This document shows, one piece after another, positions 1-64,000 of a DNA stretch of 64,000 nucleotides (positions are counted from its first letter, which is position 1; each line of letters begins with the position of its first letter). The notes beneath the pieces were generated by a model. The model did not search any database. It saw only the letters and a program-made list of their open reading frames with translations, and was not told the DNA's origin. A program made the position numbers and the translations under genes. Source of the stretch: an uncultured Monoglobus sp. (GTDB lineage Bacteria; Bacillota; Clostridia; Monoglobales; Monoglobaceae); assembly GCA_947628795.1 (NCBI GenBank), contig CANRBF010000001.1:124001-188000 (forward strand), given 5' to 3'.

Positions 1-408
1 TATATCTCACAGGTTGCGGTCGGCAAGCTGCCCAAGCTGGGAATTTTCGGAAATGACTATCCGACGCCGGACGGCACCTGCGTTCGAGACTATATCCATG
101 TTGTCGATCTTGCCAAAGGCCATGCCAAGGCCATAGACTACGCGGCGGCGCACAAGGGCGTCGAGGCGTTCAACCTGGGCACGGGCGTGGGTTACAGCGT
201 GCTTGACATAGTAAAGAGCTTTATCAAAGTCAACGATATTGACTTAAATTACGAGATGCAGCCGCGCCGTCCCGGCGATATTCCCGAGTGTTACTCCGAC
301 CCGACAAAGGCGGAGCGCTGTCTGGGCTGGAAGGCCGAGCTCACTATAGAGGACATGTGCCGAGACACTTGGAACTGGCAAAAAAACAATCCCAACGGTT
401 TAAATTAA
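1..408 (+). CDS. galE: UDP-glucose 4-epimerase, C-terminal part (5' end outside window)
   Basis: Frame 1 is open from the first base, so the gene begins upstream of the window. The visible 135 residues are the C-terminal part of an extended SDR epimerase: an [19 protein letters not shown] stretch, then FNLGTG and RRPGDI, all typical of bacterial GalE (interconversion of UDP-glucose and UDP-galactose in the cytoplasm). It ends at TAA 406-408, three bases before an inverted repeat that probably terminates it. The next gene lies on the opposite strand and converges on it. Identity of the family is firm; other UDP-sugar epimerase specificities cannot be excluded from this fragment. Confidence 0.93.
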
Positions 409-410
409 AC

Positions 411-435
411 AAGGCGGAGCAATTTGCTCCGCCTT
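411..435. terminator. Bidirectional terminator between galE and the convergent gene
   Basis: Perfect 10-bp inverted repeat AAGGCGGAGC / GCTCCGCCTT around a 5-base loop AATTT. It lies between two convergent genes. There is no long T tract on the plus side; the minus side has a TTGTTTAATTT run. Confidence 0.7.
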
Positions 436-462
436 GCGCGTATATTAAATATATGACCGAAC

Positions 463-1722
463 TTAGCCGGAGATCTCGATCGAGATCGCGTATGACTGGG
501 GCGGAATACTGCGGGTCTCGGCCGTTTCGCGCACGCCCGTTATTTTTGTGCCGACCGTCAGGTCGTCGATTTTATAAACTCTTTTGTCAAGACCGTGGGT
601 GATTTTTGTGCCGTCGTCAACGTTCAGCGCTCTGGCCGTTCCGTTTTCGTCGATCACGATCTGACCTGCCTCGATGTTCTGCTCGGTGATGGTTCCGCTG
701 AACTCGGCGCTGTCGATGGTCTCAACATAGGGGAGGCCGACCGAGACAGCTGTGGTCTGAGGCGGTATGCTCATCGTCATGGCCGGGCCGTACTCGACCG
801 AGATTGTGTTTCCCTCGGCGAGATCGGAAAGCACGATGCCGGAGATCTTGGTTTCGTCGGTGATCCTCGCGATAACATCGCCGTGTACCTCGTCCTCAAC
901 TATGATATACTGTCCGTCCTCGTCGCTTTCAAGCGATTTGAATTTCACGATCGTTCCGGGCACGCTGTCGTCGGCCGTTTCGATGGCCGGCGGTATGATC
1001 TTTATCGCGGTGGTTTGGGGCGGAATACTCATCGTCATGGCGAGACCGTACTCGATCTCAAGTTCCGCGCCCTCGGGCAAGGCCGTAAGGTCATAATCCT
1101 CGGGAATAACGATCGTGTCGGAAAACCGAACGATAACCTCGCCGCGCTTCGGATCGTTCACGCTTAAATATATTCCGTCATCGTCGGCTTGAACGGAATT
1201 AAGCGTGACATTAGCGGGTTCGGCGATCGTTACAACATTTTCTTCGCCGATGTAAACCGAGACGCCAAGAACCGATGTCAGCATTTCGAGCGGAACGTAG
1301 GTCACGCTGTCCTGATAGAGATAAGGCGCTGCGGAAAGCTCGGTGTAAGGCATCGCGCTGCTGTTGTACGCCGCCATTTTGTTGTAGTGATAATATCTCA
1401 GATCGCCGATAACCATTCCGACAACGGTCTCGTCGCGCACGCAGTCTATTCCCTGAGTTTCATCGTTCCAAGCGACCGCGTAGCCCATCTGCCCCATGAC
1501 CTCGCGCAGCGGCACGGTCAGAGCTCCGTCACGCTCGATCGCTTGAACATTAAATGTTCCGCCGTTGTGCGCCGCCGCGGGCTCTTGGGATTCGGGGGTT
1601 TGGATCACCGGGCTGCCGCTCAGGTCAAAGGCCGGGGTATCCGCGGCGAAAGCCGAGCCGCAGCTTAAGATCATGCCCGCCGCCGTCAGCGACGCCAGAA
1701 TCTTCTTCGTGTTTTTTCTCAT
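463..1722 (-). CDS. Secreted protein with copper-amine-oxidase-N-like (stalk) domain and three SIPPQ repeats
   Basis: 419 aa if started at the ATG at 1722, which has an AGGAGG-type site (1731-1740) and opens a clear signal peptide ending near AFAAD. The longer open frame up to 1890 runs into the upstream gene and lacks a signal sequence, so it is rejected. Residues about 50-150 resemble the copper amine oxidase N-terminal-like / stalk domain (LTVPLREVMGQMGY, then YVPLEMLTSVLG). The rest is three repeats of about 60-85 residues, each ending in a conserved SIPPQ motif (MSIPPQTTA, MSIPPQTTA, RSIPPQSYA) preceded by a short beta-rich unit with VIVRF/VIARI. Function unknown; probably a cell-surface protein. 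A -10-like TATAAT lies upstream on the minus strand near 1784-1789. Confidence 0.8.
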   Translation of the reverse strand: MRKNTKKILASLTAAGMILSCGSAFAADTPAFDLSGSPVIQTPESQEPAAAHNGGTFNVQAIERDGALTVPLREVMGQMGYAVAWNDETQGIDCVRDETVVGMVIGDLRYYHYNKMAAYNSSAMPYTELSAAPYLYQDSVTYVPLEMLTSVLGVSVYIGEENVVTIAEPANVTLNSVQADDDGIYLSVNDPKRGEVIVRFSDTIVIPEDYDLTALPEGAELEIEYGLAMTMSIPPQTTAIKIIPPAIETADDSVPGTIVKFKSLESDEDGQYIIVEDEVHGDVIARITDETKISGIVLSDLAEGNTISVEYGPAMTMSIPPQTTAVSVGLPYVETIDSAEFSGTITEQNIEAGQIVIDENGTARALNVDDGTKITHGLDKRVYKIDDLTVGTKITGVRETAETRSIPPQSYAISIEISG

Positions 1723-1877
1723 TAATTTTGTCCTCCTTTTTGGCTGAAAATTAAAACAATTACTTTCTATTATCTTAGACTTAATTATACCACAAAAGGT
1801 TGCAAAAATAATCAATATTTCTGCACAAAAAAGCAATAAGGGATTTATATATGTTGCACATACACAGATCCCTCGGT

Positions 1878-2975
1878 TTATTTGTTCCAAATCTGCCTTT
1901 CGCTTTTTATTGTCTCCCCGCTGTCGATCGCTCTGTGAAGCAGTATCGACATATACGCGTCCTGCAGGGCGTCCGCGAGCGGATAGGGCTCGGGAGCGGC
2001 GCCCCTTGAGTATTCCGCGGTTTCCGCCATCATTTCCGTGACCGCGGTCTCATCCTGCGGAAGGCCGCGCAAGCCGAATTTGGGAATATAGATTTTTTCG
2101 CCCTCGAAGGTTATCTCGGTGACTTCCTCGATTCGGGCGAGGCTCGGGTTCGGGTCGCCTGTTTCGATCATACGCGTCTTTATTTTAAGCTCCGACCTAA
2201 CGTCCTCGAATTTATCGTTCAGATAATAAACGGTGTTGTCCGCGATCTCGCCGCGGCGGCCGCGGAGCTTTACCGAATTGTGCCTTATCGGCGAGCGGTA
2301 CTGCTCGGAGTCAAAGTCAAACAGCGCGGTCTTTCCGTTTTCAAATTCGAAAACCGCCACAGTCCTCTTTTTGTTGGCGGTCCTGCCGTCATAGAAGCGC
2401 TCGTATCTGGTGAAGGTCTCGATCGTCGGATATTTATAAATTTTTCCGCGGACCGAAAATCCTACGTCGTGCGAAACATCAAGCAGCGCCCGCGTAAGGC
2501 TCGCGCCGTGGTAGTCGTGCGCCAGCGAGATGTTCAGAAAGTCGGGCCCGCCTATGAGCTTTCGATTTGCGAGCTCGATCAGCGCTTTGTATCGCGGAAA
2601 ACGCGTGAACTGCTCGGCCACAACGAGCTTGCGTCCCGATTGGCGAGCTTTCCACAGCTTGTTCAGGGTCTCGATGTCGAGCGCCGCGGGAGTCTCGCAC
2701 AGCACGGCAGGAACACGCTCGATCCAGTCGAGAGAGACGTTGGCTATCGATGTCTTATTGACCGCCACGACCGCGAAGTCGGGCTCAAAGCTCAGACATT
2801 CCTCGATAGACGTTGTGGTAGGTATATTATTTTCCCGCGACATTTTTTCGGCCTTCTCGGGCGTTCTGCAATACATGGCGCAAAGCTCGAAAATTTCGGG
2901 CAGAGCCTTTGCCGCGCGCGCGTAATAGAGCGACCGCCACCCCGACCCGATAATAATAAATTTATATTTTTGCAT
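1878..2975 (-). CDS. Gfo/Idh/MocA family oxidoreductase-like protein
   Basis: 365 aa. The N-terminus has a Rossmann nucleotide-binding start (KFIIIGSGWRSLYYARA) and continues as a Gfo/Idh/MocA protein: MYCRTPEKAE, then FAVVAVNKTS, then CETPAAL near residues 91-97. In most family members the last motif is EKP, whose lysine is catalytic; here it reads ETP, so redox activity may be lost or altered. A conserved His in LLDVSHDVGF is present. It sits between a GH28 pectinase (upstream) and a surface repeat protein on the same strand, which fits a role in sugar or uronate processing, but the substrate cannot be read from sequence. RBS is poor (GTGATGCAAAATG context). Confidence 0.85.
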   Translation of the reverse strand: MQKYKFIIIGSGWRSLYYARAAKALPEIFELCAMYCRTPEKAEKMSRENNIPTTTSIEECLSFEPDFAVVAVNKTSIANVSLDWIERVPAVLCETPAALDIETLNKLWKARQSGRKLVVAEQFTRFPRYKALIELANRKLIGGPDFLNISLAHDYHGASLTRALLDVSHDVGFSVRGKIYKYPTIETFTRYERFYDGRTANKKRTVAVFEFENGKTALFDFDSEQYRSPIRHNSVKLRGRRGEIADNTVYYLNDKFEDVRSELKIKTRMIETGDPNPSLARIEEVTEITFEGEKIYIPKFGLRGLPQDETAVTEMMAETAEYSRGAAPEPYPLADALQDAYMSILLHRAIDSGETIKSERQIWNK

Positions 2976-3044
2976 TTTGCATCACTTCCGTAATTTATGA
3001 CGGGACAGTTAAAGTTCGTCACAATTTTTTGACAAAATAGGCAG

Positions 3045-3063
3045 GGGCGGATATTATCCGCCC
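3045..3063. repeat. Dispersed 19-bp palindrome GGGCGGATATTATCCGCCC
   Basis: Nine-base arms GGGCGGATA / TATCCGCCC around a single T. The same sequence recurs at 8089, 40582, 42517 (one mismatch), 45659 (one mismatch) and 47519, and degenerate at 40764. Here it stands alone in the 100-base gap between the GH28 gene and the oxidoreductase gene. Confidence 0.85.
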
Positions 3064-3081
3064 GCTTTATTTGCTATTAAA

Positions 3082-4407
3082 TTACATATTGTTTTCCGCG
3101 CCCTCGAGATAGCAGTTCTCGTAATAAATATCATGGATAGACTCGGGATAGCCCTCAAGCGGATTGATCTTGACCGGAGCGCCCGCTCCAATGCAGTTGC
3201 AATTTTTGAAATAAATATTTCTGATCTCGGGGATATCCTCCGGATCGTCGCTCTGAACGACCGGATCCCTGTAGTCCATCAGGTTGTGAACATAGTCCAT
3301 CGTCATGATAACGGGCTGGTTCTTGATGTTTATCATCTGGATATTTTCAAGATAGATATCCTCAACAACGCCGCCGCGGCCCATTGCGCTCTTGAATCTC
3401 ACGCCTATGTCCGAGTCGGTAAAGGTACAGTTCTGCACCAGCACGTTCCGAACTCCGCGCGACATCTCGCTGCCTATAACAAAGCCGCCGTGGCTCTTGC
3501 CCACCTTGCAGTCGTGAACATAAACGTTCTCGCAGGGCTTTTTGAGTTTTCTCGCCTCTCTGTCCTTGCCGGATTTTAAGCAGATGCCGTCGTCGCCGGT
3601 GCGGAAGTCGCAGTTGTGGATATGTACCCTGTTGCAGGAATCCACGTCGATGCCGTCGCCGTTCTGGGCGTAATACGGATTGGTTATGAAAACGTTCCTG
3701 ACGGTCAGATTTTCGCAGAAGTAGGGGTGAACGCTCCATGCGGGCGAGTTCTGAAGGCGCACGCCCTCGATAAGCACGTTATTGCAGTGCCTAAGGCTTA
3801 TCATGACCGGTCTGTAGAAGTCGTAGTACGGAGCGGCAGCCGCGAGCGCTTCCTCGTATGTGGGATAGTCGTCGGGGAAAACCTCGCCCACGTATCTGGC
3901 GTCGTAGATAGATTTGGACGGAACCCAGATCTCGCCGTCATTGCCGTGGATTATGTATTCTGATCTCGCCAGCAGGCGGTCCCACTGTATGTCGGTCATC
4001 TTCCAGCGCTTGACCGGGCGCCAGAGCTGACCGCTGCCGTTTATCGTGCCGCCGCCTGTGATGGCGATGTTTTCGGCATGGTCCGCGGTGATCGGCGACA
4101 CGGTCCTGATCCTCTTGATCCCCTCATAGTCGGTGACGATCAACGGGTAGTCCTCCGGGCTCTTGTCAAATAATATCAGAGCGTTATCGTCAAGATGCAG
4201 CTCGACGCCCGATTTTAGGGTGATCGGAGCGGTGAGCCACACGCCGTCGGGCACGATGACCCTGCCGCCGTGCTCCGCCGCCGCGTCTATAGCCGCCGCG
4301 AAAGCCTTTGTGTTGGCCTCCTTGCTTCCCTGCGCCGCGCCATAATTGATTATATCAAACTCATTGTCCGGAAATGTCGGTATCGTAACGGTAAATTCTT
4401 TAAACAT
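3082..4407 (-). CDS. Glycoside hydrolase family 28 (polygalacturonase-like)
   Basis: 441 aa with no signal peptide, so probably cytoplasmic and acting on imported pectin oligomers. It starts with the typical DIINYGA...NTKAFAAAIDAA segment, then RVIVPDGVWLTAPI, and carries the GH28 catalytic set: NGDGIDVDS near residue 247, GDDGICLKSG near 270, the SHGG (G/S-H-G) motif near 304 and RFKS near 337. These give the three catalytic aspartates, the His and the substrate Arg/Lys pair of family 28. Likely reaction: hydrolysis of alpha-1,4-galacturonosyl links, usually exo-acting in non-secreted members. ATG 4407 has a good AAGGAGGG site. Its promoter diverges from that of the gene at 4554. The downstream same-strand neighbour is a Gfo/Idh-like protein. 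Confidence 0.92.
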   Translation of the reverse strand: MFKEFTVTIPTFPDNEFDIINYGAAQGSKEANTKAFAAAIDAAAEHGGRVIVPDGVWLTAPITLKSGVELHLDDNALILFDKSPEDYPLIVTDYEGIKRIRTVSPITADHAENIAITGGGTINGSGQLWRPVKRWKMTDIQWDRLLARSEYIIHGNDGEIWVPSKSIYDARYVGEVFPDDYPTYEEALAAAAPYYDFYRPVMISLRHCNNVLIEGVRLQNSPAWSVHPYFCENLTVRNVFITNPYYAQNGDGIDVDSCNRVHIHNCDFRTGDDGICLKSGKDREARKLKKPCENVYVHDCKVGKSHGGFVIGSEMSRGVRNVLVQNCTFTDSDIGVRFKSAMGRGGVVEDIYLENIQMINIKNQPVIMTMDYVHNLMDYRDPVVQSDDPEDIPEIRNIYFKNCNCIGAGAPVKINPLEGYPESIHDIYYENCYLEGAENNM

Positions 4408-4442
4408 AATATCCCTCCTTAGGTATGTTTTTATATTTTAGT

Positions 4443-4471
4443 ATTATAGCATATTTGTCGGATAAATGCAA
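4443..4471 (-). promoter_or_regulatory. Sigma-A promoter of the GH28 gene
   Basis: On the minus strand TTGCAT, 17-bp spacer, TATAAT. It is arranged back-to-back with a plus-strand promoter at 4495, so the two genes share a short regulatory region. Confidence 0.7.
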
Positions 4472-4494
4472 TATTTAAAAAACATAATACCAAA

Positions 4495-4523
4495 TTGACA
4501 TATGATGTCCGATATGTTAAAAT
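4495..4523 (+). promoter_or_regulatory. Sigma-A promoter of the AlkZ-related gene
   Basis: TTGACA (4495-4500), 17-bp spacer, TAAAAT (4518-4523), 30 bases before the ATG at 4554. Confidence 0.75.
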
Positions 4524-4553
4524 TATCTAAAATAATATAAAGGAGTGTTTTAT

Positions 4554-5225
4554 ATGCCGCTTTGCGAAGTGCGCTCGCCGGAGGATGTTATAGAGCTGGT
4601 GGAGGAGATCGGCTTTCTGCCTTTTTTCGCGAATGATGTTCCGGGGTTCTCGATCGAGGAATGCTGCCCGCCCGAGCTCTGGTTCTCGGGAGAGGCCGAC
4701 GGTCCGTGGGAATGGAAGGGTCCGATCGCGCGGAGCCTCAGGTGCGTCTACGGCAAATTTTTTAAAGGCAAGGCGATGTTCATAAGCCGCGATTGGTTCC
4801 CGGATTTTGCCAACCTGCGCCGAGACGGCTATGACTTTGACGCGCGGTTTAACGACGGTCTCGCCTCATACAAGGACAGGGAGGTATACGAGGCGATCGC
4901 GGAAAATAAATATCTGCTTTCAAAAGAGCTCAAAAGAATGCTCGACTACCGAAAGGGCGGCAAAAAGGGCTTCGACACGGTGATAACCCGCCTTCAGATG
5001 CAAACCTATGTCTGCATATCCGACTTTGTGTATATGCTTGACAAATTCGGCGCGCCCTACGGCTGGGGCGTTGCGGAATACGCGGCGCCGGAGGCGCTGC
5101 TCGGCGGCGACTTTGTGACCTCGGCGTATCGCCGCGACCCCGAGGAATCGGGAGAGCGCATAGCCCGGCATTTGAAAGCCGTGTTCCCCGATATTTCCGA
5201 TGATAACCTGAAGGCGATAATATAA
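4554..5225 (+). CDS. AlkZ-related protein (uncharacterised)
   Basis: 223 aa from ATG 4554, which is 8 bases after AAGGAG (4540-4545); a GTG at 4545 lies inside that site and is rejected. The protein resembles the short cytoplasmic family often labelled AlkZ-related: VIELVEEIGFLPFF, PELWFSG, DPWEWK-like GPWEWKGPIA, then FISRDWFPDFANLRRDGYDFDAR and LQMQTYVCISDF. Those motifs are shared with winged-helix DNA-glycosylase-like proteins, but no activity is established for the short form. It stands alone with its own promoter. I am fairly sure of the family and do not claim a glycosylase activity. Confidence 0.8.
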   Translation: MPLCEVRSPEDVIELVEEIGFLPFFANDVPGFSIEECCPPELWFSGEADGPWEWKGPIARSLRCVYGKFFKGKAMFISRDWFPDFANLRRDGYDFDARFNDGLASYKDREVYEAIAENKYLLSKELKRMLDYRKGGKKGFDTVITRLQMQTYVCISDFVYMLDKFGAPYGWGVAEYAAPEALLGGDFVTSAYRRDPEESGERIARHLKAVFPDISDDNLKAII

Positions 5226-5232
5226 AAAATTA

Positions 5233-5262
5233 TAGACAAAACCATATTAATTGTGATATAAT
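5233..5262 (+). promoter_or_regulatory. Promoter of the VanX-like lipoprotein gene
   Basis: TAGACA (5233-5238), 18-bp spacer, TATAAT (5257-5262), followed by an AAGGAG site before ATG 5301. Confidence 0.65.
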
Positions 5263-5300
5263 TTATTTGAAGTATTTTACATTAAAAAGGAGTTGACGAA

Positions 5301-6080
5301 ATGAATAAGAAATTGTTTAAGTTATTTGCCGTGATGATCCTGACGCTGGCGCTGACGGCTTGCTCATCGCAGGTTCCGACGCACGAGACGCAGCCTCAGA
5401 CCGAAAACCAAAGCGCGGGTTCAAGCGGAGCCGAAAGTGCGGAAAAGGACGCGTCGGGTTTTGTTTCGCTCGCCGAGGCGGTGCCGGATGTGATCCTTGA
5501 GATAAGATACTATTCCGAGTATAACTTTGTGGGAGACAGGATCGACGGCTATGAGGAGCCCTGCGCCCTCATTTCAAAAGAGGCGGCCGCCGCTCTCGGA
5601 GAGGCAGCCCGAGACGCCAAGGAGCAGGGATACATGCTCAAGATCTACGACGCGTACCGTCCGCAGACCGCGGTCAACGATTTTATCGGCTGGGCCGAGG
5701 ATGTCGACGACACGCGCATGAAGGAGTATTTTTATCCCGAGCTTGACAAGTCCGTGCTGTTCGACCAAGGCTATATCGCCGAGAAGTCGGGCCATAGCCG
5801 CGGAAGCACGGTCGATTTGACGATTTTCGACATGAGCACCGGAAAGGAAGTTGACATGGGCGGAACCTTTGATTATTTCGGAGAGCGCTCGCATCCCGAT
5901 TACGTCGGAGACCTGACCGAGGAGCAGATAAATAACAGGAATATATTAAGAAACATAATGGTTGAGAACGGATTCAAGCCCCTTGACACCGAGTGGTGGC
6001 ATTTCACACTTGAGAACGAGCCCTATCCCGACACATATTTTGATTTTCCGGTAAGCGAGGATTCCGTTCCCGCCGCATAA
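5301..6080 (+). CDS. D-Ala-D-Ala dipeptidase (VanX/DdpX family) lipoprotein
   Basis: 259 aa. A lipoprotein signal peptide ends in the lipobox LTAC (Cys about residue 21), followed by a Ser/Gln/Glu-rich spacer of some 30 residues. The M15D dipeptidase domain starts at VSLAEAVPDVILEIRYYSEYNF. Zinc and catalytic motifs are intact: YDAYRP, SGHSRGSTVDLT (His and Asp ligands) and EWWHF (catalytic Glu and His ligand). The family cleaves D-Ala-D-Ala; an exported, membrane-anchored form more likely recycles or trims cell-wall peptides than confers vancomycin resistance, because no vanH, vanA or vanRS genes are near. Own promoter at 5233; a repeat region follows. Confidence 0.92.
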   Translation: MNKKLFKLFAVMILTLALTACSSQVPTHETQPQTENQSAGSSGAESAEKDASGFVSLAEAVPDVILEIRYYSEYNFVGDRIDGYEEPCALISKEAAAALGEAARDAKEQGYMLKIYDAYRPQTAVNDFIGWAEDVDDTRMKEYFYPELDKSVLFDQGYIAEKSGHSRGSTVDLTIFDMSTGKEVDMGGTFDYFGERSHPDYVGDLTEEQINNRNILRNIMVENGFKPLDTEWWHFTLENEPYPDTYFDFPVSEDSVPAA

Positions 6081-6105
6081 AATGATTAAGTCGTTAAAAA
6101 CGGGC

Positions 6106-6365
6106 GGCGGCGTTTGCCTCGCCCCAAAGGGCGCCTATAATCTGCCTCCTCCCGGGAGGAGGTGGCTGCGGCAAGCCGCAGACGGAGGTGGGAACGTAGG
6201 TACTAGAGAATAGCAACTAGGGACTAGGAACCCCTCTCAGTCTGCTTCGCAGACAGCTCTCCCCAAGGGGCGAGCCTGACATAAACCGTGAGATGTTCCT
6301 AGTTTCTAGTACCTATTTCCTAGTCTCTACGCTGACAGCTCTCCCCAAGGGCGAGCCTTTGAGGC
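6106..6365. repeat. Composite intergenic repeat: variable hairpins plus two heptamer arrays
   Basis: Fills most of the 320-base gap before the tRNA promoter. In order: CCTCCTCCCGGGAGGAGG, hairpin CTGCGGC-AA-GCCGCAG, GACGGAGGTGGGAACGTAG, a heptamer array (6197-6228), CCCCTCTCAG, hairpin TCTGC-TTC-GCAGA, CAGCTCTCCCCAAGGGGCGAGCC, a reverse heptamer array (6295-6329, five units of the form (G/T)TNNCTA), and a second, truncated CAGCTCTCCCCAAGGGCGAGCC. Related elements occur in at least five other gaps of the window. No protein is predicted here. Confidence 0.85.
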
Positions 6366-6403
6366 CTTGTTTTTAAAAAAATAAAATTTTTTAAAAAAAG
6401 CTC

Positions 6404-6432
6404 TTGACAAAAGTTCAAAAAGGCATTATAAT
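6404..6432 (+). promoter_or_regulatory. Consensus sigma-A promoter of the tRNA operon
   Basis: TTGACA (6404-6409), exactly 17 bp, TATAAT (6427-6432), 30 bases before the first tRNA. A perfect consensus, as expected for stable RNA. Confidence 0.92.
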
Positions 6433-6462
6433 GTTAGAGTTGTTTGGCAACGACAGCGACTT

Positions 6463-6546
6463 GCGAGCATGCTGGAACAGGCAGACAGGCACGTTTGAGG
6501 GGCGTGTGCTTATGGCGTGTGGGTTCAAGTCCCACTGCTCGCACCA
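6463..6546 (+). tRNA. tRNA-Leu (anticodon GAG)
   Basis: Acceptor GCGAGCA pairs with TGCTCGC; anticodon stem CACGT/GCGTG encloses loop TTGAGGG, giving anticodon GAG; a long variable arm typical of Leu follows; T arm GTGGG-TTCAAGT-CCCAC; discriminator A and encoded CCA. Decodes CUC/CUU. Confidence 0.95.
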
Positions 6547-6551
6547 TATGA

Positions 6552-6625
6552 TGCCTGATTGTGTAAGGGTAGCACGAGTGACTCTGACTCACTTTGTCTG
6601 GGTTCGAATCCTAGTCAGGCAGCCA
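6552..6625 (+). tRNA. tRNA-Gln (anticodon CTG)
   Basis: Acceptor TGCCTGA/TCAGGCA; anticodon stem AGTGA/TCACT with loop CTCTGAC, anticodon CTG (codon CAG); T arm CTGGG-TTCGAAT-CCTAG; discriminator G; encoded CCA. It follows tRNA-Leu by 5 bases in the same transcript. Confidence 0.95.
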
Positions 6626-6626
6626 T

Positions 6627-6654
6627 AAGCGTCCGGATATTCCGGGCGCTTTTA
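6627..6654 (+). terminator. Rho-independent terminator of the tRNA operon
   Basis: Stem AAGCGTCCGGA / TCCGGGCGCTT (one T-G wobble) with loop TAT, followed by TTTAT. Confidence 0.85.
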
Positions 6655-6681
6655 TGTTTAGAATAAAAGGGAGGCGGGACC

Positions 6682-7947
6682 ATGCGCGAAAAACTGAAAC
6701 AAAAAACACTGTCGGCGGGAAATTATCTGCGCGCTTTTGTTAAATGGCTCATCCTTGCCACGATAACCGGCGGCCTGGGCGGAGCCGCTATTTCGCTGTT
6801 CCGCCTGTGCATAAACTATGTCACGGATTTTCGAGACGCGCACAATTTGATAATACTTTTTCTGCCGCTGGCGGGAGTTGTTATCGTCTTTATATACCGC
6901 CTCGCCGGGATGGACAAGACCGGGACCAACAGCGTGATACGCGCGGCGCGGAGCGAGGAAAAGGTGCCTCTGGCGCTGGCGCCGCTCATATTTATCGCCA
7001 CCGCGCTGACCCACCTTTTCGGCGGCAGCGTCGGCCGAACGGGCGCCGCGCTGCAGATCGGAGGCAGCATAGGCGAGCTTGTGAAAAAGATACCGCGCCT
7101 TGACGAAACCGAGTCGGGCATAATAATCATGTGCTGCATGAGCGCCGTTTTCTCGGCTCTGTTCGGCACGCCTCTGGCCGCCACGTTCTTCGCCCTCGAA
7201 GTCATAATGGTCGGAGTTATCCGCTATTCGGCGTTTATACCCTGCCTTTTGTCCTCGGTGCTGGCCTACAAGATCACGCTGCTTTTCGGGCTCGAGCCGG
7301 GCCTTTATCCCCTTGCGGGCGCGCCCGAGCTCAGCCTTGTCGTGTTTTTCAAAACGATAGCCGTCGCGGTCATTTGCGCGGCTGTGAGCATCGTGTTCTG
7401 CGTCGGTATCTACGGCGCAGAAAAGGGCATGAAAAAGCTTTTCAAAAATCCTTACATACGCGTATTTGTCGGCGGAGCGGTCATTGCCGCGCTGACATTT
7501 CTGCTCGGCACCACCGACTATAACGGCGTGGGCACGCGGGTCATCGCCGCCGCGGTCCAAAGCGGCAGCGCCGCGCCTTGGGCCTTCGCGCTCAAGCTTT
7601 TGTTCACCGTAATAACTATCGGAGCGGGCTTCAAGGGCGGCGAGATACTGCCCGCGCTGTTTATCGGAGCGACCTTAGGCTGCGTTTTGGGCGGCGTTTT
7701 CCGCGTCGATCCGGGCTTCGCGGCGGCGCTGGGCATGATCTCGATGTTCTGCGGCGTTGTCAACTGTCCGATCGCCTCGATCTTTTTCGGCGTCGAGATG
7801 TTCGGCGCAAGCGGCATAGTGCTGTTCGCCACGGCCGCCGCGGTGAGCTATGTCATGTCCGGCTACTACGGTCTATACAGCAGTCAGATCATAGAATACT
7901 CAAAGCTCGACTCGGAGCAGATAGACGTCCACACAAAAAGAAACTGA
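6682..7947 (+). CDS. CLC-type chloride/fluoride channel or antiporter
   Basis: 421 aa, about ten membrane helices. ATG 6682 follows GGGAGGCGGG. CLC signature regions are recognisable: DKTGTNSVIR (helix D region), HLFGGSVGRTGAALQIGGSIGE (helix F region) and FKGGEILPALFIGATLG (helix N region). The last motif resembles the KGGEV-type sequence of fluoride-exporting CLCs more than the GxFxP motif of chloride CLCs. The gating glutamate of GREG is replaced by threonine (T120), which would be expected to abolish proton-coupled exchange and leave a passive pathway. No CBS domains. No fluoride riboswitch is visible upstream; the gene follows the tRNA terminator directly. Confidence 0.88.
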   Translation: MREKLKQKTLSAGNYLRAFVKWLILATITGGLGGAAISLFRLCINYVTDFRDAHNLIILFLPLAGVVIVFIYRLAGMDKTGTNSVIRAARSEEKVPLALAPLIFIATALTHLFGGSVGRTGAALQIGGSIGELVKKIPRLDETESGIIIMCCMSAVFSALFGTPLAATFFALEVIMVGVIRYSAFIPCLLSSVLAYKITLLFGLEPGLYPLAGAPELSLVVFFKTIAVAVICAAVSIVFCVGIYGAEKGMKKLFKNPYIRVFVGGAVIAALTFLLGTTDYNGVGTRVIAAAVQSGSAAPWAFALKLLFTVITIGAGFKGGEILPALFIGATLGCVLGGVFRVDPGFAAALGMISMFCGVVNCPIASIFFGVEMFGASGIVLFATAAAVSYVMSGYYGLYSSQIIEYSKLDSEQIDVHTKRN

Positions 7948-8088
7948 TTCGAAAAACGCCGAGCGATCGGCGTGATCGAAATAATTGTAATGTTTTTTAT
8001 TACATTGATTTTTAATATAACGGCGGAAGAGGCGGTTCAAATACCCGAATACCGCTTTTTGAAACCCGCGGGTCTCATCACACCATAG

Positions 8089-8131
8089 GGGCGGATATTA
8101 TCCGCCCGTTTCTATTCCCCAGTCCCCACGT
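8089..8131. repeat. Palindrome GGGCGGATATTATCCGCCC with two heptamer units
   Basis: The 19-bp palindrome at 8089-8107 is followed by TTTCTA, then TTCCCCA and GTCCCCA and an ACGTT anchor, just before the stop codon of the WG-repeat gene. A simple form of the composite element. Confidence 0.8.
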
Positions 8132-10125
8132 TAGAAGAAATAATACGCGATAATATTCTCGATGGGATTTTCGGAATATGTCTTTTCGTCTCTCAGGCTG
8201 TCCATCGAAAGCTCGTACGCCTGAACCAGTCCCGGCGCGTACACGGGCTCGACAACTTTGTCGGGATCGGCCGCGAAATCCGTCGGCATATAGCACGAAG
8301 CATACGGCTCTATCTCGCTCTTTTGTATCTGCTTGTCCGAACCCGCGATCGACTTGCCGTTTCTGATATAATCAGCTGTTATGCTCAATGCGTCTCCCTC
8401 GGTAAGAGGCGCGTCCGAATCTGAAGCGTCGGCCGCGACAACATCACCTTGTCCCGCGGCCTTGCCGAGCATTTTCAAAAACTCGCCTTTGGTGACGGTT
8501 TCAAGATCGGGATCTTCAATAATATCAAGCTCTTTCAGATATTCCGTCGTCTCGGAAAACGCCTCGTCGGTCATATTGACCACGGGAACAGGCGCGGGCT
8601 CTTCATTAACGTCGGCCAACACTTTATAACACGAAACAGGCAGGCTGACGAGCAGCCGTCCGTCTTTTGAGCTTATATCGGTATACGGGCCCGCTATGAC
8701 CTCTCCTCGCTCGTCGGCAAGATACATGCCGCCGTCCTCCGCGCGGAACGTGAAAAACACTCTGCCCGAGAGCTCGATCACGCGGCAGCCCGAAAGACTG
8801 TCGGTTTCCCATGTAGGCTCGATTATAATATTTCCCGCATTGTCGCATACACCGATTTTTCCGCTCCTCATTATAAACGGAAAGTTTATTCCGTCATACT
8901 CGCAGGGCAGGATCTTCCGTCCGTCGGTTCCGATCAAGCCCCACTTACCGTTGTCGCAGACCCTTATCGTGCCGCAGTTTACGCTCGCGTCTCCCGCGTC
9001 GACGCGAGTTAAAAAATTCCCGTCGATGTCGAACATGTCAAATCCCGACAACACTGTGCCGTCGGACGTCTCGGTCATCTCGCTGCCTCTGGCGCAGGCA
9101 AAGAACACGGGGCTATTATCAGCGCCGTCCGCCGAAACCAACGCGGGCCGCGAATCGCCGACACCGACATAATTCAGCGAATAATATTCACTTCCGTCCA
9201 ATATAACATCGCCCTTTGAATCTATCAGCATATCGCTTTCACCGTCTATTGTTTTCTCTCCGCTTTCGCTTTCCGAAAACGTCAGCATCGCCGCGAGAAA
9301 TCTATTGTCGCGCGCCATTTCTATTCCCGCGCAGCTGTCAAGCTCAAGCAGTAGATCACCTTCGCCGCCGTACAGCTTAGACACAAATTCGTCCTCGTTT
9401 GTGACCGTAAAATAGTCGTTGCTGAGTATTTTGATCGTGTCGGTCGTGAGCGGTATAAGCTCATCGCCGCTTCTCAGGTCAAGCACCGTGTAACCGTAGT
9501 CTCTGCCGACCACGGTCGTATAGCAGGAATACCCGCTGTCAAAATCCGCCAGTTGAGAACGGGAAAAAGCCGAAACATAATCGTATTTCGGCTCGATCAT
9601 AACTTGTCCGTCCTTGGCGGCGTAACCGTAGTTGCCCTTGAAATCCATGATTCGGATTATACCGTTGATCTCGCACACCTCGTTGTACTGCGGCGCGATC
9701 AAAAGCTCTCCCGTGGATTTGCTGACAGCGCCCCACATGCCGTCTCTTTTAACCGACACGGTCTCGGGGTCGGACTCAAAATCCCCCTGAAGCGAGGCGG
9801 CGCCGCTCTGTTTGGGATTCTCGCTGCCAAGCGACGCTAGCAGTCTGCCGACGGATGTGTTGAGCTGAATATCGTCCCACTCGTTTTCGCATATTATGTT
9901 ATCGCCTATTCTGAGGCCGTATTTTCCGTCCTCGCCCTGTGTAAAGATCGGTTCCGCTTCCCGCTCCGGCATATAGCGCTCCGCGTTGACAAGATTAACG
10001 CTTCCTCCGCGGCTCAAGCTGCACTTTATATATCTGTCGGCCTCGGAACCCGCAAACGCCGGGACCGCAGCGGCTGCGGCAAGCGCCAATATCGACGCCG
10101 CGGCAATAAACTTTTTGAATCTCAT
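8131..10125 (-). CDS. Secreted WG-repeat protein with C-terminal SLH-like segment
   Basis: 664 aa from ATG 10125, which has an AGGAGGCGAG site (10131-10140); an upstream in-frame ATG at 10149 overlaps the preceding gene and is not preferred. Signal peptide ends near VPAFA. The body is a beta-propeller-like series of WG/KWG repeats: GKYGLRIGDN, GMWGAVSKSTGELLIAPQY, GNYGYAAKDGQVMIEPKYD, GKWGLIGTDGRKILPCEYD, GKIGVCDNAGNIIIEPTW. The last 150 residues (VTKGEFLKMLGKAA, then LTEGDALSITADYI) resemble S-layer homology elements. It is the third gene of a BlaI-BlaR1-type operon, starting 15 bases after the upstream stop, so it may be the output or the co-sensor of that system. Ligand unknown. Confidence 0.85.
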   Translation of the reverse strand: MRFKKFIAAASILALAAAAAVPAFAGSEADRYIKCSLSRGGSVNLVNAERYMPEREAEPIFTQGEDGKYGLRIGDNIICENEWDDIQLNTSVGRLLASLGSENPKQSGAASLQGDFESDPETVSVKRDGMWGAVSKSTGELLIAPQYNEVCEINGIIRIMDFKGNYGYAAKDGQVMIEPKYDYVSAFSRSQLADFDSGYSCYTTVVGRDYGYTVLDLRSGDELIPLTTDTIKILSNDYFTVTNEDEFVSKLYGGEGDLLLELDSCAGIEMARDNRFLAAMLTFSESESGEKTIDGESDMLIDSKGDVILDGSEYYSLNYVGVGDSRPALVSADGADNSPVFFACARGSEMTETSDGTVLSGFDMFDIDGNFLTRVDAGDASVNCGTIRVCDNGKWGLIGTDGRKILPCEYDGINFPFIMRSGKIGVCDNAGNIIIEPTWETDSLSGCRVIELSGRVFFTFRAEDGGMYLADERGEVIAGPYTDISSKDGRLLVSLPVSCYKVLADVNEEPAPVPVVNMTDEAFSETTEYLKELDIIEDPDLETVTKGEFLKMLGKAAGQGDVVAADASDSDAPLTEGDALSITADYIRNGKSIAGSDKQIQKSEIEPYASCYMPTDFAADPDKVVEPVYAPGLVQAYELSMDSLRDEKTYSENPIENIIAYYFF

Positions 10126-10139
10126 ATCGGCTCGCCTCC

Positions 10140-11831
10140 TCAGTAGCATAATATCTCCGCTCTCGCGGACGTGTGTATCTCAAGAGTATATCTTCCGCCG
10201 GGACTGAGACCCTTAATCGTGTATGAATTGTAGGCTCTGGGAGTAAAATATATCCTGTTGAGCGTCTCGCCCGAGCCCGAAAGAATACGCGCCCCTATCA
10301 TATCCGAGGTGCGGCTGTCAATATAGAAATTGACAGTTCCGTCATCGCCGCTTTCAACGCCAACGCTGTTGTCTCCCGCGGCTATGGTTCGCCGACGGGC
10401 ATTCGGATGCTCGCTCTCAACGTCATCTATCGTGGTGCCCGGGAGCAGATCGTTTCTGGATGCAAACACGGAGTTCGCGTCATCCTGCGTCTGAACCGCG
10501 GCGTCGGTTTCGGATCCCGTCGCCGCTGCTCGGTTTTCGGAAGAAGAACCGTCCGCAGGCGGCGGAACGACGGCGGTTTGAGAGGCCGTTTCTACCCATT
10601 GATCGGACGAGCCTCCCGCGTCAACGACCGCCGAGCTCGTGTTTGAGCCGAATTCGGCAGAGGAAATATCTCCTGCCGCAGCTTCAAAGTCCGATATTTC
10701 GGCCGTCTCATCCAAAAATGTGTGCCTTTCGATCAATTGCTCCGGCTCACCGTCGGCAATGACTTTCTCGCCCGGAGAAAAATCTCTGACATCCGGGGAA
10801 AAATCCTTTTTTATCCCGCCGAACAGCGGCTCCGGCTGCAGCGATTCGGGAAGCTTGGCGTTGGTAAGTCCCGTGAAGCCCAGCACAAGAACAGCCGTCA
10901 CTCCGATAATTCGCAGCGCAGCACACGGTCGTTTGAATTTCGAAATTTTCATTATCCTGCGGCGCAGATCGCTTCTTTTGCCGGCCATACCCATAACTGC
11001 GCCAAACTTGTGGAATGAAAGCCTCGCGGAGATGTTTATTAACGCTCTGCCGTAATTCTTGCTTTCGCCCTCGCCTATATACATCATGACCTTCTCATCG
11101 GTGGCAAGCTCCGCGTCGCGCATGGCGCAGGCGGTGTAATACCATAAAAACGGGTTAAACCAATGAAGACTGCGCGCGGCGATCACCAGATATTTATATA
11201 GAATATCACGGCGCTTCATGTGGCACAGCTCATGCATCAATATGTACTTTATTTCCTCGTCGGGAAAGGAGCGAACTTCCTCGGTAAGCAGGATCTTCGG
11301 CCGTAAAAAACCGATCAGAGCGGGTGTTTCGAAACGCGTTTGGAACACAAACGAAATGCGGCGGCTTATGCGGAGCCGCCTTGAACATTCGTCAAGTAAT
11401 TTTGATATTCTGCCGTCGGTACACGAGGGACGCAGGTTCATTTGTATCTGCATTATTATCTGAGGCACCGCGAACCACAGGAAAACCGCCGCACTCACAA
11501 CAAACCATATAACGGCGCACACCGACACGACCGACACGCCGCCCGATGATGCCGCCGATATTCCCGCGCTCTCAAGAACGCGGCTTCCGGTCTCCAATTT
11601 CGCATTTTCCGCCCCATCGGGCAGCAGATTAAACAAGCTGAATCGGCTTTCCGGTGCAAAAGGCAACAAAAACCTAACGGTCACTATAACCCAGAACATG
11701 AACATTGCCGAGGCGGGCAGCTGTTTTTTCAAAAGCCTGCCCAATGCCCAGACTATGGCGCCCATGATAGTGCCGTACAGAGCCGCGCTTAGACACAGCA
11801 AAAAAAGTTGTTTTATAATCATATCATTCAC
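10140..11831 (-). CDS. BlaR1/MecR1-type M56 membrane metallopeptidase
   Basis: 563 aa. Four membrane helices at the N-terminus (residues about 5-30, 38-55, 100-120 and 300-320) enclose a cytoplasmic zinc protease loop with HELCHMKRRDILYKYLV (HExxH) and a downstream AELATDEK glutamate motif, as in BlaR1. After the last helix (LRIIGVTAVLVLGFTGL) about 230 residues face outside. In BlaR1 this part is a penicillin-binding domain; here it is low-complexity (Ser, Ala, Glu, Asp) and ends in a small beta domain (NFYIDSRTSDM to GGRYTLEI). No SxxK or KTG motif is apparent, so the signal is probably not a beta-lactam. It lies 9 bases after the BlaI-like gene and feeds into the WG-repeat gene. Confidence 0.9.
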   Translation of the reverse strand: MNDMIIKQLFLLCLSAALYGTIMGAIVWALGRLLKKQLPASAMFMFWVIVTVRFLLPFAPESRFSLFNLLPDGAENAKLETGSRVLESAGISAASSGGVSVVSVCAVIWFVVSAAVFLWFAVPQIIMQIQMNLRPSCTDGRISKLLDECSRRLRISRRISFVFQTRFETPALIGFLRPKILLTEEVRSFPDEEIKYILMHELCHMKRRDILYKYLVIAARSLHWFNPFLWYYTACAMRDAELATDEKVMMYIGEGESKNYGRALINISARLSFHKFGAVMGMAGKRSDLRRRIMKISKFKRPCAALRIIGVTAVLVLGFTGLTNAKLPESLQPEPLFGGIKKDFSPDVRDFSPGEKVIADGEPEQLIERHTFLDETAEISDFEAAAGDISSAEFGSNTSSAVVDAGGSSDQWVETASQTAVVPPPADGSSSENRAAATGSETDAAVQTQDDANSVFASRNDLLPGTTIDDVESEHPNARRRTIAAGDNSVGVESGDDGTVNFYIDSRTSDMIGARILSGSGETLNRIYFTPRAYNSYTIKGLSPGGRYTLEIHTSARAEILCY

Positions 11832-11840
11832 CTAATAAAA

Positions 11841-12209
11841 TTATCCCTCAAGAATTTTTTTGAGCTCGTCGATCTCTTCTTTGTCAAGATCATTGTCTTT
11901 GATAAATCCGGTCAACATCATATTAAGCGAGCCGTCATACATCTTGTTGATAAAATTCTTGGTGGCATTTGACTTGTACTCATCCTCGTCAATTGCCGCC
12001 GAATAACGAAATGCGCGCCCGTTGATCTTCTCGATAGACAAAGCTTTTTTGGCGACAAGACGGTTAATAAATGTTCTTATCGTTTTGTCGTTCCAATCGT
12101 TGGTCTCCGAGACTATATTAACGATCTCGGTTCCCATAAGACTGCCGTGCTTCCAAAGCACATTCATGACCTCAAGCTCCGCCGGAGAAATCTGCGGTAA
12201 TTTTGACAT
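11841..12209 (-). CDS. BlaI/MecI/CopY family repressor
   Basis: 122 aa winged-helix repressor: LPQISPAELEVMNVLWKHG at the start and NDKTIRTFINRLVAKKAL as recognition and wing region, then the C-terminal dimerisation helices. Family members repress their own operon and are cleaved after activation of the cognate M56 protease, which is encoded immediately downstream. The ATG at 12209 follows AAAGGGG. The promoter at 12290-12318 contains a dyad that is the obvious operator. Confidence 0.93.
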   Translation of the reverse strand: MSKLPQISPAELEVMNVLWKHGSLMGTEIVNIVSETNDWNDKTIRTFINRLVAKKALSIEKINGRAFRYSAAIDEDEYKSNATKNFINKMYDGSLNMMLTGFIKDNDLDKEEIDELKKILEG

Positions 12210-12285
12210 GATTATTCCCCTTTCATTAAAATTTATTATTTATTTTTATTATAAGCTTATCTAATTACGAGCGTAAATCTCATAC

Positions 12286-12318
12286 TACTATCTTACACTT
12301 GTAGTAACCATTTGTCAA
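12286..12318 (-). promoter_or_regulatory. BlaI-type operon promoter with embedded operator dyad
   Basis: Minus strand TTGACA (12313-12318), 17-bp spacer, TAAGAT (12290-12295). Overlapping the spacer and -10 is the dyad TACTA-N11-TAGTA (12286-12306), whose centre contains TACA-N2-TGTA, the core recognised by BlaI/MecI proteins. Binding here would block RNA polymerase. Confidence 0.75.
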
Positions 12319-12438
12319 GCTTTTTTTCAAAATTTTTTAAAATTTTGAAAAATATCCAAAAAAACATTGCCTCTGCGACTTTATCAGGCGCGTATATTGT
12401 AAAATAATTACAAATTTTCATTAAAGTCACAAAGGGTA

Positions 12439-12467
12439 TTGACTGATCAATATTTTTGGTGTATTAT
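12439..12467 (+). promoter_or_regulatory. Promoter of the sirtuin / MocR pair
   Basis: TTGACT (12439-12444), 17 bp, TATTAT (12462-12467). Confidence 0.7.
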
Positions 12468-12538
12468 ATTAATGTCAATTTAATAAAATTGGCATTACAT
12501 TTTAATGAAACCTTAAATATTAAAATTTTCTTCGGATT

Positions 12539-12567
12539 GGGGCAATGCCGCCTGGGGGTGTTGCCCC
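12539..12567 (+). promoter_or_regulatory. GC-rich hairpin in the sirtuin leader, possible attenuator
   Basis: GGGGCAA (12539-12545) pairs with TTGCCCC (12561-12567), loop 15 bases containing GGGGG, followed by CTCTTTCTTT. It lies 30 bases before the start codon, inside the predicted leader. It looks terminator-like, but the T tract is interrupted. Confidence 0.45.
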
Positions 12568-12597
12568 TCTTTCTTTAAATCAAAAGGAGATGTCTTT

Positions 12598-13341
12598 ATG
12601 AGCGAAAGCGCTAAACTTCTTGCCGAGGCAATAAAAAAGTCAAATAATATGGTATTTTTCGGCGGCGCGGGCGTTTCCACCGAGAGCGGGATCCCTGATT
12701 TCCGCAGCAGCGGCGGAATTTACAACCAGAAATATCGCTATCCGCCGGAGCAGATCGTGAGCCACACTTTTTTTGTGTACAGCCCCGAGATCTTTTTCGA
12801 GTTTTACAAAGAAAAAATGATATACGAGGACGCGAAGCCCAACAAGGCGCATATCGCGCTGGCGGAGCTTGAGAATATGGGCAAGCTCAAGGCAGTCATA
12901 ACCCAGAACATCGACGGCCTGCACCAGGCGGCGGGCAGCAAAAACGTGTTCGAGCTCCACGGCAGCATACATCGCAACTACTGCACAAAATGCGGAACGT
13001 TTTACGGTCTTGACGCGATCGTGAACTCAAAAGAGGTCATACCCAAGTGCGAAAAATGCGGAGCGATCATCAAGCCCGACGTTGTGCTTTACGAGGAGGG
13101 CCTTGACGGAAAGGTCATAGACGGCTCGGTGCGCGCCATCCGCAAGGCCGATACCATGATAATCGGCGGCACGTCGCTCAACGTGTATCCCGCGGCGGGA
13201 CTTATCCACGATTTTTCGGGCCACACTCTTATACTGATAAACAAGAGCGCCACCCCCGCCGACTCCCGCGCCGACATAGTCATCCGCGAACCCATAGCCG
13301 AAGTCATGGGCGAGGCGATGGAGATCGTGAAAAACAGCTAA
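12598..13341 (+). CDS. cobB: NAD-dependent protein deacylase (sirtuin)
   Basis: 247 aa, complete class-type bacterial sirtuin. NAD-binding [16 protein letters not shown], then TQNIDGLH, the catalytic His in ELHGS, four zinc cysteines (CTKC and CEKC pairs) and [13 protein letters not shown]. It removes acyl groups from protein lysines using NAD, giving nicotinamide. RBS AAAGGAGATG. The MocR-type gene follows after 14 bases and is probably cotranscribed. NAD salvage genes (pncB, prs) lie elsewhere in the window. Confidence 0.96.
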
Positions 13342-13355
13342 CGCGATAATTTCAT

Positions 13356-14723
13356 ATGATCTACATTAATTTTGACAAATCTTCGGGCGAGCCGCTTTAT
13401 ATACAGGCGTTCACCCAATTGGCGGATAAGATAAATCACGGCGAGATAGAGCCGGGCTCAAAGCTGCCGTCGCAGCGGCAAATGGCGAGGGATATGAGCG
13501 TGTCGGTCAACACGATAACAAACGCTTATAACATGCTGGCGCAGTACGGATATGTATCGGCGGCGGAGCGCTCCGGCTATTTTGTCAAGAGCGCGGAGAA
13601 AACCGCCGATGTGCCCGACCGTCTTTGGCGCAGCAATGTGCCGTATGTTTATAATTTCAGCCGAAACGGAACGGACCTGAGTATTCCCTCGGCTTTTCGC
13701 CGCGCCTACAAACAGACAGCGAGGCTTGATGAAAGCAAATTCACATATCCCGACTACAACGGCGACTATGATCTTCGCAAGCAGATCTCATACATGCTGA
13801 ACAAAACCCAAGGGATCAAGGCGAGCCCGGTCCAGATAATAATAGGCACCGACATAACCCGGCTTTTGGACTGTCTGATGCGCGTTATCGGCAGCGAAGC
13901 GGTTTTTGGGCTTGAAAACCCCGCGTACAACAAAATAGCGCAGTTTATGAACCTGGGCGCCCATAAGGTGAATTATCTCAATATCCCGGAAAGCGGCATA
14001 AGCGCCGAAACGCTCAAAAACTTTGACGCAGATGTTCTCTTTCTGATGCCCTTTCACCACTATCCGCTCTATTATAAAACGGACCACGAACAAAAGCGCG
14101 CGGTGCTTGATTGGGCGGGAGACGAGAGATATATAATAGAATATAACTACGATATGGACTTTGTTTACTCAAATCCGTCGGAGCCGCTTTTTTCTATGAC
14201 CGAAAACAAAAACGTCATTTTCGCGGGGGATTTTACACGGACGGTGTCGCCCTCGCTGAGCGCCGCGTACATGGTGCTGCCCGAATTTATGCTTGCCAAA
14301 TGGAAAAGAGTGTTCTACACCTATCATTCCTGCGTCGGCAGGCAGGATCAGGCTTTTATCACCGAGATAATAAGAGACGGCAGCTATTACTCAAACATAA
14401 ACCGCCTGCGCAGGATATACAAGAAAAAAAGGGACCTGCTGATCGGCGCGATAAAGCGTCATCCGTTCGGCAAAAACATTGAGATCCTAAACGCCGAGTG
14501 CGGCACGACGCTGCTGCTCAGGCCGCTCATTGACGCGGACGAGGAATTTTTGATCGACATCGCCCACCAAAACGGCGTTAAACTCTCATTCATCAAAAAC
14601 GCCCTTGAAAAGCCCAACCCGATAATCTCGGACAGGCTGTTTATCTTAGGCTTCGGCGAACTTTCGGACGAGGACATAGTCCTCGGAGCAAACAAACTCC
14701 TGGATATCTGGTCGTCGATTTGA
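13356..14723 (+). CDS. MocR-type regulator (GntR + aminotransferase fold) lacking the PLP lysine
   Basis: 455 aa. Residues 1-75 are a GntR winged helix (PLYIQAFTQLADKI, SKLPSQRQMARDMSVSVNTI). The rest is an aminotransferase fold-type I domain as in GabR/PdxR: GTDITRLLDC, ENPAYN, LLIGAIKRHP, LGFGELSDEDI. The usual cofactor residues are missing: where GabR has the Schiff-base lysine in GTFSK, this protein has GDFTR (Arg295); where the family has EDDYD, it has EYNYD (262-266), so the aspartate that binds the pyridine nitrogen is Asn264. PLP is therefore unlikely to bind covalently, and the effector may differ. Cotranscribed with the sirtuin; a strong terminator follows. Confidence 0.88.
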   Translation: MIYINFDKSSGEPLYIQAFTQLADKINHGEIEPGSKLPSQRQMARDMSVSVNTITNAYNMLAQYGYVSAAERSGYFVKSAEKTADVPDRLWRSNVPYVYNFSRNGTDLSIPSAFRRAYKQTARLDESKFTYPDYNGDYDLRKQISYMLNKTQGIKASPVQIIIGTDITRLLDCLMRVIGSEAVFGLENPAYNKIAQFMNLGAHKVNYLNIPESGISAETLKNFDADVLFLMPFHHYPLYYKTDHEQKRAVLDWAGDERYIIEYNYDMDFVYSNPSEPLFSMTENKNVIFAGDFTRTVSPSLSAAYMVLPEFMLAKWKRVFYTYHSCVGRQDQAFITEIIRDGSYYSNINRLRRIYKKKRDLLIGAIKRHPFGKNIEILNAECGTTLLLRPLIDADEEFLIDIAHQNGVKLSFIKNALEKPNPIISDRLFILGFGELSDEDIVLGANKLLDIWSSI

Positions 14724-14724
14724 T

Positions 14725-14751
14725 ACCGCCTCAAAACGAGGCGGTTTTTTT
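14725..14751 (+). terminator. Terminator after the MocR-type gene
   Basis: ACCGCCTC / GAGGCGGT with loop AAAAC, followed by TTTTTT. Confidence 0.92.
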
Positions 14752-14807
14752 CTGCTACCATAAAAATTTTTGTCATCTGCTACTTTACCCCCGGTTTAAA
14801 ATGCTTG

Positions 14808-14813
14808 TATAAT
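14808..14813 (+). promoter_or_regulatory. -10 element of the pectate lyase gene
   Basis: TATAAT at 14808-14813, with a weak -35 (TTACCC/TTTACC) 17-18 bp upstream. Two direct copies of TCTGCTAC (about 14751 and 14776) lie just upstream; direct repeats are the usual MocR-type operator form, but the link is speculative. Confidence 0.55.
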
Positions 14814-14844
14814 ATTATCATAAGTTATTATAGGGGGTATTTCT

Positions 14845-17800
14845 ATGAGAAAAATATTATCCGCAATGCTGTGTTTGATTTTGGCGGTCTCTGCCGCGCC
14901 GCGGGCGGTGTTTTCGGAATCCGAAGCCGTGACGATCACCGAAGCCTCCGGCTGGTTCGAGTCGGCTTACGCCGAGTGGAGCGGAGCGGGCATTGACACC
15001 GTGAACGCGTATATCAAACCCGAAGGCGGCGAGTACGCGCCTATTGACCGCGAGCTTTTGCGCGAGTACAAAAACGGAACGCGCCGCGTTGACGCGGTCG
15101 GTCTTTCGGCCGGAAGCTATCGAATAAAAATAGTTCCCGCGGAAAACGGCGCCGAGGACGAGAGCCTCGCGGCGGAAACCGAAATACTCTCGGTCGGCTC
15201 TTACCCGAGAGAGGGTTTCGCTTTCAGCGCACAATCCCCCGAAAAGGACGCGAGCGGCGGCTATGAGCCTGACGGAACACCCAAAGACGGCGCGGACATA
15301 ATTTACGTCTCAAACGGCAACAAAGACCGCGTTATGATAGACGGGATACCCAAAGACGGCGTCGGGCTCGTGAGCATATTTGACTTCCGCGAGCGGAACA
15401 AGATCACCACGCCGCTGATCGTTCGGCTTATCGGCAGAGTTGACATGCCCGAGGGTATGGAAAAATATCTGCTCGGTATCCGCAATACCAAAAACGTGAC
15501 AATAGAAGGCGTAGGCGAGGACGCGGCTATCCACGGATGGGGAATAACATTCAAAGAATCCTCGAATATCGAGCTGCGCAACTTCGCGATAATGTGGTAC
15601 GGCGGCGGCACCGACAGCGACGCCACGGCTCTTGACGGAAACAACGACAACATCTGGATACACAACCTTGAATACTTTTACGGCGCTCACGGTCCCGATA
15701 CCGATCAGAGCAAAGGCGACGGCAGTATTGACATGAAAAATCAGTCGGACTACGTGACGATATCATACAATCATTTCTGGGATTCGGGAAAGACCACATT
15801 CACCGACAGCCCCGACGGCGCCTCAACAAAAACCCACGTCACCTATCATCACAATCACTTTGACCACTCGGATTCGCGCCACCCCAGATGCGTGGGAAGC
15901 GACGTTCATATGTACAACAACTATTATGACGGCGTTTCAAAGTACGGCATAGGCGCGGCCAAAGGCTCGTGCATATTCGCCGAGAACAATTATTTCAGAT
16001 ACTGCGCCAGACCCATGATAATCTCGAGTCAGGGCAGCGACGTTTATAACTCGAGCAAAAAGAATTACAGCGGCGACGGCACGCTGTCCGGCCAGGCGGG
16101 CGGAATGATAAAAGCCTTCGGCAATCATATGGGAGAATACGAGAGGTTTTACACTCAGCTTGACACTCCGAGCGACTTGGCTCCGGGAGTGAGCAACGCC
16201 GGTCATTTTGATTGTTATCTTGTATCAGACCGAGACGAGAAGGTGCCCGATACCTTCAAAGCGCTCAAGGGCGGCGCTGTGTATGACAACTTTGACACGG
16301 CGGCGAACATGTATGACTACAGCGCCGAAACAGCCGAAAACGCCGTTGAGACCGTTAAAAAATACGCGGGACGGATGAACGGCGGAGATTTTGAATACAC
16401 CTTCGAGAATTCGATCCAGGACAAAAACTATGACATAATACCCGAGCTTCAGACTTTGGTTGAAAACTATGACCCGCCGATCGCCAAAATCGGCGGAGAC
16501 GCGTCGCTGATCGTCGAGCAGCCGCCCGAACCGTCCGACGACAGGATAACGCACAATTTTACGACCCAAGGCACCGCGAGCAGCGTTTTTGAAATAAAAG
16601 GCTCGATCACCGACCTGTTCGGCATAATGCGGTACGACGCGGTCAACCTGACAAAATCCCTCAAGTTCGAGGGCAGCTCGTACATAAAATTCACGGCGCT
16701 CGGTCGGGGCATTATGACTCTGCTCGCCAATCCGTACCGCGGCTCGGTAAATGTCAAGGTAAACAACGAGGTCGTCCGCGGCGATCCCGAGACGGGACTT
16801 ATACAATTTAACGTGGAGCCCGGCGAGACATACAACATCACCCGCGACAGCGTTTCGTATCTGTTTTATCTTGTTCTGGAATACGACCCGAACAGCCCGA
16901 CAATAACGCCGCTTCCCACGCAGGAGCCCACATCGGCGCCCACCGTAAATCCGGGCGGTCCGACGCCCAACCCCGGCGGCGGCTCAGATCTTCCGCCAAG
17001 CGGCGGATATATCCATAATTTCACCGAAAGCGATATGAAAAGCGATTTTTACACAATAAGCGGCGCCACATCAAAGGACAGAGGATCTTTGGAATACGGC
17101 GGCATGACGCTTACAAACGCTTTTAAGCTGGGAAGCAGCTCGCGCATAAGCTTCACCGCTCCCGGAGACGGCGAAATGCTTTTGGTTTTCGGCGCATCAA
17201 GCACGCCGACGGCAAAGATCAACGGCGAGGCTGCGACGGGCAGCGGAAACACTTTGACATTTCCCGTAAATGGCGGCGAGAGCTATGATATCACAAAAAA
17301 CAGCGGAGAGCAGCTCATATACTACATGGCGCTGACTCTTGACGCGGCGGCAACAACCGAACCGAGCGGCGCTCCGTCGACCGAAAAGCCTACGGCGACA
17401 TCCGAGCCGAGCGACGCTCCGCCGACCGAAAAGCCTACGGCGACATCCGAGCCGAGCGGCGCCCCGCCGACCGAAAAGCCTACGGCGACATCCGAGCCGA
17501 GCGGCGCTCCGTCGACCGAAAAGCCTACGGCGACATCCGAGCCGAGCGGCGCCCCGCCGACCGAAAAACCTACGGCGACATCCGAGCCGAGCGGCGCCCC
17601 GCCAACCGAAAAACCTACGGCGACAATCGAGCCGAGCGGCGCCCCGTCGACCGAAAAACCTACGGCGACATCCGAGCCGAGCGGCGGCGCGTATTCGATA
17701 AAAGGCGCCCATAACTCAAATAACGCCTTGATCGCGAACGTGGAATACAGCGGTACAGGCGCGGCACCGAAAGCCACGCTGCTTGCCGCGAAATACAAAA

Positions 17801-17967
17801 ACGGCGTGCTGACCGACTTTGGTAACACGATCGAATTAAACGGAAGCGGGGAATATATAATAGAAAACTTCGCGGCGCAAAACGGTGAAAATATTATTTT
17901 GTTTATCTGGAGCGATACCGACGAAATAAAGCCGCTGTGCGAAAAATTTGAATTAAATAATAATTAA
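14845..17967 (+). CDS. Secreted pectate lyase, PL1, multi-modular
   Basis: 1040 aa. Signal peptide (1 to about 26), an N-terminal fibronectin-like unit (about 30-120), a PL1 parallel beta-helix (about 125-545) with DNIWIHNLEYF and the RxPxxR-type catalytic segment FDHSDSRHPRC, then two copies of a roughly 110-residue beta module (about 568-685 and 722-830; HNFT at the start, YNIT/YDIT near the end), which look like carbohydrate-binding units. A seven-copy 15-residue linker (EPSGAPPTEKPTATS) precedes a C-terminal domain of about 90 residues ending IWSDTDEIKPL, shared with the next gene. It cleaves homogalacturonan by beta-elimination outside the cell. No dockerin or sorting motif seen. RBS ATAGGGGG. 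Confidence 0.93.
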   Translation: MRKILSAMLCLILAVSAAPRAVFSESEAVTITEASGWFESAYAEWSGAGIDTVNAYIKPEGGEYAPIDRELLREYKNGTRRVDAVGLSAGSYRIKIVPAENGAEDESLAAETEILSVGSYPREGFAFSAQSPEKDASGGYEPDGTPKDGADIIYVSNGNKDRVMIDGIPKDGVGLVSIFDFRERNKITTPLIVRLIGRVDMPEGMEKYLLGIRNTKNVTIEGVGEDAAIHGWGITFKESSNIELRNFAIMWYGGGTDSDATALDGNNDNIWIHNLEYFYGAHGPDTDQSKGDGSIDMKNQSDYVTISYNHFWDSGKTTFTDSPDGASTKTHVTYHHNHFDHSDSRHPRCVGSDVHMYNNYYDGVSKYGIGAAKGSCIFAENNYFRYCARPMIISSQGSDVYNSSKKNYSGDGTLSGQAGGMIKAFGNHMGEYERFYTQLDTPSDLAPGVSNAGHFDCYLVSDRDEKVPDTFKALKGGAVYDNFDTAANMYDYSAETAENAVETVKKYAGRMNGGDFEYTFENSIQDKNYDIIPELQTLVENYDPPIAKIGGDASLIVEQPPEPSDDRITHNFTTQGTASSVFEIKGSITDLFGIMRYDAVNLTKSLKFEGSSYIKFTALGRGIMTLLANPYRGSVNVKVNNEVVRGDPETGLIQFNVEPGETYNITRDSVSYLFYLVLEYDPNSPTITPLPTQEPTSAPTVNPGGPTPNPGGGSDLPPSGGYIHNFTESDMKSDFYTISGATSKDRGSLEYGGMTLTNAFKLGSSSRISFTAPGDGEMLLVFGASSTPTAKINGEAATGSGNTLTFPVNGGESYDITKNSGEQLIYYMALTLDAAATTEPSGAPSTEKPTATSEPSDAPPTEKPTATSEPSGAPPTEKPTATSEPSGAPSTEKPTATSEPSGAPPTEKPTATSEPSGAPPTEKPTATIEPSGAPSTEKPTATSEPSGGAYSIKGAHNSNNALIANVEYSGTGAAPKATLLAAKYKNGVLTDFGNTIELNGSGEYIIENFAAQNGENIILFIWSDTDEIKPLCEKFELNNN
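17359..17673 (+). repeat. In-gene tandem repeat, seven 45-bp units
   Basis: Each unit encodes EPSG(A)P(P/S)TEKPTATS. Copies differ by a few third-position changes and a Pro/Ser and Gly/Asp swap. A partial eighth copy follows. Encodes a flexible linker; copy number is likely to vary between strains. Confidence 0.93.
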
Positions 17968-17986
17968 TATAAACGGAGGTATAGAA

Positions 17987-20800
17987 ATGAAAAAGAAGAT
18001 ATGTTTGATTTTGTCAATGTTCATGATCTTGGCGGCTGTGCCGAGCGGGATCGTCGGCGCGTCGGATACTGTCACGATCACAGCCTCAAACGGCTGGCTC
18101 GAGTCGGCCTACGCCGAGTGGACACCGCTTGACGGAGCCGACAGCTACAACGTTTACAGCAAAAAATCGGACGGCGAATACGTTAAACTGGACGCTCCGC
18201 TTGTGCGAGAGTATCCCGATTATTTCCGCGCCGACGCGCTCGGGCTCTCGGCCGGCGATTATACGCTTAAAATCGTCCCGGTAAAGGGCGGCGCGGAGCT
18301 CGCGGACGCGGCGGCGGAAACCGAACCGCTCACGGTTTTGGCGCACGACAGAAGCGGATTCGCGTTTTCGAAAAATTCGCCCGTCGGCACCGCGAGCGGA
18401 GCCTATAACGATGACGGAACATTAAAAGAAAACGCCGACGTGATCTATGTCACAAACGGCAACAAGGACACGGTGACGGTGAACGGCGATCCCTCGCAGG
18501 GAATAGGCCTGCCCGAGATCCTGCACTACCGCCAGCAGAAAAAAATCACCAAGCCTCTGGCGGTGCGCCTTATCGGCAGGGTCGAGGACCCCGCGGGACT
18601 TACGCGTCACACAGTCCAGATACAGGGCTGGGAGCAGAAAACCACGCCCATGGTAGACCAAAGCCTGACGATCGAGGGTGTGGGAGACGACGCCGCGGTA
18701 TACGGCTGGCTGATGTGCTTAAAGCGCATGGTCAACGTTGAGATACGGAACCTGGCCGTTATGTACGCCGGAGAGGGAGCCGAGGCGTCCTCGATAGAAA
18801 TGGACACCGACAACTTTAACATCTGGGTCCACAACTGCGACTTTTTGTACAACGCGCCCGGAAAGGATTCCGACCAGGCAAGGGGCGACGGCGCGGTAGC
18901 GTTTAAGTCAAGATCGAGCTATGTGACTGTCTCGTACAACCATATGTGGGACCTGGGCAAAAACTTTGTCTCGGGCGGCCCGTGGGAAAACAGCAATATG
19001 TACAGTTCCGAGGCTCACTATTATGCCACATACCACCACAACTGGTTTGACCACGGCGATTCGCGCATGCCCCGCTGCGTTGTGGGCGACAACCATGTTT
19101 ACAACAACTATTATGACGGCGTATCCATGTACGGCATAGGCGCGGCGATGAAGACCTCGGTGTTCTCGGAATGCAACTATTTCCGCAATGTGCCGCGGCC
19201 GATAATAATCGCCTCTCAGGGCAGCGACGTCTATGACAGCGCGACTGACACCTATCCCGAAAAGGGCACGCTTTCGGGTCAGATGGGCGGCATGGTAAAG
19301 TCGTGGGGCGATAAGTTTATAACGCCTCAGCAAAACTGGTGGCTCTGGGGAAAAGAAAAAAACACCGGCGAGTTTGACGTTTATAAAGTTGAAAATCGCA
19401 ATGATATCGTTCCCGACACCGTGCAGGCAAAAGTCGGAGACGACCGAGGCAAAGGCATTTACAACAACTTTGACACCGATCCCGACATTATGTATGAATA
19501 TACGTCGCAATCCGCGGAAGAAGCGGTCGAAATCGTTAAAAAATACGCGGGACGCGTTGAGGGCGGAGATTTTGAGTGGACATTTAACAACGCGGTCGAT
19601 GATTCGCACCACGGCATAAACCAAGCCCTGCTTGACAAGATAATGAAATACAGCTCGAGCGTGGTCTCGGTAGGCGGCGGACTTCCGCTGATCCCGCCCG
19701 AGCCCGAGCCGACAGCGACGCCCGATCCTTCGGTCACAGCCGACCCGAGCGCCACGGCTAAGCCCACAAGCGCGCCGGTCGCGCCTCCCGAGGGAGACGT
19801 GAAGCCGATACCCATAGGCGCGGACAGCTTTGCCAAGGACTGGAACAGCGGACAAAACATGTCGGCGGGCGACATATCCGCAGACGGATATGTGGGCTGC
19901 TATAAGGGCAACAAGAACGGCTACAAGAGCAACAGCTTCAGCGTCGACGGTGTTTCAATAACAAGAGGCTATCAGGCAAAGAGTGTCGACAGCCGCTCGT
20001 TCTACATCATCCCCGAAAGCGAATGTATGATCACCGTTTATTTCTACACGGGCGGCGAAAACACGCTGGGTCTGTACCTCAGCCCCTCAGCCGAGCCCGC
20101 GGCGGTCTGCGCTCCCGACCACGGCGGCGGTGATTACTCATTCACTTATCACTTTGAGAATGTAGGCTCCGCGCTGTATATCGCGAGTACGATGGGCGAC
20201 ATAAACATTGCCGGAATATCGATTCGCGCGGTGCCCGGCGGCTCGACAGCCGAGCCGAGCGAATCGACCGCACCCACAAAAGGACCTGCCGCCACAGCGG
20301 AACCCTCAAAAGAACCCGCGGTTTCGGCCGAGCCCTCAAAAGAGCCGGACGCCACAACGGAGCCCTCAAAAGAGCCGGACGCCACGGCGGAGCCTTCAAA
20401 AGAGCCGGACGCCACAGCGGAGCCCTCAAAAGAGCCGGACGCCACGGCGGAACCCTCAAAAGAACCGGACGCCACAGCGGAGCCTTCAAGCGCTCCCGCG
20501 ACCGAACCGCCCGCCTCAGAAGAGCCCGAGGCAAAAGGATACTCTGTAGTGAGCGCCGAAACGAGCTCGAACGGTCTGACCGCCAAAGTAAATTATGTCG
20601 GCGACGCGGCTCCGGATGCGCGGCTGATAGCCGCCAAATACAAAGACGGCGCGCTGAGCGGAATTAAAGATATCGAAATAAAAGGCGCCGGAGATTACGC
20701 GATGCCCGATTTTACATTGGACGAGGGCGAAACATACGCTCTCTATATATGGAGCGACCTAAGCGGCATAAAACCATACAGCGAAAAATTTGAAAAATAA
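17987..20800 (+). CDS. Secreted pectate lyase, PL1, tandem paralogue
   Basis: 937 aa. Starts 19 bases after the preceding lyase with a good GGAGG site, so the two form one operon. Signal peptide to about residue 27, the same N-terminal beta unit (GWLESAYAEWTPLDGADSYNVYSK), PL1 beta-helix (about 125-565) with FNIWVHNCDFLY and FDHGDSRMPRC, a short Pro/Thr linker, a different middle module (about 605-755, from VKPIPIGADSFAKDW; possible carbohydrate-binding domain), a six-copy AEPSKEPDAT linker, and the shared C-terminal domain ending LYIWSDLSGIKPY. Compared with the first paralogue it carries a different binding module and linker, so the pair may target different pectin structures. Confidence 0.93.
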   Translation: MKKKICLILSMFMILAAVPSGIVGASDTVTITASNGWLESAYAEWTPLDGADSYNVYSKKSDGEYVKLDAPLVREYPDYFRADALGLSAGDYTLKIVPVKGGAELADAAAETEPLTVLAHDRSGFAFSKNSPVGTASGAYNDDGTLKENADVIYVTNGNKDTVTVNGDPSQGIGLPEILHYRQQKKITKPLAVRLIGRVEDPAGLTRHTVQIQGWEQKTTPMVDQSLTIEGVGDDAAVYGWLMCLKRMVNVEIRNLAVMYAGEGAEASSIEMDTDNFNIWVHNCDFLYNAPGKDSDQARGDGAVAFKSRSSYVTVSYNHMWDLGKNFVSGGPWENSNMYSSEAHYYATYHHNWFDHGDSRMPRCVVGDNHVYNNYYDGVSMYGIGAAMKTSVFSECNYFRNVPRPIIIASQGSDVYDSATDTYPEKGTLSGQMGGMVKSWGDKFITPQQNWWLWGKEKNTGEFDVYKVENRNDIVPDTVQAKVGDDRGKGIYNNFDTDPDIMYEYTSQSAEEAVEIVKKYAGRVEGGDFEWTFNNAVDDSHHGINQALLDKIMKYSSSVVSVGGGLPLIPPEPEPTATPDPSVTADPSATAKPTSAPVAPPEGDVKPIPIGADSFAKDWNSGQNMSAGDISADGYVGCYKGNKNGYKSNSFSVDGVSITRGYQAKSVDSRSFYIIPESECMITVYFYTGGENTLGLYLSPSAEPAAVCAPDHGGGDYSFTYHFENVGSALYIASTMGDINIAGISIRAVPGGSTAEPSESTAPTKGPAATAEPSKEPAVSAEPSKEPDATTEPSKEPDATAEPSKEPDATAEPSKEPDATAEPSKEPDATAEPSSAPATEPPASEEPEAKGYSVVSAETSSNGLTAKVNYVGDAAPDARLIAAKYKDGALSGIKDIEIKGAGDYAMPDFTLDEGETYALYIWSDLSGIKPYSEKFEK
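20297..20476 (+). repeat. In-gene tandem repeat, six 30-bp units
   Basis: Units encode AEPSKEPDAT with small variants (the first reads AEPSKEPAVS), followed by a partial AEPSSAP. A linker different from that in the preceding gene. Confidence 0.92.
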
Positions 20801-20831
20801 TATAATATGATTTCTTCCCAATTATAAAAGC

Positions 20832-20857
20832 AAGGTCCCGACGCGCGTCGGGATCTT
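20832..20857. terminator. Bidirectional terminator between pectate lyase and rluD
   Basis: CCCGAC / GTCGGG with loop GCGC, extended by AAG-GT / AT-CTT pairs. It overlaps the rluD stop codon. Confidence 0.75.
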
Positions 20858-21770
20858 ACTTTTTCCTCAATATATCAATAACTTTTTGAAAATCGTCGGG
20901 CAGGTCGCAGGTAAACTCCATATACTCTCCGGTATCGGGATGGATAAATCCGAGCTTGTAGGCGCAAAGCAATTGACCGCTCAGATTAAACTCCTCTTTT
21001 TTCACGCCGTAGGTCTTGTCCCCGACGATGGGGTGTCCGTTTTTGGACATATGCACGCGTATCTGGTGAGTCCTTCCCGTCTCCAAAACGCACTCCGCGA
21101 GAGTGTATTTCGAAAATCTTTCAAGCACCCTGTAATGGGTGACTGCCTCTCTTGAGTTTTTGTCGGTTATCGTCATTTTTTTCCTGTCGGTCGGGTGCCG
21201 CCCGATCGGCGCGTCTATAGTTCCGCTGTCCTGCTTTATATTCCCGTGGACCAGCGTCTTATACGCCCTCGTAAGACTATGCTCCTTGATCTGCTCCGAC
21301 AGCTTTTGGTGGGCGTTGTCGTTTTTGGCCACCATCAAAAGTCCCGTTGTGTCCTTGTCTATCCTGTGAAGTATCCCCGGACGCTTTTCTCCGTTTATGC
21401 CGGACAGGCTGTCTCCGCAGTGAAACAGCAGCGCGTTTACCAGTGTTCCCGAATAATTCCCCGGCGCGGGGTGCACGACCATGCCGCGCGGTTTGTTGAC
21501 GATCAGCATTGAGCCGTCCTCATACACAATATCGAGCGGTATGTCCTCGGGCGTGATCTCAAGCTCCTCCGGGTCGGGCAAAACTACTTTTATCTCATCG
21601 CCCGCTCTCACCTTTCGGTTGGGCTTTGAAATTTCACCGTTCACGGTCACGCCGCCGCTTTCGATAAGCTTTTTTATATACGAGCGGGTTATGCCTTGGA
21701 GCCGTTCCGACGCCAGTTTGTCCAGTCTGCCGCTCATTTCTTCCGAAACGATTATCGTTTTAGTTTCCAT
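20856..21770 (-). CDS. rluD: Ribosomal large subunit pseudouridine synthase, RluD family
   Basis: 304 aa from ATG 21770 (an in-frame TTG six bases upstream is an alternative). Residues 12-75 are an S4 RNA-binding domain (GRLDKLASERL, SRSYIKKLIESGGVTVNG-like). The catalytic motif HRIDKDTTGLLMVAKN carries the aspartate nucleophile. GRTHQIRVHM is the typical C-terminal motif. It converts uridines of 23S rRNA to pseudouridine. The start overlaps the end of lspA (stop 21760-21762), as is common in Firmicutes (lspA-rluD), so translation is probably coupled. Confidence 0.94.
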   Translation of the reverse strand: METKTIIVSEEMSGRLDKLASERLQGITRSYIKKLIESGGVTVNGEISKPNRKVRAGDEIKVVLPDPEELEITPEDIPLDIVYEDGSMLIVNKPRGMVVHPAPGNYSGTLVNALLFHCGDSLSGINGEKRPGILHRIDKDTTGLLMVAKNDNAHQKLSEQIKEHSLTRAYKTLVHGNIKQDSGTIDAPIGRHPTDRKKMTITDKNSREAVTHYRVLERFSKYTLAECVLETGRTHQIRVHMSKNGHPIVGDKTYGVKKEEFNLSGQLLCAYKLGFIHPDTGEYMEFTCDLPDDFQKVIDILRKK

Positions 21771-22251
21771 TTTCAATATCCGCCTCGCTCTCGGATTTTT
21801 GAGGCTTTTCCGCGCCGCCGCCGAACAGGAAATGTATAACCAGAGCCGCCGCTCCTACGCACACCGCGATGTCCGCCACGTTGAACACGGGAAAATTTAT
21901 CAGCCGAAAATCCAGAAAATCAACGACATAGCCCTTTGACACTCTCTCTATCAGGTTGCCGACCGAGCCCGAGATCACCAGAGCCGCGCCCAGCTTCAGC
22001 CACACGTCGCGGCGCGGAGCCTTGAGCAAATATATAAAAAGCACCGCAAGAATAATAACGGATAATGTTATAAACACTATCCGTTTATTTTCCATCATAC
22101 CGAAGGCAATGCCGGTGTTTTCGACATAAGTCAGATGAAACACGCCGGGTATCAGAGGTATCCCCTCGCCCGCCGCCAGCGCCGCGAGCGCCCAATGTTT
22201 TGATATTATGTCAAGAATCAGGACTAATATCCCGATTATTATATAAAGCAT
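21760..22251 (-). CDS. lspA: Lipoprotein signal peptidase II
   Basis: 163 aa from ATG 22251 with AAAGGAGCGA upstream; a longer open frame to 22344 reads back into divIVA and is rejected. Four membrane helices. Conserved A8-family regions: VENTGIAFGM, GNLIERVSKGYVVDFLDF (catalytic Asp in VVDF) and FNVADIAV (second catalytic Asp). The usual GNLIDR is GNLIER here. It cleaves prolipoproteins before the lipidated Cys; substrates in this window include the VanX-like lipoprotein. Confidence 0.96.
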   Translation of the reverse strand: MLYIIIGILVLILDIISKHWALAALAAGEGIPLIPGVFHLTYVENTGIAFGMMENKRIVFITLSVIILAVLFIYLLKAPRRDVWLKLGAALVISGSVGNLIERVSKGYVVDFLDFRLINFPVFNVADIAVCVGAAALVIHFLFGGGAEKPQKSESEADIENGN

Positions 22252-22264
22252 AGATCGCTCCTTT

Positions 22265-22909
22265 TTACTTAGCGGCGACATACTCGCCCTTTTCGTTAAG
22301 CTCGATCTTGGGCAGCTCCTGCGTCGCTTTTTCAAGGGCGGCAACCACTCTCTGGTTGGCCGTGGGCTGAGCGTCCTCGGGCAGATCGGGTATATCGTTT
22401 ACCTCGTTCTTTATTATTTCGACCGCCTCGGCGCTCGAACGTATCTCCGAATCAGCCGCCGTGTTGAGTTTAGTATAGTCCTTTATTATCTCAAGCTGGG
22501 AATTGAGCAGCGAGACCATCTTGGCGCGGAACACCTCGACGCTGCGCTTCATTTCCTCATATCTGTAGTTGATGTCGGCGACCTCTTTTGCGGCGCGGTT
22601 TATTATCTCCGCCGCCTTGGTTTCGGCGTCGCGTATGATGACCTGCGCCTGACCCTGGGCGTTTGTCTTTATGTCATCGCCCGCGCCCTTCGCGACCGTC
22701 AGGGCGTTTTTGAGCGTGTCCTCCATCGCCTTGTACTGTTTCACGGCGTCGCTGAGCATTCCTATTCTGTCCATCGCCGAGAGATTTTCGCGGTATATCT
22801 TGTCATAGTCGAGAGCGACCTCTCTCATAAAATTATTGACCTCGGATATGCTGTAGCCGCGCATTTCTTTTTTAAACTCTTTGTTTTCTATATCTGTGGG
22901 TGTTATCAT
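22265..22909 (-). CDS. divIVA: Cell-division protein DivIVA
   Basis: 214 aa from ATG 22909 behind GGAGGA. The conserved N-terminal membrane-binding segment ITPTDIENKEFKKEMRGYS is followed by VNNFMREVALDYDKIY and long coiled coils to about residue 170, then a Pro-poor tail. DivIVA marks curved membrane at poles and septa and recruits division or wall factors. It lies in the sepF-ylmH-divIVA-lspA order that is typical of Firmicutes, 13 bases upstream of lspA. Confidence 0.95.
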   Translation of the reverse strand: MITPTDIENKEFKKEMRGYSISEVNNFMREVALDYDKIYRENLSAMDRIGMLSDAVKQYKAMEDTLKNALTVAKGAGDDIKTNAQGQAQVIIRDAETKAAEIINRAAKEVADINYRYEEMKRSVEVFRAKMVSLLNSQLEIIKDYTKLNTAADSEIRSSAEAVEIIKNEVNDIPDLPEDAQPTANQRVVAALEKATQELPKIELNEKGEYVAAK

Positions 22910-22944
22910 ATTATCCTCCATCTGTCTCTTTATTTTCCAATATA

Positions 22945-23697
22945 CTAAATATACTTGTCGATTATTACGCTCACGCGGCCTTTGCGGGTAGTGCCGCGGA
23001 TCTCCGAAAGCCTGAATCTGCCAAAGCCTCTGATCGAGAGCATATCTCCCTCCTTCACGGCCGCGGACGAGTTTTTGGCAGTCTCGAAATTAAGCTTAAC
23101 GTTCTCGCTTTTTATCATATCCGCCGCCTTTCCGCGGGCGATCCCGGCCGCCGCCGACACCGCGCAGTCAAGCCTGAGGCTTGAAACCGTCGCCGCGATC
23201 GGCTTGACCGGCTTTTTGGGGATGATGATTTCCGACAAATTTCGCCGCGTAACGCGCACGCCGTGACGGCCGATTTTTGTCAGATTTTCACCGACATAGC
23301 TCAGCATCGCGGGTTTTATGAAAACATAGCATTTGTCGGGCATCGGAGCTATATCGCCGATATTTTCGCGCTTTATCCCGAGCCCCATAAGGCTGCCCAG
23401 AAAGTCGCGGTGGGAGAGCTTTGATATATCCCTGCCCGTTATCTCAAGAACGGTTATTATCTCGTCATAGTTCGCCTCGACATACTCGGGGCGGCAAATC
23501 AGCATCCGTCTCTCCGCCTCGTCGTATCCGCCGAAAAACTCCCACTTGATATCCGAGGGAGCCGCGAACCTGATCTCTCTTTCGATCAGCATCCGCTCTC
23601 TCGGATCTAGAAACCCGAGAGACTTGACCGAATACTGTCTCTCGCACAGATTGATCGCGTCAAGCGCCTTTTTTATTATAAGCTTATCGTCCTGCAA
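22945..23697 (-). CDS. ylmH: YlmH-type S4-domain RNA-binding protein
   Basis: 250 aa. N-terminal YlmH domain (FLDPRERMLIEREIRFA, EFFGGYDEAERRMLI) and C-terminal S4 domain (SSLRLDCAVSAAAGIARGKAADMI, then GDMLSIRGFGRFRL). YlmH homologues bind the ribosome or peptidyl-tRNA in stalled-ribosome rescue and also affect division in some species. It lies between sepF and divIVA, 10 bases after sepF. Confidence 0.94.
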   Translation of the reverse strand: MQDDKLIIKKALDAINLCERQYSVKSLGFLDPRERMLIEREIRFAAPSDIKWEFFGGYDEAERRMLICRPEYVEANYDEIITVLEITGRDISKLSHRDFLGSLMGLGIKRENIGDIAPMPDKCYVFIKPAMLSYVGENLTKIGRHGVRVTRRNLSEIIIPKKPVKPIAATVSSLRLDCAVSAAAGIARGKAADMIKSENVKLNFETAKNSSAAVKEGDMLSIRGFGRFRLSEIRGTTRKGRVSVIIDKYI

Positions 23698-23707
23698 ATT
23701 AAATCAA

Positions 23708-24157
23708 TTAACGGCCGTAACCGTATTCCTCGGCCGCGTCTTCCTCGACTCCCACGTTGCAGGGAGTGATCAGGAATATGTGGTTCGCGACCTTTCTGAT
23801 ATCTCCGTCCAAAGCGTAAACCGCTCCGCTCAAAAAGTCAACGACCCTGCGGGACACGGTCTTGTCCACATACTCAAGATTGACAACGATCGGCTTTCTC
23901 TCCTTGAGGTGGTTCGCGATATCGCGGGATTCCTCAAAATTTCCGGGCTGCATGATAACCAGCTTCATCTGGGGAGCATCCTCAAATTTGCTTGCGCGCG
24001 AGCTGCGGCCCGCGGACCTGCGGCTGGGCATATAGCTCTCATTCGCCATCGGCTCGTCGTAATCGCCGCGATAATCATCGTAGAACTCTTCCTCTTCGTA
24101 GGTATCGCCGACGTCAACGCCCATCATGCTGTATATCTTGTCCATTATATTTCCCAT
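23708..24157 (-). CDS. sepF: Cell-division protein SepF
   Basis: 149 aa. N-terminal amphipathic start (MGNIMDKIYSMMG) that would bind membrane, an acidic/Tyr/Arg linker, then the compact SepF domain: MKLVIMQPGNFEESRDIANHLKE with RKPIVVNLEYVDK, RVVDFLSGAVYALDGDI and IFLITPCNV. It anchors FtsZ filaments and shapes the septum. RBS AGGAGG before ATG 24157. Confidence 0.96.
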   Translation of the reverse strand: MGNIMDKIYSMMGVDVGDTYEEEEFYDDYRGDYDEPMANESYMPSRRSAGRSSRASKFEDAPQMKLVIMQPGNFEESRDIANHLKERKPIVVNLEYVDKTVSRRVVDFLSGAVYALDGDIRKVANHIFLITPCNVGVEEDAAEEYGYGR

Positions 24158-24217
24158 TTTTTAATCCTCCTGAACATCAGTATTTTAGTATATATAAAAA
24201 TTTAATAATTTACGAAT

Positions 24218-24892
24218 TTATCTCGTGCCGTAATCTCTGGCTCCGAATATAGCTGTTCCCACGCGTACCATGGTAGCTCCGCACTCTATCGCCTCAACAT
24301 AGTCGTGGGTCATTCCCATAGACAATTCTTTAAGGCCGAACCTGTCCGCCAGTTTTTTTAGCTTAGAAAAAACCTCTCTGTTTTCGTCGGGCGTGCTGCC
24401 CGCGACCGAGATCGTCATAAGCCCTACGGGATTCACGGCGTCCATGCTCTTTATCTCGTTAAGCAGAGCTTCGAGCTCGCTCGGCTCTATGCCCGACTTT
24501 GTTTCCTCTCCGGTTATATTGACCTGTATCAAAACATCCTGGACCAATCCCGCGGCTTTCGCCCGCTTGTTGATCTCAAGCGCCAACGCTAAGCTGTCGA
24601 CCGAGTGGATAAGAGCGCATTTGCCCACAATATGACGGACCTTGTTGCGCTGAAGCGTTCCTATCTGGTGCCAGCGCAGCTCGGGCATTTCCGCCTGCTT
24701 TGCCGCAAGCTCCTGCGGTCTGTTTTCGCCGAAATCGACCGCTCCCGCTTCCGCCGCCTTAACGACATACTCTATCGGTTTGGTTTTTGACACCGCGATA
24801 AGCCGCACGCTGCCCGGATCCCTGCCGCAGTTCTCGGCGGCTTTTTTTACGCTTTCAAGCACATTCAAATAATTTTGTTTTATATCCGGCAT
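24218..24892 (-). CDS. yggS: YggS-type PLP homeostasis protein
   Basis: 224 aa from ATG 24892 behind GAGGGGTG. Single-domain alanine-racemase-like barrel. PLP lysine in VRLIAVSKTKP, then DFGENRPQEL, WHQIGTLQRNKV, GLMTISVAGSTPDE and LSMGMTHDY near the phosphate site. It keeps PLP and amino-acid pools in balance rather than acting as an enzyme. In Firmicutes it commonly precedes sepF (ylmE position). Confidence 0.95.
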   Translation of the reverse strand: MPDIKQNYLNVLESVKKAAENCGRDPGSVRLIAVSKTKPIEYVVKAAEAGAVDFGENRPQELAAKQAEMPELRWHQIGTLQRNKVRHIVGKCALIHSVDSLALALEINKRAKAAGLVQDVLIQVNITGEETKSGIEPSELEALLNEIKSMDAVNPVGLMTISVAGSTPDENREVFSKLKKLADRFGLKELSMGMTHDYVEAIECGATMVRVGTAIFGARDYGTR

Positions 24893-24915
24893 ATTCACCC
24901 CTCGCTTCTCGCGGT

Positions 24916-26208
24916 TTATTGCCGCACCACTTCGCCGTCGGTTATTCCTTTGGTGTTTATTATTACCTCATCGTATATCTCAAGTGTCACGTCGTAATCC
25001 GAATTAAGCACGGGCTCTATTATCGCCCATTCCTTATTGTTGTAAATCAAATTCACCGGCGCGAATCTGGCGACGCCGAGCCGCACCACGTACACGCCCT
25101 GCTGGCCGTCGATCACCCTGAGCGCCTCGGAAGGCACTTTAAAGCCCTCGGCGCTCTCCACAAACAGTTCGGCCGACACCTTGCTGGTCGTGTAGATCGA
25201 GTCGACATAACTGGACGAGTGCACCGTGACGGCGACGTTTCCGCCCTCGGGTCTTGATATTCTGTCGATCGTGCCGTATATCACCGAGTCGGACAGATCA
25301 TAAAATCTCATTTTTATCGTTCGGCCTTCCTCAAAGTTGGCGGCCTCTTTTTCGGATATTATACCCGAAAAATACCAATCATAATTATTTATGACCTTGC
25401 ACACATTCTCTCCCGCTGTGACTTTCTCATTAACCGAAATATCCGCGGGTTTTAGACCGCTCAGGTATCCCGGCGCCGCGTTATCGAGCATTGAGGTGCT
25501 AAGCGCCTCCTCGTATCCGTCGATATGAGATGAAAACACTCCGGGTGTCGGCGAATAAATATACTGACCGTTATATTCGCCCGACGATTCGAGCGCGTGA
25601 AGCCGAGCCTGCAGCTCGCCCAAACGCTCCTCATCGGTTTTTCCGCCGTTTGTGGATGACTGTTTGGCGGCGATATATTCGTCAATGATCTCCTTCTCGC
25701 TCGCTATATCCGAAAAGCTGCCTCCGCTCCTTTTACGCGCCATTTCTTTCGCCTGCTCGGCGATGCTGACCTCGATCCTGGCCGCGCTGCCGGAGAACAC
25801 GTCGGCTGAAACGCGCGCGTTTTCTATCGCGCTTATCTTTTTTTGAATATCGGCTATTTCCTCGATCACCGCGGGATCGACCGCGTTTTGATATATAGAC
25901 GCCAAGGTAGCGCCTTCCACGATCCTGTCGCCTTCCTCGGCAACACATTCAAAATACCCGTCCGCGGGCGACTGAACCAGTGTCTGATCTCTGAAAATAA
26001 AGCCGTCGGACACGATATATTCCTCAATTTTTCCGTTAATAGCGGTGTATGTGCTGACCGCGCTGCCCGCTCTGATTATCATGGTTATTATAAGAAAGAT
26101 AATCGCGAAAACCAAGGCGAGCTTGGGTACCAGAAACACGCTCTTTTTTATTGTTCTTTTGCGCCTGTTGCGCAACCTTTTATCTGAATTGTCAGTAGTA
26201 TTAGCCAC
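24916..26208 (-). CDS. HlyD-like membrane fusion/adaptor protein
   Basis: 430 aa from GTG 26208, chosen because GGAGG stands 7-8 bases before it; upstream in-frame TTG 26226 is weaker. A basic N-terminus (KRLRNRRKRTIKKS), one membrane helix (ALVFAIIFLIITMIIRA), a split lipoyl-like beta-barrel (VQSPADGYFECVAEEGDRIVEGATLASIY), a coiled-coil hairpin (IEEIADIQKKISAIEN) and a C-terminal barrel (GQQGVYVVRLGVARFAPV). Such proteins commonly head the yggS-sepF-ylmH-divIVA cluster in Clostridia. No transporter is adjacent, so a wall- or division-related role is as likely as efflux. Confidence 0.85.
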   Translation of the reverse strand: MANTTDNSDKRLRNRRKRTIKKSVFLVPKLALVFAIIFLIITMIIRAGSAVSTYTAINGKIEEYIVSDGFIFRDQTLVQSPADGYFECVAEEGDRIVEGATLASIYQNAVDPAVIEEIADIQKKISAIENARVSADVFSGSAARIEVSIAEQAKEMARKRSGGSFSDIASEKEIIDEYIAAKQSSTNGGKTDEERLGELQARLHALESSGEYNGQYIYSPTPGVFSSHIDGYEEALSTSMLDNAAPGYLSGLKPADISVNEKVTAGENVCKVINNYDWYFSGIISEKEAANFEEGRTIKMRFYDLSDSVIYGTIDRISRPEGGNVAVTVHSSSYVDSIYTTSKVSAELFVESAEGFKVPSEALRVIDGQQGVYVVRLGVARFAPVNLIYNNKEWAIIEPVLNSDYDVTLEIYDEVIINTKGITDGEVVRQ

Positions 26209-26300
26209 AAAACTGCCTCCAAACAACTAACACTTTCGCAGCCGCCGTTTAAATGCCGCACTGCGCAGCAATAATGCGCCATGCCTGAACCGGGCGCGCC

Positions 26301-26365
26301 GTGATACGGAGCATAAATGTCCAGTATCACTCATATATTATAAATCGCCTAGCGAATGATGTAAA
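26301..26365 (-). promoter_or_regulatory. Promoter of the HlyD-divIVA-rluD operon with 5'-end hairpin
   Basis: Minus strand TTTACA (26360-26365), 17 bp, TATAAT (26337-26342). The predicted transcript starts near 26330, exactly at a hairpin whose arms are GTGATAC (26324-26330 read on the minus strand) and GTATCAC (26301-26307), extended by TCC/GGA-type pairs. The leader to the start codon is about 120 bases. The hairpin could stabilise the mRNA 5' end. Confidence 0.6.
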
Positions 26366-26463
26366 TAATCCTCGCTGATTTGTTGGATAAATGTAACTTA
26401 ATTGTAAAATAAAAAAGTCGTTTTCCGCCGCTGATCATTAATAAAAGCTCGAAAAAAGACTTT

Positions 26464-27336
26464 TTAAATATTTATTCGAATTATGTTTTTGTTTCGTTTG
26501 AACCACGTTATCTGACGCTTGGCGTATCTTCGGGTCTCCTGTTTTATCTTTTCGACCGCTTCGTCAAAAGACAGCCCGCCGCGTATATATTCCGCCATCT
26601 CTTTGTAGCCTATGGCCTGCATGGCCGTCGAGTTTATATCCGCGCCCCTTTCCAAAAGACCGCGGACTTCATTCTCAAGCCCCGCCTTGATCATCATGTC
26701 GACCCTAATATTTATGCGTGCGTACAATTCTTCCCGCGGGCGGCTTATTTCATATATCTCCGCGTCATAAAGCGGCTCACCCCTCTGCTCTAAGTCAAGC
26801 TCCGACTTGGGCCTTCCGCTCAGATGATAAATCTCAAGCGCCCGTATGACGCGGCGCACATTGTTCGGGTGGATCTTTTCGGCCGACTCGGGGTCTGCCT
26901 CCCGCAGCATGTCGTGCATATATTCCGCGCCTTTTTCGTCGGCCAGCTTTTTTAGGCTCTCCCTGTACCCGGGGTCGCTTTTTGTTTCGGTGAAGCTTAT
27001 ATTATTGACGACGCTGTCAAAATAAAGACCCGTTCCTCCGCAGAGTATCGGAAGTCTGCCGCGGCTTAAAATATCGTCGATACAGGCGCGCGCCATTTTC
27101 ACGAATTTTGCCGCGCTGAAATCCTCGTTCACGCCGCAGATGTCTATCATATGATGCGGCACGCCGCGCATTTCCTCTTTTGTCGGCTTGGCGGTGCCTA
27201 TGTCCATACCGCGGTATATCTGCATCGAGTCGCAGGAGACCACCTCGCCGTTTTTTTCAAGGGCCAAATTCACGGCATAATCGGTTTTCCCCGAGGCTGT
27301 GGGGCCGACGACCCCGACTATTTTCGGCTTGCTCAC
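26464..27336 (-). CDS. miaA: tRNA dimethylallyltransferase
   Basis: 290 aa. P-loop GPTASGKT, then SCDSMQIYRGMDIGTAKP, GVPHHMIDIC, GGTGLYFDSVV, and the C-terminal QETRRYAKRQITWFKRN. It adds dimethylallyl to A37 of tRNAs reading UNN codons; MiaB, encoded four genes upstream in the same operon, then methylthiolates the product. It starts 13 bases after mutL. Confidence 0.97.
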   Translation of the reverse strand: MSKPKIVGVVGPTASGKTDYAVNLALEKNGEVVSCDSMQIYRGMDIGTAKPTKEEMRGVPHHMIDICGVNEDFSAAKFVKMARACIDDILSRGRLPILCGGTGLYFDSVVNNISFTETKSDPGYRESLKKLADEKGAEYMHDMLREADPESAEKIHPNNVRRVIRALEIYHLSGRPKSELDLEQRGEPLYDAEIYEISRPREELYARINIRVDMMIKAGLENEVRGLLERGADINSTAMQAIGYKEMAEYIRGGLSFDEAVEKIKQETRRYAKRQITWFKRNKNIIRINI

Positions 27337-27349
27337 GGCTATGCCTCCT

Positions 27350-29287
27350 TTACACTATCCGTCCGAACATTTTTTCGATCTTTGTTTTGGAAAGGCTTAT
27401 AACGATAGGCCGCCCGTGAGGGCAGGTCTTGATCCCGCGCTCGTATAGGTCCTCGACCTGCTCGACCACCTTGCTCATCTCGGGCAAAGAAAGTCTGTCG
27501 CCGCCCTTTATTGCCTTTTTGCACGAGATCATATCGAGGGCTTTTTCCTCAAAATCAGCCACAGGATGCCTGATATTGTCCAAAACCGCGTTTAATATCT
27601 CATACAGCAGCGACTTGATCTCCTCGTCCGAGGCGATTATCGGCGTCTCGTTGATCACGATCGAGCCGCCGCCGAAATCCTCGATCTCAAAGCCGAACTT
27701 TTTGAACGTCTCAAGATTTTCCAAGACCGCGGTGTGCTCGGCGTGGCCGAGACTGACGGCTATCGGCGTAAGCAGAAGCTGAGACAGTCTTTCGTTTTTG
27801 CGGTACGCCTCCTTGAGTTCCTCAAAGCCGAACCTCTCGTGCGCCGCGTGCTGGTCTATCAGATACATTTTGTCGCCCGAAGCCAGAATAATATATGTGT
27901 TAAACACCTGACCGATTATTTTGCAATCGGAGAATACCGCGGCATCGGGCTCGTCAAGCCCCAGCTGAACGTCAAGATCGTCGGCGTCCGCAGCGGAACT
28001 TAAATTGCCGCCGATATCGTCCGCTTTATCAAACGAAGGAATATCATTCGTCTTATCAATCGAAGGAATATCCTCAAGCCGCGGAATGTTATCCGCTTCG
28101 CTTTCGGAAACAACTTTTTCCGGCATCCGAATTTCGCCCGTTATTTTCGGTTTGGTGTATTCAAGATAGTCGCGCACCACTTTTTTGTTTATCTTTTCGC
28201 TTTCGCGCGGATTGAACGCGCTCGCTCCGCTGTCCCGCAAAACGGCGCGGCTGTTTTCCGATTCTTTGCTTTGCTCCGATTTTTCGGCGGGTCTGCCGCC
28301 GTACAGCGCGTTTTTCATCGCGTGGTAAATTATGTCGTAGAGCGCCTTCTCGTTGGCGAACTTGACCTCGGTTTTCGCGGGGTGCACATTGACGTCAACA
28401 AGCTCGGGCGGCATTTTTATATCGAGCACAAAAAACGGGAACCTGCCGACCATAAGAGCGTTGCGAAACGCCTCCTCGGCTATTTTGGCTATGACGTGAT
28501 TTTTGATATATCTGCCGTTTACGAGCACCGTCTGTTTTGTTCTGTTGCCGAACGACAGCTGTTCGGGCCGCCCCGCCGCGCCGGTGACGCGGATGCCGCC
28601 CTCGGTGTAGTCGACGGGCATTACAGCCTTCGCGAATTTCAGGCCGTAGACCTTGAGTATCACGTTTTTTATATCTCCGTCGCCGCTTGTGACAAAAACC
28701 GTGCTGCCGTCGCAGATATATTCAAACGCGATATCGGGTTTGGAAAGCGCCAGTCTTGTCATAAGGTCGGACACGTAGCCCGCCTCGGTGCTGTCTTTTT
28801 TCAGAAACTTCATACGAGCGGGAACATTTAAAAACAGGTCCTCGACCGACATTATCGTGCCGACGCCGCAGGCGATCTCGTCCGCCTCGCCGCACACGCC
28901 GTGATCCACGACATAATGAGCGCCAAGCTCCTCGTTCTCGGTTCTGGTGATGACCTCTACCCTCGCCACGGCGCAGATGCTGGACAGCGCTTCGCCGCGA
29001 AAGCCCATGGTGGATATGCTGTAGAGGTCGCTTTCGTTTCTCAGCTTGCTGGTCGCATGGCGCAGAAACGCGGTCTTGACCTGAGCTTTCGGGATCCCGC
29101 AGCCGTTGTCTGTGACGCGTATCAGCTTGACGCCGCCGTTTTTTATCTCAACGGTGATCTTGTCCGCTCCCGCATCTATGGCGTTTTCGGTCAGTTCCTT
29201 GACGACGGCGCTCGGCCGCTCCGCCACCTCTCCGGCGGCTATTTTGTCGGCCACCTCCTCGGGCAGCACCCGTATTTCATTCGGCAT
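27350..29287 (-). CDS. mutL: DNA mismatch repair protein MutL
   Basis: 645 aa from ATG 29287 (AAGGGGTG site; the in-frame GTG 29296 lies inside that site). N-terminal GHKL ATPase: AERPSAVVKELTENAIDAGAD, DNGCGIP, TMGFRGEALSSI. The middle is a low-complexity linker (residues about 340-440). The C-terminal domain carries the endonuclease motif DQHAAHERF plus CKKAI and CPHGRP, so this is the nicking form of MutL found in bacteria without MutH. It directly follows mutS by 20 bases. Confidence 0.97.
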   Translation of the reverse strand: MPNEIRVLPEEVADKIAAGEVAERPSAVVKELTENAIDAGADKITVEIKNGGVKLIRVTDNGCGIPKAQVKTAFLRHATSKLRNESDLYSISTMGFRGEALSSICAVARVEVITRTENEELGAHYVVDHGVCGEADEIACGVGTIMSVEDLFLNVPARMKFLKKDSTEAGYVSDLMTRLALSKPDIAFEYICDGSTVFVTSGDGDIKNVILKVYGLKFAKAVMPVDYTEGGIRVTGAAGRPEQLSFGNRTKQTVLVNGRYIKNHVIAKIAEEAFRNALMVGRFPFFVLDIKMPPELVDVNVHPAKTEVKFANEKALYDIIYHAMKNALYGGRPAEKSEQSKESENSRAVLRDSGASAFNPRESEKINKKVVRDYLEYTKPKITGEIRMPEKVVSESEADNIPRLEDIPSIDKTNDIPSFDKADDIGGNLSSAADADDLDVQLGLDEPDAAVFSDCKIIGQVFNTYIILASGDKMYLIDQHAAHERFGFEELKEAYRKNERLSQLLLTPIAVSLGHAEHTAVLENLETFKKFGFEIEDFGGGSIVINETPIIASDEEIKSLLYEILNAVLDNIRHPVADFEEKALDMISCKKAIKGGDRLSLPEMSKVVEQVEDLYERGIKTCPHGRPIVISLSKTKIEKMFGRIV

Positions 29288-29307
29288 GTTTTTCACCCCT
29301 TTATGTT

Positions 29308-31956
29308 TTATTCGTTTTGCGCCTCGGCCTTAAGCTCGTATAATTTTGTAAGCGCCTCGATCGGCGTTATCGTGTTCAGATCCATCTGTTTCAGCTTCGC
29401 CACAACGGGACTCTCGGCTTGAGCGAAGAAGTCAAGCTGATTTTCGTCCCGCTTTTTTTGCTTGTCGGCGGCAGTTCTGATATTTTTTGTGCTGACCTGC
29501 TTTTTATCTCGGCTCTCAAGATCCGCGGCGATCTCCTTGGCGCGGCGGATAACCGATTTTTTGACTCCCGCCAGCGCGGCGACCTCAACGCCGTAGCTCT
29601 CGTCGGCTCCCCCTCTTATGATTTTCCTGAGGAAGGTTATGTTGTCGCCCTTTTTGCGCGCCGCGATGCAGTAGTTCTTGACGTTCTTTATCTTGTCCTC
29701 AAGCTCGGTCAGCTCGTGGTAATGGGTGGCGAACAAGGTTTTCGCGCCGCATTTTTTCACATCGGCTATGTACTCAACGACCGCCCAGGCAATGCTCAGT
29801 CCGTCGTAGGTGCTGGTTCCTCTGCCGATCTCGTCGAGGATTATCAAACTCTTGGACGTGGCGTTGTTTAAAATATGCGCCACCTCTTTCATCTCGACCA
29901 TGAACGTGCTGTCGCCGGAGCTCAAGTCGTCGCTGGCGCCCACGCGGGTGAATATCCTATCAACAATTCCGATCTCCGCCGAGGCGGCCGGAACGAAGCT
30001 TCCCATCTGAGCCATAAGAGTTATCACGGCGATCTGCCGCATGTATGTGGATTTTCCCGCCATGTTTGGCCCTGTTATGATCGCGATCTGGTTCTCGCGG
30101 TTGTCAAGCTCCGCGTCGTTCGGGATAAACAGCGCCGATCGGTTCACAGCCTCCACCACCGGGTGGCGGCCGTCTTTTATCACTATCCTGTCGGAGTTCG
30201 TCATGATCGGCATAACGTAGTTCCGCTCCTCAGCGACCTTCGCCAGGGAGCTCAGCACGTCGATAAGCGCCACCGCCGAAGCCGTCTCGCGCACGCGCTC
30301 GCAGCTCTCTCCCACTTTGTCGCGCACGCGGAAGAACATCTCATACTCAAGGTCGGTCACCTTGGAGTCGGCGTTTAATATCTGCTCCTCCAGTTCTTTT
30401 ATCTTTGGCGTTATATATCTCTCGCCGTTTACCAGCGTCTGTTTTCTTATAAAATAATCGGGCACATTTTCGGTCTGGGCGTTGCTGACCTCTATGTAAT
30501 AGCCGAAAACCTTGTTAAAGCCCAGTCTCATGGTTTTGATGCCGGTGTTTTTCTTTTCCTCCTCCACCATGTCGATCAGCCATTTGCGGCCGTTGTCACG
30601 CAGGTCGCGCAGCTTGTCGATATCCTCGTCCGCTCCGTTTTTTATCATGTTTCCGTTTCGCAGCGAGACCGGGGCCTCCGGGTCGATAGACTCAAATATC
30701 AGCTGCCTCAGATCGCTCAGATCGTCCAAACGGCGCAGCTGCTCGCGTATGAGCTTGCTCTCGCAGCCGCCGAGAAGCTTTTTAAGCGCGGGCAGATTCT
30801 CAAATGAATTCATCAGATTCAGCAGATCGTGGCAGTTGGCGGTCTTGTACACGACTTTTGTTATCGTGCGCTCTATGTCCTTTACGCCTCCCAGCAGCTC
30901 GGCCGTTTCCTCCCGCAGCATCGGGTTTTTGAAAAATTCGTCGACCGCTATGTGTCGGTTGGTTATCGCTATACGATTGAGCAGCGGCGCGGTTATCATT
31001 CTGCGCAGCATGCGGCTGCCCATGGCGGTGCGGGTACGGCTCAGCACGCTGAGCAGACTGCCGCGAAAGCTTCCGCCGCGTATCGTCTCGGTGATCTCCA
31101 GGTTCCTCATGCTGTACGCGTCGAGCAGCATGGTCGGGCTCTCGCTTATTATCTCGGGTGTTTTTATGTTTTTGAGCTCGGTTTTCTGGGTCTCGGTCAA
31201 AAATGAGAGCGCGCCGCCCATAGCGCGGTACATCGTGCCGCTGCCGAGCTTCAGATCGCCCGCCGTCTCGTCTCCGAAACGCTCGGGCACCGTTTTGTCG
31301 GCCTGCTCCTCGGAAAACGCCCAATCGTAATAATTGCGCACAAAGCAGCCGAACCTGTTTTTGATGTCCTCAACAAGCCCGGTGTTTTCATAGGCCTCGA
31401 GATTCATTATAATTTCAACGGGACTGAACCGCGTGAGCGCGTCAATGGTCTTGCTCACCGCGTCGTCTCCGAAATACTCTCCCGCGTATGTCTCGCCCGT
31501 GGTTATATCCGCGAAAACAAGCCCAAAAGCGCCGCCGCTTTTAGCGAAGGCGCACAGGTAGTTATTCTTCTTATCGTCAAGGGCGGCCGTGTCCATGATA
31601 GTGCCCGGGGTTATCACGCGGATAACCTCGCGGCGGACTATGCCCTTGGCCTCGGCGGGATCCTCCGCCTGCTCGCACACCGCCACATTGTAGCCGGCGG
31701 CCACGAGCTTTACTATATAACTATCCACAGAATGGAAAGGCACTCCGCACATGGGCGCCTTTTCCTCAAGGCCGCAGGCGCGGCCCGTCAGAGCGATGTC
31801 AAGAACCTTTGAGGCGGTAAGCGCATCCTCAAAAAACATCTCATAAAAATCCCCCAGGCGATACAAGAGTATGCTGTCGGGGTAATTGTCCTTGACCTCA
31901 AAATACTGACGCATCATCGGCGTCAGATTGTTTTTGTCTATTATCATCAATGACAT
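29308..31956 (-). CDS. mutS: DNA mismatch repair protein MutS
   Basis: 882 aa. Mismatch-binding LYRLGDFYEMFFEDA (Phe-x-Glu wedge), clamp and lever domains, ATPase with Walker A GPNMAGKSTYMRQ and Walker B ILDEIGRGTSTYDG, and a C-terminal beta-clamp-like tail. It recognises mismatches and recruits MutL. Two starts are possible: ATG 31956, or ATG 31947, which overlaps the upstream stop as TGATG and would couple translation. Neither has a strong Shine-Dalgarno; the longer is given here. Confidence 0.97.
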   Translation of the reverse strand: MSLMIIDKNNLTPMMRQYFEVKDNYPDSILLYRLGDFYEMFFEDALTASKVLDIALTGRACGLEEKAPMCGVPFHSVDSYIVKLVAAGYNVAVCEQAEDPAEAKGIVRREVIRVITPGTIMDTAALDDKKNNYLCAFAKSGGAFGLVFADITTGETYAGEYFGDDAVSKTIDALTRFSPVEIIMNLEAYENTGLVEDIKNRFGCFVRNYYDWAFSEEQADKTVPERFGDETAGDLKLGSGTMYRAMGGALSFLTETQKTELKNIKTPEIISESPTMLLDAYSMRNLEITETIRGGSFRGSLLSVLSRTRTAMGSRMLRRMITAPLLNRIAITNRHIAVDEFFKNPMLREETAELLGGVKDIERTITKVVYKTANCHDLLNLMNSFENLPALKKLLGGCESKLIREQLRRLDDLSDLRQLIFESIDPEAPVSLRNGNMIKNGADEDIDKLRDLRDNGRKWLIDMVEEEKKNTGIKTMRLGFNKVFGYYIEVSNAQTENVPDYFIRKQTLVNGERYITPKIKELEEQILNADSKVTDLEYEMFFRVRDKVGESCERVRETASAVALIDVLSSLAKVAEERNYVMPIMTNSDRIVIKDGRHPVVEAVNRSALFIPNDAELDNRENQIAIITGPNMAGKSTYMRQIAVITLMAQMGSFVPAASAEIGIVDRIFTRVGASDDLSSGDSTFMVEMKEVAHILNNATSKSLIILDEIGRGTSTYDGLSIAWAVVEYIADVKKCGAKTLFATHYHELTELEDKIKNVKNYCIAARKKGDNITFLRKIIRGGADESYGVEVAALAGVKKSVIRRAKEIAADLESRDKKQVSTKNIRTAADKQKKRDENQLDFFAQAESPVVAKLKQMDLNTITPIEALTKLYELKAEAQNE

Positions 31957-32339
31957 CCGCCGCAGGTCGCGCAGCTTCCGCTGCAGCCCTCCTGCTCTCC
32001 CGCGATAAAGTGCTTGAGTATCCCGTCCATGCGGCCCAGCAGCATTTCGTAATCCCTGGCGGCCTCCAGATATTCCTTGATTATCGGATTCACCGTCAGC
32101 TTTTCAAACTCGCGCTGGAGATAGTCGTTGACCTCCTGCGCCTCCTCCTTTGTGGGGGTCTTGTTTGAATACTCAGCCATTTTTTCCTCTCTGATTCTGT
32201 TGTAGTTATCGATCAGGCCCTTTGCCTCGTCGTCCTCCAAAAGAGCGCGGCTGGTCTCGTCGGAGCGTTTTTTCGTCTCGCTGTTTCTTATGAGCTCGCC
32301 CAGCTCTCTCGCCTTTTCGAAAATTTCCTCGTTTTGCAT
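31947..32339 (-). CDS. ricA: YlbF/YmcA (RicA-like) protein with C-terminal Cys cluster
   Basis: 130 aa, helical YlbF/YmcA family: IFEKARELGELIRNSE, DDEAKGLIDNYN, FEKLTVNPIIKEYLEAARDYEMLLGR. The tail has CSGSCATCGGCH, a four-cysteine cluster suited to an Fe-S centre. In Bacillus subtilis the RicA-RicF-RicT complex binds [4Fe-4S] clusters, directs RNase Y and affects competence and sporulation. Position between miaB and mutS matches the B. subtilis ymcA position, which supports the assignment. It overlaps the start of mutS. Confidence 0.85.
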   Translation of the reverse strand: MQNEEIFEKARELGELIRNSETKKRSDETSRALLEDDEAKGLIDNYNRIREEKMAEYSNKTPTKEEAQEVNDYLQREFEKLTVNPIIKEYLEAARDYEMLLGRMDGILKHFIAGEQEGCSGSCATCGGCH

Positions 32340-32366
32340 ATATTTATCTCCTTTGATTGATTATCT

Positions 32367-33803
32367 TTAAATTATCTCACCGGTGAGCGACCACGTCTGA
32401 GCGCCCGTTATCCTGACATTAACAAGCTTACCCGTCAGCGCGTCCTTCTCGCAGCCTCCGAGATTCGGGCAGCCGATGTTCACGATCTTGCCGCCCTCGG
32501 TCCTGCCGGTCACTGTCTCGGGATTGGTTTTGCTCCGCCCCTCGATGAGCACGGTCTGCTCGGTGTCTATATATTTCAGATTCTTTTGCTTTGAGATCTC
32601 GTTCTGCACCTTGAGCATCTCGTCAAAATTCCTGTGTTTTTCCTCGTCGGTCAGGCAGTCGGGCATATCCGCCGCGGGCGTGCCGACCCGCCTTGAATAT
32701 ATAAACGAGAATATCATGTCGTACTCCGCCTCGCGCAGCGCGCCGAGCGTCTCGGCGAAATCCTCGTTCGTCTCGCCGGGGAAACCGCAAATTATGTCGG
32801 TCGTAAGCACTATGTCGGGCATCGCCGCACGAATTTTGCGCAGCTTTTCCATATACTCGGCTCGGGTGTATTTTCGGTTCATCGCCTTGAGCACCCTGTC
32901 CGAGCCCGACTGTATCGGCAGATGCAGCTGCTTGCAGATCTTGGGCTCCTCCGCCATCGTTTTGATAAGCTCGTCCGATATGTCCTTGGGGTGGCTGGTC
33001 ATAAAGCGTATGCGCTCAATGCCGTCGATCTTGCATACCTCCCGCAGCAGCCCGGCAAACGTGAGGCCGCCGCTCAGGTCGTTTCCGTAGGAATTGACGT
33101 TCTGGCCCAGCAGCATAATTTCGCGGTAGCCCTGCTTCGCTGCGCTCTCACACTCGGCAAGTATATTCTCGGCCGAGCGGCTGCGCTCTCTGCCGCGGAC
33201 GTAAGGCACCACGCAATATGTGCAGAAGTTGTTGCAGCCGTACATGATCGGCACTTTGGCAAGAGGCGGAACATCCCGCTCAAGCGGCACGTTTTCAACG
33301 ATCTCGCCCCTCTCGCCCTCTATGTCAACGACCCTGCCGCCCTCCAAGGCCTCGCATAGTATCTGAGGAAATCTGTAAAGCGCGTGGGTGCCGAACACCA
33401 TGTCCACATGCTTATATTTTTTCCCGATAGTCTCGGCGATATGCTTTTGCTGTATCATGCAGCCGCAAACACCGATGAGCATATCCGGGTTCCTGCGCTT
33501 GTTGTGTTTCAGCGCGCCTAAGTTCCCAAACACCTTAAGCTCTGCGTTCTCACGCACGGCGCAGGTGTTGAATATCACAAGGTCCGCGCCCTCGGCGGAA
33601 TCTGCAAGTCTGTAGCCCATGTCACGCAGCATTCCCGATATCTTCTCGGAATCGCTGACGTTCTGCTGGCAGCCGTAGGTCTCAACAAACGCCGCGGGCG
33701 GAACCTCTCTCATACGGTTAAGCTCCAGGACCCGCGCCATAAAATCTCTCTGCCGCGCGGGAGCCGAAGCCCCCGACGCGGCGGAACTATTCAAATTATT
33801 CAT
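32367..33803 (-). CDS. miaB: tRNA-2-methylthio-N6-dimethylallyladenosine synthase
   Basis: 478 aa. N-terminal UPF0004 domain with its three cluster cysteines (FVETYGCQQN, CAVRENA, GCMIQQ), radical SAM motif CNNFCTYC, VPYVRGRERS, and a C-terminal TRAM domain (EQTVLIEGRS). It inserts a methylthio group at C2 of i6A37. Two bases separate it from prs. The N-terminal 25 residues (Ser/Ala/Arg) are not conserved and the start may lie further in. Confidence 0.97.
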   Translation of the reverse strand: MNNLNSSAASGASAPARQRDFMARVLELNRMREVPPAAFVETYGCQQNVSDSEKISGMLRDMGYRLADSAEGADLVIFNTCAVRENAELKVFGNLGALKHNKRRNPDMLIGVCGCMIQQKHIAETIGKKYKHVDMVFGTHALYRFPQILCEALEGGRVVDIEGERGEIVENVPLERDVPPLAKVPIMYGCNNFCTYCVVPYVRGRERSRSAENILAECESAAKQGYREIMLLGQNVNSYGNDLSGGLTFAGLLREVCKIDGIERIRFMTSHPKDISDELIKTMAEEPKICKQLHLPIQSGSDRVLKAMNRKYTRAEYMEKLRKIRAAMPDIVLTTDIICGFPGETNEDFAETLGALREAEYDMIFSFIYSRRVGTPAADMPDCLTDEEKHRNFDEMLKVQNEISKQKNLKYIDTEQTVLIEGRSKTNPETVTGRTEGGKIVNIGCPNLGGCEKDALTGKLVNVRITGAQTWSLTGEII

Positions 33804-33804
33804 G

Positions 33805-34947
33805 CTATACCGTCTCTCCGGATTTATATTTTTCCAGAATTCTGTTGATCTTCTTCATCGGCGTGAGCAGCTCGCTGATCGAGCAGTCGCCGTTAAGCTG
33901 CCTGATGATAAGGCCGATAAACTTTGACATGTCGACCTCGTGGTACCACTCGCAGTCCTTGAGCTCCGGACGCCTGTAGACCGTGTTTGTGGTAAACACC
34001 GCGTCGATCAGGCCCTCGGCGTACGCCTTGTTGAACTTCTCGACTCCCTCGGTGAAAAGGCCGAAGGACGAGAACACGATGACCCGTTTCGCGTGGCGTT
34101 TTTTGAGCTCCTTGGCAACGTCCAGCAGCGACTCGCCCGAGGCGATCATATCGTCGACCACGATAACGTTTTTGCCGTTTATGTCTTTTCCCAAAAACTG
34201 ATGGGCCACGATCGGATTCTTGCCGTTTACCACTCTCGAGTAGTCGCGGCGCTTGTAGAACATGACAAGGTCCATGCTCAGCACCGACGAATAGTACATA
34301 CATCTGCCCATCGCTCCCTCGTCGGGCGACACGATAAGCGTTTCGTCGGGCTTTAAAATAATATCAGAGTTGTACCTGAGGCACGCCTTTATCATCTGAT
34401 AGGTGGGGCGGACGTTCTCGAAGCTCTTTAGCGGTATCGCGTTCTGAACTCTCGAGTCGTGGGCGTCGAATGTGATAAAATTGTCAACTCCCATGTTCGT
34501 CAGCTCCTGAAGCATCATCGCCGCGTCCAGAGATTCGCGGGTGATCCTTCTGTGCTGTCTGCCCTCGTACATCATCGGCATAATAACCGTTATGCGCTTA
34601 GCCTTGCCGCCCAGAGCCGAGATTATTCTCTTCAAGTCCTGATAGTGGTCGTCGGGGCTCATGGGGTGGTCGGCGCCGTACATCTTGTAGGTCACGCCGT
34701 AGTTGAACGGATCACATATAATGTAAATATCGTAAGTTCTTACCGAGTGGGAAATAACGGCTTTGGCCTCTCCCGTGCCGAAACGCGAGCATGTGGCGGG
34801 GATCAAAAACGAGCCCGTCTCTATGCCGCTTTTGGCGCAGAAGTTTATAAGGTGCCTGTCCACCTTTTCGGCCAACTCCTCGCAGCCTTTCATGCCGATG
34901 ATTCCCAGTCTGTCCAGGTTGTAAGCTTGCAATGGATTCTCTTGCAT
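33805..34947 (-). CDS. prs: Ribose-phosphate pyrophosphokinase
   Basis: 380 aa, longer than the usual 310-320. The N-terminal part is a degenerate phosphoribosyltransferase fold; the FDAHDSRVQNAIP region and the PRPP loop VIVVDDMIASGES are conserved. It makes PRPP from ribose 5-phosphate and ATP. Next to pncB, which consumes PRPP for NAD salvage. The extra length sits at both ends and fits the clostridial long form of the family. Confidence 0.92.
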   Translation of the reverse strand: MQENPLQAYNLDRLGIIGMKGCEELAEKVDRHLINFCAKSGIETGSFLIPATCSRFGTGEAKAVISHSVRTYDIYIICDPFNYGVTYKMYGADHPMSPDDHYQDLKRIISALGGKAKRITVIMPMMYEGRQHRRITRESLDAAMMLQELTNMGVDNFITFDAHDSRVQNAIPLKSFENVRPTYQMIKACLRYNSDIILKPDETLIVSPDEGAMGRCMYYSSVLSMDLVMFYKRRDYSRVVNGKNPIVAHQFLGKDINGKNVIVVDDMIASGESLLDVAKELKKRHAKRVIVFSSFGLFTEGVEKFNKAYAEGLIDAVFTTNTVYRRPELKDCEWYHEVDMSKFIGLIIRQLNGDCSISELLTPMKKINRILEKYKSGETV

Positions 34948-34984
34948 TATAATATCCTTTCTTTATGTAAGATAAATTAATTGG

Positions 34985-36415
34985 TTACTCGTTATAGCTT
35001 TTGAGCAGATCATATCTTATATCCCACAGCTTTTGCGAAAGATCCACATAATAGGTGTGGGGATTATTGAACCTCTTTACCTCGTCCCATATAAGGGCGA
35101 GCTCCTTTTCGGCGTAATCTTTTATCTCGCCGAGAGTCGGCGACTCGTACACCAATTTGCCGCCCCTGAATATCGGGACCTGCAGCTCAACGGCGCTGAA
35201 ATCGGAGACCGTCTTGCGCTTCCAGGTGTTCTGGGGATCGAATATTTCATATGGCGCGCTCTCGTCGATCTTCTCGTCATACGCCGTCAGCACATCGGCT
35301 ATCGCCATGCCCGTCTCGTTTGAATACAGACGGACGACCTTTTTGAAATACGGGTTTGTGATCTTCTGCACGTTCTCGCTTATCTTGATGCGCGGAACGA
35401 TCTCTCCGTCCTTCTCGATCGCGACCAGCTTGTACACTCCGCCGAACACCGGCTCGGACTTTGACGTGATGAGCCTTTCTCCCACGCCGAACGAGTCGAT
35501 CTTAGCTCCCTGCCTGAGAATATCGCGGATTATGTACTCGTCAAGGGAGTTTGACGCGCACACCGCGGCCTCGGTCCATCCGGCGTCATCAAGCATCTTT
35601 CTGGCTTTTTTTGACAGATAGGTTATGTCGCCGCTGTCTATCCTGATACCGCACTTTTTGATGCCCATAGGTTTAAGCACCTCGTTAAACACGCGGATAG
35701 CGTTGGGTATGCCGCTTTTCAACACGTTATAGGTGTCGACCAGCAGCGTGCAGTTTTCGGGATAGCACTTCGCGTAGGCGAGAAAAGCCTCGTATTCGCT
35801 GTCAAAGCTCTGAACCCAGCTGTGAGCCATCGTACCGAGCGCGGGTATGTCGAACATGCGCTCGCTTATCGTGCAGGCCGTGCCGACAACGCCCCCGATA
35901 TAGGCGGCTCTTGAGCCGTAGATCGCTCCGTCGTAACCCTGAGCGCGCCTTGAGCCGAATTCCATAACGGGAATACCGTTTGCCGCGCGGACAATACGGT
36001 TGCTCTTGGTGGCGATCAAACTCTGGTGATTAACGGTGAGAAGGACCATGGTCTCGACAAACTGAGCCTGAATGATCGGGCCGCGGACGGTCACAAGGGG
36101 CTCGCCCGGGAAAATCGGCGTGCCTTCGGGAATAGCCCACACGTCGCATTTGAATTCAAAATCTCTGAGATAATTTAAAAACTCCTCGCAGAACATATTT
36201 TTTCCGCGGAGATACTCTATATCGTCATCGGTAAACTTAAGCTCGGACAAATATTTGATCAGCTGCTCCACGCCGGCCATTATCGCGAATCCCGCCCCGT
36301 CGGGAGCCTGACGGAAAAACATGTCAAAATAGGCGATACGATCACCCATTCCGCATTCCAGATAGCCGTTCGCCATAGTGATCTCATAAAAATCCGTAAG
36401 CATTGTATAATTCAT
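34985..36415 (-). CDS. pncB: Nicotinate phosphoribosyltransferase
   Basis: 476 aa. LTDFYEITMANGYL at the start, EFGSRRAQGYDGAIYGSRAAYIGG in the middle, and HSWVQSFDSEYEAF and GIRIDSGDITYLSKKAR later: the PncB signatures. It makes nicotinate mononucleotide from nicotinate, PRPP and ATP, the entry step of NAD salvage. First gene of the run pncB-prs-miaB-ricA-mutS-mutL-miaA; the 37-base gap to prs shows no terminator. Confidence 0.96.
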   Translation of the reverse strand: MNYTMLTDFYEITMANGYLECGMGDRIAYFDMFFRQAPDGAGFAIMAGVEQLIKYLSELKFTDDDIEYLRGKNMFCEEFLNYLRDFEFKCDVWAIPEGTPIFPGEPLVTVRGPIIQAQFVETMVLLTVNHQSLIATKSNRIVRAANGIPVMEFGSRRAQGYDGAIYGSRAAYIGGVVGTACTISERMFDIPALGTMAHSWVQSFDSEYEAFLAYAKCYPENCTLLVDTYNVLKSGIPNAIRVFNEVLKPMGIKKCGIRIDSGDITYLSKKARKMLDDAGWTEAAVCASNSLDEYIIRDILRQGAKIDSFGVGERLITSKSEPVFGGVYKLVAIEKDGEIVPRIKISENVQKITNPYFKKVVRLYSNETGMAIADVLTAYDEKIDESAPYEIFDPQNTWKRKTVSDFSAVELQVPIFRGGKLVYESPTLGEIKDYAEKELALIWDEVKRFNNPHTYYVDLSQKLWDIRYDLLKSYNE

Positions 36416-36601
36416 TGAAACTCACCTCATAGCCTAAGTCGGCATATTCTTACGCTATAAGTATACCATTTAAGTCGATATTAAACAAGCAAAAATTTAA
36501 CACAAATATTACAAAAGATTAACCCACGCTCATAAAAAAGTTGACAAAACAACCAAAAATTTTCAAAGGCACAAAAAAACCGTAAAACACAGCAAAATAA
36601 A

Positions 36602-36631
36602 TTGACAATATCGGCGCGTAAATGTTATAAT
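36602..36631 (+). promoter_or_regulatory. Promoter of the NusG-II / Gx transporter genes
   Basis: TTGACA (36602-36607), 18 bp, TATAAT (36626-36631), about 28 bases before ATG 36660. Confidence 0.8.
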
Positions 36632-36659
36632 TTAAGGGTTAGAAAGGTGCGGAACACCG

Positions 36660-37037
36660 ATGAAAAATAAAGTATTGATAATAATTTTCGCGCTGGCGCT
36701 CGCGCTGTGCGCCGCGGTCATCCTGCTTCGAGGAGGCGGAAAAGACGAGGCGAAAACCGCTGAAATAATGCTAAACGGCGAGGTAGAGCGGACGATTGAC
36801 CTGAGCGCCGCGGCCGAGCCTTATGACCTCAGGATCGAGAGCGAAAACGGATACAACGTCGTGCACGTCGAGGGCGGCGCCGTCTCGGTGACCGAGGCCG
36901 ACTGTCCCGACAAGGTCTGCGTGAAGCAGGGCAGGATCACGGGGAGCGCATATCCAATAGTCTGCCTGCCCCATAAGCTGACGATTCGGATAGTTTCGGG
37001 CGAGAGCGGAGAGATCGACGCGGTGACCGGGAGGTAA
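36660..37037 (+). CDS. NusG domain II-containing membrane-anchored protein
   Basis: 125 aa. One N-terminal membrane helix (VLIIIFALALALCAAVILL), then a small external beta domain of the NusG-II type (YNVVHVEGGAVSVTEADCPDKVCVKQG, with ICLPHKL-like VCLPHKLTIRI). Two conserved cysteines in ADCPDKVC. In Clostridia this family is almost always followed by the Gx transporter, as here, 5 bases downstream, and both are often near electron-transfer or quinone genes. Biochemical role not known. Confidence 0.88.
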   Translation: MKNKVLIIIFALALALCAAVILLRGGGKDEAKTAEIMLNGEVERTIDLSAAAEPYDLRIESENGYNVVHVEGGAVSVTEADCPDKVCVKQGRITGSAYPIVCLPHKLTIRIVSGESGEIDAVTGR

Positions 37038-37042
37038 ACGGA

Positions 37043-37561
37043 GTGGACAAAAAATTCGGTATAAGACGGATAACGCTGATGGGCGTGCTGACCGCGATCG
37101 CGCTGACGATATTTGTGCTCGAGGCGCAGATACCGCCGCTGACCGCGATACCCGGAATAAAGCTCGGCCTTGCGAATATAGTGACGCTGTTCGCGCTGGC
37201 GGCGCTCGGGCCGAGAGACGCGTTTATTATCCTGACAGTCCGCGTGTTTTTGGGCAGCGTGTTCTCGGGCCAGATAATGACCTTGGCCTACAGCATGACG
37301 GGCGGCCTGCTCTGCCTCGCCGCGGAGAGCCTGCTCATAAAAACGCCCCTTAAAAAGAATCTCTGGGCGATAAGCGTGATCGGCGCGATTATCCACAACG
37401 CGACGCAGATCTGCGTGGCCGTCATTATCACTTTAACGCCGGGCATCTTCTGGTATCTGCCGTATCTGATCATAGCGGGTATCATAACCGGAGCCTTCAC
37501 CGGAGCCTGCGTGCAGCTCACCCTCAAAAAAGGCGAAAAAATAATAAGCAAGCTGCTGTAA
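37043..37561 (+). CDS. Gx transporter family / heptaprenyl diphosphate synthase component I-like membrane protein
   Basis: 172 aa from GTG 37043 with GGGAGGTAAACGGA upstream. Five or six membrane helices; the signature region is PPLTAIPGIKLGLANIVTLFAL, with LVRVFLG-like LTVRVFLGSVFSG. It resembles ECF-type S components (ThiT/Gx fold) and is often annotated as heptaprenyl diphosphate synthase component I. A substrate-binding transporter component is the more likely role; substrate unknown. Paired with the NusG-II gene. Confidence 0.87.
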   Translation: MDKKFGIRRITLMGVLTAIALTIFVLEAQIPPLTAIPGIKLGLANIVTLFALAALGPRDAFIILTVRVFLGSVFSGQIMTLAYSMTGGLLCLAAESLLIKTPLKKNLWAISVIGAIIHNATQICVAVIITLTPGIFWYLPYLIIAGIITGAFTGACVQLTLKKGEKIISKLL

Positions 37562-37686
37562 ACAAAGCGGCCGGCTTTTAAATTCCACAAAAATCACACA
37601 AAGCAAACATATTCTTCACACAATGCGGCGGTATTATTGATCTGTAATCAAAAATATTACAAAATTACGGAAAGGAGCTGCTTTAA

Positions 37687-38265
37687 ATGAACAGCAAAAC
37701 AAAAAAATTATGCGCGGTCCTGTCGGCAATAGCTCTGACAGCGTCTATGGGCACGGCCTTCGCCGCGGAGAGCACCGAGGATTACGGATACAGACAGGGA
37801 AAGGCGAACATCTACGGCACCGGCGGCGAGCAAACATTTGTTTATGACGAAAACTCGGCCGACGCGGACTACGGATACAGACAGGGAAAGGCGAACATCT
37901 ACGGCACCGGCGGCGAGCAAACGTTTGTTTATGACGAAAATTCGGCCGACGCGGACTACGGATACAGACAGGGAAAGGCTCACCGCGGAGGCGCGGACAG
38001 CCGCCACATTGACAGCGGGGCGCTTGTTGAGGCCGGCATAATCGACCAGGCGACCGCCGACGCAATAGCCGAATACGCGTCAAAAAAGCATGAGGATATA
38101 AGCGCGCTGCATGAGAACGCGGCAAACATGACTTCCGAGGAACGCAAGGCGGCGTTTGAGGAGAGAAAAGCGCAGCGCAAAGACGGAGTCGACGAGCTTG
38201 TTGAGGCGGGTATCATAACCGAGGAACAGGCCGAGGCGATCAAGAACTACACTCCCGAGGAATAA
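37687..38265 (+). CDS. Secreted protein with 29-residue tandem repeats and helical C-terminus
   Basis: 192 aa. Signal peptide ends at AFAAE. Then two perfect repeats and one partial of a 29-residue unit beginning DYGYRQGKANIYGTGGEQ. The C-terminal 95 residues are charged helices with two copies of a VEAGII(D/T)...QA motif (LVEAGIIDQATADAIAEYAS and LVEAGIITEEQAEAIKNY), similar to DUF2680-type exported proteins. Function unknown. It precedes a two-component system, so it may be a sensed or controlled surface protein. Good AAGGAG site and a strong downstream terminator. Confidence 0.78.
   Translation: MNSKTKKLCAVLSAIALTASMGTAFAAESTEDYGYRQGKANIYGTGGEQTFVYDENSADADYGYRQGKANIYGTGGEQTFVYDENSADADYGYRQGKAHRGGADSRHIDSGALVEAGIIDQATADAIAEYASKKHEDISALHENAANMTSEERKAAFEERKAQRKDGVDELVEAGIITEEQAEAIKNYTPEE
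37780..37980 (+). repeat. 87-bp coding tandem repeat
   Basis: Unit 1 37780-37866 and unit 2 37867-37953 differ at only a few bases (for example ACATTTG/ACGTTTG, AACTCG/AATTCG), followed by a partial third unit. The near identity at DNA level implies recent duplication. Confidence 0.92.
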
Positions 38266-38279
38266 AGATCGGCAAATCC

Positions 38280-38306
38280 GAGGCGCGGCAGGGCCGCGCC
38301 TCTTTT
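38280..38306 (+). terminator. Terminator of the secreted repeat-protein gene
   Basis: GAGGCGCGGC / GCCGCGCCTC with loop AGG, then TTTT. Confidence 0.93.
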
Positions 38307-38310
38307 CCGA

Positions 38311-38339
38311 TTGAAAAACTCTCGGAGCTGTGATATAAT
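38311..38339 (+). promoter_or_regulatory. Promoter of the two-component system
   Basis: TTGAAA (38311-38316), 17 bp, TATAAT (38334-38339). Confidence 0.8.
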
Positions 38340-38377
38340 AATTTATAATAAAATCACTTGAAAAAGGAGCGGTGGCA

Positions 38378-39046
38378 ATGGCTAAAATATTGATCGTTGA
38401 CGACGAGCCCGATATACGCGCGCTCGTGCGCAGGTACGCCGAGCGCGAGGGCTACGAGACGCGCGAGGCCGCGAACGGCATCGAGGCGGTCTCGATGTGC
38501 CGCGGGGATGATTTTGATGTTGTGATAATGGACGCGATGATGCCCGAGCTTGACGGATTCTCGGCCTGCAAGGAAATACGGGCGGAAAAGGACGTTCCGG
38601 TTATTATGCTTTCCGCCCGCGGCGAGGAATACGACAAGCTGTTCGGCTTTGAGACGGGAGCCGACGATTATGTGGTAAAGCCGTTTTCGCCGCGCGAGCT
38701 GATGGCGCGCGTCAAAGTGGTGATCGGACGGCGCGGCGCAAAGGATAGCGGCGGCGTCAAGATCGGGAACATCAGGATCGACACCTTGGGCAGGCTCGTT
38801 TATATATCGGGCGAGAAAACCGAACTCACCGCAAAGGAATACGACCTGCTGCTTTATCTCATAGAAAACAAAGGCATTGTTCTGACGCGCGAGCAGATCA
38901 TGAACGCCGTTTGGGGCTGCGACTATTTTTCCGCCGACCGCACGGTCGACTGGCAGATAAAGCAGCTGCGCGCGCGTTTGGGAGATTGCAGAAATTACAT
39001 TGTCACGGTGCGAGGGGTGGGATATAAATTTGAAACCGAAAACTAA
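38378..39046 (+). CDS. OmpR/PhoB-type response regulator
   Basis: 222 aa from ATG 38378 (AAGGAG upstream; the in-frame GTG 38372 is less well placed). Receiver domain: ILIVDDEPDIRALV, phosphoacceptor Asp in VVIMDAMMPELDG, Thr/Ser region IMLSARGEEYDK and Lys in DDYVVKPFSPRELMARV. C-terminal winged helix: LTAKEYDLLLYLIENKG, then QIMNAVWGCDYFSADRTVDWQIKQLRARL. It probably binds DNA as a dimer after phosphorylation by the kinase that overlaps its 3' end. Targets unknown. Confidence 0.95.
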   Translation: MAKILIVDDEPDIRALVRRYAEREGYETREAANGIEAVSMCRGDDFDVVIMDAMMPELDGFSACKEIRAEKDVPVIMLSARGEEYDKLFGFETGADDYVVKPFSPRELMARVKVVIGRRGAKDSGGVKIGNIRIDTLGRLVYISGEKTELTAKEYDLLLYLIENKGIVLTREQIMNAVWGCDYFSADRTVDWQIKQLRARLGDCRNYIVTVRGVGYKFETEN

Positions 39047-40463
39047 ATCTATCGGATTTAAGCTGTGGATATATTTCACCGCCTTCGCGGCGGTCATACT
39101 GGCGGTTCTGTGGCTGCTGCAAACCGTCTTTTTGCAGAGCTTTTACACCGGCATGCAAAAGCACAGGATAAGCAATATCGCCGAAAAGATCAGCGAGGCC
39201 GGAGACAGCATGGAATATGCCATAGACACGCTGGCCGCCCAAAACTCAATACTGATACTTTTGACCGACGGCGAGGGCAATATCCTGCACAGCGCCGATG
39301 AGTACAGCCCGTCGTACGGCGCCGACGCGCACAGCCACGGCAGCGGCAAAAATCCGTACAAGGCCGGAGAGGCGCAAAACTGGCAGGAGCAGACATACCG
39401 CCGCCTGCCCGAGCACTACGACGATTTTCTGGATAAGCTGGGCTCAAACGACAGCGTGTGCTACACGATCGACCGCGAAAACGGAGACGGCACGCTCGTG
39501 TACGGGCGGCGGCTCGATGACGGAAATATCCTGTACATAAACACCGTTTTGGGCGCGGTCGGCTCCGCGGTGTCGATACTCAGGATACAGCTGTGCGCCG
39601 TCACGATCCTTGCGCTCCTTATCGGCCTCGCGATCGCGATCTGGATATCAAAAAGATTTTCAAAGCCGTTTTCGGAACTGTCAAAACAATCGCTCAAAAT
39701 GGCGGGCGGTGATTTTGACGTGAAATTTAATAAAGGCTTCTGCTCCGAAACAGACGAGCTCGCCAATTCCCTCGAGTACGCCGCGAGTAGGATCGCCGAG
39801 ACCGACAAGCTCCGCCGCGAGCTGATGGCTAACGTGTCCCACGATCTGCGCACGCCCCTCACCATGATAAAAGGCTACGCGGAGCTTATACGCGACCTTG
39901 ACGGCTCGGAAGGCTCGGCCAAGGACGCGGAAGTCATAATCCGAGAATCCGACAGACTGACGCTTTTGGTAAACGATATACTCGACTATTCAAAGCTGCA
40001 GTCGGGCGCGGCGGCCTTTGAGTTTGAGCGCTTTGACCTGAGCGCGCTCGCGCAAAGCACAGCGGAGCAATTCGCGGCGGTGTGCGAAGCGGAAGGCACC
40101 GAAATAATCACCGAGATCGAGCCGCGAAAATACGTCTCGGCGGACAAGCGCAGGATAGAGCAGGTGCTGTATAACCTGATCTCAAACGCGGCCGCCCACG
40201 CGGGCGGCGACAAGCGCGTTTATGTCTCGGTCAAAGACAGCGGAGAATCCGCTCGGGCCGAGATACGCGACAACGGCAGCGGCATAAGCCCCGACGATCT
40301 TCCGCATATTTGGGACAGATACTTCACGTCAAAAGAGCGCGGCTCAAACGGGCTGGGTCTCTCGATAGTGAAAGAGATACTGACCGCCCACGGCGCTAGG
40401 TTCGGAGTTGAAAGCGAAGAAAACCGCGGAAGCGTCTTTTGGTTCGAGCTGAAACGCGTTTGA
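39030..40463 (+). CDS. Sensor histidine kinase
   Basis: 477 aa from TTG 39030, chosen because GAGGGGTGGG (39011-39020) lies 9 bases before it; this overlaps the response-regulator stop by 17 bases. Two membrane helices (about 10-35 and 180-205) flank an external domain of about 140 residues rich in His/Ser. HAMP, then H-box LMANVSHDLRTPLTMIKGY, N-box RIEQVLYNLISNAAAHAGG, G1 DNGSGISPDDLPHIWDRYF, G2 GSNGLGLSIVKEI. The external sequence HSHGSGKN might bind metal, but that is a guess. A terminator follows. Confidence 0.94.
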   Translation: MKPKTKSIGFKLWIYFTAFAAVILAVLWLLQTVFLQSFYTGMQKHRISNIAEKISEAGDSMEYAIDTLAAQNSILILLTDGEGNILHSADEYSPSYGADAHSHGSGKNPYKAGEAQNWQEQTYRRLPEHYDDFLDKLGSNDSVCYTIDRENGDGTLVYGRRLDDGNILYINTVLGAVGSAVSILRIQLCAVTILALLIGLAIAIWISKRFSKPFSELSKQSLKMAGGDFDVKFNKGFCSETDELANSLEYAASRIAETDKLRRELMANVSHDLRTPLTMIKGYAELIRDLDGSEGSAKDAEVIIRESDRLTLLVNDILDYSKLQSGAAAFEFERFDLSALAQSTAEQFAAVCEAEGTEIITEIEPRKYVSADKRRIEQVLYNLISNAAAHAGGDKRVYVSVKDSGESARAEIRDNGSGISPDDLPHIWDRYFTSKERGSNGLGLSIVKEILTAHGARFGVESEENRGSVFWFELKRV

Positions 40464-40477
40464 TCGGGCGGCCTATG

Positions 40478-40507
40478 CGCGGCTTTGAAAAAAGGCCGCG
40501 TATTTTT
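40478..40507 (+). terminator. Terminator of the kinase gene
   Basis: CGCGGC / GCCGCG with an A-rich 11-base loop, followed by TATTTTT. The 3' arm is also the outer edge of the large inverted duplication. Confidence 0.75.
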
Positions 40508-40581
40508 GCGCGAATTTTTGCAAAACGGGAACTTTTTGCAAAGTTTTGTCGTCTTACATATAAAGTACACAAAACGCCGTA

Positions 40582-40860
40582 GGGCGGATATTATCCGCCC
40601 GTCTGCCTCGCCCCTTGGGGAGGGAGAGGTGGCGCCGAAGGCGACGGAGAGGGAGACGAACGAACGTATGACTATCACTCCCTCTCAGTCTGCTTCGCAG
40701 ACAGCTCTCCCCCTTAAAAGGAGGTGAGCCAAAACGCCAACCAAAGCACGCGAAACACCGTAATGGCGGATACTATCCACCCGTCTGCCTCGCCCCTTGG
40801 GGAGAGGTGGATTTCCGCCAAAGGCGGAAAGACGGAGAGGGGTTTCCAAATTTTTTATAA
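40582..40860. repeat. Composite repeat upstream of the stalk-domain gene
   Basis: Palindrome 40582-40600, then GCCTCGCCCCTTGGGGAG, hairpin CGCC-GAA-GGCG, GACGGAGAGGG, CCCTCTCAG with hairpin TCTGC-TTC-GCAGA and CAGCTCTCCCCC; a degenerate palindrome at 40764-40782, then GCCTCGCCCCTTGGGGAG and hairpin TTTCCGCC-AAA-GGCGGAAA with GACGGAGAGGGG. It accounts for most of the 410-base gap before the gene. Confidence 0.85.
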
Positions 40861-40873
40861 GGAGAGATCATAT

Positions 40874-42277
40874 ATGAAAAAGAATATAATAATATTGACA
40901 ATTATATTAACTTTATTCTCCATAAATGTGTATTCAAGCGACTTGCAAATTGAATGCGAGATAATTGATAAAGGAGACAACTTTGTTTATCAATATAATG
41001 ACAAAGATATATTTTTAGGCAGCAATGGGCGTGAAGAAAATATTTGGTGGACGGGAAAGGAGTATATTTGGTTTAATGATTTAAACGGAAAGTATGAAAA
41101 GAGCACGGATGCGAGCAATTGGGAAGATCTATATATTCAGCCGGATGTCAGCGATAAACTTTTTAATCTTGATTATATGGAAATTTGTTACTGTGACGGT
41201 GTATATATTGCCCGAAGTTCCCTATATGATTCCCCGATCCAAATAATATCCGCATTGGAACATGATATGTTGAATACAGGTTTTGATCCTGTATATTGTC
41301 TGAATGAAAACTTTGAGACAATAGGAGAAACAAATTTCGAATATCCTGTTACGGCTTTTAGTTATTACGATGGCAGATTTTATATAAGAACACAGGACTA
41401 TAAAACAAACTACGCCGAAAATACTTATGTTGTCTCAAATTCGGAACATCAGCCGATCAATTATGTGTATGTTTCAAATGACGGCATATCATGGAATTTA
41501 GACGAATATTTGCAGGAAGTTCCGCTATATAGCGACGGAAAATTAATGACCTTCGGCAAAGGGAATTATGTTCGCGAAAAATATTCCGATTTATACTATT
41601 CATTAAATGATATATCGGTTGGATTTGAGAATAACAGTTCCGCAAAAGTTATATATGAACAGACCCCGTTTGGCTCATTTTCGGTTGTTGACGGGTTATT
41701 CCTATCTTATGACGGATTAGAGCGAAATAAAAAACCGGTACCTTATTTCAGCGTTTCAAACGACGGGGTATATTGGTATAATGTGAAGTTTCCCGACTTT
41801 TATGACGGTGAGATCTTGACAAGGGTATTCGAATTTAAGGATTCGTTTTTATTTAAAACCGGCAAAAGATTATTTAGATATGATCTCGATGACATTAAAA
41901 AGGAGCTGTCCGGTGATCCGATTTATATAAAACTAAACGGTAATATCCTCGGTTTTGCGCAGCCGCCGGTTATGGAAAGCGACAGAATACTGGTGCCGAT
42001 GCGTTTCCTGTTCGAACAAATGGGGGCCGAAGTAAATTGGAATGACGAAACCCAAACAGCTATAGCAACAAGCGCTCGGGACGAAGGCGAAAATACGGTA
42101 ACGTTTTCAATTGACAACACAACCGCCTATGTAAACGGCGCGGAAACCCCCATGGACGTCCCCGCCCACCTAATAGACGACCAAACCTTTGTGCCGCTTC
42201 GGTTCCTTTCCGAAAACCTAGGCTACACCGTAGAATGGGACGAGGCCGCAAACACCGCAGTGATCACAACAGAATAA
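40874..42277 (+). CDS. Secreted stalk-domain (copper amine oxidase N-like) protein, copy A
   Basis: 467 aa from ATG 40874 behind AGGAGAG; an open extension to 40724 is made of repeat sequence and is rejected. Signal peptide ends near NVYSSD. Residues about 25-330 are a Tyr/Asp/Ser-rich region with repeated VSNDGISW / VSNDGVYW motifs, suggesting a beta-propeller-like fold. The last ~115 residues are the stalk domain: RILVPMRFLFEQMGAEVNWND, then IDDQTFVPLRFLSENLGYTVEWDE. The N-terminal two thirds is much more A/T-rich than the 3' end. A paralogue lies in inverted orientation at 45854. Function unknown, probably wall-associated. Confidence 0.82.
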   Translation: MKKNIIILTIILTLFSINVYSSDLQIECEIIDKGDNFVYQYNDKDIFLGSNGREENIWWTGKEYIWFNDLNGKYEKSTDASNWEDLYIQPDVSDKLFNLDYMEICYCDGVYIARSSLYDSPIQIISALEHDMLNTGFDPVYCLNENFETIGETNFEYPVTAFSYYDGRFYIRTQDYKTNYAENTYVVSNSEHQPINYVYVSNDGISWNLDEYLQEVPLYSDGKLMTFGKGNYVREKYSDLYYSLNDISVGFENNSSAKVIYEQTPFGSFSVVDGLFLSYDGLERNKKPVPYFSVSNDGVYWYNVKFPDFYDGEILTRVFEFKDSFLFKTGKRLFRYDLDDIKKELSGDPIYIKLNGNILGFAQPPVMESDRILVPMRFLFEQMGAEVNWNDETQTAIATSARDEGENTVTFSIDNTTAYVNGAETPMDVPAHLIDDQTFVPLRFLSENLGYTVEWDEAANTAVITTE

Positions 42278-42299
42278 AAAATGGTTTTATGGAATTTAT

Positions 42300-42535
42300 A
42301 TGATCCGGCCACAGTCCCCCCTCTCCCCCCCCACTTGCGCAGGGGAGGCAATAATGGATGGGCGCCCCCTCGGGGGAGCTGTCGGGCAACGCCCGACTGA
42401 GGGGGCCTAATCCCTACATTCCCACCTCCGTCAGGCTGCGCCTGACACCTCCTCCCGGGAGGAGGCAAAAATACGGCTGCGATTACGAGACGACAACCAT
42501 AGTGCGCAAAATATAAGGGCGGATATTATCCTCCC
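42300..42535. repeat. Composite repeat downstream of stalk-domain gene A
   Basis: Contains CCCCCTCGGGGGAGCTG, hairpin GTCGGGC-AA-CGCCCGAC, ACTGAGGGGG, one heptamer-like unit, CCCACCTCCG, hairpin TCAGGC-TGC-GCCTGA, CCTCCTCCCGGGAGGAGG and GGGCGGATATTATCCTCCC (42517-42535). Fills the 330-base gap together with the EF-G-like terminator. Confidence 0.85.
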
Positions 42536-42572
42536 ACGGGGATATATAATAATTTTTTATGAGTTTTCCCGC

Positions 42573-42600
42573 AAAAAAAGAGCCGCGGCGCGGCTCTTTT
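42573..42600 (-). terminator. Terminator of the EF-G-like gene
   Basis: AAAAGAGCCGCG / CGCGGCTCTTTT with a single-base centre; on the minus strand followed by a T run. Confidence 0.88.
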
Positions 42601-42609
42601 GGTTTTTTA

Positions 42610-44673
42610 TTATTTGCCGGAGTCGGCTATGATCTTCTCGACTACGTTCTGAGGAGCTTCCTGATAGTGCTCGAATTCGAACTCGAAGTCGCCTCTGGCC
42701 TGGGTCATTGAGCGCAGGTCGGACGCGTAGGTGTGCATCTCCGCCATGGGGATCTCGCCCTCTATCATCGTCATGCCTCCGCCGATGGGCTCCATGCCCA
42801 GCATCTGACCGCGGCGCTTGTTGATGTCGCCGATGATATCGCCGGTGTAGCTGTCGGGCGCGTAAACCTTAAGGTGTCCGATAGGCTCAAGTATCGCGGG
42901 CGAAGCCTGGGGCATACCCGCCTTGTAGGCCAGCGAAGCCGCCGTCTTGAACGCCATTTCGGACGAGTCAACCTCGTGGTACGAGCCGTCCACCAGCGTG
43001 GCCTTGAGGCCGACCATGGGATAACCCGCCAGAATACCGTGCTTCATAGCTTCCTGCAGGCCCTTTTCGACCGCCGGGAAATAGCCCTTGGGAACGCTGC
43101 CGCCGAAGATCTTCTCCTCGAACGTCAGGCCTTCCTCGGTGGAGGGCTCAAACTCGATCCAAACGTGGCCGTACTGACCGTGTCCGCCCGACTGCTTCTT
43201 GTGCTTGCCTTCTACCTTTACCTTTTTGCGGATCGTCTCGCGGTAGGGAACCTTGGGCGTCTCAAACGAAATGTCAACTCCAAACTTGTTCTTGAGCTTT
43301 GAAACGATAACGTCAATATGCTGATCGCCGAGACCCTTGAGCAGCTGCTGGCGCGTCTCTTTGTTGGTCTCAAACGCGAAGGTCTGATCCTCGTCCATCA
43401 GCTTGATGAGACCCTGAGCGATCTTGTCCTCGTCGCCCTTCTTCTGGGATACGACAGCCAGCTCCATGTTGGGCTTTGAGAATTTGATTCCGTCCAGCAT
43501 GCAGGGATTTCCAACGCGGCTCAGCGTGTCGCCGGTCTTGGTCTTTGAAAGCTTGGTGACCGTTCCTATGTCGCCCGCGTTGAGCTGAGCGATCTCGGTC
43601 TGCTTTTTGCCCTGCATGGTGTATATCTTGCCTATCTTCTCGTTGCAGTCGCGGTTCAAGTTATAAACCGTGGTATCGGGCGTCATAACGCCCGAGAATA
43701 CCTTGAAGTATGACAGCTTGCCAACATACGGGTCGGCTACAGTCTTGAATACCAGCGCGCTCAGCGTGTCGCCCGAGTCTACCTTGAGCTCGATAACCTT
43801 GTCGCCGGGGCCTTTGGCGCTGATGTTCTCGGTCTTGTCGTTGGGAGCCGGGAAGTAAGCGTTGATCGCGTTAAGCAGCGAGGGGATACCCAGGTTCTTG
43901 GTCGCGCTTCCGCAGAGGACCGGAACTATATCGCCCTCGGCCACGCCGGCGCGCAGCGCGGAATACATCTCGGGCAGAGTGAACTCCTCGCCCTCGAAAT
44001 ATTTCTCCATCAGCTCTTCCGACTGCTCGGCGACCGCCTCTTTGATCATCTCGCGGTTTTCCTCGAGCTCGTCCTCTATGCCCGCGGGCATTTCGCCCGT
44101 GATCGTGCGGTTTCCGTCAAAAATTCTGGCCTCCTGCTCAACCACGTTAACAAAGCCCGTGATCTTGTCGCCTTCCTTGATGGGAAGCTGGAAGGGCGCT
44201 ATCTTCTTGCCGTACTTATCCTTGAGCTGCTGCAGGACCTTCTGATAATCAACGCGGTCGTCGTCAACCTTGTTGATGAATATCATCTTGGGAATGCCGT
44301 AATCCTCGCAGTATTTCCAAGCCTTCTCGGCGCCTACCGAAAGACCTGCCTCGCCGGAGATCACGATGATCGCCGCGTCTGTAACGCGCAGGACCTGCTG
44401 TACCTCGCCCACAAAGTCAAAATATCCGGGCGTGTCGAGAATATTCAGCTTGTTGCCGTTCCACTCGCAGGACGCCAGCGCCGCTGAGATCGAAAACTTG
44501 CGCTTGATCTCCTCGGGGTCAAAGTCCATAACGGCGGTGCCGTCCTGGGTTTTGCCCATTCTGTCGATGTTTCCGGCGGTGTAAAGCATTGCCTCCGCCA
44601 GACTTGTCTTGCCGGCGTTGCCGTGACCCAGCAGACAGAAGTTTTTGATTTTTGAAGTTTCGTAAACTTTCAT
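42610..44673 (-). CDS. EF-G-like translational GTPase
   Basis: 687 aa with the five EF-G domains. G1 GHGNAGKTSLAEAMLY, G3 DTPGYFDFVGE, G4 NKVD, C-terminal EF-G IV-V (HYEVDS-like SYHEVDSSEMAFKTA, HTYASDLRSMTQARGDF). It belongs to the EF-G-like subfamily, not canonical FusA: switch I reads KRKFSI instead of the RGITI-type sequence and the catalytic His of DTPGH is Tyr. Tyr is usual in this subfamily. Role in translation or recycling is not settled. Single gene inside the spacer of the inverted duplication, with its own terminator. Confidence 0.9.
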   Translation of the reverse strand: MKVYETSKIKNFCLLGHGNAGKTSLAEAMLYTAGNIDRMGKTQDGTAVMDFDPEEIKRKFSISAALASCEWNGNKLNILDTPGYFDFVGEVQQVLRVTDAAIIVISGEAGLSVGAEKAWKYCEDYGIPKMIFINKVDDDRVDYQKVLQQLKDKYGKKIAPFQLPIKEGDKITGFVNVVEQEARIFDGNRTITGEMPAGIEDELEENREMIKEAVAEQSEELMEKYFEGEEFTLPEMYSALRAGVAEGDIVPVLCGSATKNLGIPSLLNAINAYFPAPNDKTENISAKGPGDKVIELKVDSGDTLSALVFKTVADPYVGKLSYFKVFSGVMTPDTTVYNLNRDCNEKIGKIYTMQGKKQTEIAQLNAGDIGTVTKLSKTKTGDTLSRVGNPCMLDGIKFSKPNMELAVVSQKKGDEDKIAQGLIKLMDEDQTFAFETNKETRQQLLKGLGDQHIDVIVSKLKNKFGVDISFETPKVPYRETIRKKVKVEGKHKKQSGGHGQYGHVWIEFEPSTEEGLTFEEKIFGGSVPKGYFPAVEKGLQEAMKHGILAGYPMVGLKATLVDGSYHEVDSSEMAFKTAASLAYKAGMPQASPAILEPIGHLKVYAPDSYTGDIIGDINKRRGQMLGMEPIGGGMTMIEGEIPMAEMHTYASDLRSMTQARGDFEFEFEHYQEAPQNVVEKIIADSGK

Positions 44674-44828
44674 AGATTTACCTCCGATTATGTAAAATTA
44701 TTAATATAAACGTATTGAAATTATGCCTTAACTATTTAATTTTACATCATATTGCTCAAAAAGGCAACCGAATAATAACCAATAATTATAAATATTTTTA
44801 TGCAGTTTGCACAAATTTCATTTTCGGA

Positions 44829-44861
44829 TAAAAAACAAAAAAGCCCTCGGGCTGCGAGGGC
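44829..44861 (-). terminator. Terminator of the DUF2798 gene
   Basis: GCCCTCG (44843-44849) / CGAGGGC (44855-44861), loop GGCTG, followed on the minus strand by TTTTTTG. Confidence 0.88.
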
Positions 44862-44881
44862 GGTATTTACGCGGCGATTTT

Positions 44882-45484
44882 TCATGCCGCGAGAGCGGAT
44901 TTTGCGTTCCGCTCGGGCTTTGCCGCGGCGTTTTCTCTTTGGGCAATATCGCGGCGGAACAAAAAGCCGAACACGGTCCTGATAAGCGGCTGGATAAAGA
45001 ACAGCTGCGAGAAAAACGCGAACGGGAAGTTAAAGCACACGAGCTTCAGCCAATTCGCGAGCAGCGTGAAAATATTAAATCCCTCGTGATAAGGATAATA
45101 AAGCCACGCGGCGATAAAGCTCATCGCAGGGCACATAAGTCCGACGGTCGCGCAGATTATCGCGGTCTCGAAAAGCGCGGGATGGGTTTTGCGCGGATCG
45201 AACACCTTTGCCGCCAGCTTAAACGAGCATGGGCTTCCCATAAGCACTTCAAGCGAATAGGCCAAAACGAACTCAATGGCAACGACCGCCCATATCGGCA
45301 TCGGGAAACCGAACACGCTGACGCCGCCCATTGAGCGGATCGCCCCGAGGACGCTCGTCTCTCCGGTGAGCGACATAAAGGTTCCTCCGTTTATAACGTA
45401 CAGACTGTAAAACACATAGGCGTGGACCGTCACGATAACGGTCAGAAACGCGAACACCATTCTCTGGAACTGATTATTCGGCAT
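44882..45484 (-). CDS. DUF2798 membrane protein
   Basis: 200 aa from ATG 45484 (MPNNQFQRMVFAF; GAGG about 9 bases upstream); the longer open frame to 45550 has no RBS. Four membrane helices: about 8-30, 62-85, 112-135 and 150-172. Motifs AYVFYSLYVINGG, VFDPRKTHPALFETAI, GLMCPAMSFIA and FNFPFAFFSQLFF fit the DUF2798 family (two tandem DUF2798 units). Function unknown. Its own terminator follows. Confidence 0.83.
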   Translation of the reverse strand: MPNNQFQRMVFAFLTVIVTVHAYVFYSLYVINGGTFMSLTGETSVLGAIRSMGGVSVFGFPMPIWAVVAIEFVLAYSLEVLMGSPCSFKLAAKVFDPRKTHPALFETAIICATVGLMCPAMSFIAAWLYYPYHEGFNIFTLLANWLKLVCFNFPFAFFSQLFFIQPLIRTVFGFLFRRDIAQRENAAAKPERNAKSALAA

Positions 45485-45627
45485 GAATATACCTCGTCTT
45501 TCTAAAAAATCAACAGCTATTATTTTAGCCGCATTTTTCGAAAATTTCAAAGGGAATTATTAACAAAATTCTCGACCCCGCCGCTCAAAATGTTTGGATT
45601 TTTAAATAAAATCCCGGCCGGCTGAAC

Positions 45628-45835
45628 GTAGTGATTAGTGATTAGCGAATAGTAAATAGGGCGGATATTATCCGCCACTACGGATTTGCGCATTTTGGCC
45701 GAAGTCTCGTAATCGCAGCCGTATTTTTGCCTCCTCCCGGGAGGAGGTGGCAGGCGCAGCCTGACGGAGGTGGGAATGTAGGGATAGGCTCCCCTGCGCA
45801 AGTGGGGAGAGGGGTACTGTGGCCGGATCATATGA
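45628..45835. repeat. Composite repeat downstream of stalk-domain gene B
   Basis: ACGTA anchor, four heptamers (45631-45658: GTGATTA, GTGATTA, GCGAATA, GTAAATA), palindrome GGGCGGATATTATCCGCCA (45659-45677), CCTCCTCCCGGGAGGAGG, hairpin CAGGC-GCA-GCCTG, GACGGAGGTGGGAATGTAG, and CCCCTGCGCAAGTGGGGAG. Occupies the 370-base gap between the DUF2798 gene and copy B. Confidence 0.87.
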
Positions 45836-45853
45836 ACTCCCTAAAATCAATTT

Positions 45854-47194
45854 TTATTCCGTTGTTATTACTGCGGTGTTTGCGGCCTCGTCCCATTCGA
45901 CTGCATATCCTAAGTTTTCGGAGAGAAAGCGCAGGGGCACAAATGTTTGGTCGTTGATAAGGCGGGTGGGGACATCCATGGCGGTTTCCGCGCCGTTCAC
46001 ATAGGCGGTGGTGTTGTCGATTGAAAACGTGACGATGTTTTCGCCTCCGTCCCGAGCGCTTATTGCGGTGGCTGTTTGGGTTTCGTCGTTCCAGTCGACC
46101 TCGGCTCCCATTTGCTCAAACAGGAAGCGCATCGGCACAAGTGTTCGATCATTTTCCATAACCGGCGGCTGACTAAAGCCGAGGATATTACCGTTTAGTT
46201 TCACATAGACGCTGTTTTGTGGCAGGTATTTGTCTATATCACTTTTTAATATATAGTTTTTATCCCACGAATAACGCAGGGTATCGGCGGCGTTTAATTC
46301 GGGAAAAGCTATATTAAAGCCAGTCATATATATGCCGTCATTGGATACCCAAAATTTGCAGCCGGGATCCTCTCGTAAGTTATTGTTGGCGACCCAATAA
46401 TATTCTCCCACCAAATTTAATATTTGTTGATTTTCCGTGTTGGCATACGCCAAATCGACCTTTGGTATATTCACATCCTCATACGCGATCCGATTTCCGA
46501 TACCGTCATTTTCAAAAGTGTATATATTCAGGTCTTTTAAAGTTATCGTATTTGTGCCGTTACATAGAGGTATATTTTCAAGCTCATTCCTCTCCGTCCA
46601 GTTTTCCAAATCGCTTGACGAATACACCTTTTCAACCACATCGTCCGCTGTTGCTGACCAAACATTCTCCCTCAGAAAGGTCCTGTTTGATATTTTCACA
46701 TAATATATCCCGTTAATATATGACATCGCTCTGACATACCAATCGAATTTTATTTTTTTCACAAATTGGAAATCGCTGTCCAGAATATATAACCAGCCCT
46801 CTTTTTCAAGACATCTTCCGCTTTTGCTGGTGTTATCGTACACATTTGAACGCGCCAAATATACTCCGTCAGCCCACTTTATTTCATCCATATAGCCGGC
46901 TCTGCTGAACAAATCGTAGCTTTCCCTGTCATTAAACAAATTTACACTTTTGTAGTTTTCGAAATCCTCGGTAAAACACTGCTCAAAATCGCCGGAATCA
47001 TTTTCTTTTTTCACCAAATATCCGTTGCCCACATATTGAATGTCCTTTATATCCGTGCGGACCTCGCCGTTTATATATATCTCGGCGCTGTTTCGATCAA
47101 TAAGATGAACAATGCTCGGATCATCGACTGTATTGGCATATACCGCCGAACCGATCAAACATATTATTATGAATATTGAAAATATCTTTTTCAT
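45854..47194 (-). CDS. Secreted stalk-domain protein, copy B
   Basis: 446 aa. Signal peptide ends near AVYAN. N-terminal ~325 residues (Asn/Asp/Tyr-rich, with a WVSNDGIYMTG motif) are only weakly similar to copy A, whereas the last ~115 residues are almost identical: TLVPMRFLFEQMGAEVDWND and INDQTFVPLRFLSENLGYAVEWDE. The DNA is A/T-rich in the N-terminal part. ATG 47194 has AAGGAGAG upstream. A structural or surface role is likely; no catalytic motif seen. Confidence 0.83.
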   Translation of the reverse strand: MKKIFSIFIIICLIGSAVYANTVDDPSIVHLIDRNSAEIYINGEVRTDIKDIQYVGNGYLVKKENDSGDFEQCFTEDFENYKSVNLFNDRESYDLFSRAGYMDEIKWADGVYLARSNVYDNTSKSGRCLEKEGWLYILDSDFQFVKKIKFDWYVRAMSYINGIYYVKISNRTFLRENVWSATADDVVEKVYSSSDLENWTERNELENIPLCNGTNTITLKDLNIYTFENDGIGNRIAYEDVNIPKVDLAYANTENQQILNLVGEYYWVANNNLREDPGCKFWVSNDGIYMTGFNIAFPELNAADTLRYSWDKNYILKSDIDKYLPQNSVYVKLNGNILGFSQPPVMENDRTLVPMRFLFEQMGAEVDWNDETQTATAISARDGGENIVTFSIDNTTAYVNGAETAMDVPTRLINDQTFVPLRFLSENLGYAVEWDEAANTAVITTE

Positions 47195-47229
47195 GTATAA
47201 TCTCTCCTTGTATAAAATTGGAAATCCGG

Positions 47230-47540
47230 TTAACGGGCGGCCGGGGTCGTCCGCCCCTACGAACGTAGAGACTAGGAAATAGGTACTAGCTACTAGGAAT
47301 ATATTGTGAGGATATACAAATGGTTTTAGTCCTAGTTTCTAGTCGCTAATCTCTAGTACCTATGTTCCCACCTCCGTCCGCGGCGAGCCGCAGCCACCTC
47401 CTCCCAGGAGGAGGCAATCAGGGTTAGGCGCCCCCCTCGGGGGAGCTGGCGGGCGAAGCCCGACTGAGGGGGGAACCTATTCGCTATTTACTAATCGCTA
47501 ATCACTACGTTGGCAGACGGGCGGATAATATCCGCCCTAC
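47230..47540. repeat. Composite repeat with three heptamer arrays
   Basis: Part of a 550-base gene-free stretch. Heptamer array 1 47268-47302 (GAGACTA, GGAAATA, GGTACTA, GCTACTA); array 2 47328-47363 in the opposite sense (GTTTCTA, GTCGCTA, ATCTCTA, GTACCTA); hairpin GCGGC-GA-GCCGC with CCTCCTCCCAGGAGGAGG; hairpin GGGC-GAA-GCCC with CTGAGGGGGG; array 3 47480-47507 (TTCGCTA, TTTACTA, ATCGCTA, ATCACTA); ACGTT anchor; palindrome GGGCGGATAATATCCGCCC (47519-47537). The rest of the gap (to 47663) is the outer duplication block with GCAAAAAGTT/AACTTTTTGC-type dyads. Confidence 0.87.
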
Positions 47541-47663
47541 GGCGTTTTGTATGCTCTTATATAATAAGACGACAAAACTTTGCAAAAAGTTCCCGCTTTG
47601 CAAAAATTTGCACAAAAAATACGCGGCAAGTATATTTTATCATATTGTTTTTTAAAGAGCAAT

Positions 47664-47699
47664 TAAAAAATACCGCTTTCGTTTTTGAAAACGGTATTT
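47664..47699 (-). terminator. Terminator of the feo operon
   Basis: AAATACCG...CGGTATTT with an inner TTTC/GAAA stem; on the minus strand followed by TTTTTTAATT. Lies just after the DUF2325 stop codon. Confidence 0.85.
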
Positions 47700-47745
47700 A
47701 TATCAAGCCGAAAGGATTTTTCGAATATTTTCAAGTTAGCAATCG

Positions 47746-48078
47746 CTAATCTGCGCCCCCTTTAAAAGCTCCGGCCTTTCCGGAGTTCGGGCTTTTTTCT
47801 GAAAAATACGAGCTGAGCGCGTCGTTCAGCGCGAACGCGCTTGACGAGTGGCAGAGAAGTATGTCCGCGCCGGTCTGCTTGGCTCTGGCCTCCGCCACGG
47901 TGACCATTTTATGAGCTGCTGTCCCGGTGAACAAAATCATAATATTAGGGGAGCCGATTTTGTTTTTAAAATCACCGGGACATTGGGTGAACACTTTGCA
48001 TTTGCAGCCGTATTTTTTGCAGATCTCTTTGTATCGGCAGTGCATTCTGTCATGCCCTCCGACGATCACGATGCTCAT
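47746..48078 (-). CDS. DUF2325 protein
   Basis: 110 aa. Starts MSIVIVGGHDRMHCRYKEIC, the hallmark of DUF2325, continues PNIMILFTGTAAHKMV and ADILLCHSSSAFAL. Three Cys and two His in the first 40 residues could bind metal or haem. Family members are often found beside feoB, as here. Separated from the Cys-rich gene by a composite repeat but preceded by no promoter that I can recognise. Confidence 0.85.
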   Translation of the reverse strand: MSIVIVGGHDRMHCRYKEICKKYGCKCKVFTQCPGDFKNKIGSPNIMILFTGTAAHKMVTVAEARAKQTGADILLCHSSSAFALNDALSSYFSEKSPNSGKAGAFKGGAD

Positions 48079-48116
48079 TATTTTTGCTCCTTTAAAAAAG
48101 AATAGTAAACAATTCC

Positions 48117-48257
48117 TGCCTCGCCCCTTGGGGAGAGGTGCCCGCTTGCGGGCGGAGAGGGGTTAACATAGGTGCTAGGTATTAGTGACTAAGGACTAGG
48201 GACTAGAAACCCCTCTCAGTCGCCTTCGGCGCCAGCTCTCCCCAAGGGGCGAGCCTT
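48117..48257. repeat. Composite repeat inside the feo operon
   Basis: GCCTCGCCCCTTGGGGAGAGGTG, hairpin CCCGC-TT-GCGGG, GGAGAGGGG, heptamers 48171-48205 (GGTGCTA, GGTATTA, GTGACTA, AGGACTA, GGGACTA), then CCCCTCTCAG, hairpin CGCC-TTCG-GCG, CAGCTCTCCCCAAGGGGCGAGCC. Nearly all of the 195 bases between two genes on the same strand. Confidence 0.87.
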
Positions 48258-48273
48258 TTTTAAATTACCGGAT

Positions 48274-48429
48274 TTATTGTTTGCTTGATTTGCACGTCTT
48301 GCTCATGGCGCAGTTTTCGCAGCCGCAGCCGCAGCCGCCTTTGCCGGCCTTTTTGTCTTTTATCAGTTTTGCGATTATCAGAGCGACAACCGCTATAAGC
48401 AGTACGGAAATTATTATTGTCGCGATCAT
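48274..48429 (-). CDS. FeoB-associated Cys-rich membrane protein
   Basis: 51 aa, too short for most gene callers. One membrane helix (ATIIISVLLIAVVALIIAKL) followed by KDKKAGKGGCGCGCENC and CK: five closely spaced cysteines and a sixth near the end. Small Cys-rich proteins of this type follow feoB in many Clostridia and may bind iron at the cytoplasmic mouth of the transporter. GGAGTG site upstream; 16 bases after feoB. Confidence 0.9.
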   Translation of the reverse strand: MIATIIISVLLIAVVALIIAKLIKDKKAGKGGCGCGCENCAMSKTCKSSKQ

Positions 48430-48445
48430 ATAATCACTCCTATCT

Positions 48446-50908
48446 TTACGCGTTTGACTTCGCGGGCTTTAAATCGCCGAGATTCTTTTGCGGCCTAAAC
48501 AGCAGCCAGAGACCCAGAATTATAACCAGAACCGCCGCGATCGTGCCGACCCCGAAGCCGCCGCCCGTAAACAGCGAGCCGATCTGATAGATAACCAGCG
48601 ACACCAGATACGCGAACACCGTCTGATAGCCTACCGCGAACCATGTCCACTTGGCGCTGTTCATCTCGCGCTTTATCGCGCCGATAGCCGCGAAACAGGG
48701 CGCGCATAGCAGATTGAACACCAGGAACGAGTAGGCCGAGATCGCTGTGAAGCTCGCGGCGAGCGTGCCCCAGATCTCCGCTCCGTCCTCGGCCACCTCG
48801 GCGAAGCCGTACAGCACGCCGAAGGTTCCGACAACGTTCTCCTTGGCGATGAGGCCCGTGACCGCGGCCACCGCCGCCTGCCAGTCGCCCCAGCCGAGAG
48901 GCGCGAATATGGGAGCTATAACTCCGCCGATCTTGGCGAGTATCGAATTTCCAAGATCCTCGACCATGCCGAAGCCGCCGTTTTCAAATCCGAAGCCCTG
49001 CAGGAACCAGAGAGCGATCGTTGAGAGCAGGATTATCGTTCCCGCTTTTTTGATGAACGACCAGCCGCGCTCCCACATGCTGCGGAGCACGTTGCCGACC
49101 GTCGGCATGTGGTAGGCCGGAAGCTCCATTACGAACGGCGCGGGATCGCCCGCGAACATCTTTGTCTTTTTTAATATTATTCCCGAGATTATTATAGCCG
49201 CAACGCCCACGAAATACGCGCTGGGAGCGACCCACCAGGCTCCGCCCAGCAGCGCGCCCGCGATGAGCGCGATGATCGGCAGCTTGGCGCCGCAGGGGAT
49301 AAACGTTGTCGTCATTATCGTCATTCTGCGGTCGCGTTCGTTCTCGATAGTTCGGGACGCCATGACGCCCGGAACGCCGCAGCCCGTGCCGATCAGCATC
49401 GGTATGAACGACTTGCCCGAAAGACCGAAGCGTCTGAATATCCTGTCCATAATGAAGGCTATGCGCGCCATATATCCGCATGCCTCAAGGAAGGCAAGGA
49501 ATATGAACAGCACCAGCATCTGGGGAACAAATCCCAGCACCGCGCCGACTCCGGCGACGATTCCGTCAAGGAGCAGGCTTTTGAGCCATTCGGCGCAGCC
49601 GACCTTGTCAAGCAGACCCTCAAGCGCCGCGGGAATACCGGGAATCCACACTCCGAAATCCGCCGGATCGGGCTCCTCCGCGGCGAGAGCCGCCTCAAAG
49701 CCTCTAACATCAACAGGTATCGAATCCTCGATCTCTCCGTCCTCGTTCTCTATATCGGCGACCGTCTCAACGTCCGCCGCCGCGGTCATAAACTCGGCTA
49801 TAACGCCGTCGTCGGGTTCTTCGCTGTCTAGCGTCTCCGAAAGAGCCTCGGTGTCGATGCCCTGCTCCTCCGCCGCCGCTATAAACGCGTCGGCCTTGGC
49901 CGCCTCGATCCCGTAATCCGCCGCGGCCTCCTCATAGGCCGAAGTGCCTATTCCGAACAAATGGAATCCGTCACCGAACAGTCCGTCGTTGGCCCAGTCG
50001 GTCGCCCATGTTCCAACGGTAGTCACCGATATGTAGTAAACGATTATCATAACGACCGCGAATATCGGCAGCGCGGCCCAGCGGTTGGTCACAACTCTGT
50101 CAATTTTGTCGGATGTTGTGAGCTTCTTTTTGCCGCCTTTTTTGCAGCAGTCTTTTATAATAGACGCGATATAATTGTATCTCTCGTTGGTGATAATGCT
50201 CTCGGTATCGTCGTCAAACTCCGCCTCGGCCTTTTTGACTATATCCGAAACGTCGGGCGCGGACTTCAGCGTCCGGGCTATTTTTTCGTCTCCCTCGAAC
50301 AGCTTTATCGCGTAGAACCGCTTTTGGTTCTCGGGAACCGATGTTCCCAAACGTCCGCCTACTTCCGAGATCAGGTCCTCAACCTTTTTGTCAAACCTGT
50401 GCGCGGGCTTTGCCGTCTTTTGCTCGGCCAGCTTCACCGCCTTTGCCGCGGCCTCTCTGATACCGGTGCCCTTGAGCGCCGAGATCGCCACCGCTTGGCA
50501 GCCCAGTTCCTTTGAAAGCCGCTCGATGTTGATCGTGTCTCCCTTTTTCTTAACGACGTCCATCATGTTGACCGCCGTCAGGACCGGAATACCCAGTTCG
50601 GTCAGCTGCGTCGTCAGATACAGGTTGCGCTCCAAATTCGAGCCGTCTATAATATTAAGTATAACATCGGGACGCTCGTTTATCAAATAGTTTCTCGCCA
50701 CTACCTCCTCTAAAGTGTAGGGCGACAGAGAGTATATTCCCGGAAGGTCCGTTATCGTGACATCCTTGAAGCCCTTGAGCTTACCCTCTTTTTTCTCAAC
50801 GGTAACGCCCGGCCAGTTGCCCACAAACTGGTTTGATCCTGTCAGAGCGTTGAACAGTGTTGTCTTGCCGGAATTGGGATTTCCCGCAAGCGCGATTTTA
50901 ATCGACAT
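48446..50908 (-). CDS. feoB: Ferrous iron transporter FeoB with acidic external insertion
   Basis: About 820 aa; start taken at ATG 50908 (MSIKIALAGNPN), though in-frame ATG 50920 is possible. G domain: GNPNSGKTTLFNALTG, TDLPGIYSL, NMMD, ISALKG. Membrane part with Gate regions (VLGFVPQMLVLF, GTGCGVPGVMASRTIENERDRR, IPCGAKLPI). Between the first membrane helix and the Gate there is about 100 residues of extra sequence (roughly 325-425, coded by 49640-49960) rich in Asp, Glu and Ala, which explains the unusual length. It would face outside. Takes up Fe2+, driven or gated by GTP. Two FeoA genes precede it. Confidence 0.96.
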   Translation of the reverse strand: MSIKIALAGNPNSGKTTLFNALTGSNQFVGNWPGVTVEKKEGKLKGFKDVTITDLPGIYSLSPYTLEEVVARNYLINERPDVILNIIDGSNLERNLYLTTQLTELGIPVLTAVNMMDVVKKKGDTINIERLSKELGCQAVAISALKGTGIREAAAKAVKLAEQKTAKPAHRFDKKVEDLISEVGGRLGTSVPENQKRFYAIKLFEGDEKIARTLKSAPDVSDIVKKAEAEFDDDTESIITNERYNYIASIIKDCCKKGGKKKLTTSDKIDRVVTNRWAALPIFAVVMIIVYYISVTTVGTWATDWANDGLFGDGFHLFGIGTSAYEEAAADYGIEAAKADAFIAAAEEQGIDTEALSETLDSEEPDDGVIAEFMTAAADVETVADIENEDGEIEDSIPVDVRGFEAALAAEEPDPADFGVWIPGIPAALEGLLDKVGCAEWLKSLLLDGIVAGVGAVLGFVPQMLVLFIFLAFLEACGYMARIAFIMDRIFRRFGLSGKSFIPMLIGTGCGVPGVMASRTIENERDRRMTIMTTTFIPCGAKLPIIALIAGALLGGAWWVAPSAYFVGVAAIIISGIILKKTKMFAGDPAPFVMELPAYHMPTVGNVLRSMWERGWSFIKKAGTIILLSTIALWFLQGFGFENGGFGMVEDLGNSILAKIGGVIAPIFAPLGWGDWQAAVAAVTGLIAKENVVGTFGVLYGFAEVAEDGAEIWGTLAASFTAISAYSFLVFNLLCAPCFAAIGAIKREMNSAKWTWFAVGYQTVFAYLVSLVIYQIGSLFTGGGFGVGTIAAVLVIILGLWLLFRPQKNLGDLKPAKSNA

Positions 50909-50936
50909 TCTGTGACTCATCTCCACTTCTTAATGA

Positions 50937-50950
50937 TTAGCCTCGGCTAA
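50937..50950. promoter_or_regulatory. DtxR-family iron box 1 (feoB upstream)
   Basis: TTAG-CCTCGG-CTAA, a perfect dyad, in the wider minus-strand context AGGTTAGCNNNGGCTAAT shared with box 2. Confidence 0.75.
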
Positions 50951-50980
50951 CCTTTGATTTTAAAAAAAGCGCGACCAAAA

Positions 50981-50994
50981 TTAGCCAAAGCTAA
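50981..50994. promoter_or_regulatory. DtxR-family iron box 2 (feoB upstream)
   Basis: TTAG-CCAAAG-CTAA. Only the three central bases differ from box 1 on the minus strand. Centres are 44 bp apart, about four helical turns. Confidence 0.75.
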
Positions 50995-51030
50995 CCTTGG
51001 CGCAAAAAATAATAATTTTCCGAAATCAAG

Positions 51031-51252
51031 CTACGCGATCTCTATCATTTCGGCGTCGGCCTTTCTTATCGAAAGCTCGTAGCCGCGGACCGTGAGTTCC
51101 ACGGGATCACCCAGAGGCGCAACCTTGCGCACGTATATCTCGGTGCCCTTTGTTATTCCCATGTCCATAATTCTGCGCTTAACGGCGCCGCTACCGTTTA
51201 AACGCGCGACCGTGACGGTCTCTCCGATCTTGACATCTTTGAGAGTTCTCAT
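51031..51252 (-). CDS. feoA: FeoA domain protein, second copy
   Basis: 73 aa SH3-like FeoA: LKDVKIGETVTVARLNG, KRRIMDMGITKGTEIYVRKVAPLGDPVEL, RGYELSIRKADAEMI. It is the canonical type with the GDP(V/I) motif. Small cytoplasmic partner of FeoB. 104 bases before feoB, with two iron boxes in the gap. Confidence 0.95.
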   Translation of the reverse strand: MRTLKDVKIGETVTVARLNGSGAVKRRIMDMGITKGTEIYVRKVAPLGDPVELTVRGYELSIRKADAEMIEIA

Positions 51253-51297
51253 AATTATTCTGTCCTTTCTGCGTTTGGTTTAAGATACTCGCCCGCC

Positions 51298-51507
51298 CTA
51301 TACCATAATGCGGTTCGCCATCGTTTTGTCAATGGCCACGCGGGTGTCCTTCACATTAACTATCATATTGCCCGATATCTCGGACACGACTGTGACCTCG
51401 CTGCCCTGAACGAATCCGAGATTCTCCAAAAAGCGTCGGGTCTCGTCTTTTCCGGTCACGTTCGTGACCCTGCCCTTTTCGCCTATATTCATCATTGATA
51501 ACGGCAT
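51298..51507 (-). CDS. feoA: FeoA domain protein, first copy
   Basis: 69 aa, FeoA-like: MNIGEKGRVTNVTGKDETRRFLENLGFVQGSEVTVV, then ISGNMIVNVKDTRVAIDKTMANRIMV. It lacks the GDP motif and has GNMIV/ DTRVAID instead. GGAGATG site upstream. First gene of the operon behind the iron-box promoter. Confidence 0.93.
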   Translation of the reverse strand: MPLSMMNIGEKGRVTNVTGKDETRRFLENLGFVQGSEVTVVSEISGNMIVNVKDTRVAIDKTMANRIMV

Positions 51508-51644
51508 AAAAACACATCTCCTTCGTCACAAATCCCTGCGCTCGTTCGCTTCCGCTGCGAATTTGTTCCTTCTTCCCAAAAACGCAAGCATTTTCGGGAG
51601 CCCTGTTTGCGCTTCGCCGGCGCTTTTGGGGAGCCTTTGAATTA

Positions 51645-51662
51645 AGTTAGACTCAACTAACT
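51645..51662. promoter_or_regulatory. DtxR-family iron box 3 (feo operon, downstream of +1)
   Basis: AGTTAG-ACTCAA-CTAACT, a perfect 6-bp dyad (TTAG-N6-CTAA core at 51647-51660), lying just after the predicted transcription start. Confidence 0.78.
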
Positions 51663-51668
51663 ATTAAA

Positions 51669-51697
51669 AGTTTACCATGACTAACTATATTTGTCAA
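51669..51697 (-). promoter_or_regulatory. feo operon promoter
   Basis: Minus strand TTGACA (51692-51697), 17-bp spacer, TAAACT (51669-51674). Iron box 4, TTTA-CCATGA-CTAA (51671-51684), covers the -10 and half of the spacer. Confidence 0.78.
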
Positions 51698-51742
51698 TAA
51701 GATTTTTTGAAAAATTTTAAGTTCGGATTTTTGCATAATAAG

Positions 51743-51756
51743 TTAGCGGCGGCAAA
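51743..51756. promoter_or_regulatory. DtxR-family iron box 5 (upstream of feo promoter)
   Basis: TTAG-CGGCGG-CAAA, one mismatch from TTAG-N6-CTAA, about 50 bases upstream of the -35 element. Confidence 0.5.
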
Positions 51757-51776
51757 CTATATTATTGTGCAAAATA

Positions 51777-51800
51777 ACAGCCACCCGAAAGAGCGGCTGT
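51777..51800 (-). terminator. Terminator of the giant pectate lyase gene
   Basis: ACAGCC / GGCTGT with a 12-base loop, then TTATTTTG on the minus strand. Confidence 0.75.
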
Positions 51801-51826
51801 ATATATGCATTTTTATAGAACAAAAC

Positions 51827-54800
51827 CTATTTTAATTCCTTCGCGGGCGCCGCGGGAGCTAGCTTTTCATCCCACAGGAAAACTTTGACCATATCGCCCT
51901 CGGAGGCGTTTAAGCCGAGCAATAAGTCACCGCTGTCGCCCCCGTCCAAAATTATAACTTTGACGTCTTTCAGGATCGAGATGTCGCCGCTGTCGTATAC
52001 CGCCGCGGCAAAAACCGCGTTTCTTCCGCTGTTGTTCATTACGCGGACGCTCAGCGTTTCGCCGCTCAGAACCGGCTCGGAAAGATATGCCGCGACACTC
52101 GGCTCGGGCGTCACTGTCGGCGTAGGCGTCGCTGTCGGTGTTGCCGTTGGCGTCACTGTCGGCGTAGGTGTCACTGTCGGTGTTGCCGTTGGCGTCACTG
52201 TCGGCGTCGCCGTTGGCGTCTCTATCGGCGTTATCGTAGGCGTCACTGTCGGCGTTGCCTCGGGTGTCACTGTCGGCGTTGCCGTGGACGTCACAGTAGG
52301 CGTTGCCGTGGACGTCACAGTAGGCGTTGCCTCGGGTGTCACTGTCGGTGTTGCCTCGGGTGTCACTGTTGGCTTTGCCGTGGGTGTCACTGTCGGTGTT
52401 GCCTCGGGTGTCACTGTCGGTGTTGCCTCGGGTGTCACTGTTGGCTTTGCCGTGGGCGTCACTGTCGGCGTTGCCTCGGGTGTAGCGGTCGGTGTTGCCT
52501 CGGGTGTCACTGTCGGTGTTGCTTCGGGTGTCACAGTAGGCGTTGCCGTGGGTGTAGCGGTCGGCGTTGCCGTGGGTGTCGCTGTCGGTGTTGCCGTTGG
52601 CGTCACTGTCGGCGTTATCGTAGGCGTCACTGTCGACGTTGCCTCGGGTGTCACTGTCGGCGTTGCCTCGGGTGTCGCTGTCGGCGTTGCCGTGGGTGTC
52701 GCTGTCGGTGTTGCGGTCGGCGTTTCTGTAGGCGTCACTGTCGGTGTTGCGGTCGGCGTCGCTGTAGGCGTCACGGTTGGTGTTGCGGTCGGTTCGGGTA
52801 TATCCGAAGGTTCAGCTGACGGCTCCGCTGTCGGTTCGGGCTTTTTGTCGCTTATATTAATATCATAGATCATATCCTCGCCGAGGATCGACACGGTTTC
52901 TGCGTCGGTCTCCAGCTTATCGCTTAGACTGCCGCTTGCGTCAACTATCGTCACGGCATAATTCTTGTTTTGAGGCAGCCACAGGCCGTATCTGCCGCTG
53001 TCGGTCAGCGGCTCGTCGTAGGTTTTTCCCTCGTCGTCGGTAAATCTGAGCGCGGCGCCTTCAATGACGCTTTCTCCGCCGTAATTCACTTTGCCGCTCA
53101 GGTATTTATACACGATCTCGTTCGGGTCATAGTAATCAACAAATATTCCGAATATATCTTTGTTTTGGCTGCCGCCGTATATGTATATATCGCCGTTTTG
53201 AGGCTCGACTTTTTCGGCCGTGATAACAGCCGCATTGCCGTCGGACGTTGTAGATCCCTCTCCGCTCGCAAGCGGATCGCCGTTTTGATATATGTACAAG
53301 GGTCTCCCCTGCTGGGAATTATACGCAACCGTGACGGAGCAGGTAAATTTCGGGGTGAAATAAAAGCATCTTTTTGTTGTCGATCCGGCGCCCGCCTGCC
53401 AGCTTTTTGTAAAGTTGTATACTGTGCCATCGGTGTGAGTATATTTTGCATTTGGTGTTTTAGGGTTCCATTCTCCGTATCCGTATAGATCTTTATACGG
53501 GCCGAACGGCTCCGATGTTGCGGCCAATGTAACAATATTGTTCAAGTTTTCATCAAGCGTGGTCCATGCCTCGTTTGACGGGATAGGCGGAAGAGACGGG
53601 TCTCTTGTGGGATAAGGATCGCGGATATCCGCGGGATCCGTCGTCGCTGTCGGCGCGGGCGTCGGTTTCGGCGTCGCGGTCGGCTTTGGCGTCGCGGTCG
53701 GCTTTGGCGTCGCAGTGGGCGGCTGCTCATCGACGCCGCCTATCCACAGGCTGCCGAATACCGACTGCGACATATATTCCTTGACCGGGTTCTTGGTAGA
53801 CTGGCCGCCATCCGCAGCTATGCCCACATAGAGTGTATCAGAAAGCCCGCTCAAATTGACGGTAAGCGGCTGTCTGGGATTATCGCTGAAGTCTGTTCCG
53901 CTGTTTGAAACCGAGGCGGTGATAGTATCGCCCTTTCTTTCAAGACAGAGATACGACGGCATCATGTAATCGTCTTTTGTCGTGTTGTAACTGTCATTGT
54001 TTTCTATATTCGCGCCCGACGCGTTTTTAAACCATGTTACCAAGCTGCCGGCGTTTTCCGACGTTCTGCTCATAACGCGCACGTTTTCGCCGTATTTGAG
54101 CCAGCCGTCGGCCAGCATTACCATGCGGCTGCCGCCCTCTAAACCCTCGCGGATCATTATTCCCGAGGACGAGGCGTTGTCGGTCTTCGGCATGCTTTCC
54201 ATATTGACGATTATCTTAAAGTCGCCGCTTTGCTGCTTATACATAAAGTCGCAGCTGTCCGAGTCGATGCCCGAGATCTTACTGCCGTCGCCGCTTGTTC
54301 CCAGTCTGCCGCTCGCCAGCAAATTATAACTTCCGTTCTCATCCCGCCACGAGCCGCCCATGCCGCTGTATGCCGTGGCGCCTATCTGCGTCTGCTCAAA
54401 TCCCTCGGGCGTATCGCTCGGTTTCACATACACGACAGAAACGTCGCTCTGCGTCGACTCGCCTTTTATATTATACGCTCTTGAACTCAGATAATGGGTG
54501 CCCGGCGCGAGAGTCAGCGTCTTGCTCACGTCTCCGCTTTGCGCGGTTTTGATAAGCTTATCGCTGTCGTAAATCTCAACTTTTTCTATCGCCGGCTCGC
54601 CCGGATTTTCTGGCTCGGCCTTTGCGGTGTAAGTTAACTCGCCGCTCTGCACGGTCGTCCAGTTTTTGGTTTGGGTCGCCATGGTCTGCGTGCCCGGACT
54701 TTCGACGGTTATTTTCGGGTTGGTCGGGCTCGTCTGCTTTTCGGTCCAATCATTGACATAGGCCTCTATCCAGGTATAGCCCGCCCATTCCTGATTTTCA

Positions 54801-56152
54801 TCCGCTGTCACTATATCGGTTTCACTTTTTGTTCCCATGCCGTTTTGGGTTTTCCAATCTTGCGGGATCTCAAATTTTCTGCGTGTCTCGGGGAAATCTA
54901 TAACACCGCCGACCTGCTCCGATCTGTTGACCAGCCCTCCGCTCTGATTTTTAACGTCGCTGACTATTCTGGCGTCTATGGCGTCTCTCTTGGGCAAAGT
55001 CGCGCCGACGTTTTTGAGCACGTTTTTATACGCGTCTTCGGCGCTTTCAAGACTGTCAAGCGCCGCGTCTCTCATATCAATGGGGCTCATAAGCTTATCC
55101 GCCGACTCCCACTTGGTTACGCCATTCCAATTGTCAGCGGTAACATTGTCGTCTCCGTATACGAAATTGCCGCCGAAATAAAACTGTGACTTCTCGCCGC
55201 CTGATTTTGGCGGGCTTATTTCAAATATTTTGCTTTTAAGTCCGGAATTTGTGGCGGGGCCGTACTTATAATAATTGTTTCTGTAGTTCACGATCGACGG
55301 ACTTTTATTTATACTGTTATACGAATACGGCTCGCCGCCATAGGCCGAGTTTGTCTTGCCCCAGTCGTATATGACATTGTTAGCCACCTCGGTGTTTTGA
55401 AGCTCGCGGTCGAGACGAGGGCTTCGGCTGTCGTGATGAGCCAAAAGATTATGGTGCCATGTGGAGTTTGTGCCGCCCATGATCGCGCCGTAGCCGTGGG
55501 CGCCCTTGAAATGATTTGACATTCTGAGACTCTCGGCGGCGATCGAGTTCTGGAAAGTGAGGTTTGAACCCGGTATATGATCATGATTCTCGCTTGAGCC
55601 GGCATAAAGCGTCATCATCTCGTCAACGCTCCAGCTCATTGAGCAATGGTCGATTATCACGTTTTTGTTCCATCTGCCGCCTATGCCGTCGGGCTCGCCG
55701 CCGTTTTTGTCGGTGGGGCGCACCCTGAGATAGCGGATAATAATATTTTCCCTATAGCTGTCGATAAGCAGATCGCCTCCGGTCAGAGTGATGCCGTCGC
55801 CCGGCGCGGTCTGACCCAGGATCGTCAGATTGTCGCCGCTTATCCTGACTTGCTCATTTAAGTGAATGGTTCCGCCGACGTCGAAAACTACTATGCGGTT
55901 GCCCTTGCTGACCGCTTCGCGGAACGAGCCCGCGCCAGAATTATCCAAATTTGTCACGTGGTAGACCGAAATATTGCTCTCAGCTCTGGCTCCCTTGGTA
56001 TATTTTCCGCCGCCGTCAGCTCCCGGAAAAGCGAGCAGACTGTCCGCCGCAAGCTCGACCGCGTCGGGTTCCGCGGCGAACGCGGGTATTGAGGCCGCCG
56101 ATACGCAAACGCATAAAACAGCGATAAAAATCTTTTTCAAATAATTTTTCAT
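51827..56152 (-). CDS. Giant secreted pectate lyase (PL1-like) with multiple modules and PT-rich linker
   Basis: 1441 aa from ATG 56152 (MKNYLKKIFIAVLCV); an upstream in-frame ATG 56182 would only lengthen the signal. Order: signal peptide; beta-helix lyase (about 35-430; VIIDHCSMSWSVDE and HHDSRSPRLDRELQNTEVANNVIYDWG, the catalytic Arg region); Ig-like unit (about 500-580); concanavalin-like module (590-800; SGIMIREGLEGGSR); PTATPKP linker; a binding-type module (850-1010); a carboxypeptidase-regulatory-like unit (1015-1100; GLWLPQNKNYAVTI); a PT-rich linker of about 230 residues; a C-terminal unit ending KVFLWDEKLAPA, like that of the two other lyases. Degrades pectin outside the cell. No anchor motif seen. 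Confidence 0.92.
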   Translation of the reverse strand: MKNYLKKIFIAVLCVCVSAASIPAFAAEPDAVELAADSLLAFPGADGGGKYTKGARAESNISVYHVTNLDNSGAGSFREAVSKGNRIVVFDVGGTIHLNEQVRISGDNLTILGQTAPGDGITLTGGDLLIDSYRENIIIRYLRVRPTDKNGGEPDGIGGRWNKNVIIDHCSMSWSVDEMMTLYAGSSENHDHIPGSNLTFQNSIAAESLRMSNHFKGAHGYGAIMGGTNSTWHHNLLAHHDSRSPRLDRELQNTEVANNVIYDWGKTNSAYGGEPYSYNSINKSPSIVNYRNNYYKYGPATNSGLKSKIFEISPPKSGGEKSQFYFGGNFVYGDDNVTADNWNGVTKWESADKLMSPIDMRDAALDSLESAEDAYKNVLKNVGATLPKRDAIDARIVSDVKNQSGGLVNRSEQVGGVIDFPETRRKFEIPQDWKTQNGMGTKSETDIVTADENQEWAGYTWIEAYVNDWTEKQTSPTNPKITVESPGTQTMATQTKNWTTVQSGELTYTAKAEPENPGEPAIEKVEIYDSDKLIKTAQSGDVSKTLTLAPGTHYLSSRAYNIKGESTQSDVSVVYVKPSDTPEGFEQTQIGATAYSGMGGSWRDENGSYNLLASGRLGTSGDGSKISGIDSDSCDFMYKQQSGDFKIIVNMESMPKTDNASSSGIMIREGLEGGSRMVMLADGWLKYGENVRVMSRTSENAGSLVTWFKNASGANIENNDSYNTTKDDYMMPSYLCLERKGDTITASVSNSGTDFSDNPRQPLTVNLSGLSDTLYVGIAADGGQSTKNPVKEYMSQSVFGSLWIGGVDEQPPTATPKPTATPKPTATPKPTPAPTATTDPADIRDPYPTRDPSLPPIPSNEAWTTLDENLNNIVTLAATSEPFGPYKDLYGYGEWNPKTPNAKYTHTDGTVYNFTKSWQAGAGSTTKRCFYFTPKFTCSVTVAYNSQQGRPLYIYQNGDPLASGEGSTTSDGNAAVITAEKVEPQNGDIYIYGGSQNKDIFGIFVDYYDPNEIVYKYLSGKVNYGGESVIEGAALRFTDDEGKTYDEPLTDSGRYGLWLPQNKNYAVTIVDASGSLSDKLETDAETVSILGEDMIYDINISDKKPEPTAEPSAEPSDIPEPTATPTVTPTATPTATPTVTPTETPTATPTATPTATPTATPEATPTVTPEATSTVTPTITPTVTPTATPTATPTATPTATPTATPTVTPEATPTVTPEATPTATPEATPTVTPTAKPTVTPEATPTVTPEATPTVTPTAKPTVTPEATPTVTPEATPTVTSTATPTVTSTATPTVTPEATPTVTPTITPIETPTATPTVTPTATPTVTPTPTVTPTATPTATPTPTVTPEPSVAAYLSEPVLSGETLSVRVMNNSGRNAVFAAAVYDSGDISILKDVKVIILDGGDSGDLLLGLNASEGDMVKVFLWDEKLAPAAPAKELK
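52105..52800 (-). repeat. Coding minisatellite for a Thr/Pro linker
   Basis: About 700 bases of 6-, 12- and 18-bp units coding for TATPTVTP, TPEATPTVTP and TAKPTVTP in mixed order. Higher-order blocks are visible (two near-identical TAKPTVTPEATPTVTPEATP blocks). Open in several frames on both strands because of its period; only the minus-strand frame belongs to a gene. Confidence 0.92.
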
Positions 56153-56286
56153 AATAATGCATTTCCCTTTCCATTTTGTCAAACAATAATCTGATCGTTA
56201 TTAAATTTTACCACCGTTTGGCAAAAAAGTAAATATCACATTTTCGACAAACAACGGCCGAGCGCGTCAGCCAAATTTATTACGTG

Positions 56287-56315
56287 TTGACAACTTTCGA
56301 AAGCGGTGCTATAAT
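56287..56315 (+). promoter_or_regulatory. Promoter of the CBS/CorC gene
   Basis: TTGACA (56287-56292), 17 bp, TATAAT (56310-56315). It overlaps the 5' part of the open frame, so translation must start further down. Confidence 0.85.
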
Positions 56316-56358
56316 GATAGTGTATATTTTATCGGCTGTGCCGGAGAGGATGATTTTT

Positions 56359-57684
56359 TTGGACACGCAGCCCCCTTTATGGGTGATACTGTTTATTTTG
56401 TACATACTGAGCTTTCTGATAGCCATGACGCGGCACGCCGCGGTAGCCGCCGGTGACACGCGGCTTAAATACATGGCGGAAGGCGGCGACAAGCGCGCCA
56501 AAGCGCTCATTGAGTTTTTGGACGGGCACTCGCGGATCATGGCGGCGTCGGTCAGATTTTTCAGCGTTTTTCTGCTGCTCGGTATCGGCGCGGTCTCCGC
56601 TATGTTTGAGCCTGTTTTGACGGCTCTGCTCCCGATGCCCGAACTGCTCGCGCTTTTGGTGATCGTGATAATCGCGGCTCTGGTTTATCTGATGCTTGGC
56701 GTTTTTCTGCCCAAGGGGATCGCGGGCAAAAAGCCCGAGATGTTGGCGACAAGGCTGCTGCCTCTGCTTAAAGTCATAACCTACGCGGGAATGCCGTTTG
56801 TGTCGGTCCCCGGCATAATTTCAAAGGCCGCGCTCAAGATCTTCGGCATAAATCTGGGCGAGCAGAACGAGGACATCACCGAGGAAGAAATACGCATGAT
56901 GGTGGACATCGGCTCGGAGAGCGGCGCGATCGACGATGACGAAAAAGAAATGATACACAATATTTTCGAGATGGACGACAAGCCCGTTGAGGAAATAATG
57001 ACCCACCGCACCGACGCAGTGATCCTCTGGCTGGAGGACGGCGCCGACGAGTGGGAGAAAATAATAAACGAGACCAACCACACCCGATATCCGGTTTGCG
57101 GCGAGGGCGTTGACGATGTTGTGGGCGTGCTCAACAGCCGCGACTTTTACCGCACAATGCTGCACGACAAAAATGCCGACCTGAAATCAATTTTGAGAGA
57201 GCCCTATTTTGTTCCGGACTCGCTCAAGGCGGATGAAATGTTCCAAAGAATGCAGGATAAAAACGCCCACTTTGCCATAGTGCTGGATGAGTACAGCGGT
57301 TTTTGCGGCATAGTGACGCAGGAGGACCTCATAGAAGAGATCGTGGGCGAGCTCTACAGCGAGTATGACGAGCCCGAAAAGGAGCTTGAAATATACAAAA
57401 TACCGAGCGAGAAAAACACATGGCTTATCGACTGCGGCGTTGAGATCGAGGACGTTGAGGATGAGCTCGGCATCGAGATACCCGATGACGACGACTACAA
57501 CACGTTCGCGGGTCTGATACTCGACGTTCTGGGCACCGTCCCGGCCGACGGCGAGACCCCGGAGCTCAAATTCGGCAGAATGAGGATCAAGGTCACGCGC
57601 GTTGAGGAACACAGGATCGAGGAAGCCGTCGTTACTCTTGAGGACGAGGAACCGGAAAAGGAAGAGAACAGCGAGACGGAATAA
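56359..57684 (+). CDS. CNNM/CorC-type CBS-domain membrane protein
   Basis: 441 aa. The frame is open from 56284, but the promoter at 56287-56315 places the mRNA start near 56322; TTG 56359, 9 bases after GGAGAGG, is the best start (ATG 56350 touches the RBS). Three or four membrane helices (WVILFILYILSFLIAM; FFSVFLLLGIGAVSA; LLALLVIVIIAALVYLMLGVFLP), a CBS pair (MTHRTDAVILW; FAIVLDEYSGFCGIVTQEDLIEEIVGEL) and a CorC_HlyC domain (WLIDCGVEIEDVEDELGI). Family members move or regulate Mg2+ and related cations. The DUF21 part is shorter than usual. Confidence 0.9.
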   Translation: MDTQPPLWVILFILYILSFLIAMTRHAAVAAGDTRLKYMAEGGDKRAKALIEFLDGHSRIMAASVRFFSVFLLLGIGAVSAMFEPVLTALLPMPELLALLVIVIIAALVYLMLGVFLPKGIAGKKPEMLATRLLPLLKVITYAGMPFVSVPGIISKAALKIFGINLGEQNEDITEEEIRMMVDIGSESGAIDDDEKEMIHNIFEMDDKPVEEIMTHRTDAVILWLEDGADEWEKIINETNHTRYPVCGEGVDDVVGVLNSRDFYRTMLHDKNADLKSILREPYFVPDSLKADEMFQRMQDKNAHFAIVLDEYSGFCGIVTQEDLIEEIVGELYSEYDEPEKELEIYKIPSEKNTWLIDCGVEIEDVEDELGIEIPDDDDYNTFAGLILDVLGTVPADGETPELKFGRMRIKVTRVEEHRIEEAVVTLEDEEPEKEENSETE

Positions 57685-57708
57685 CAAAAACATTATAGGT
57701 GTAGAGAT

Positions 57709-59121
57709 ATGAGAAACAGGAAAGTAAAAATAATATCGCTTATCACAGCGGTTCTTATGCTGAGCGCGCTTGTTTCGGAAACGTTCGCCGAAGTGCTCGG
57801 CGGCTTCAGCCAAGTAAACAGCTACAATGATTACACATATGCCGACGTAAGCCAAAACGACTGGTTTTGGGGGTACGCCGGCTTTGCCTATGAATACGGC
57901 ATTATGACGGGAACCGCCGACAGGATATTTTCGCCCAACGGAAAGCTGACCCTTGCCGAAGCTGTCACGGTCGCCGCGCGCCTAAACGCCGCGCACTACG
58001 GCAACATTATCGACACAAATCCCGGGAATATCAGGCTGGCGGCGTCCGACGCCCGCTCCGCTTATCCCGTGACCGGAAACGGCGAATTTGACTTATATAA
58101 CGGCGCGCATGAATATGACGGAGCGAAAACGGGCAGATATTTTCGCTCGGACAGTCTGGCCGCTGCCCTCTACAGCAGCGAGGACGTGCAGTGGTTTTTG
58201 CCTTATCTCGCCTATGCGCTGCGGGAGGGAATTGTTTCGGAAAATTCATTCGGCGGCAGATATTTTGAGGCCGCCACCCGCGAAGAACTGGCATATCTGC
58301 TGTACCGCGCCCTGCCCGACTGCTACGGCAAGATAAACGATATCAGCCCATTGCCCGACGTAAATGCCGGAAGCACGTATTACCCGTCGATACTGGCGCT
58401 TTATGAAGCGGGAGTTATTACGGGAAACGACGAGTTCGGCACCTTTTATCCGTACTCAAGCATAGTCAGAAGCGAGGTCGCCGCTATGGTTTCAAGAGCG
58501 ATCAACACCGATCTCAGAGTTCGGTTTACTCTGAATCCGAACATACCGCTGAAAAATCTTTATTTTTCATGGAAATACCCGAGCTACGGAGCCGATTATT
58601 CGCTGAATCTTCAAATTTCCTATTATGACTATAATTACTTTAATGTCAAGCGCAGAGTGTATGATTACACGGTGTACGCAACCGACGACGCCGATGTGAC
58701 GGGCCTCAGCACTCTGGCGTATACCCTGAAATCTATCGCGGAGGATAACGGATATACCTCTGCTTATGACATAGCCGGATTTATCAGCGCCTTTGTGCAG
58801 AGCATACAGTATATGGATGATATGGCGGCCAAAGGCATAGCGGAATATCCCAAATACCCGATCGAGACCTTATTTGAGCAAAACGGAGACTGCGAGGACA
58901 AGGCCGCGCTGCTGGCAAAGCTTTTGAAGCTGCTCGGCTACGGCTCGGTATTGCTGGTAAGCAGAGACCATATGGCCGTTGGGCTCCAGACATCGGGCAA
59001 CGGAAATCTGTCTTACGACGGCGCGAATTATTATTATATCGAGACCACCGAGCCCGGCTGGCGGGTCGGCGAGGTCCCCGGCGACATGCTCGGCGTCGGC
59101 ATGGAAGTTCTTTATATTTAA
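57709..59121 (+). CDS. Secreted SLH-domain protein with transglutaminase-like domain
   Basis: 470 aa. Signal peptide ends near ETFAE. Three S-layer homology units (about 40-100, 150-210, 218-270; FWGYAGFAYEYGIMTG, LPYLAYALREGIV, YPSILALYEAGVITG), which would bind secondary wall polymer. After a beta linker, a transglutaminase-like cysteine-protease fold (about 355-465): FEQNGDCEDKAALLAKLLKLLG with the catalytic Cys, VSRDHMAVG with the His, and YYIETTEPGW with the acidic residue. The catalytic triad is complete. Follows the CBS gene by 24 bases; possibly cotranscribed. Acts on wall or surface proteins; substrate unknown. Confidence 0.9.
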   Translation: MRNRKVKIISLITAVLMLSALVSETFAEVLGGFSQVNSYNDYTYADVSQNDWFWGYAGFAYEYGIMTGTADRIFSPNGKLTLAEAVTVAARLNAAHYGNIIDTNPGNIRLAASDARSAYPVTGNGEFDLYNGAHEYDGAKTGRYFRSDSLAAALYSSEDVQWFLPYLAYALREGIVSENSFGGRYFEAATREELAYLLYRALPDCYGKINDISPLPDVNAGSTYYPSILALYEAGVITGNDEFGTFYPYSSIVRSEVAAMVSRAINTDLRVRFTLNPNIPLKNLYFSWKYPSYGADYSLNLQISYYDYNYFNVKRRVYDYTVYATDDADVTGLSTLAYTLKSIAEDNGYTSAYDIAGFISAFVQSIQYMDDMAAKGIAEYPKYPIETLFEQNGDCEDKAALLAKLLKLLGYGSVLLVSRDHMAVGLQTSGNGNLSYDGANYYYIETTEPGWRVGEVPGDMLGVGMEVLYI

Positions 59122-59145
59122 AAAAGGCCCTGCGGGGCTTTTTTT
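59122..59145 (+). terminator. Terminator after the SLH-transglutaminase gene
   Basis: AAAAAGGCCC-TGC-GGGGCTTTTTTT, a short GC stem extended by A-T pairs, then T run. Confidence 0.85.
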
Positions 59146-59207
59146 ATTGGCGAAAAAACCAACAAATATACGGCCGCTGCGGCGATTTTATTGCTATAAA
59201 TTAACGG

Positions 59208-59236
59208 TTGTATTTTACCGGATTTCGTGATATATT
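59208..59236 (+). promoter_or_regulatory. Promoter of the Na/Pi cotransporter gene
   Basis: TTGTAT (59208-59213), 17 bp, TATATT (59231-59236). Confidence 0.6.
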
Positions 59237-59280
59237 GTAATTGGTGAAAGTTGGGAAAAATTCAACACGGAGGTGTCCTG

Positions 59281-61053
59281 ATGGATATCGCATTGCAGAT
59301 AATTTCGCTGTTTGGCGGGCTCGGCATGTTCCTTTTCGGCATGCACTCTATGAGCTCGTCGCTGGAGAGGGCCGCCGGCTCGAAACTCCGCAAGATCATG
59401 GAAAAGGTCACCGGCAATATCATAAAGTCGGTCGCTCTGGGCGCGGTCGTGGCCGCGCTCACTCAGTCATCTTCCGCCACCACCGTTATGGTTGTCGGCT
59501 TTGTTAACGCCGGCGTCCTCACGCTCAATCAGGCCGTGGGAATCATCATGGGCGCCAATATAGGAACCACGATCACGGCGTGGATACTGAGCCTTAACGA
59601 CCTTCCCGGCGATGTCTGGTACCTGGCAATGCTCAAGCCCACTACACTGGCGCCTCTGTTTATCATATTGGGCGCCGTTATGCTGGTTTTTATCGCAAAA
59701 AAGAACATCAAAACGATCGGCGAGATATTCGTCGGCCTCGGCCTTATATTTATCGGAATGGAATTTATGACAAACTCGATGGAGGTAGTGTTCGATCAGG
59801 TGCCGTCGCTTAAAAATATATTCGCGATGCAGACAAACCCTTTCACCGGACTGCTGATAGGCGCGGGAATTACGGGAATCATCCAGTCCAGCGCGGCTTC
59901 GGTCGGTATGCTGCAAGCTGTCGCCTCAAGCACCACGGTCGTGTTCGCCTCGGCGTTCCCGATCATCATGGGTCAGAACATCGGAACCTGCGTCACCGCG
60001 CTTTTATCGTCGGTGGGCGCTACCAAAAACGCCAAGCGCGCCGCCATGATCCACCTTTATTTCAATGTTATCGGCACTATCGTTTTTCTGACGATTATTT
60101 ATATAATACAATACACGATCGGTCTGCCGTTCTGGAATTCCAGAATATCGGCCACCGACATATCCGTGTTCCACTCGATATTCAACGTGGCGTCCACTAT
60201 CATGCTGCTGCCGTTTTCAAAGCTGCTGGTATGGTTGGCCGAAAAAACAATTCGCGACAGCAGGCAGGAGATAGAGGACAACCCCTTTTCTCAGCTGGAC
60301 GAGCGTTTCCTCAAAACGCCGTATGTGGCGGTCGGACGCGTGCATATCGCGCTCTCCAAGATGTTCAAGGTCGCCAAAAAGAACGTGCGCCTCGCGGCCA
60401 AGCTTGCGGCGGGCGAGGACACCGAGAAGAATTCGGAGCTTATGATCGCCAACGAAAACTTGCTTGACGAGTACGAGATCAGGATAAGCTCGTACCTGAC
60501 AAAAATATCGGACGAGCACTTGTCCGAGCAGGACAACGAGCGCTCGTCGACCTACTTCCATCTGGTAACGAACATCGAGCGCATAGGCGACTACTGCGAC
60601 AACATCCGCGAGATATGCGAGAGCCTCAGCGAGAGCGGCATAGAGTTTTCCGAAAACGCGGCACACGGCCTCAGCGTGCTGTTTGACGCGATAGAAAACA
60701 TAGTCGAGCTGACATACGAGGCGTTTTCCAAAAACGACACGTCTCTGGCGGTCAAGATAGAGCCCCTCGAGGAGGTTGTGGACGGAATACAGCAGCAGCT
60801 GGAGGACGACCACATGATGCGCCTCAAGGCTCAGACCTGCTCGGTCGAGGCGGGCGTTATGCTCCTTGAGATAACAAGCAACGCCGAGAGGATCTCGGAC
60901 CACTGCTCAAATATCGGCGTGGCTATCCTCCAGGCCAACCGCGGCGGCGGAACCTCTATCGACCGCCACGAGTACCTGCGCCGCCTGCACCGCGAAATGC
61001 CCGACGAATACCGCCGCGACTACGAAACCTACAAACAAAAATACGCCCTATAA
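59281..61053 (+). CDS. Na/Pi cotransporter family protein with PhoU-like C-terminus
   Basis: 590 aa from ATG 59281 behind GGAGGTG. About nine membrane helices in the first 320 residues, with the two inverted QSS motifs of the NptA/SLC34 family: ALTQSSSATTVMVVGFVNAG and GIIQSSAASVGML, plus GANIGTT and GQNIGTC. The last 240 residues are a PhoU-like helical bundle (TNIERIGDYCDNIREI, SNAERISDHCSNIGVA) that probably regulates transport. Single gene with its own promoter. Confidence 0.94.
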   Translation: MDIALQIISLFGGLGMFLFGMHSMSSSLERAAGSKLRKIMEKVTGNIIKSVALGAVVAALTQSSSATTVMVVGFVNAGVLTLNQAVGIIMGANIGTTITAWILSLNDLPGDVWYLAMLKPTTLAPLFIILGAVMLVFIAKKNIKTIGEIFVGLGLIFIGMEFMTNSMEVVFDQVPSLKNIFAMQTNPFTGLLIGAGITGIIQSSAASVGMLQAVASSTTVVFASAFPIIMGQNIGTCVTALLSSVGATKNAKRAAMIHLYFNVIGTIVFLTIIYIIQYTIGLPFWNSRISATDISVFHSIFNVASTIMLLPFSKLLVWLAEKTIRDSRQEIEDNPFSQLDERFLKTPYVAVGRVHIALSKMFKVAKKNVRLAAKLAAGEDTEKNSELMIANENLLDEYEIRISSYLTKISDEHLSEQDNERSSTYFHLVTNIERIGDYCDNIREICESLSESGIEFSENAAHGLSVLFDAIENIVELTYEAFSKNDTSLAVKIEPLEEVVDGIQQQLEDDHMMRLKAQTCSVEAGVMLLEITSNAERISDHCSNIGVAILQANRGGGTSIDRHEYLRRLHREMPDEYRRDYETYKQKYAL

Positions 61054-61128
61054 AAAATCGCCTTTTGAGGGCATAACATAAGACAGTATAATAAAATAAT
61101 TTATGGCAGATTTCGGACATGATTCAAA

Positions 61129-61163
61129 AAACGGCATATCGCTTGACTTGCGATATGCCGTTT
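61129..61163. terminator. 14-bp perfect inverted repeat
   Basis: AAACGGCATATCGC / GCGATATGCCGTTT with a 7-base loop TTGACTT. T run only on the minus side (TTTTTT). Lies between the Na/Pi gene and the methyltransferase-STAS gene. A terminator is the simplest reading; a protein-binding dyad is possible because the stem is longer than usual. Confidence 0.6.
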
Positions 61164-61271
61164 ACGTCATTAAAAATGACTTTTATGACAAAGTGTTGAA
61201 TTTAATATTAGAAAATGTTAAACTTATTTTTATATAAATTAAGTCTCGAAAAATATCAGGAGGAGTTTATT

Positions 61272-62522
61272 ATGGACGAAAAGCGGAATTTGAGGGAAAG
61301 GACAAATCCGGTATTCAACACGGCGAAGGCGACGGTTTTGAATATCTGCCTCGCGGGTGACAGCGACGCGCGTCTGCTTACGGAAAGGCTCGGCATAGAC
61401 GTCGTTTCCGTTATGGAGAGCGGCGACGACCAAAAAGCGGTGTTCGACACGGCTAACAGGGCTGTTATCGAAACGCGCTACCGGACCATGAATGATCTCA
61501 TAAAAGCCTCGGGGAAAAACACCGTTCTTGACATTCCCTGCGGCTATACTCCGCGCGCTCTCAATGAAATGTTTAAGGATACTCATTATATAGGCTGCGA
61601 TCTTCCGGCGGTAATTGATGAGCTTGCTCCCATAATAGGCGATATGCTCAAGGAGAGCGGAATAAAAAACAAGGAATACCGCAGCGTCGACGCTACCAAC
61701 TATACATCGCTCAGAAGCGCCCTCGATTCCGCCCAGGGTGAGATCTGCGTCACCACCGAAGGACTTATTATGTACCTAAACGATTCCGAGATCACCGAGC
61801 TTTGCTCGAACATCAGAAACGTGTTAAAGGAATTCGGCGGGTGTTGGCTGACGTACGATCCAGAATCAAGCTCTCTGACGCTTTCGACGATGAAGGCGAT
61901 CATCGGCGCGGACGCCTTGAAAACTATGATGAGCTCATTAAAAGCGTTTTCGAACAAATCGGATATTGACATGGGGAAGAACATTATGAACGTCAGCGCG
62001 TTTGACTATCAAAACGGGGTCGAAAAACTGACGGAGTTTTTAAATTCGGAGGGCTTTGAAGTCGAGCGCATACCCGTGGTTAAATATATGCCCGAACTTA
62101 ACAGCACGAAAAATTTTCCCGACGAAACAAAGGCGGCTCTCACCGAAGCGATAAAGCCGTTCTGCGTGTGGAAAATGACTCTCGACGAGGAATATAAAGA
62201 ATCGGAAGCGGGCTTTGAGAACAAAAGCTTCGGCGTAAACGCGAAATCTCGCGATGGCAAAATGAAAATCACGCTGCGCGGCAGGCTTGACTCCATAACC
62301 GCGCCGGAGTTTCTCTCGGTTTACGAAAAAGCCGCGGCGGAAGATAAGCCCGAAAAAATCACGGTCGACGCGTCGGGGCTTGAATATATCTCGTCCGCCG
62401 GACTGCGCGTTCTGCTTATCATGATAAAGCAGGTCGGAAACGGCAATATGACCGTTACGGGGCAGAACGAAACGGTGCAGACAATTTTCGATCAAACAGG
62501 ATTCGCCGACCTTGTGTGCTGA
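61272..62522 (+). CDS. SAM-dependent methyltransferase fused to a STAS domain
   Basis: 416 aa from ATG 61272 behind GGAGGAG. Residues about 1-300 form a class I methyltransferase of the leucine-carboxyl-methyltransferase/PPM1-like type: NTVLDIPCGYTPRAL (motif I), YIGCDLPAVIDELAP, and EGLIMYLNDSEITEL. Residues about 318-416 are a complete STAS domain (anti-sigma-factor-antagonist type): MKITLRGRLDSITAPEF, KITVDASGLEYISSAGLRVLL (candidate phospho-Ser 374/375), TIFDQTGFADLV. Such a fusion suggests methylation tied to a partner-switching or phosphorylation signal. No anti-sigma kinase or sigma factor is adjacent. Substrate unknown. Confidence 0.87.
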   Translation: MDEKRNLRERTNPVFNTAKATVLNICLAGDSDARLLTERLGIDVVSVMESGDDQKAVFDTANRAVIETRYRTMNDLIKASGKNTVLDIPCGYTPRALNEMFKDTHYIGCDLPAVIDELAPIIGDMLKESGIKNKEYRSVDATNYTSLRSALDSAQGEICVTTEGLIMYLNDSEITELCSNIRNVLKEFGGCWLTYDPESSSLTLSTMKAIIGADALKTMMSSLKAFSNKSDIDMGKNIMNVSAFDYQNGVEKLTEFLNSEGFEVERIPVVKYMPELNSTKNFPDETKAALTEAIKPFCVWKMTLDEEYKESEAGFENKSFGVNAKSRDGKMKITLRGRLDSITAPEFLSVYEKAAAEDKPEKITVDASGLEYISSAGLRVLLIMIKQVGNGNMTVTGQNETVQTIFDQTGFADLVC

Positions 62523-62541
62523 TACGAATATATAAGACACT

Positions 62542-62590
62542 GCAAAATAAACGGCGGCTGCGCGTGAGGCGTGCCGCCGATTTATTTTGC
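62542..62590. terminator. Bidirectional terminator between two convergent genes
   Basis: GCAAAATAAACGGCGGC / GCCGCCG-A-TTTATTTTGC, a 17-bp stem with one bulged base. T-rich on both sides. Confidence 0.88.
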
Positions 62591-62599
62591 AAAAAAACT

Positions 62600-63991
62600 T
62601 TACATGCCCGGGCCGTGGGTCTTCATTCGTTTTTCGAGTTTGGTTCTGATGACCAAAAAGCAGCCCAGATGGACCAGGAAGGTCGCGAACCATGACATGG
62701 GATATGATATGTACAGATTCTGTATCGTGTGAAACTGCTCCATTCGGAACACGGTGAATATCCACATTATCCTGATTCCGCACACGCCGATAAGCGATAC
62801 GATCATCGGCATCAGCGAGTAACCCACTCCGCGCAGCGCGCCCACCATGACGTCCATCATTCCGGCGGTCGCCTGGGTCCTGGCTATTATATTCAGGCGG
62901 TCGAGGCCCGCGCTGACGACCTCGGGATTCGAGGTGTATATTCCGACCAGCGGCTTTCCGAACACGCATACAAGATTGCCGAGCAGCAGTCCCACCACGG
63001 TCACGCAGACTTGGGCGTACACCACGGTTTTGTTTATCCTCTTCCATTTCATGGCGCCGAAGTTCTGGCTTGTGAACGTGACGGCGGCCTGATGGAACGC
63101 GTTCATCGCGATATACACGAACGACTCAAGGTTCTGCGCCGCGGCGTTTCCCGCCATTATTATCGGGCCGAACGAATTGACCGACGACTGGATAATAACG
63201 TTTGAGATCGAGAACATTATGCCTTGGAATCCCGCGGGCAGACCGATCCTGAATATCGTCAAGAGCTTATCCTTGTCTATCCTGAGGGCTTTGAGGTGAA
63301 GGCGTATCGCGCCCTTTTCGCGCATCAGGCAGCGGGTCACCATATACGCAGAAACGCACTGGGAGATAACTGTCGCCAGAGCGACGCCCGCCACATCCAT
63401 CTTGAATATGATAACAAAGACCAGATTCAGCGCCACGTTTATAACGCCCGCTGTTATCAGAAAATACAGAGGCCGCCGCGTGTCGCCTATGCCGCGCAGT
63501 ATGGCGCTGCCGAAGTTATATATCATCGTGGCGGTCATGCCCAGAAAATATATCCTGAGATACAGCACCGCAAGAGGCAACACCTCGGCGGGGGTCTGCA
63601 TGAGCTCAAGTATCCACTTGGCTCCGCCCACGCCTATCACCGTAAGTAAAATACCGCTCAGCAGGCTGAGCAGCATCGAGGTATGCACCGTTCTTGTCAG
63701 CGCCTTGACGTCCTTGGAGCCGAAAAATCTGGCTGTCATAACGTTGGTCGCCACCGACAGACCGATAAACAAATTGGTTATCAGGCCGATGATCGAGGTG
63801 TTTGAGCCCACCGCCGCCAGAGAATTGTCTCCCGCGAATTTGCCCACCACCACGATATCCATCGCGTTGAACATGAGCTGGAGCACGCCGCTTGCCATAA
63901 GGGGCGCGGAATACAGCAGCATCTTTTTGAGTATGGGGCCGCTGCACATGTCCATTTCATAGCTTTTTGTATTGGTTTTGTTCAAATTCAA
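62600..63991 (-). CDS. MATE family efflux transporter
   Basis: 463 aa as drawn from TTG 63991; ATG 63955 (MDMCSGPILKKMLL) is an alternative and looks more like usual MATE starts. Twelve membrane helices in two bundles. Typical segments: YSAPLMASGVLQLMFNAMDIVVVGKFAG, ATNVMTARFFGSKD, ILRGIGDTRRPLYF, RIGLPAGFQGIMFSISN, GALRGVGYSLMPM. Exports drugs or metabolites in exchange for Na+ or H+. Its own upstream region is outside the window, so its regulation cannot be judged. Confidence 0.93.
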   Translation of the reverse strand: MNLNKTNTKSYEMDMCSGPILKKMLLYSAPLMASGVLQLMFNAMDIVVVGKFAGDNSLAAVGSNTSIIGLITNLFIGLSVATNVMTARFFGSKDVKALTRTVHTSMLLSLLSGILLTVIGVGGAKWILELMQTPAEVLPLAVLYLRIYFLGMTATMIYNFGSAILRGIGDTRRPLYFLITAGVINVALNLVFVIIFKMDVAGVALATVISQCVSAYMVTRCLMREKGAIRLHLKALRIDKDKLLTIFRIGLPAGFQGIMFSISNVIIQSSVNSFGPIIMAGNAAAQNLESFVYIAMNAFHQAAVTFTSQNFGAMKWKRINKTVVYAQVCVTVVGLLLGNLVCVFGKPLVGIYTSNPEVVSAGLDRLNIIARTQATAGMMDVMVGALRGVGYSLMPMIVSLIGVCGIRIMWIFTVFRMEQFHTIQNLYISYPMSWFATFLVHLGCFLVIRTKLEKRMKTHGPGM

Positions 63992-64000
63992 ATCTCTTCT

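Follow-up and report, generated by a model that had tools for sequence, protein, structure and literature searches.

What are the hairpins that recur between the genes of this stretch of Monoglobus DNA, with stems whose letters change from copy to copy while their pairing persists? The window, meaning the whole 64,000-nucleotide stretch that was analysed, covers bases 124001–188000 of contig C1 in a genome of 2.35 Mb (25 contigs, 96% complete). A preliminary description had quoted ten such stems, and all ten were located, each within about 10 bases of where it had been placed. Our preferred answer, to which we give a probability of about 0.62, is that they are short, palindromic, non-coding DNA elements forming a multi-copy family of the REP/REPIN/BIME kind, whose spread and stem upkeep follow the scheme proposed below.

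The elements are built from two kinds of half. An X half reads HP1-GTG-stem-CGGAG and a Y half HP1′-CTG-stem-CTGAG, where HP1 is the flanking hairpin of each half, with a purine arm at its end. X followed by inverted Y forms a composite. The window contains 12 half-elements, spanning 6143 to 48255, which are arranged as follows.

6143..6276, + strand: composite, X then inverted Y, between a Peptidase_M15 gene and tRNA-Leu/tRNA-Gln; a frame C X paired with a frame A/B-like Y
6159..6187, + strand: X half, stem CTGCGGC/GCCGCAG, flanks GAGGTGG..ACGGAG
6236..6259, − strand: Y half, stem TCTGC/GCAGA, flanks GAGCTG..CTGAG
6336..6356, − strand: partial Y-like remnant, GGGGAGAGCTG without the second flank
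40604..40730, + strand: composite, frame A, between a histidine kinase gene and a Cu_amine_oxidN1 gene
40626..40649, + strand: X half, stem GCGCC/GGCGA
40684..40707, − strand: Y half, stem TCTGC/GCAGA
40804..40837, + strand: single X half, stem TTTCCGCC/GGCGGAAA
42376..42451, − strand: composite between convergent genes; Y stem TCGGGC (42376–42401, +) and X stem TCAGGC (42426–42451, −)
45744..45769, + strand: single X half, stem CAGGC/GCCTG
47372..47468, unstranded: outward (permuted) X and Y; X stem CTGCGGC (47372–47400, −) and Y stem GCGGGC (47443–47468, +)
48117..48255, + strand: composite, frame B; X stem CCCGC (48135–48157, +) and Y stem GCGCC (48215–48238, −)

Two other features share these gaps. 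Another palindromic family, in which CGTAGGGG precedes a variable hairpin (GGGCGGATATTATCCGCCC, GGGACGTCGAGGGCGCCGTCCC and GGGCGGCAATCTGCCGCCC among others), is often found directly next to X/Y composites; it occurs in the window at 40570–40604 and 45660–45676, and in many gaps of the same contig and of G010 C1. Separately, the genes with a Cu_amine_oxidN1 domain at 40874–42277 (+) and 45854–47194 (−) share an inverted stretch of about 420 bp that is about 84% identical. They flank an EF-G-like gene (42610–44673), and relatives hold further paralogues.

The family with its constant flanks is real. In the window, GGGGAGAGSTG with at most one mismatch has 10 matches against 1.1 expected (0/100 shuffles). 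Genome-wide, three patterns that are blind to the stem, demanding no complementarity of the variable part, give at least 157 strict half-element matches: 37 for GGAGAGSTG-N8-30-GGAGAGGG, 78 for the Y pattern GRGAGCTGTC-N4-16-GACTGAGRG and 42 for CGGGAGGAGGTG-N8-30-GGAGGTGGGAACG. Read backwards in the same genome, each of the three gives 0 matches. The distribution is uneven, with about 40 copies in 267 kb of C1 and no convincing copy in 160 kb of C2 (C2:1-160000). Four tandem composites of nearly identical sequence, with a 129-bp period, stand at C1:220432-220904.

Among 48 neighbour pairs less than 150 bp apart, X is inverted to Y about a spacer in 28; the remaining 20 are mostly in outward order (14), the arrangement that tandem or permuted copies should give. 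The outer arm of X, GGGGAGAG-G-TG, is complementary to the Y arm CA-G-CTCTCCCC save for a single G.G mismatch, and CGGAGAGGG is complementary to CCCTCTCAG save for a single G.A mismatch, both mismatch positions being constant. Arms match their own partner within a composite better (0.817) than shuffled partners (mean 0.788, maximum 0.8125 in 2000). Energy minimisation folds some composites into a four-way junction, others into serial hairpins and the rest into long cross-paired hairpins.

It had been proposed that the stems vary in ways that preserve pairing, with random GC-rich sequence named as the alternative. At loci from named organisms, Watson–Crick pairs fill 183 of 204 cells at the first three variable positions beside the constant GTC/GAC; 2000 re-pairings gave 99 on average and never more than 120. 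Across the class, a set of 29 distinct 28-mers has 98.3% of its cells paired, and 28 cells are altered on both sides where 5.9 were expected. The covariation score of the three inner pairs is 0.439 in that set, against 0.101 when shuffled (0/500) and at most 0.088 when the register is slid; the shuffles ignore sequence relatedness, but the slid control retains it and is far exceeded too. The first variable pair occurs as A-U, G-C, U-A and C-G, plus one G-U. Two-sided change that keeps pairing is therefore far beyond the shuffled controls, and the variable stems are not random GC-rich sequence.

The stem does not, however, differ every time, as had been stated. Pairing is kept throughout, but about a dozen stem types recur: GCC, CCCGC, CAGGC, TTTCCGCC/TTTTCGCC and CTGCGGC in X halves, and AGC, ACC, GCC, TGC, GGC, GGGC and AGGC in Y halves. 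The flanks, described as constant, are so in the class-wide Y pattern, but themselves fall into at least three frames. Across the genus, X halves occupy three frames, set by flanks and spacer. By hand counts, in which a few mismatched copies were assigned to the nearest type, frame A holds GCC 17, CCCGC 7, TTTCCGCC 7 and TTTTCGCC 4 (TTTYCGCC together 11); frame B holds TTTCCGCC 23, CCCGC 20, CAGGC 15, TTTTCGCC 3 and GCC 2 (TTTYCGCC together 26); and frame C holds CAGGC 38, CTGCGGC 33, TTTTCGCC 29, TTTCCGCC 6 and other 3 (TTTYCGCC together 35). Identical stem types recur in frames A, B and C, and thus the same stems sit inside different frames. The spacers of frames B and C are built from degenerate words in tandem, such as ACTAGGGACTAG / CTAGTACCTA (for example at 48166–48207 of the window). 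A further frame, with GGGGAAG arms, GATGAGGTGTC ends and outward X–Y order inside an 11-bp perfect inverted repeat, was seen at G002_C12 near 16560 and G011_C25 near 41510.

These counts bear on what keeps the stems paired. The preliminary description saw selection, or a mechanism acting on the fold. Upkeep of pairing stands, but some of the differences between stems may have arisen without selection on the fold, because pre-existing stem types are reshuffled between copies. Hairpin-templated correction could also hold the arms complementary without such selection. Template switching homogenises the arms of inverted repeats and inverts spacers (PMC8604942, PMC7202029). Such switching at quasipalindromes might by itself preserve pairing in inert debris spread by segmental recombination. 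In keeping with this, TTTCCGCC and TTTTCGCC swap within each frame with both arms changed, the fully paired versions of both being common and half-changed forms few, and loops are more variable than stems. Purely neutral upkeep nevertheless leaves unexplained the class-wide constancy of the GTG..CGGAG and CTG..CTGAG feet and the asymmetry of X and Y, and we consider it rather unlikely as the whole account.

If the hairpins were mobile, as had been suggested, related genomes should differ in where they lie. Among genus genomes whose flanks are roughly 85–98% identical, the same gaps are filled, empty or otherwise filled. The site at 48117–48255, for example, is empty in G002 and G009, holds a Y with another stem in G010 and G011, and carries several elements in G003. 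At other polymorphic sites the entire gap contents are replaced. This presence/absence polymorphism backs mobility or at least rapid turnover, and polymorphic gaps could also arise by deletion and recombination instead of transposition. A 35-bp sequence that is single in G002 is present twice in G004, once on each side of a lone Y; apart from this one case, no target duplication was recognisable among the few clean sites compared. These sites speak to whether the composites are classical MITEs that depend on an ordinary DDE transposase acting in trans. Their outer ends, TGCCTC..GAGCC, would serve as terminal inverted repeats with one mismatch, and copy sizes of 110–180 bp fit. A MITE, however, should leave a constant short target duplication and need not have covarying internal stems; single halves and outward-facing pairs occur as well, and no full-length parent element recurs beside copies in a survey of their protein neighbours. 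We hold a MITE to be very unlikely.

At one shared locus a stem has been replaced in place. G006_C27 and G010_C8 have an identical 34-nt spacer and Y stem but X stems CCCGC and GCGCC, and their HP1 hairpins differ too, with pairing retained. Ordinary ectopic gene conversion is enough here, since both copies are in frame A and share long common flanks. Exchange between frames is harder to explain in that way, because the flanks common to the frames comprise just 6–7 bases per side. A bolder possibility is that stems are exchangeable cassettes, a structure-specific enzyme swapping whole hairpins between the constant feet of a four-way-junction element. We think this doubtful; if true, it would be a new kind of palindrome mobility, independent of stem sequence and of any HUH transposase, across a class of gut bacteria.

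The elements are intergenic, favour convergent gaps and are fewer between divergent genes. Of 71 copies in nine stretches totalling about 1.1 Mb, 65 fall outside predicted ORFs, and the earlier statement that the element contains no ORF was borne out. The gaps of 62 classified copies are 21 convergent, 34 tandem and 7 divergent, where gap length predicts about 9.5, 37.6 and 14.9 (convergent gaps make up about 15% of gap length); the underlying gene calls are rough, being ORF-based, and members of one cluster are not independent observations, so these counts are weaker than they look. Such placement would also suit RNA-level elements at gene 3′ ends, whether terminators, attenuators or mRNA-stabilising hairpins, under selection in the transcript. 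RNA folds of the composites are very stable, at −55 to −84 kcal/mol, and REPs in other organisms have side roles of this sort (PMC3733652). As candidate intrinsic terminators, which combine a GC-rich hairpin with a T-tract, the composites were rejected: at least five T in eight bases occur at 4 of 25 right ends and at none of the 28 left ends. Distinct terminator-like hairpins stand nearby (for example at 40497–40512 and 42576–42600), and Rfam recognises two tRNAs alone above the gathering score in the window, with no family match for the elements. Mismatched stems are too few for the balance of G.U and A.C to show RNA-level selection, and the elements have no set orientation with respect to genes. 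Sites are, moreover, gained and lost among close relatives. For these reasons an RNA-level function seems improbable as the primary explanation.

The family extends well beyond this genome. The Y pattern occurs in 40 of 292 class genomes and 29 of 184 genera; carriers among the matches listed include Faecalibacterium prausnitzii, Monoglobus, Oscillospiraceae and Ruminococcaceae MAGs, Christensenellaceae, and Pseudoflavonifractor and Epulopiscium-like records. A plasmid collection gave no composite match, and just 23 stretches of viral contigs matched. At four loci (L055, L234, L247, L249) a terminase-like phage gene is found no more than 500 bp from half-elements, and therefore phages or prophages may carry them.

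What might move such copies? The preliminary description had named a REP-type nuclease. A REPIN moved by a RAYT (a Y1/HUH transposase) encoded in the same genome would agree with the REP-like anatomy and BIME-like inverted pairs. PF01797 (Y1_Tnp, RAYT), however, is absent from the element's own genome and five other copy-rich genus-mates (G000, G002, G004, G009, G010 and G011), and among the genus members searched it is present in G003 and G006 alone. A RAYT gene could be missed in one 96%-complete genome, but is unlikely to be missed in six, and a resident RAYT is the least credible of the explanations considered. PF00078 (RVT_1, reverse transcriptase) is absent from the own genome and most copy-rich relatives, and neither a recurrent transposase family nor a full-length parent was found beside copies in some 2 Mb of sequence from the genus together with the named and viral loci.

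Our preferred reading, that of a REP/REPIN/BIME-like DNA element, would work as follows. The near-palindrome formed by X and inverted Y could extrude as hairpins or as a four-way junction, and we infer that the DNA hairpin is the form recognised. Some mechanism would spread or exchange copies, both inside one genome and from one genome to another, by recognising the constant feet (GTG..CGGAG, CTG..CTGAG) together with a paired stem, the stem's letters not being what it reads. The acting enzyme probably comes from another source or is no longer present. Stem variation is probably explained by two processes: ectopic conversion between copies, which would swap whole hairpins so that stems stay paired, and correction of the arms against each other by template switching, which would keep them complementary. 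Selection on the folded form may be a third force. Against this reading stand the failure to find a dedicated transposase (PF01797, PF00078, recurrent neighbours) and a consistent target duplication.

The family may be informative in several ways. First, it extends REP/REPIN-like palindromes to gut Clostridia (Faecalibacterium, Monoglobus, Oscillospiraceae and Christensenellaceae records), from which the main REP survey lists none (PMC3733652). Second, its copies and reshuffled stems form a natural experiment in the upkeep of palindrome pairing and in spread without a recognisable transposase. Finally, gene callers and assemblers may be misled by such DNA in abundant gut genomes.

It is useful to compare these elements with known systems. 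They resemble bacterial MITEs in size, inverted ends and want of an ORF, but differ in having no constant target duplication, covarying internal stems and independent halves. With REPINs and BIMEs, built from GTAG REPs with a RAYT, they share a pair of dissimilar palindromic units in inverted order around a short spacer, a high copy number, intergenic location, mosaic clusters, and folding either separately or as one structure. Unlike them, they have no GTAG foot (the feet being GTG..CGGAG and CTG..CTGAG), and no Y1/RAYT gene was found in the six copy-rich genomes.

The closest likeness is to CGTC-tagged REPs, which have a CGTC foot, an 8–9 bp stem opening with A/T pairs, a CCA tail and no dedicated transposase, and whose dimers are mostly head-to-head with tags outside; the survey of this super-family mentions neither Firmicutes nor Clostridia (Di Nocera et al. 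2013, PMC3733652). Reversed, an X half reads CGTC, stem and tail. The TTTCCGCC type is CGTC-TTTCCGCC-NNN-GGCGGAAA-TCCA, with AT-type first pairs and a CCA tail. Nearly all X halves have the CGTC (or TGTC/CCTC) foot, the CCCGC type (CCGCCCGC) excepted. The tail is TCCA or GCCA in TTTY, GCC and part of the CAGGC and CTGCGGC copies, and GACA in others. Further likenesses are subfamilies with alternative complementary stem residues, dimers, intergenic and often convergent placement, and the lack of a dedicated transposase (PF01797 in no copy-rich genome, none recurrent beside copies). In contrast, tags face the spacer in 28 close pairs and outward in 14, Y halves carry AGTC, and each half includes the second flanking hairpin HP1. 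Complementary A/T at the first two stem positions is confined to the TTTCCGCC/TTTTCGCC type (72 of 207 X copies by hand count) and was not seen in the CAGGC, CCCGC, GCC and CTGCGGC types; most other X stem types open GC-rich and pair through the tag. We therefore call the family REP-like and a variant, not a proven member of the CGTC group, because its dimers are mostly reversed and its other stem types do not fit. The open full-text literature, with subscription journals and preprints outside it, yielded REP papers and no description of these repeats. The branch, the X/Y anatomy with HP1, the reshuffled stems and the lack of a recognisable mover appear undescribed there, and the kind of element to which they belong, REP/REPIN/BIME, is already known.
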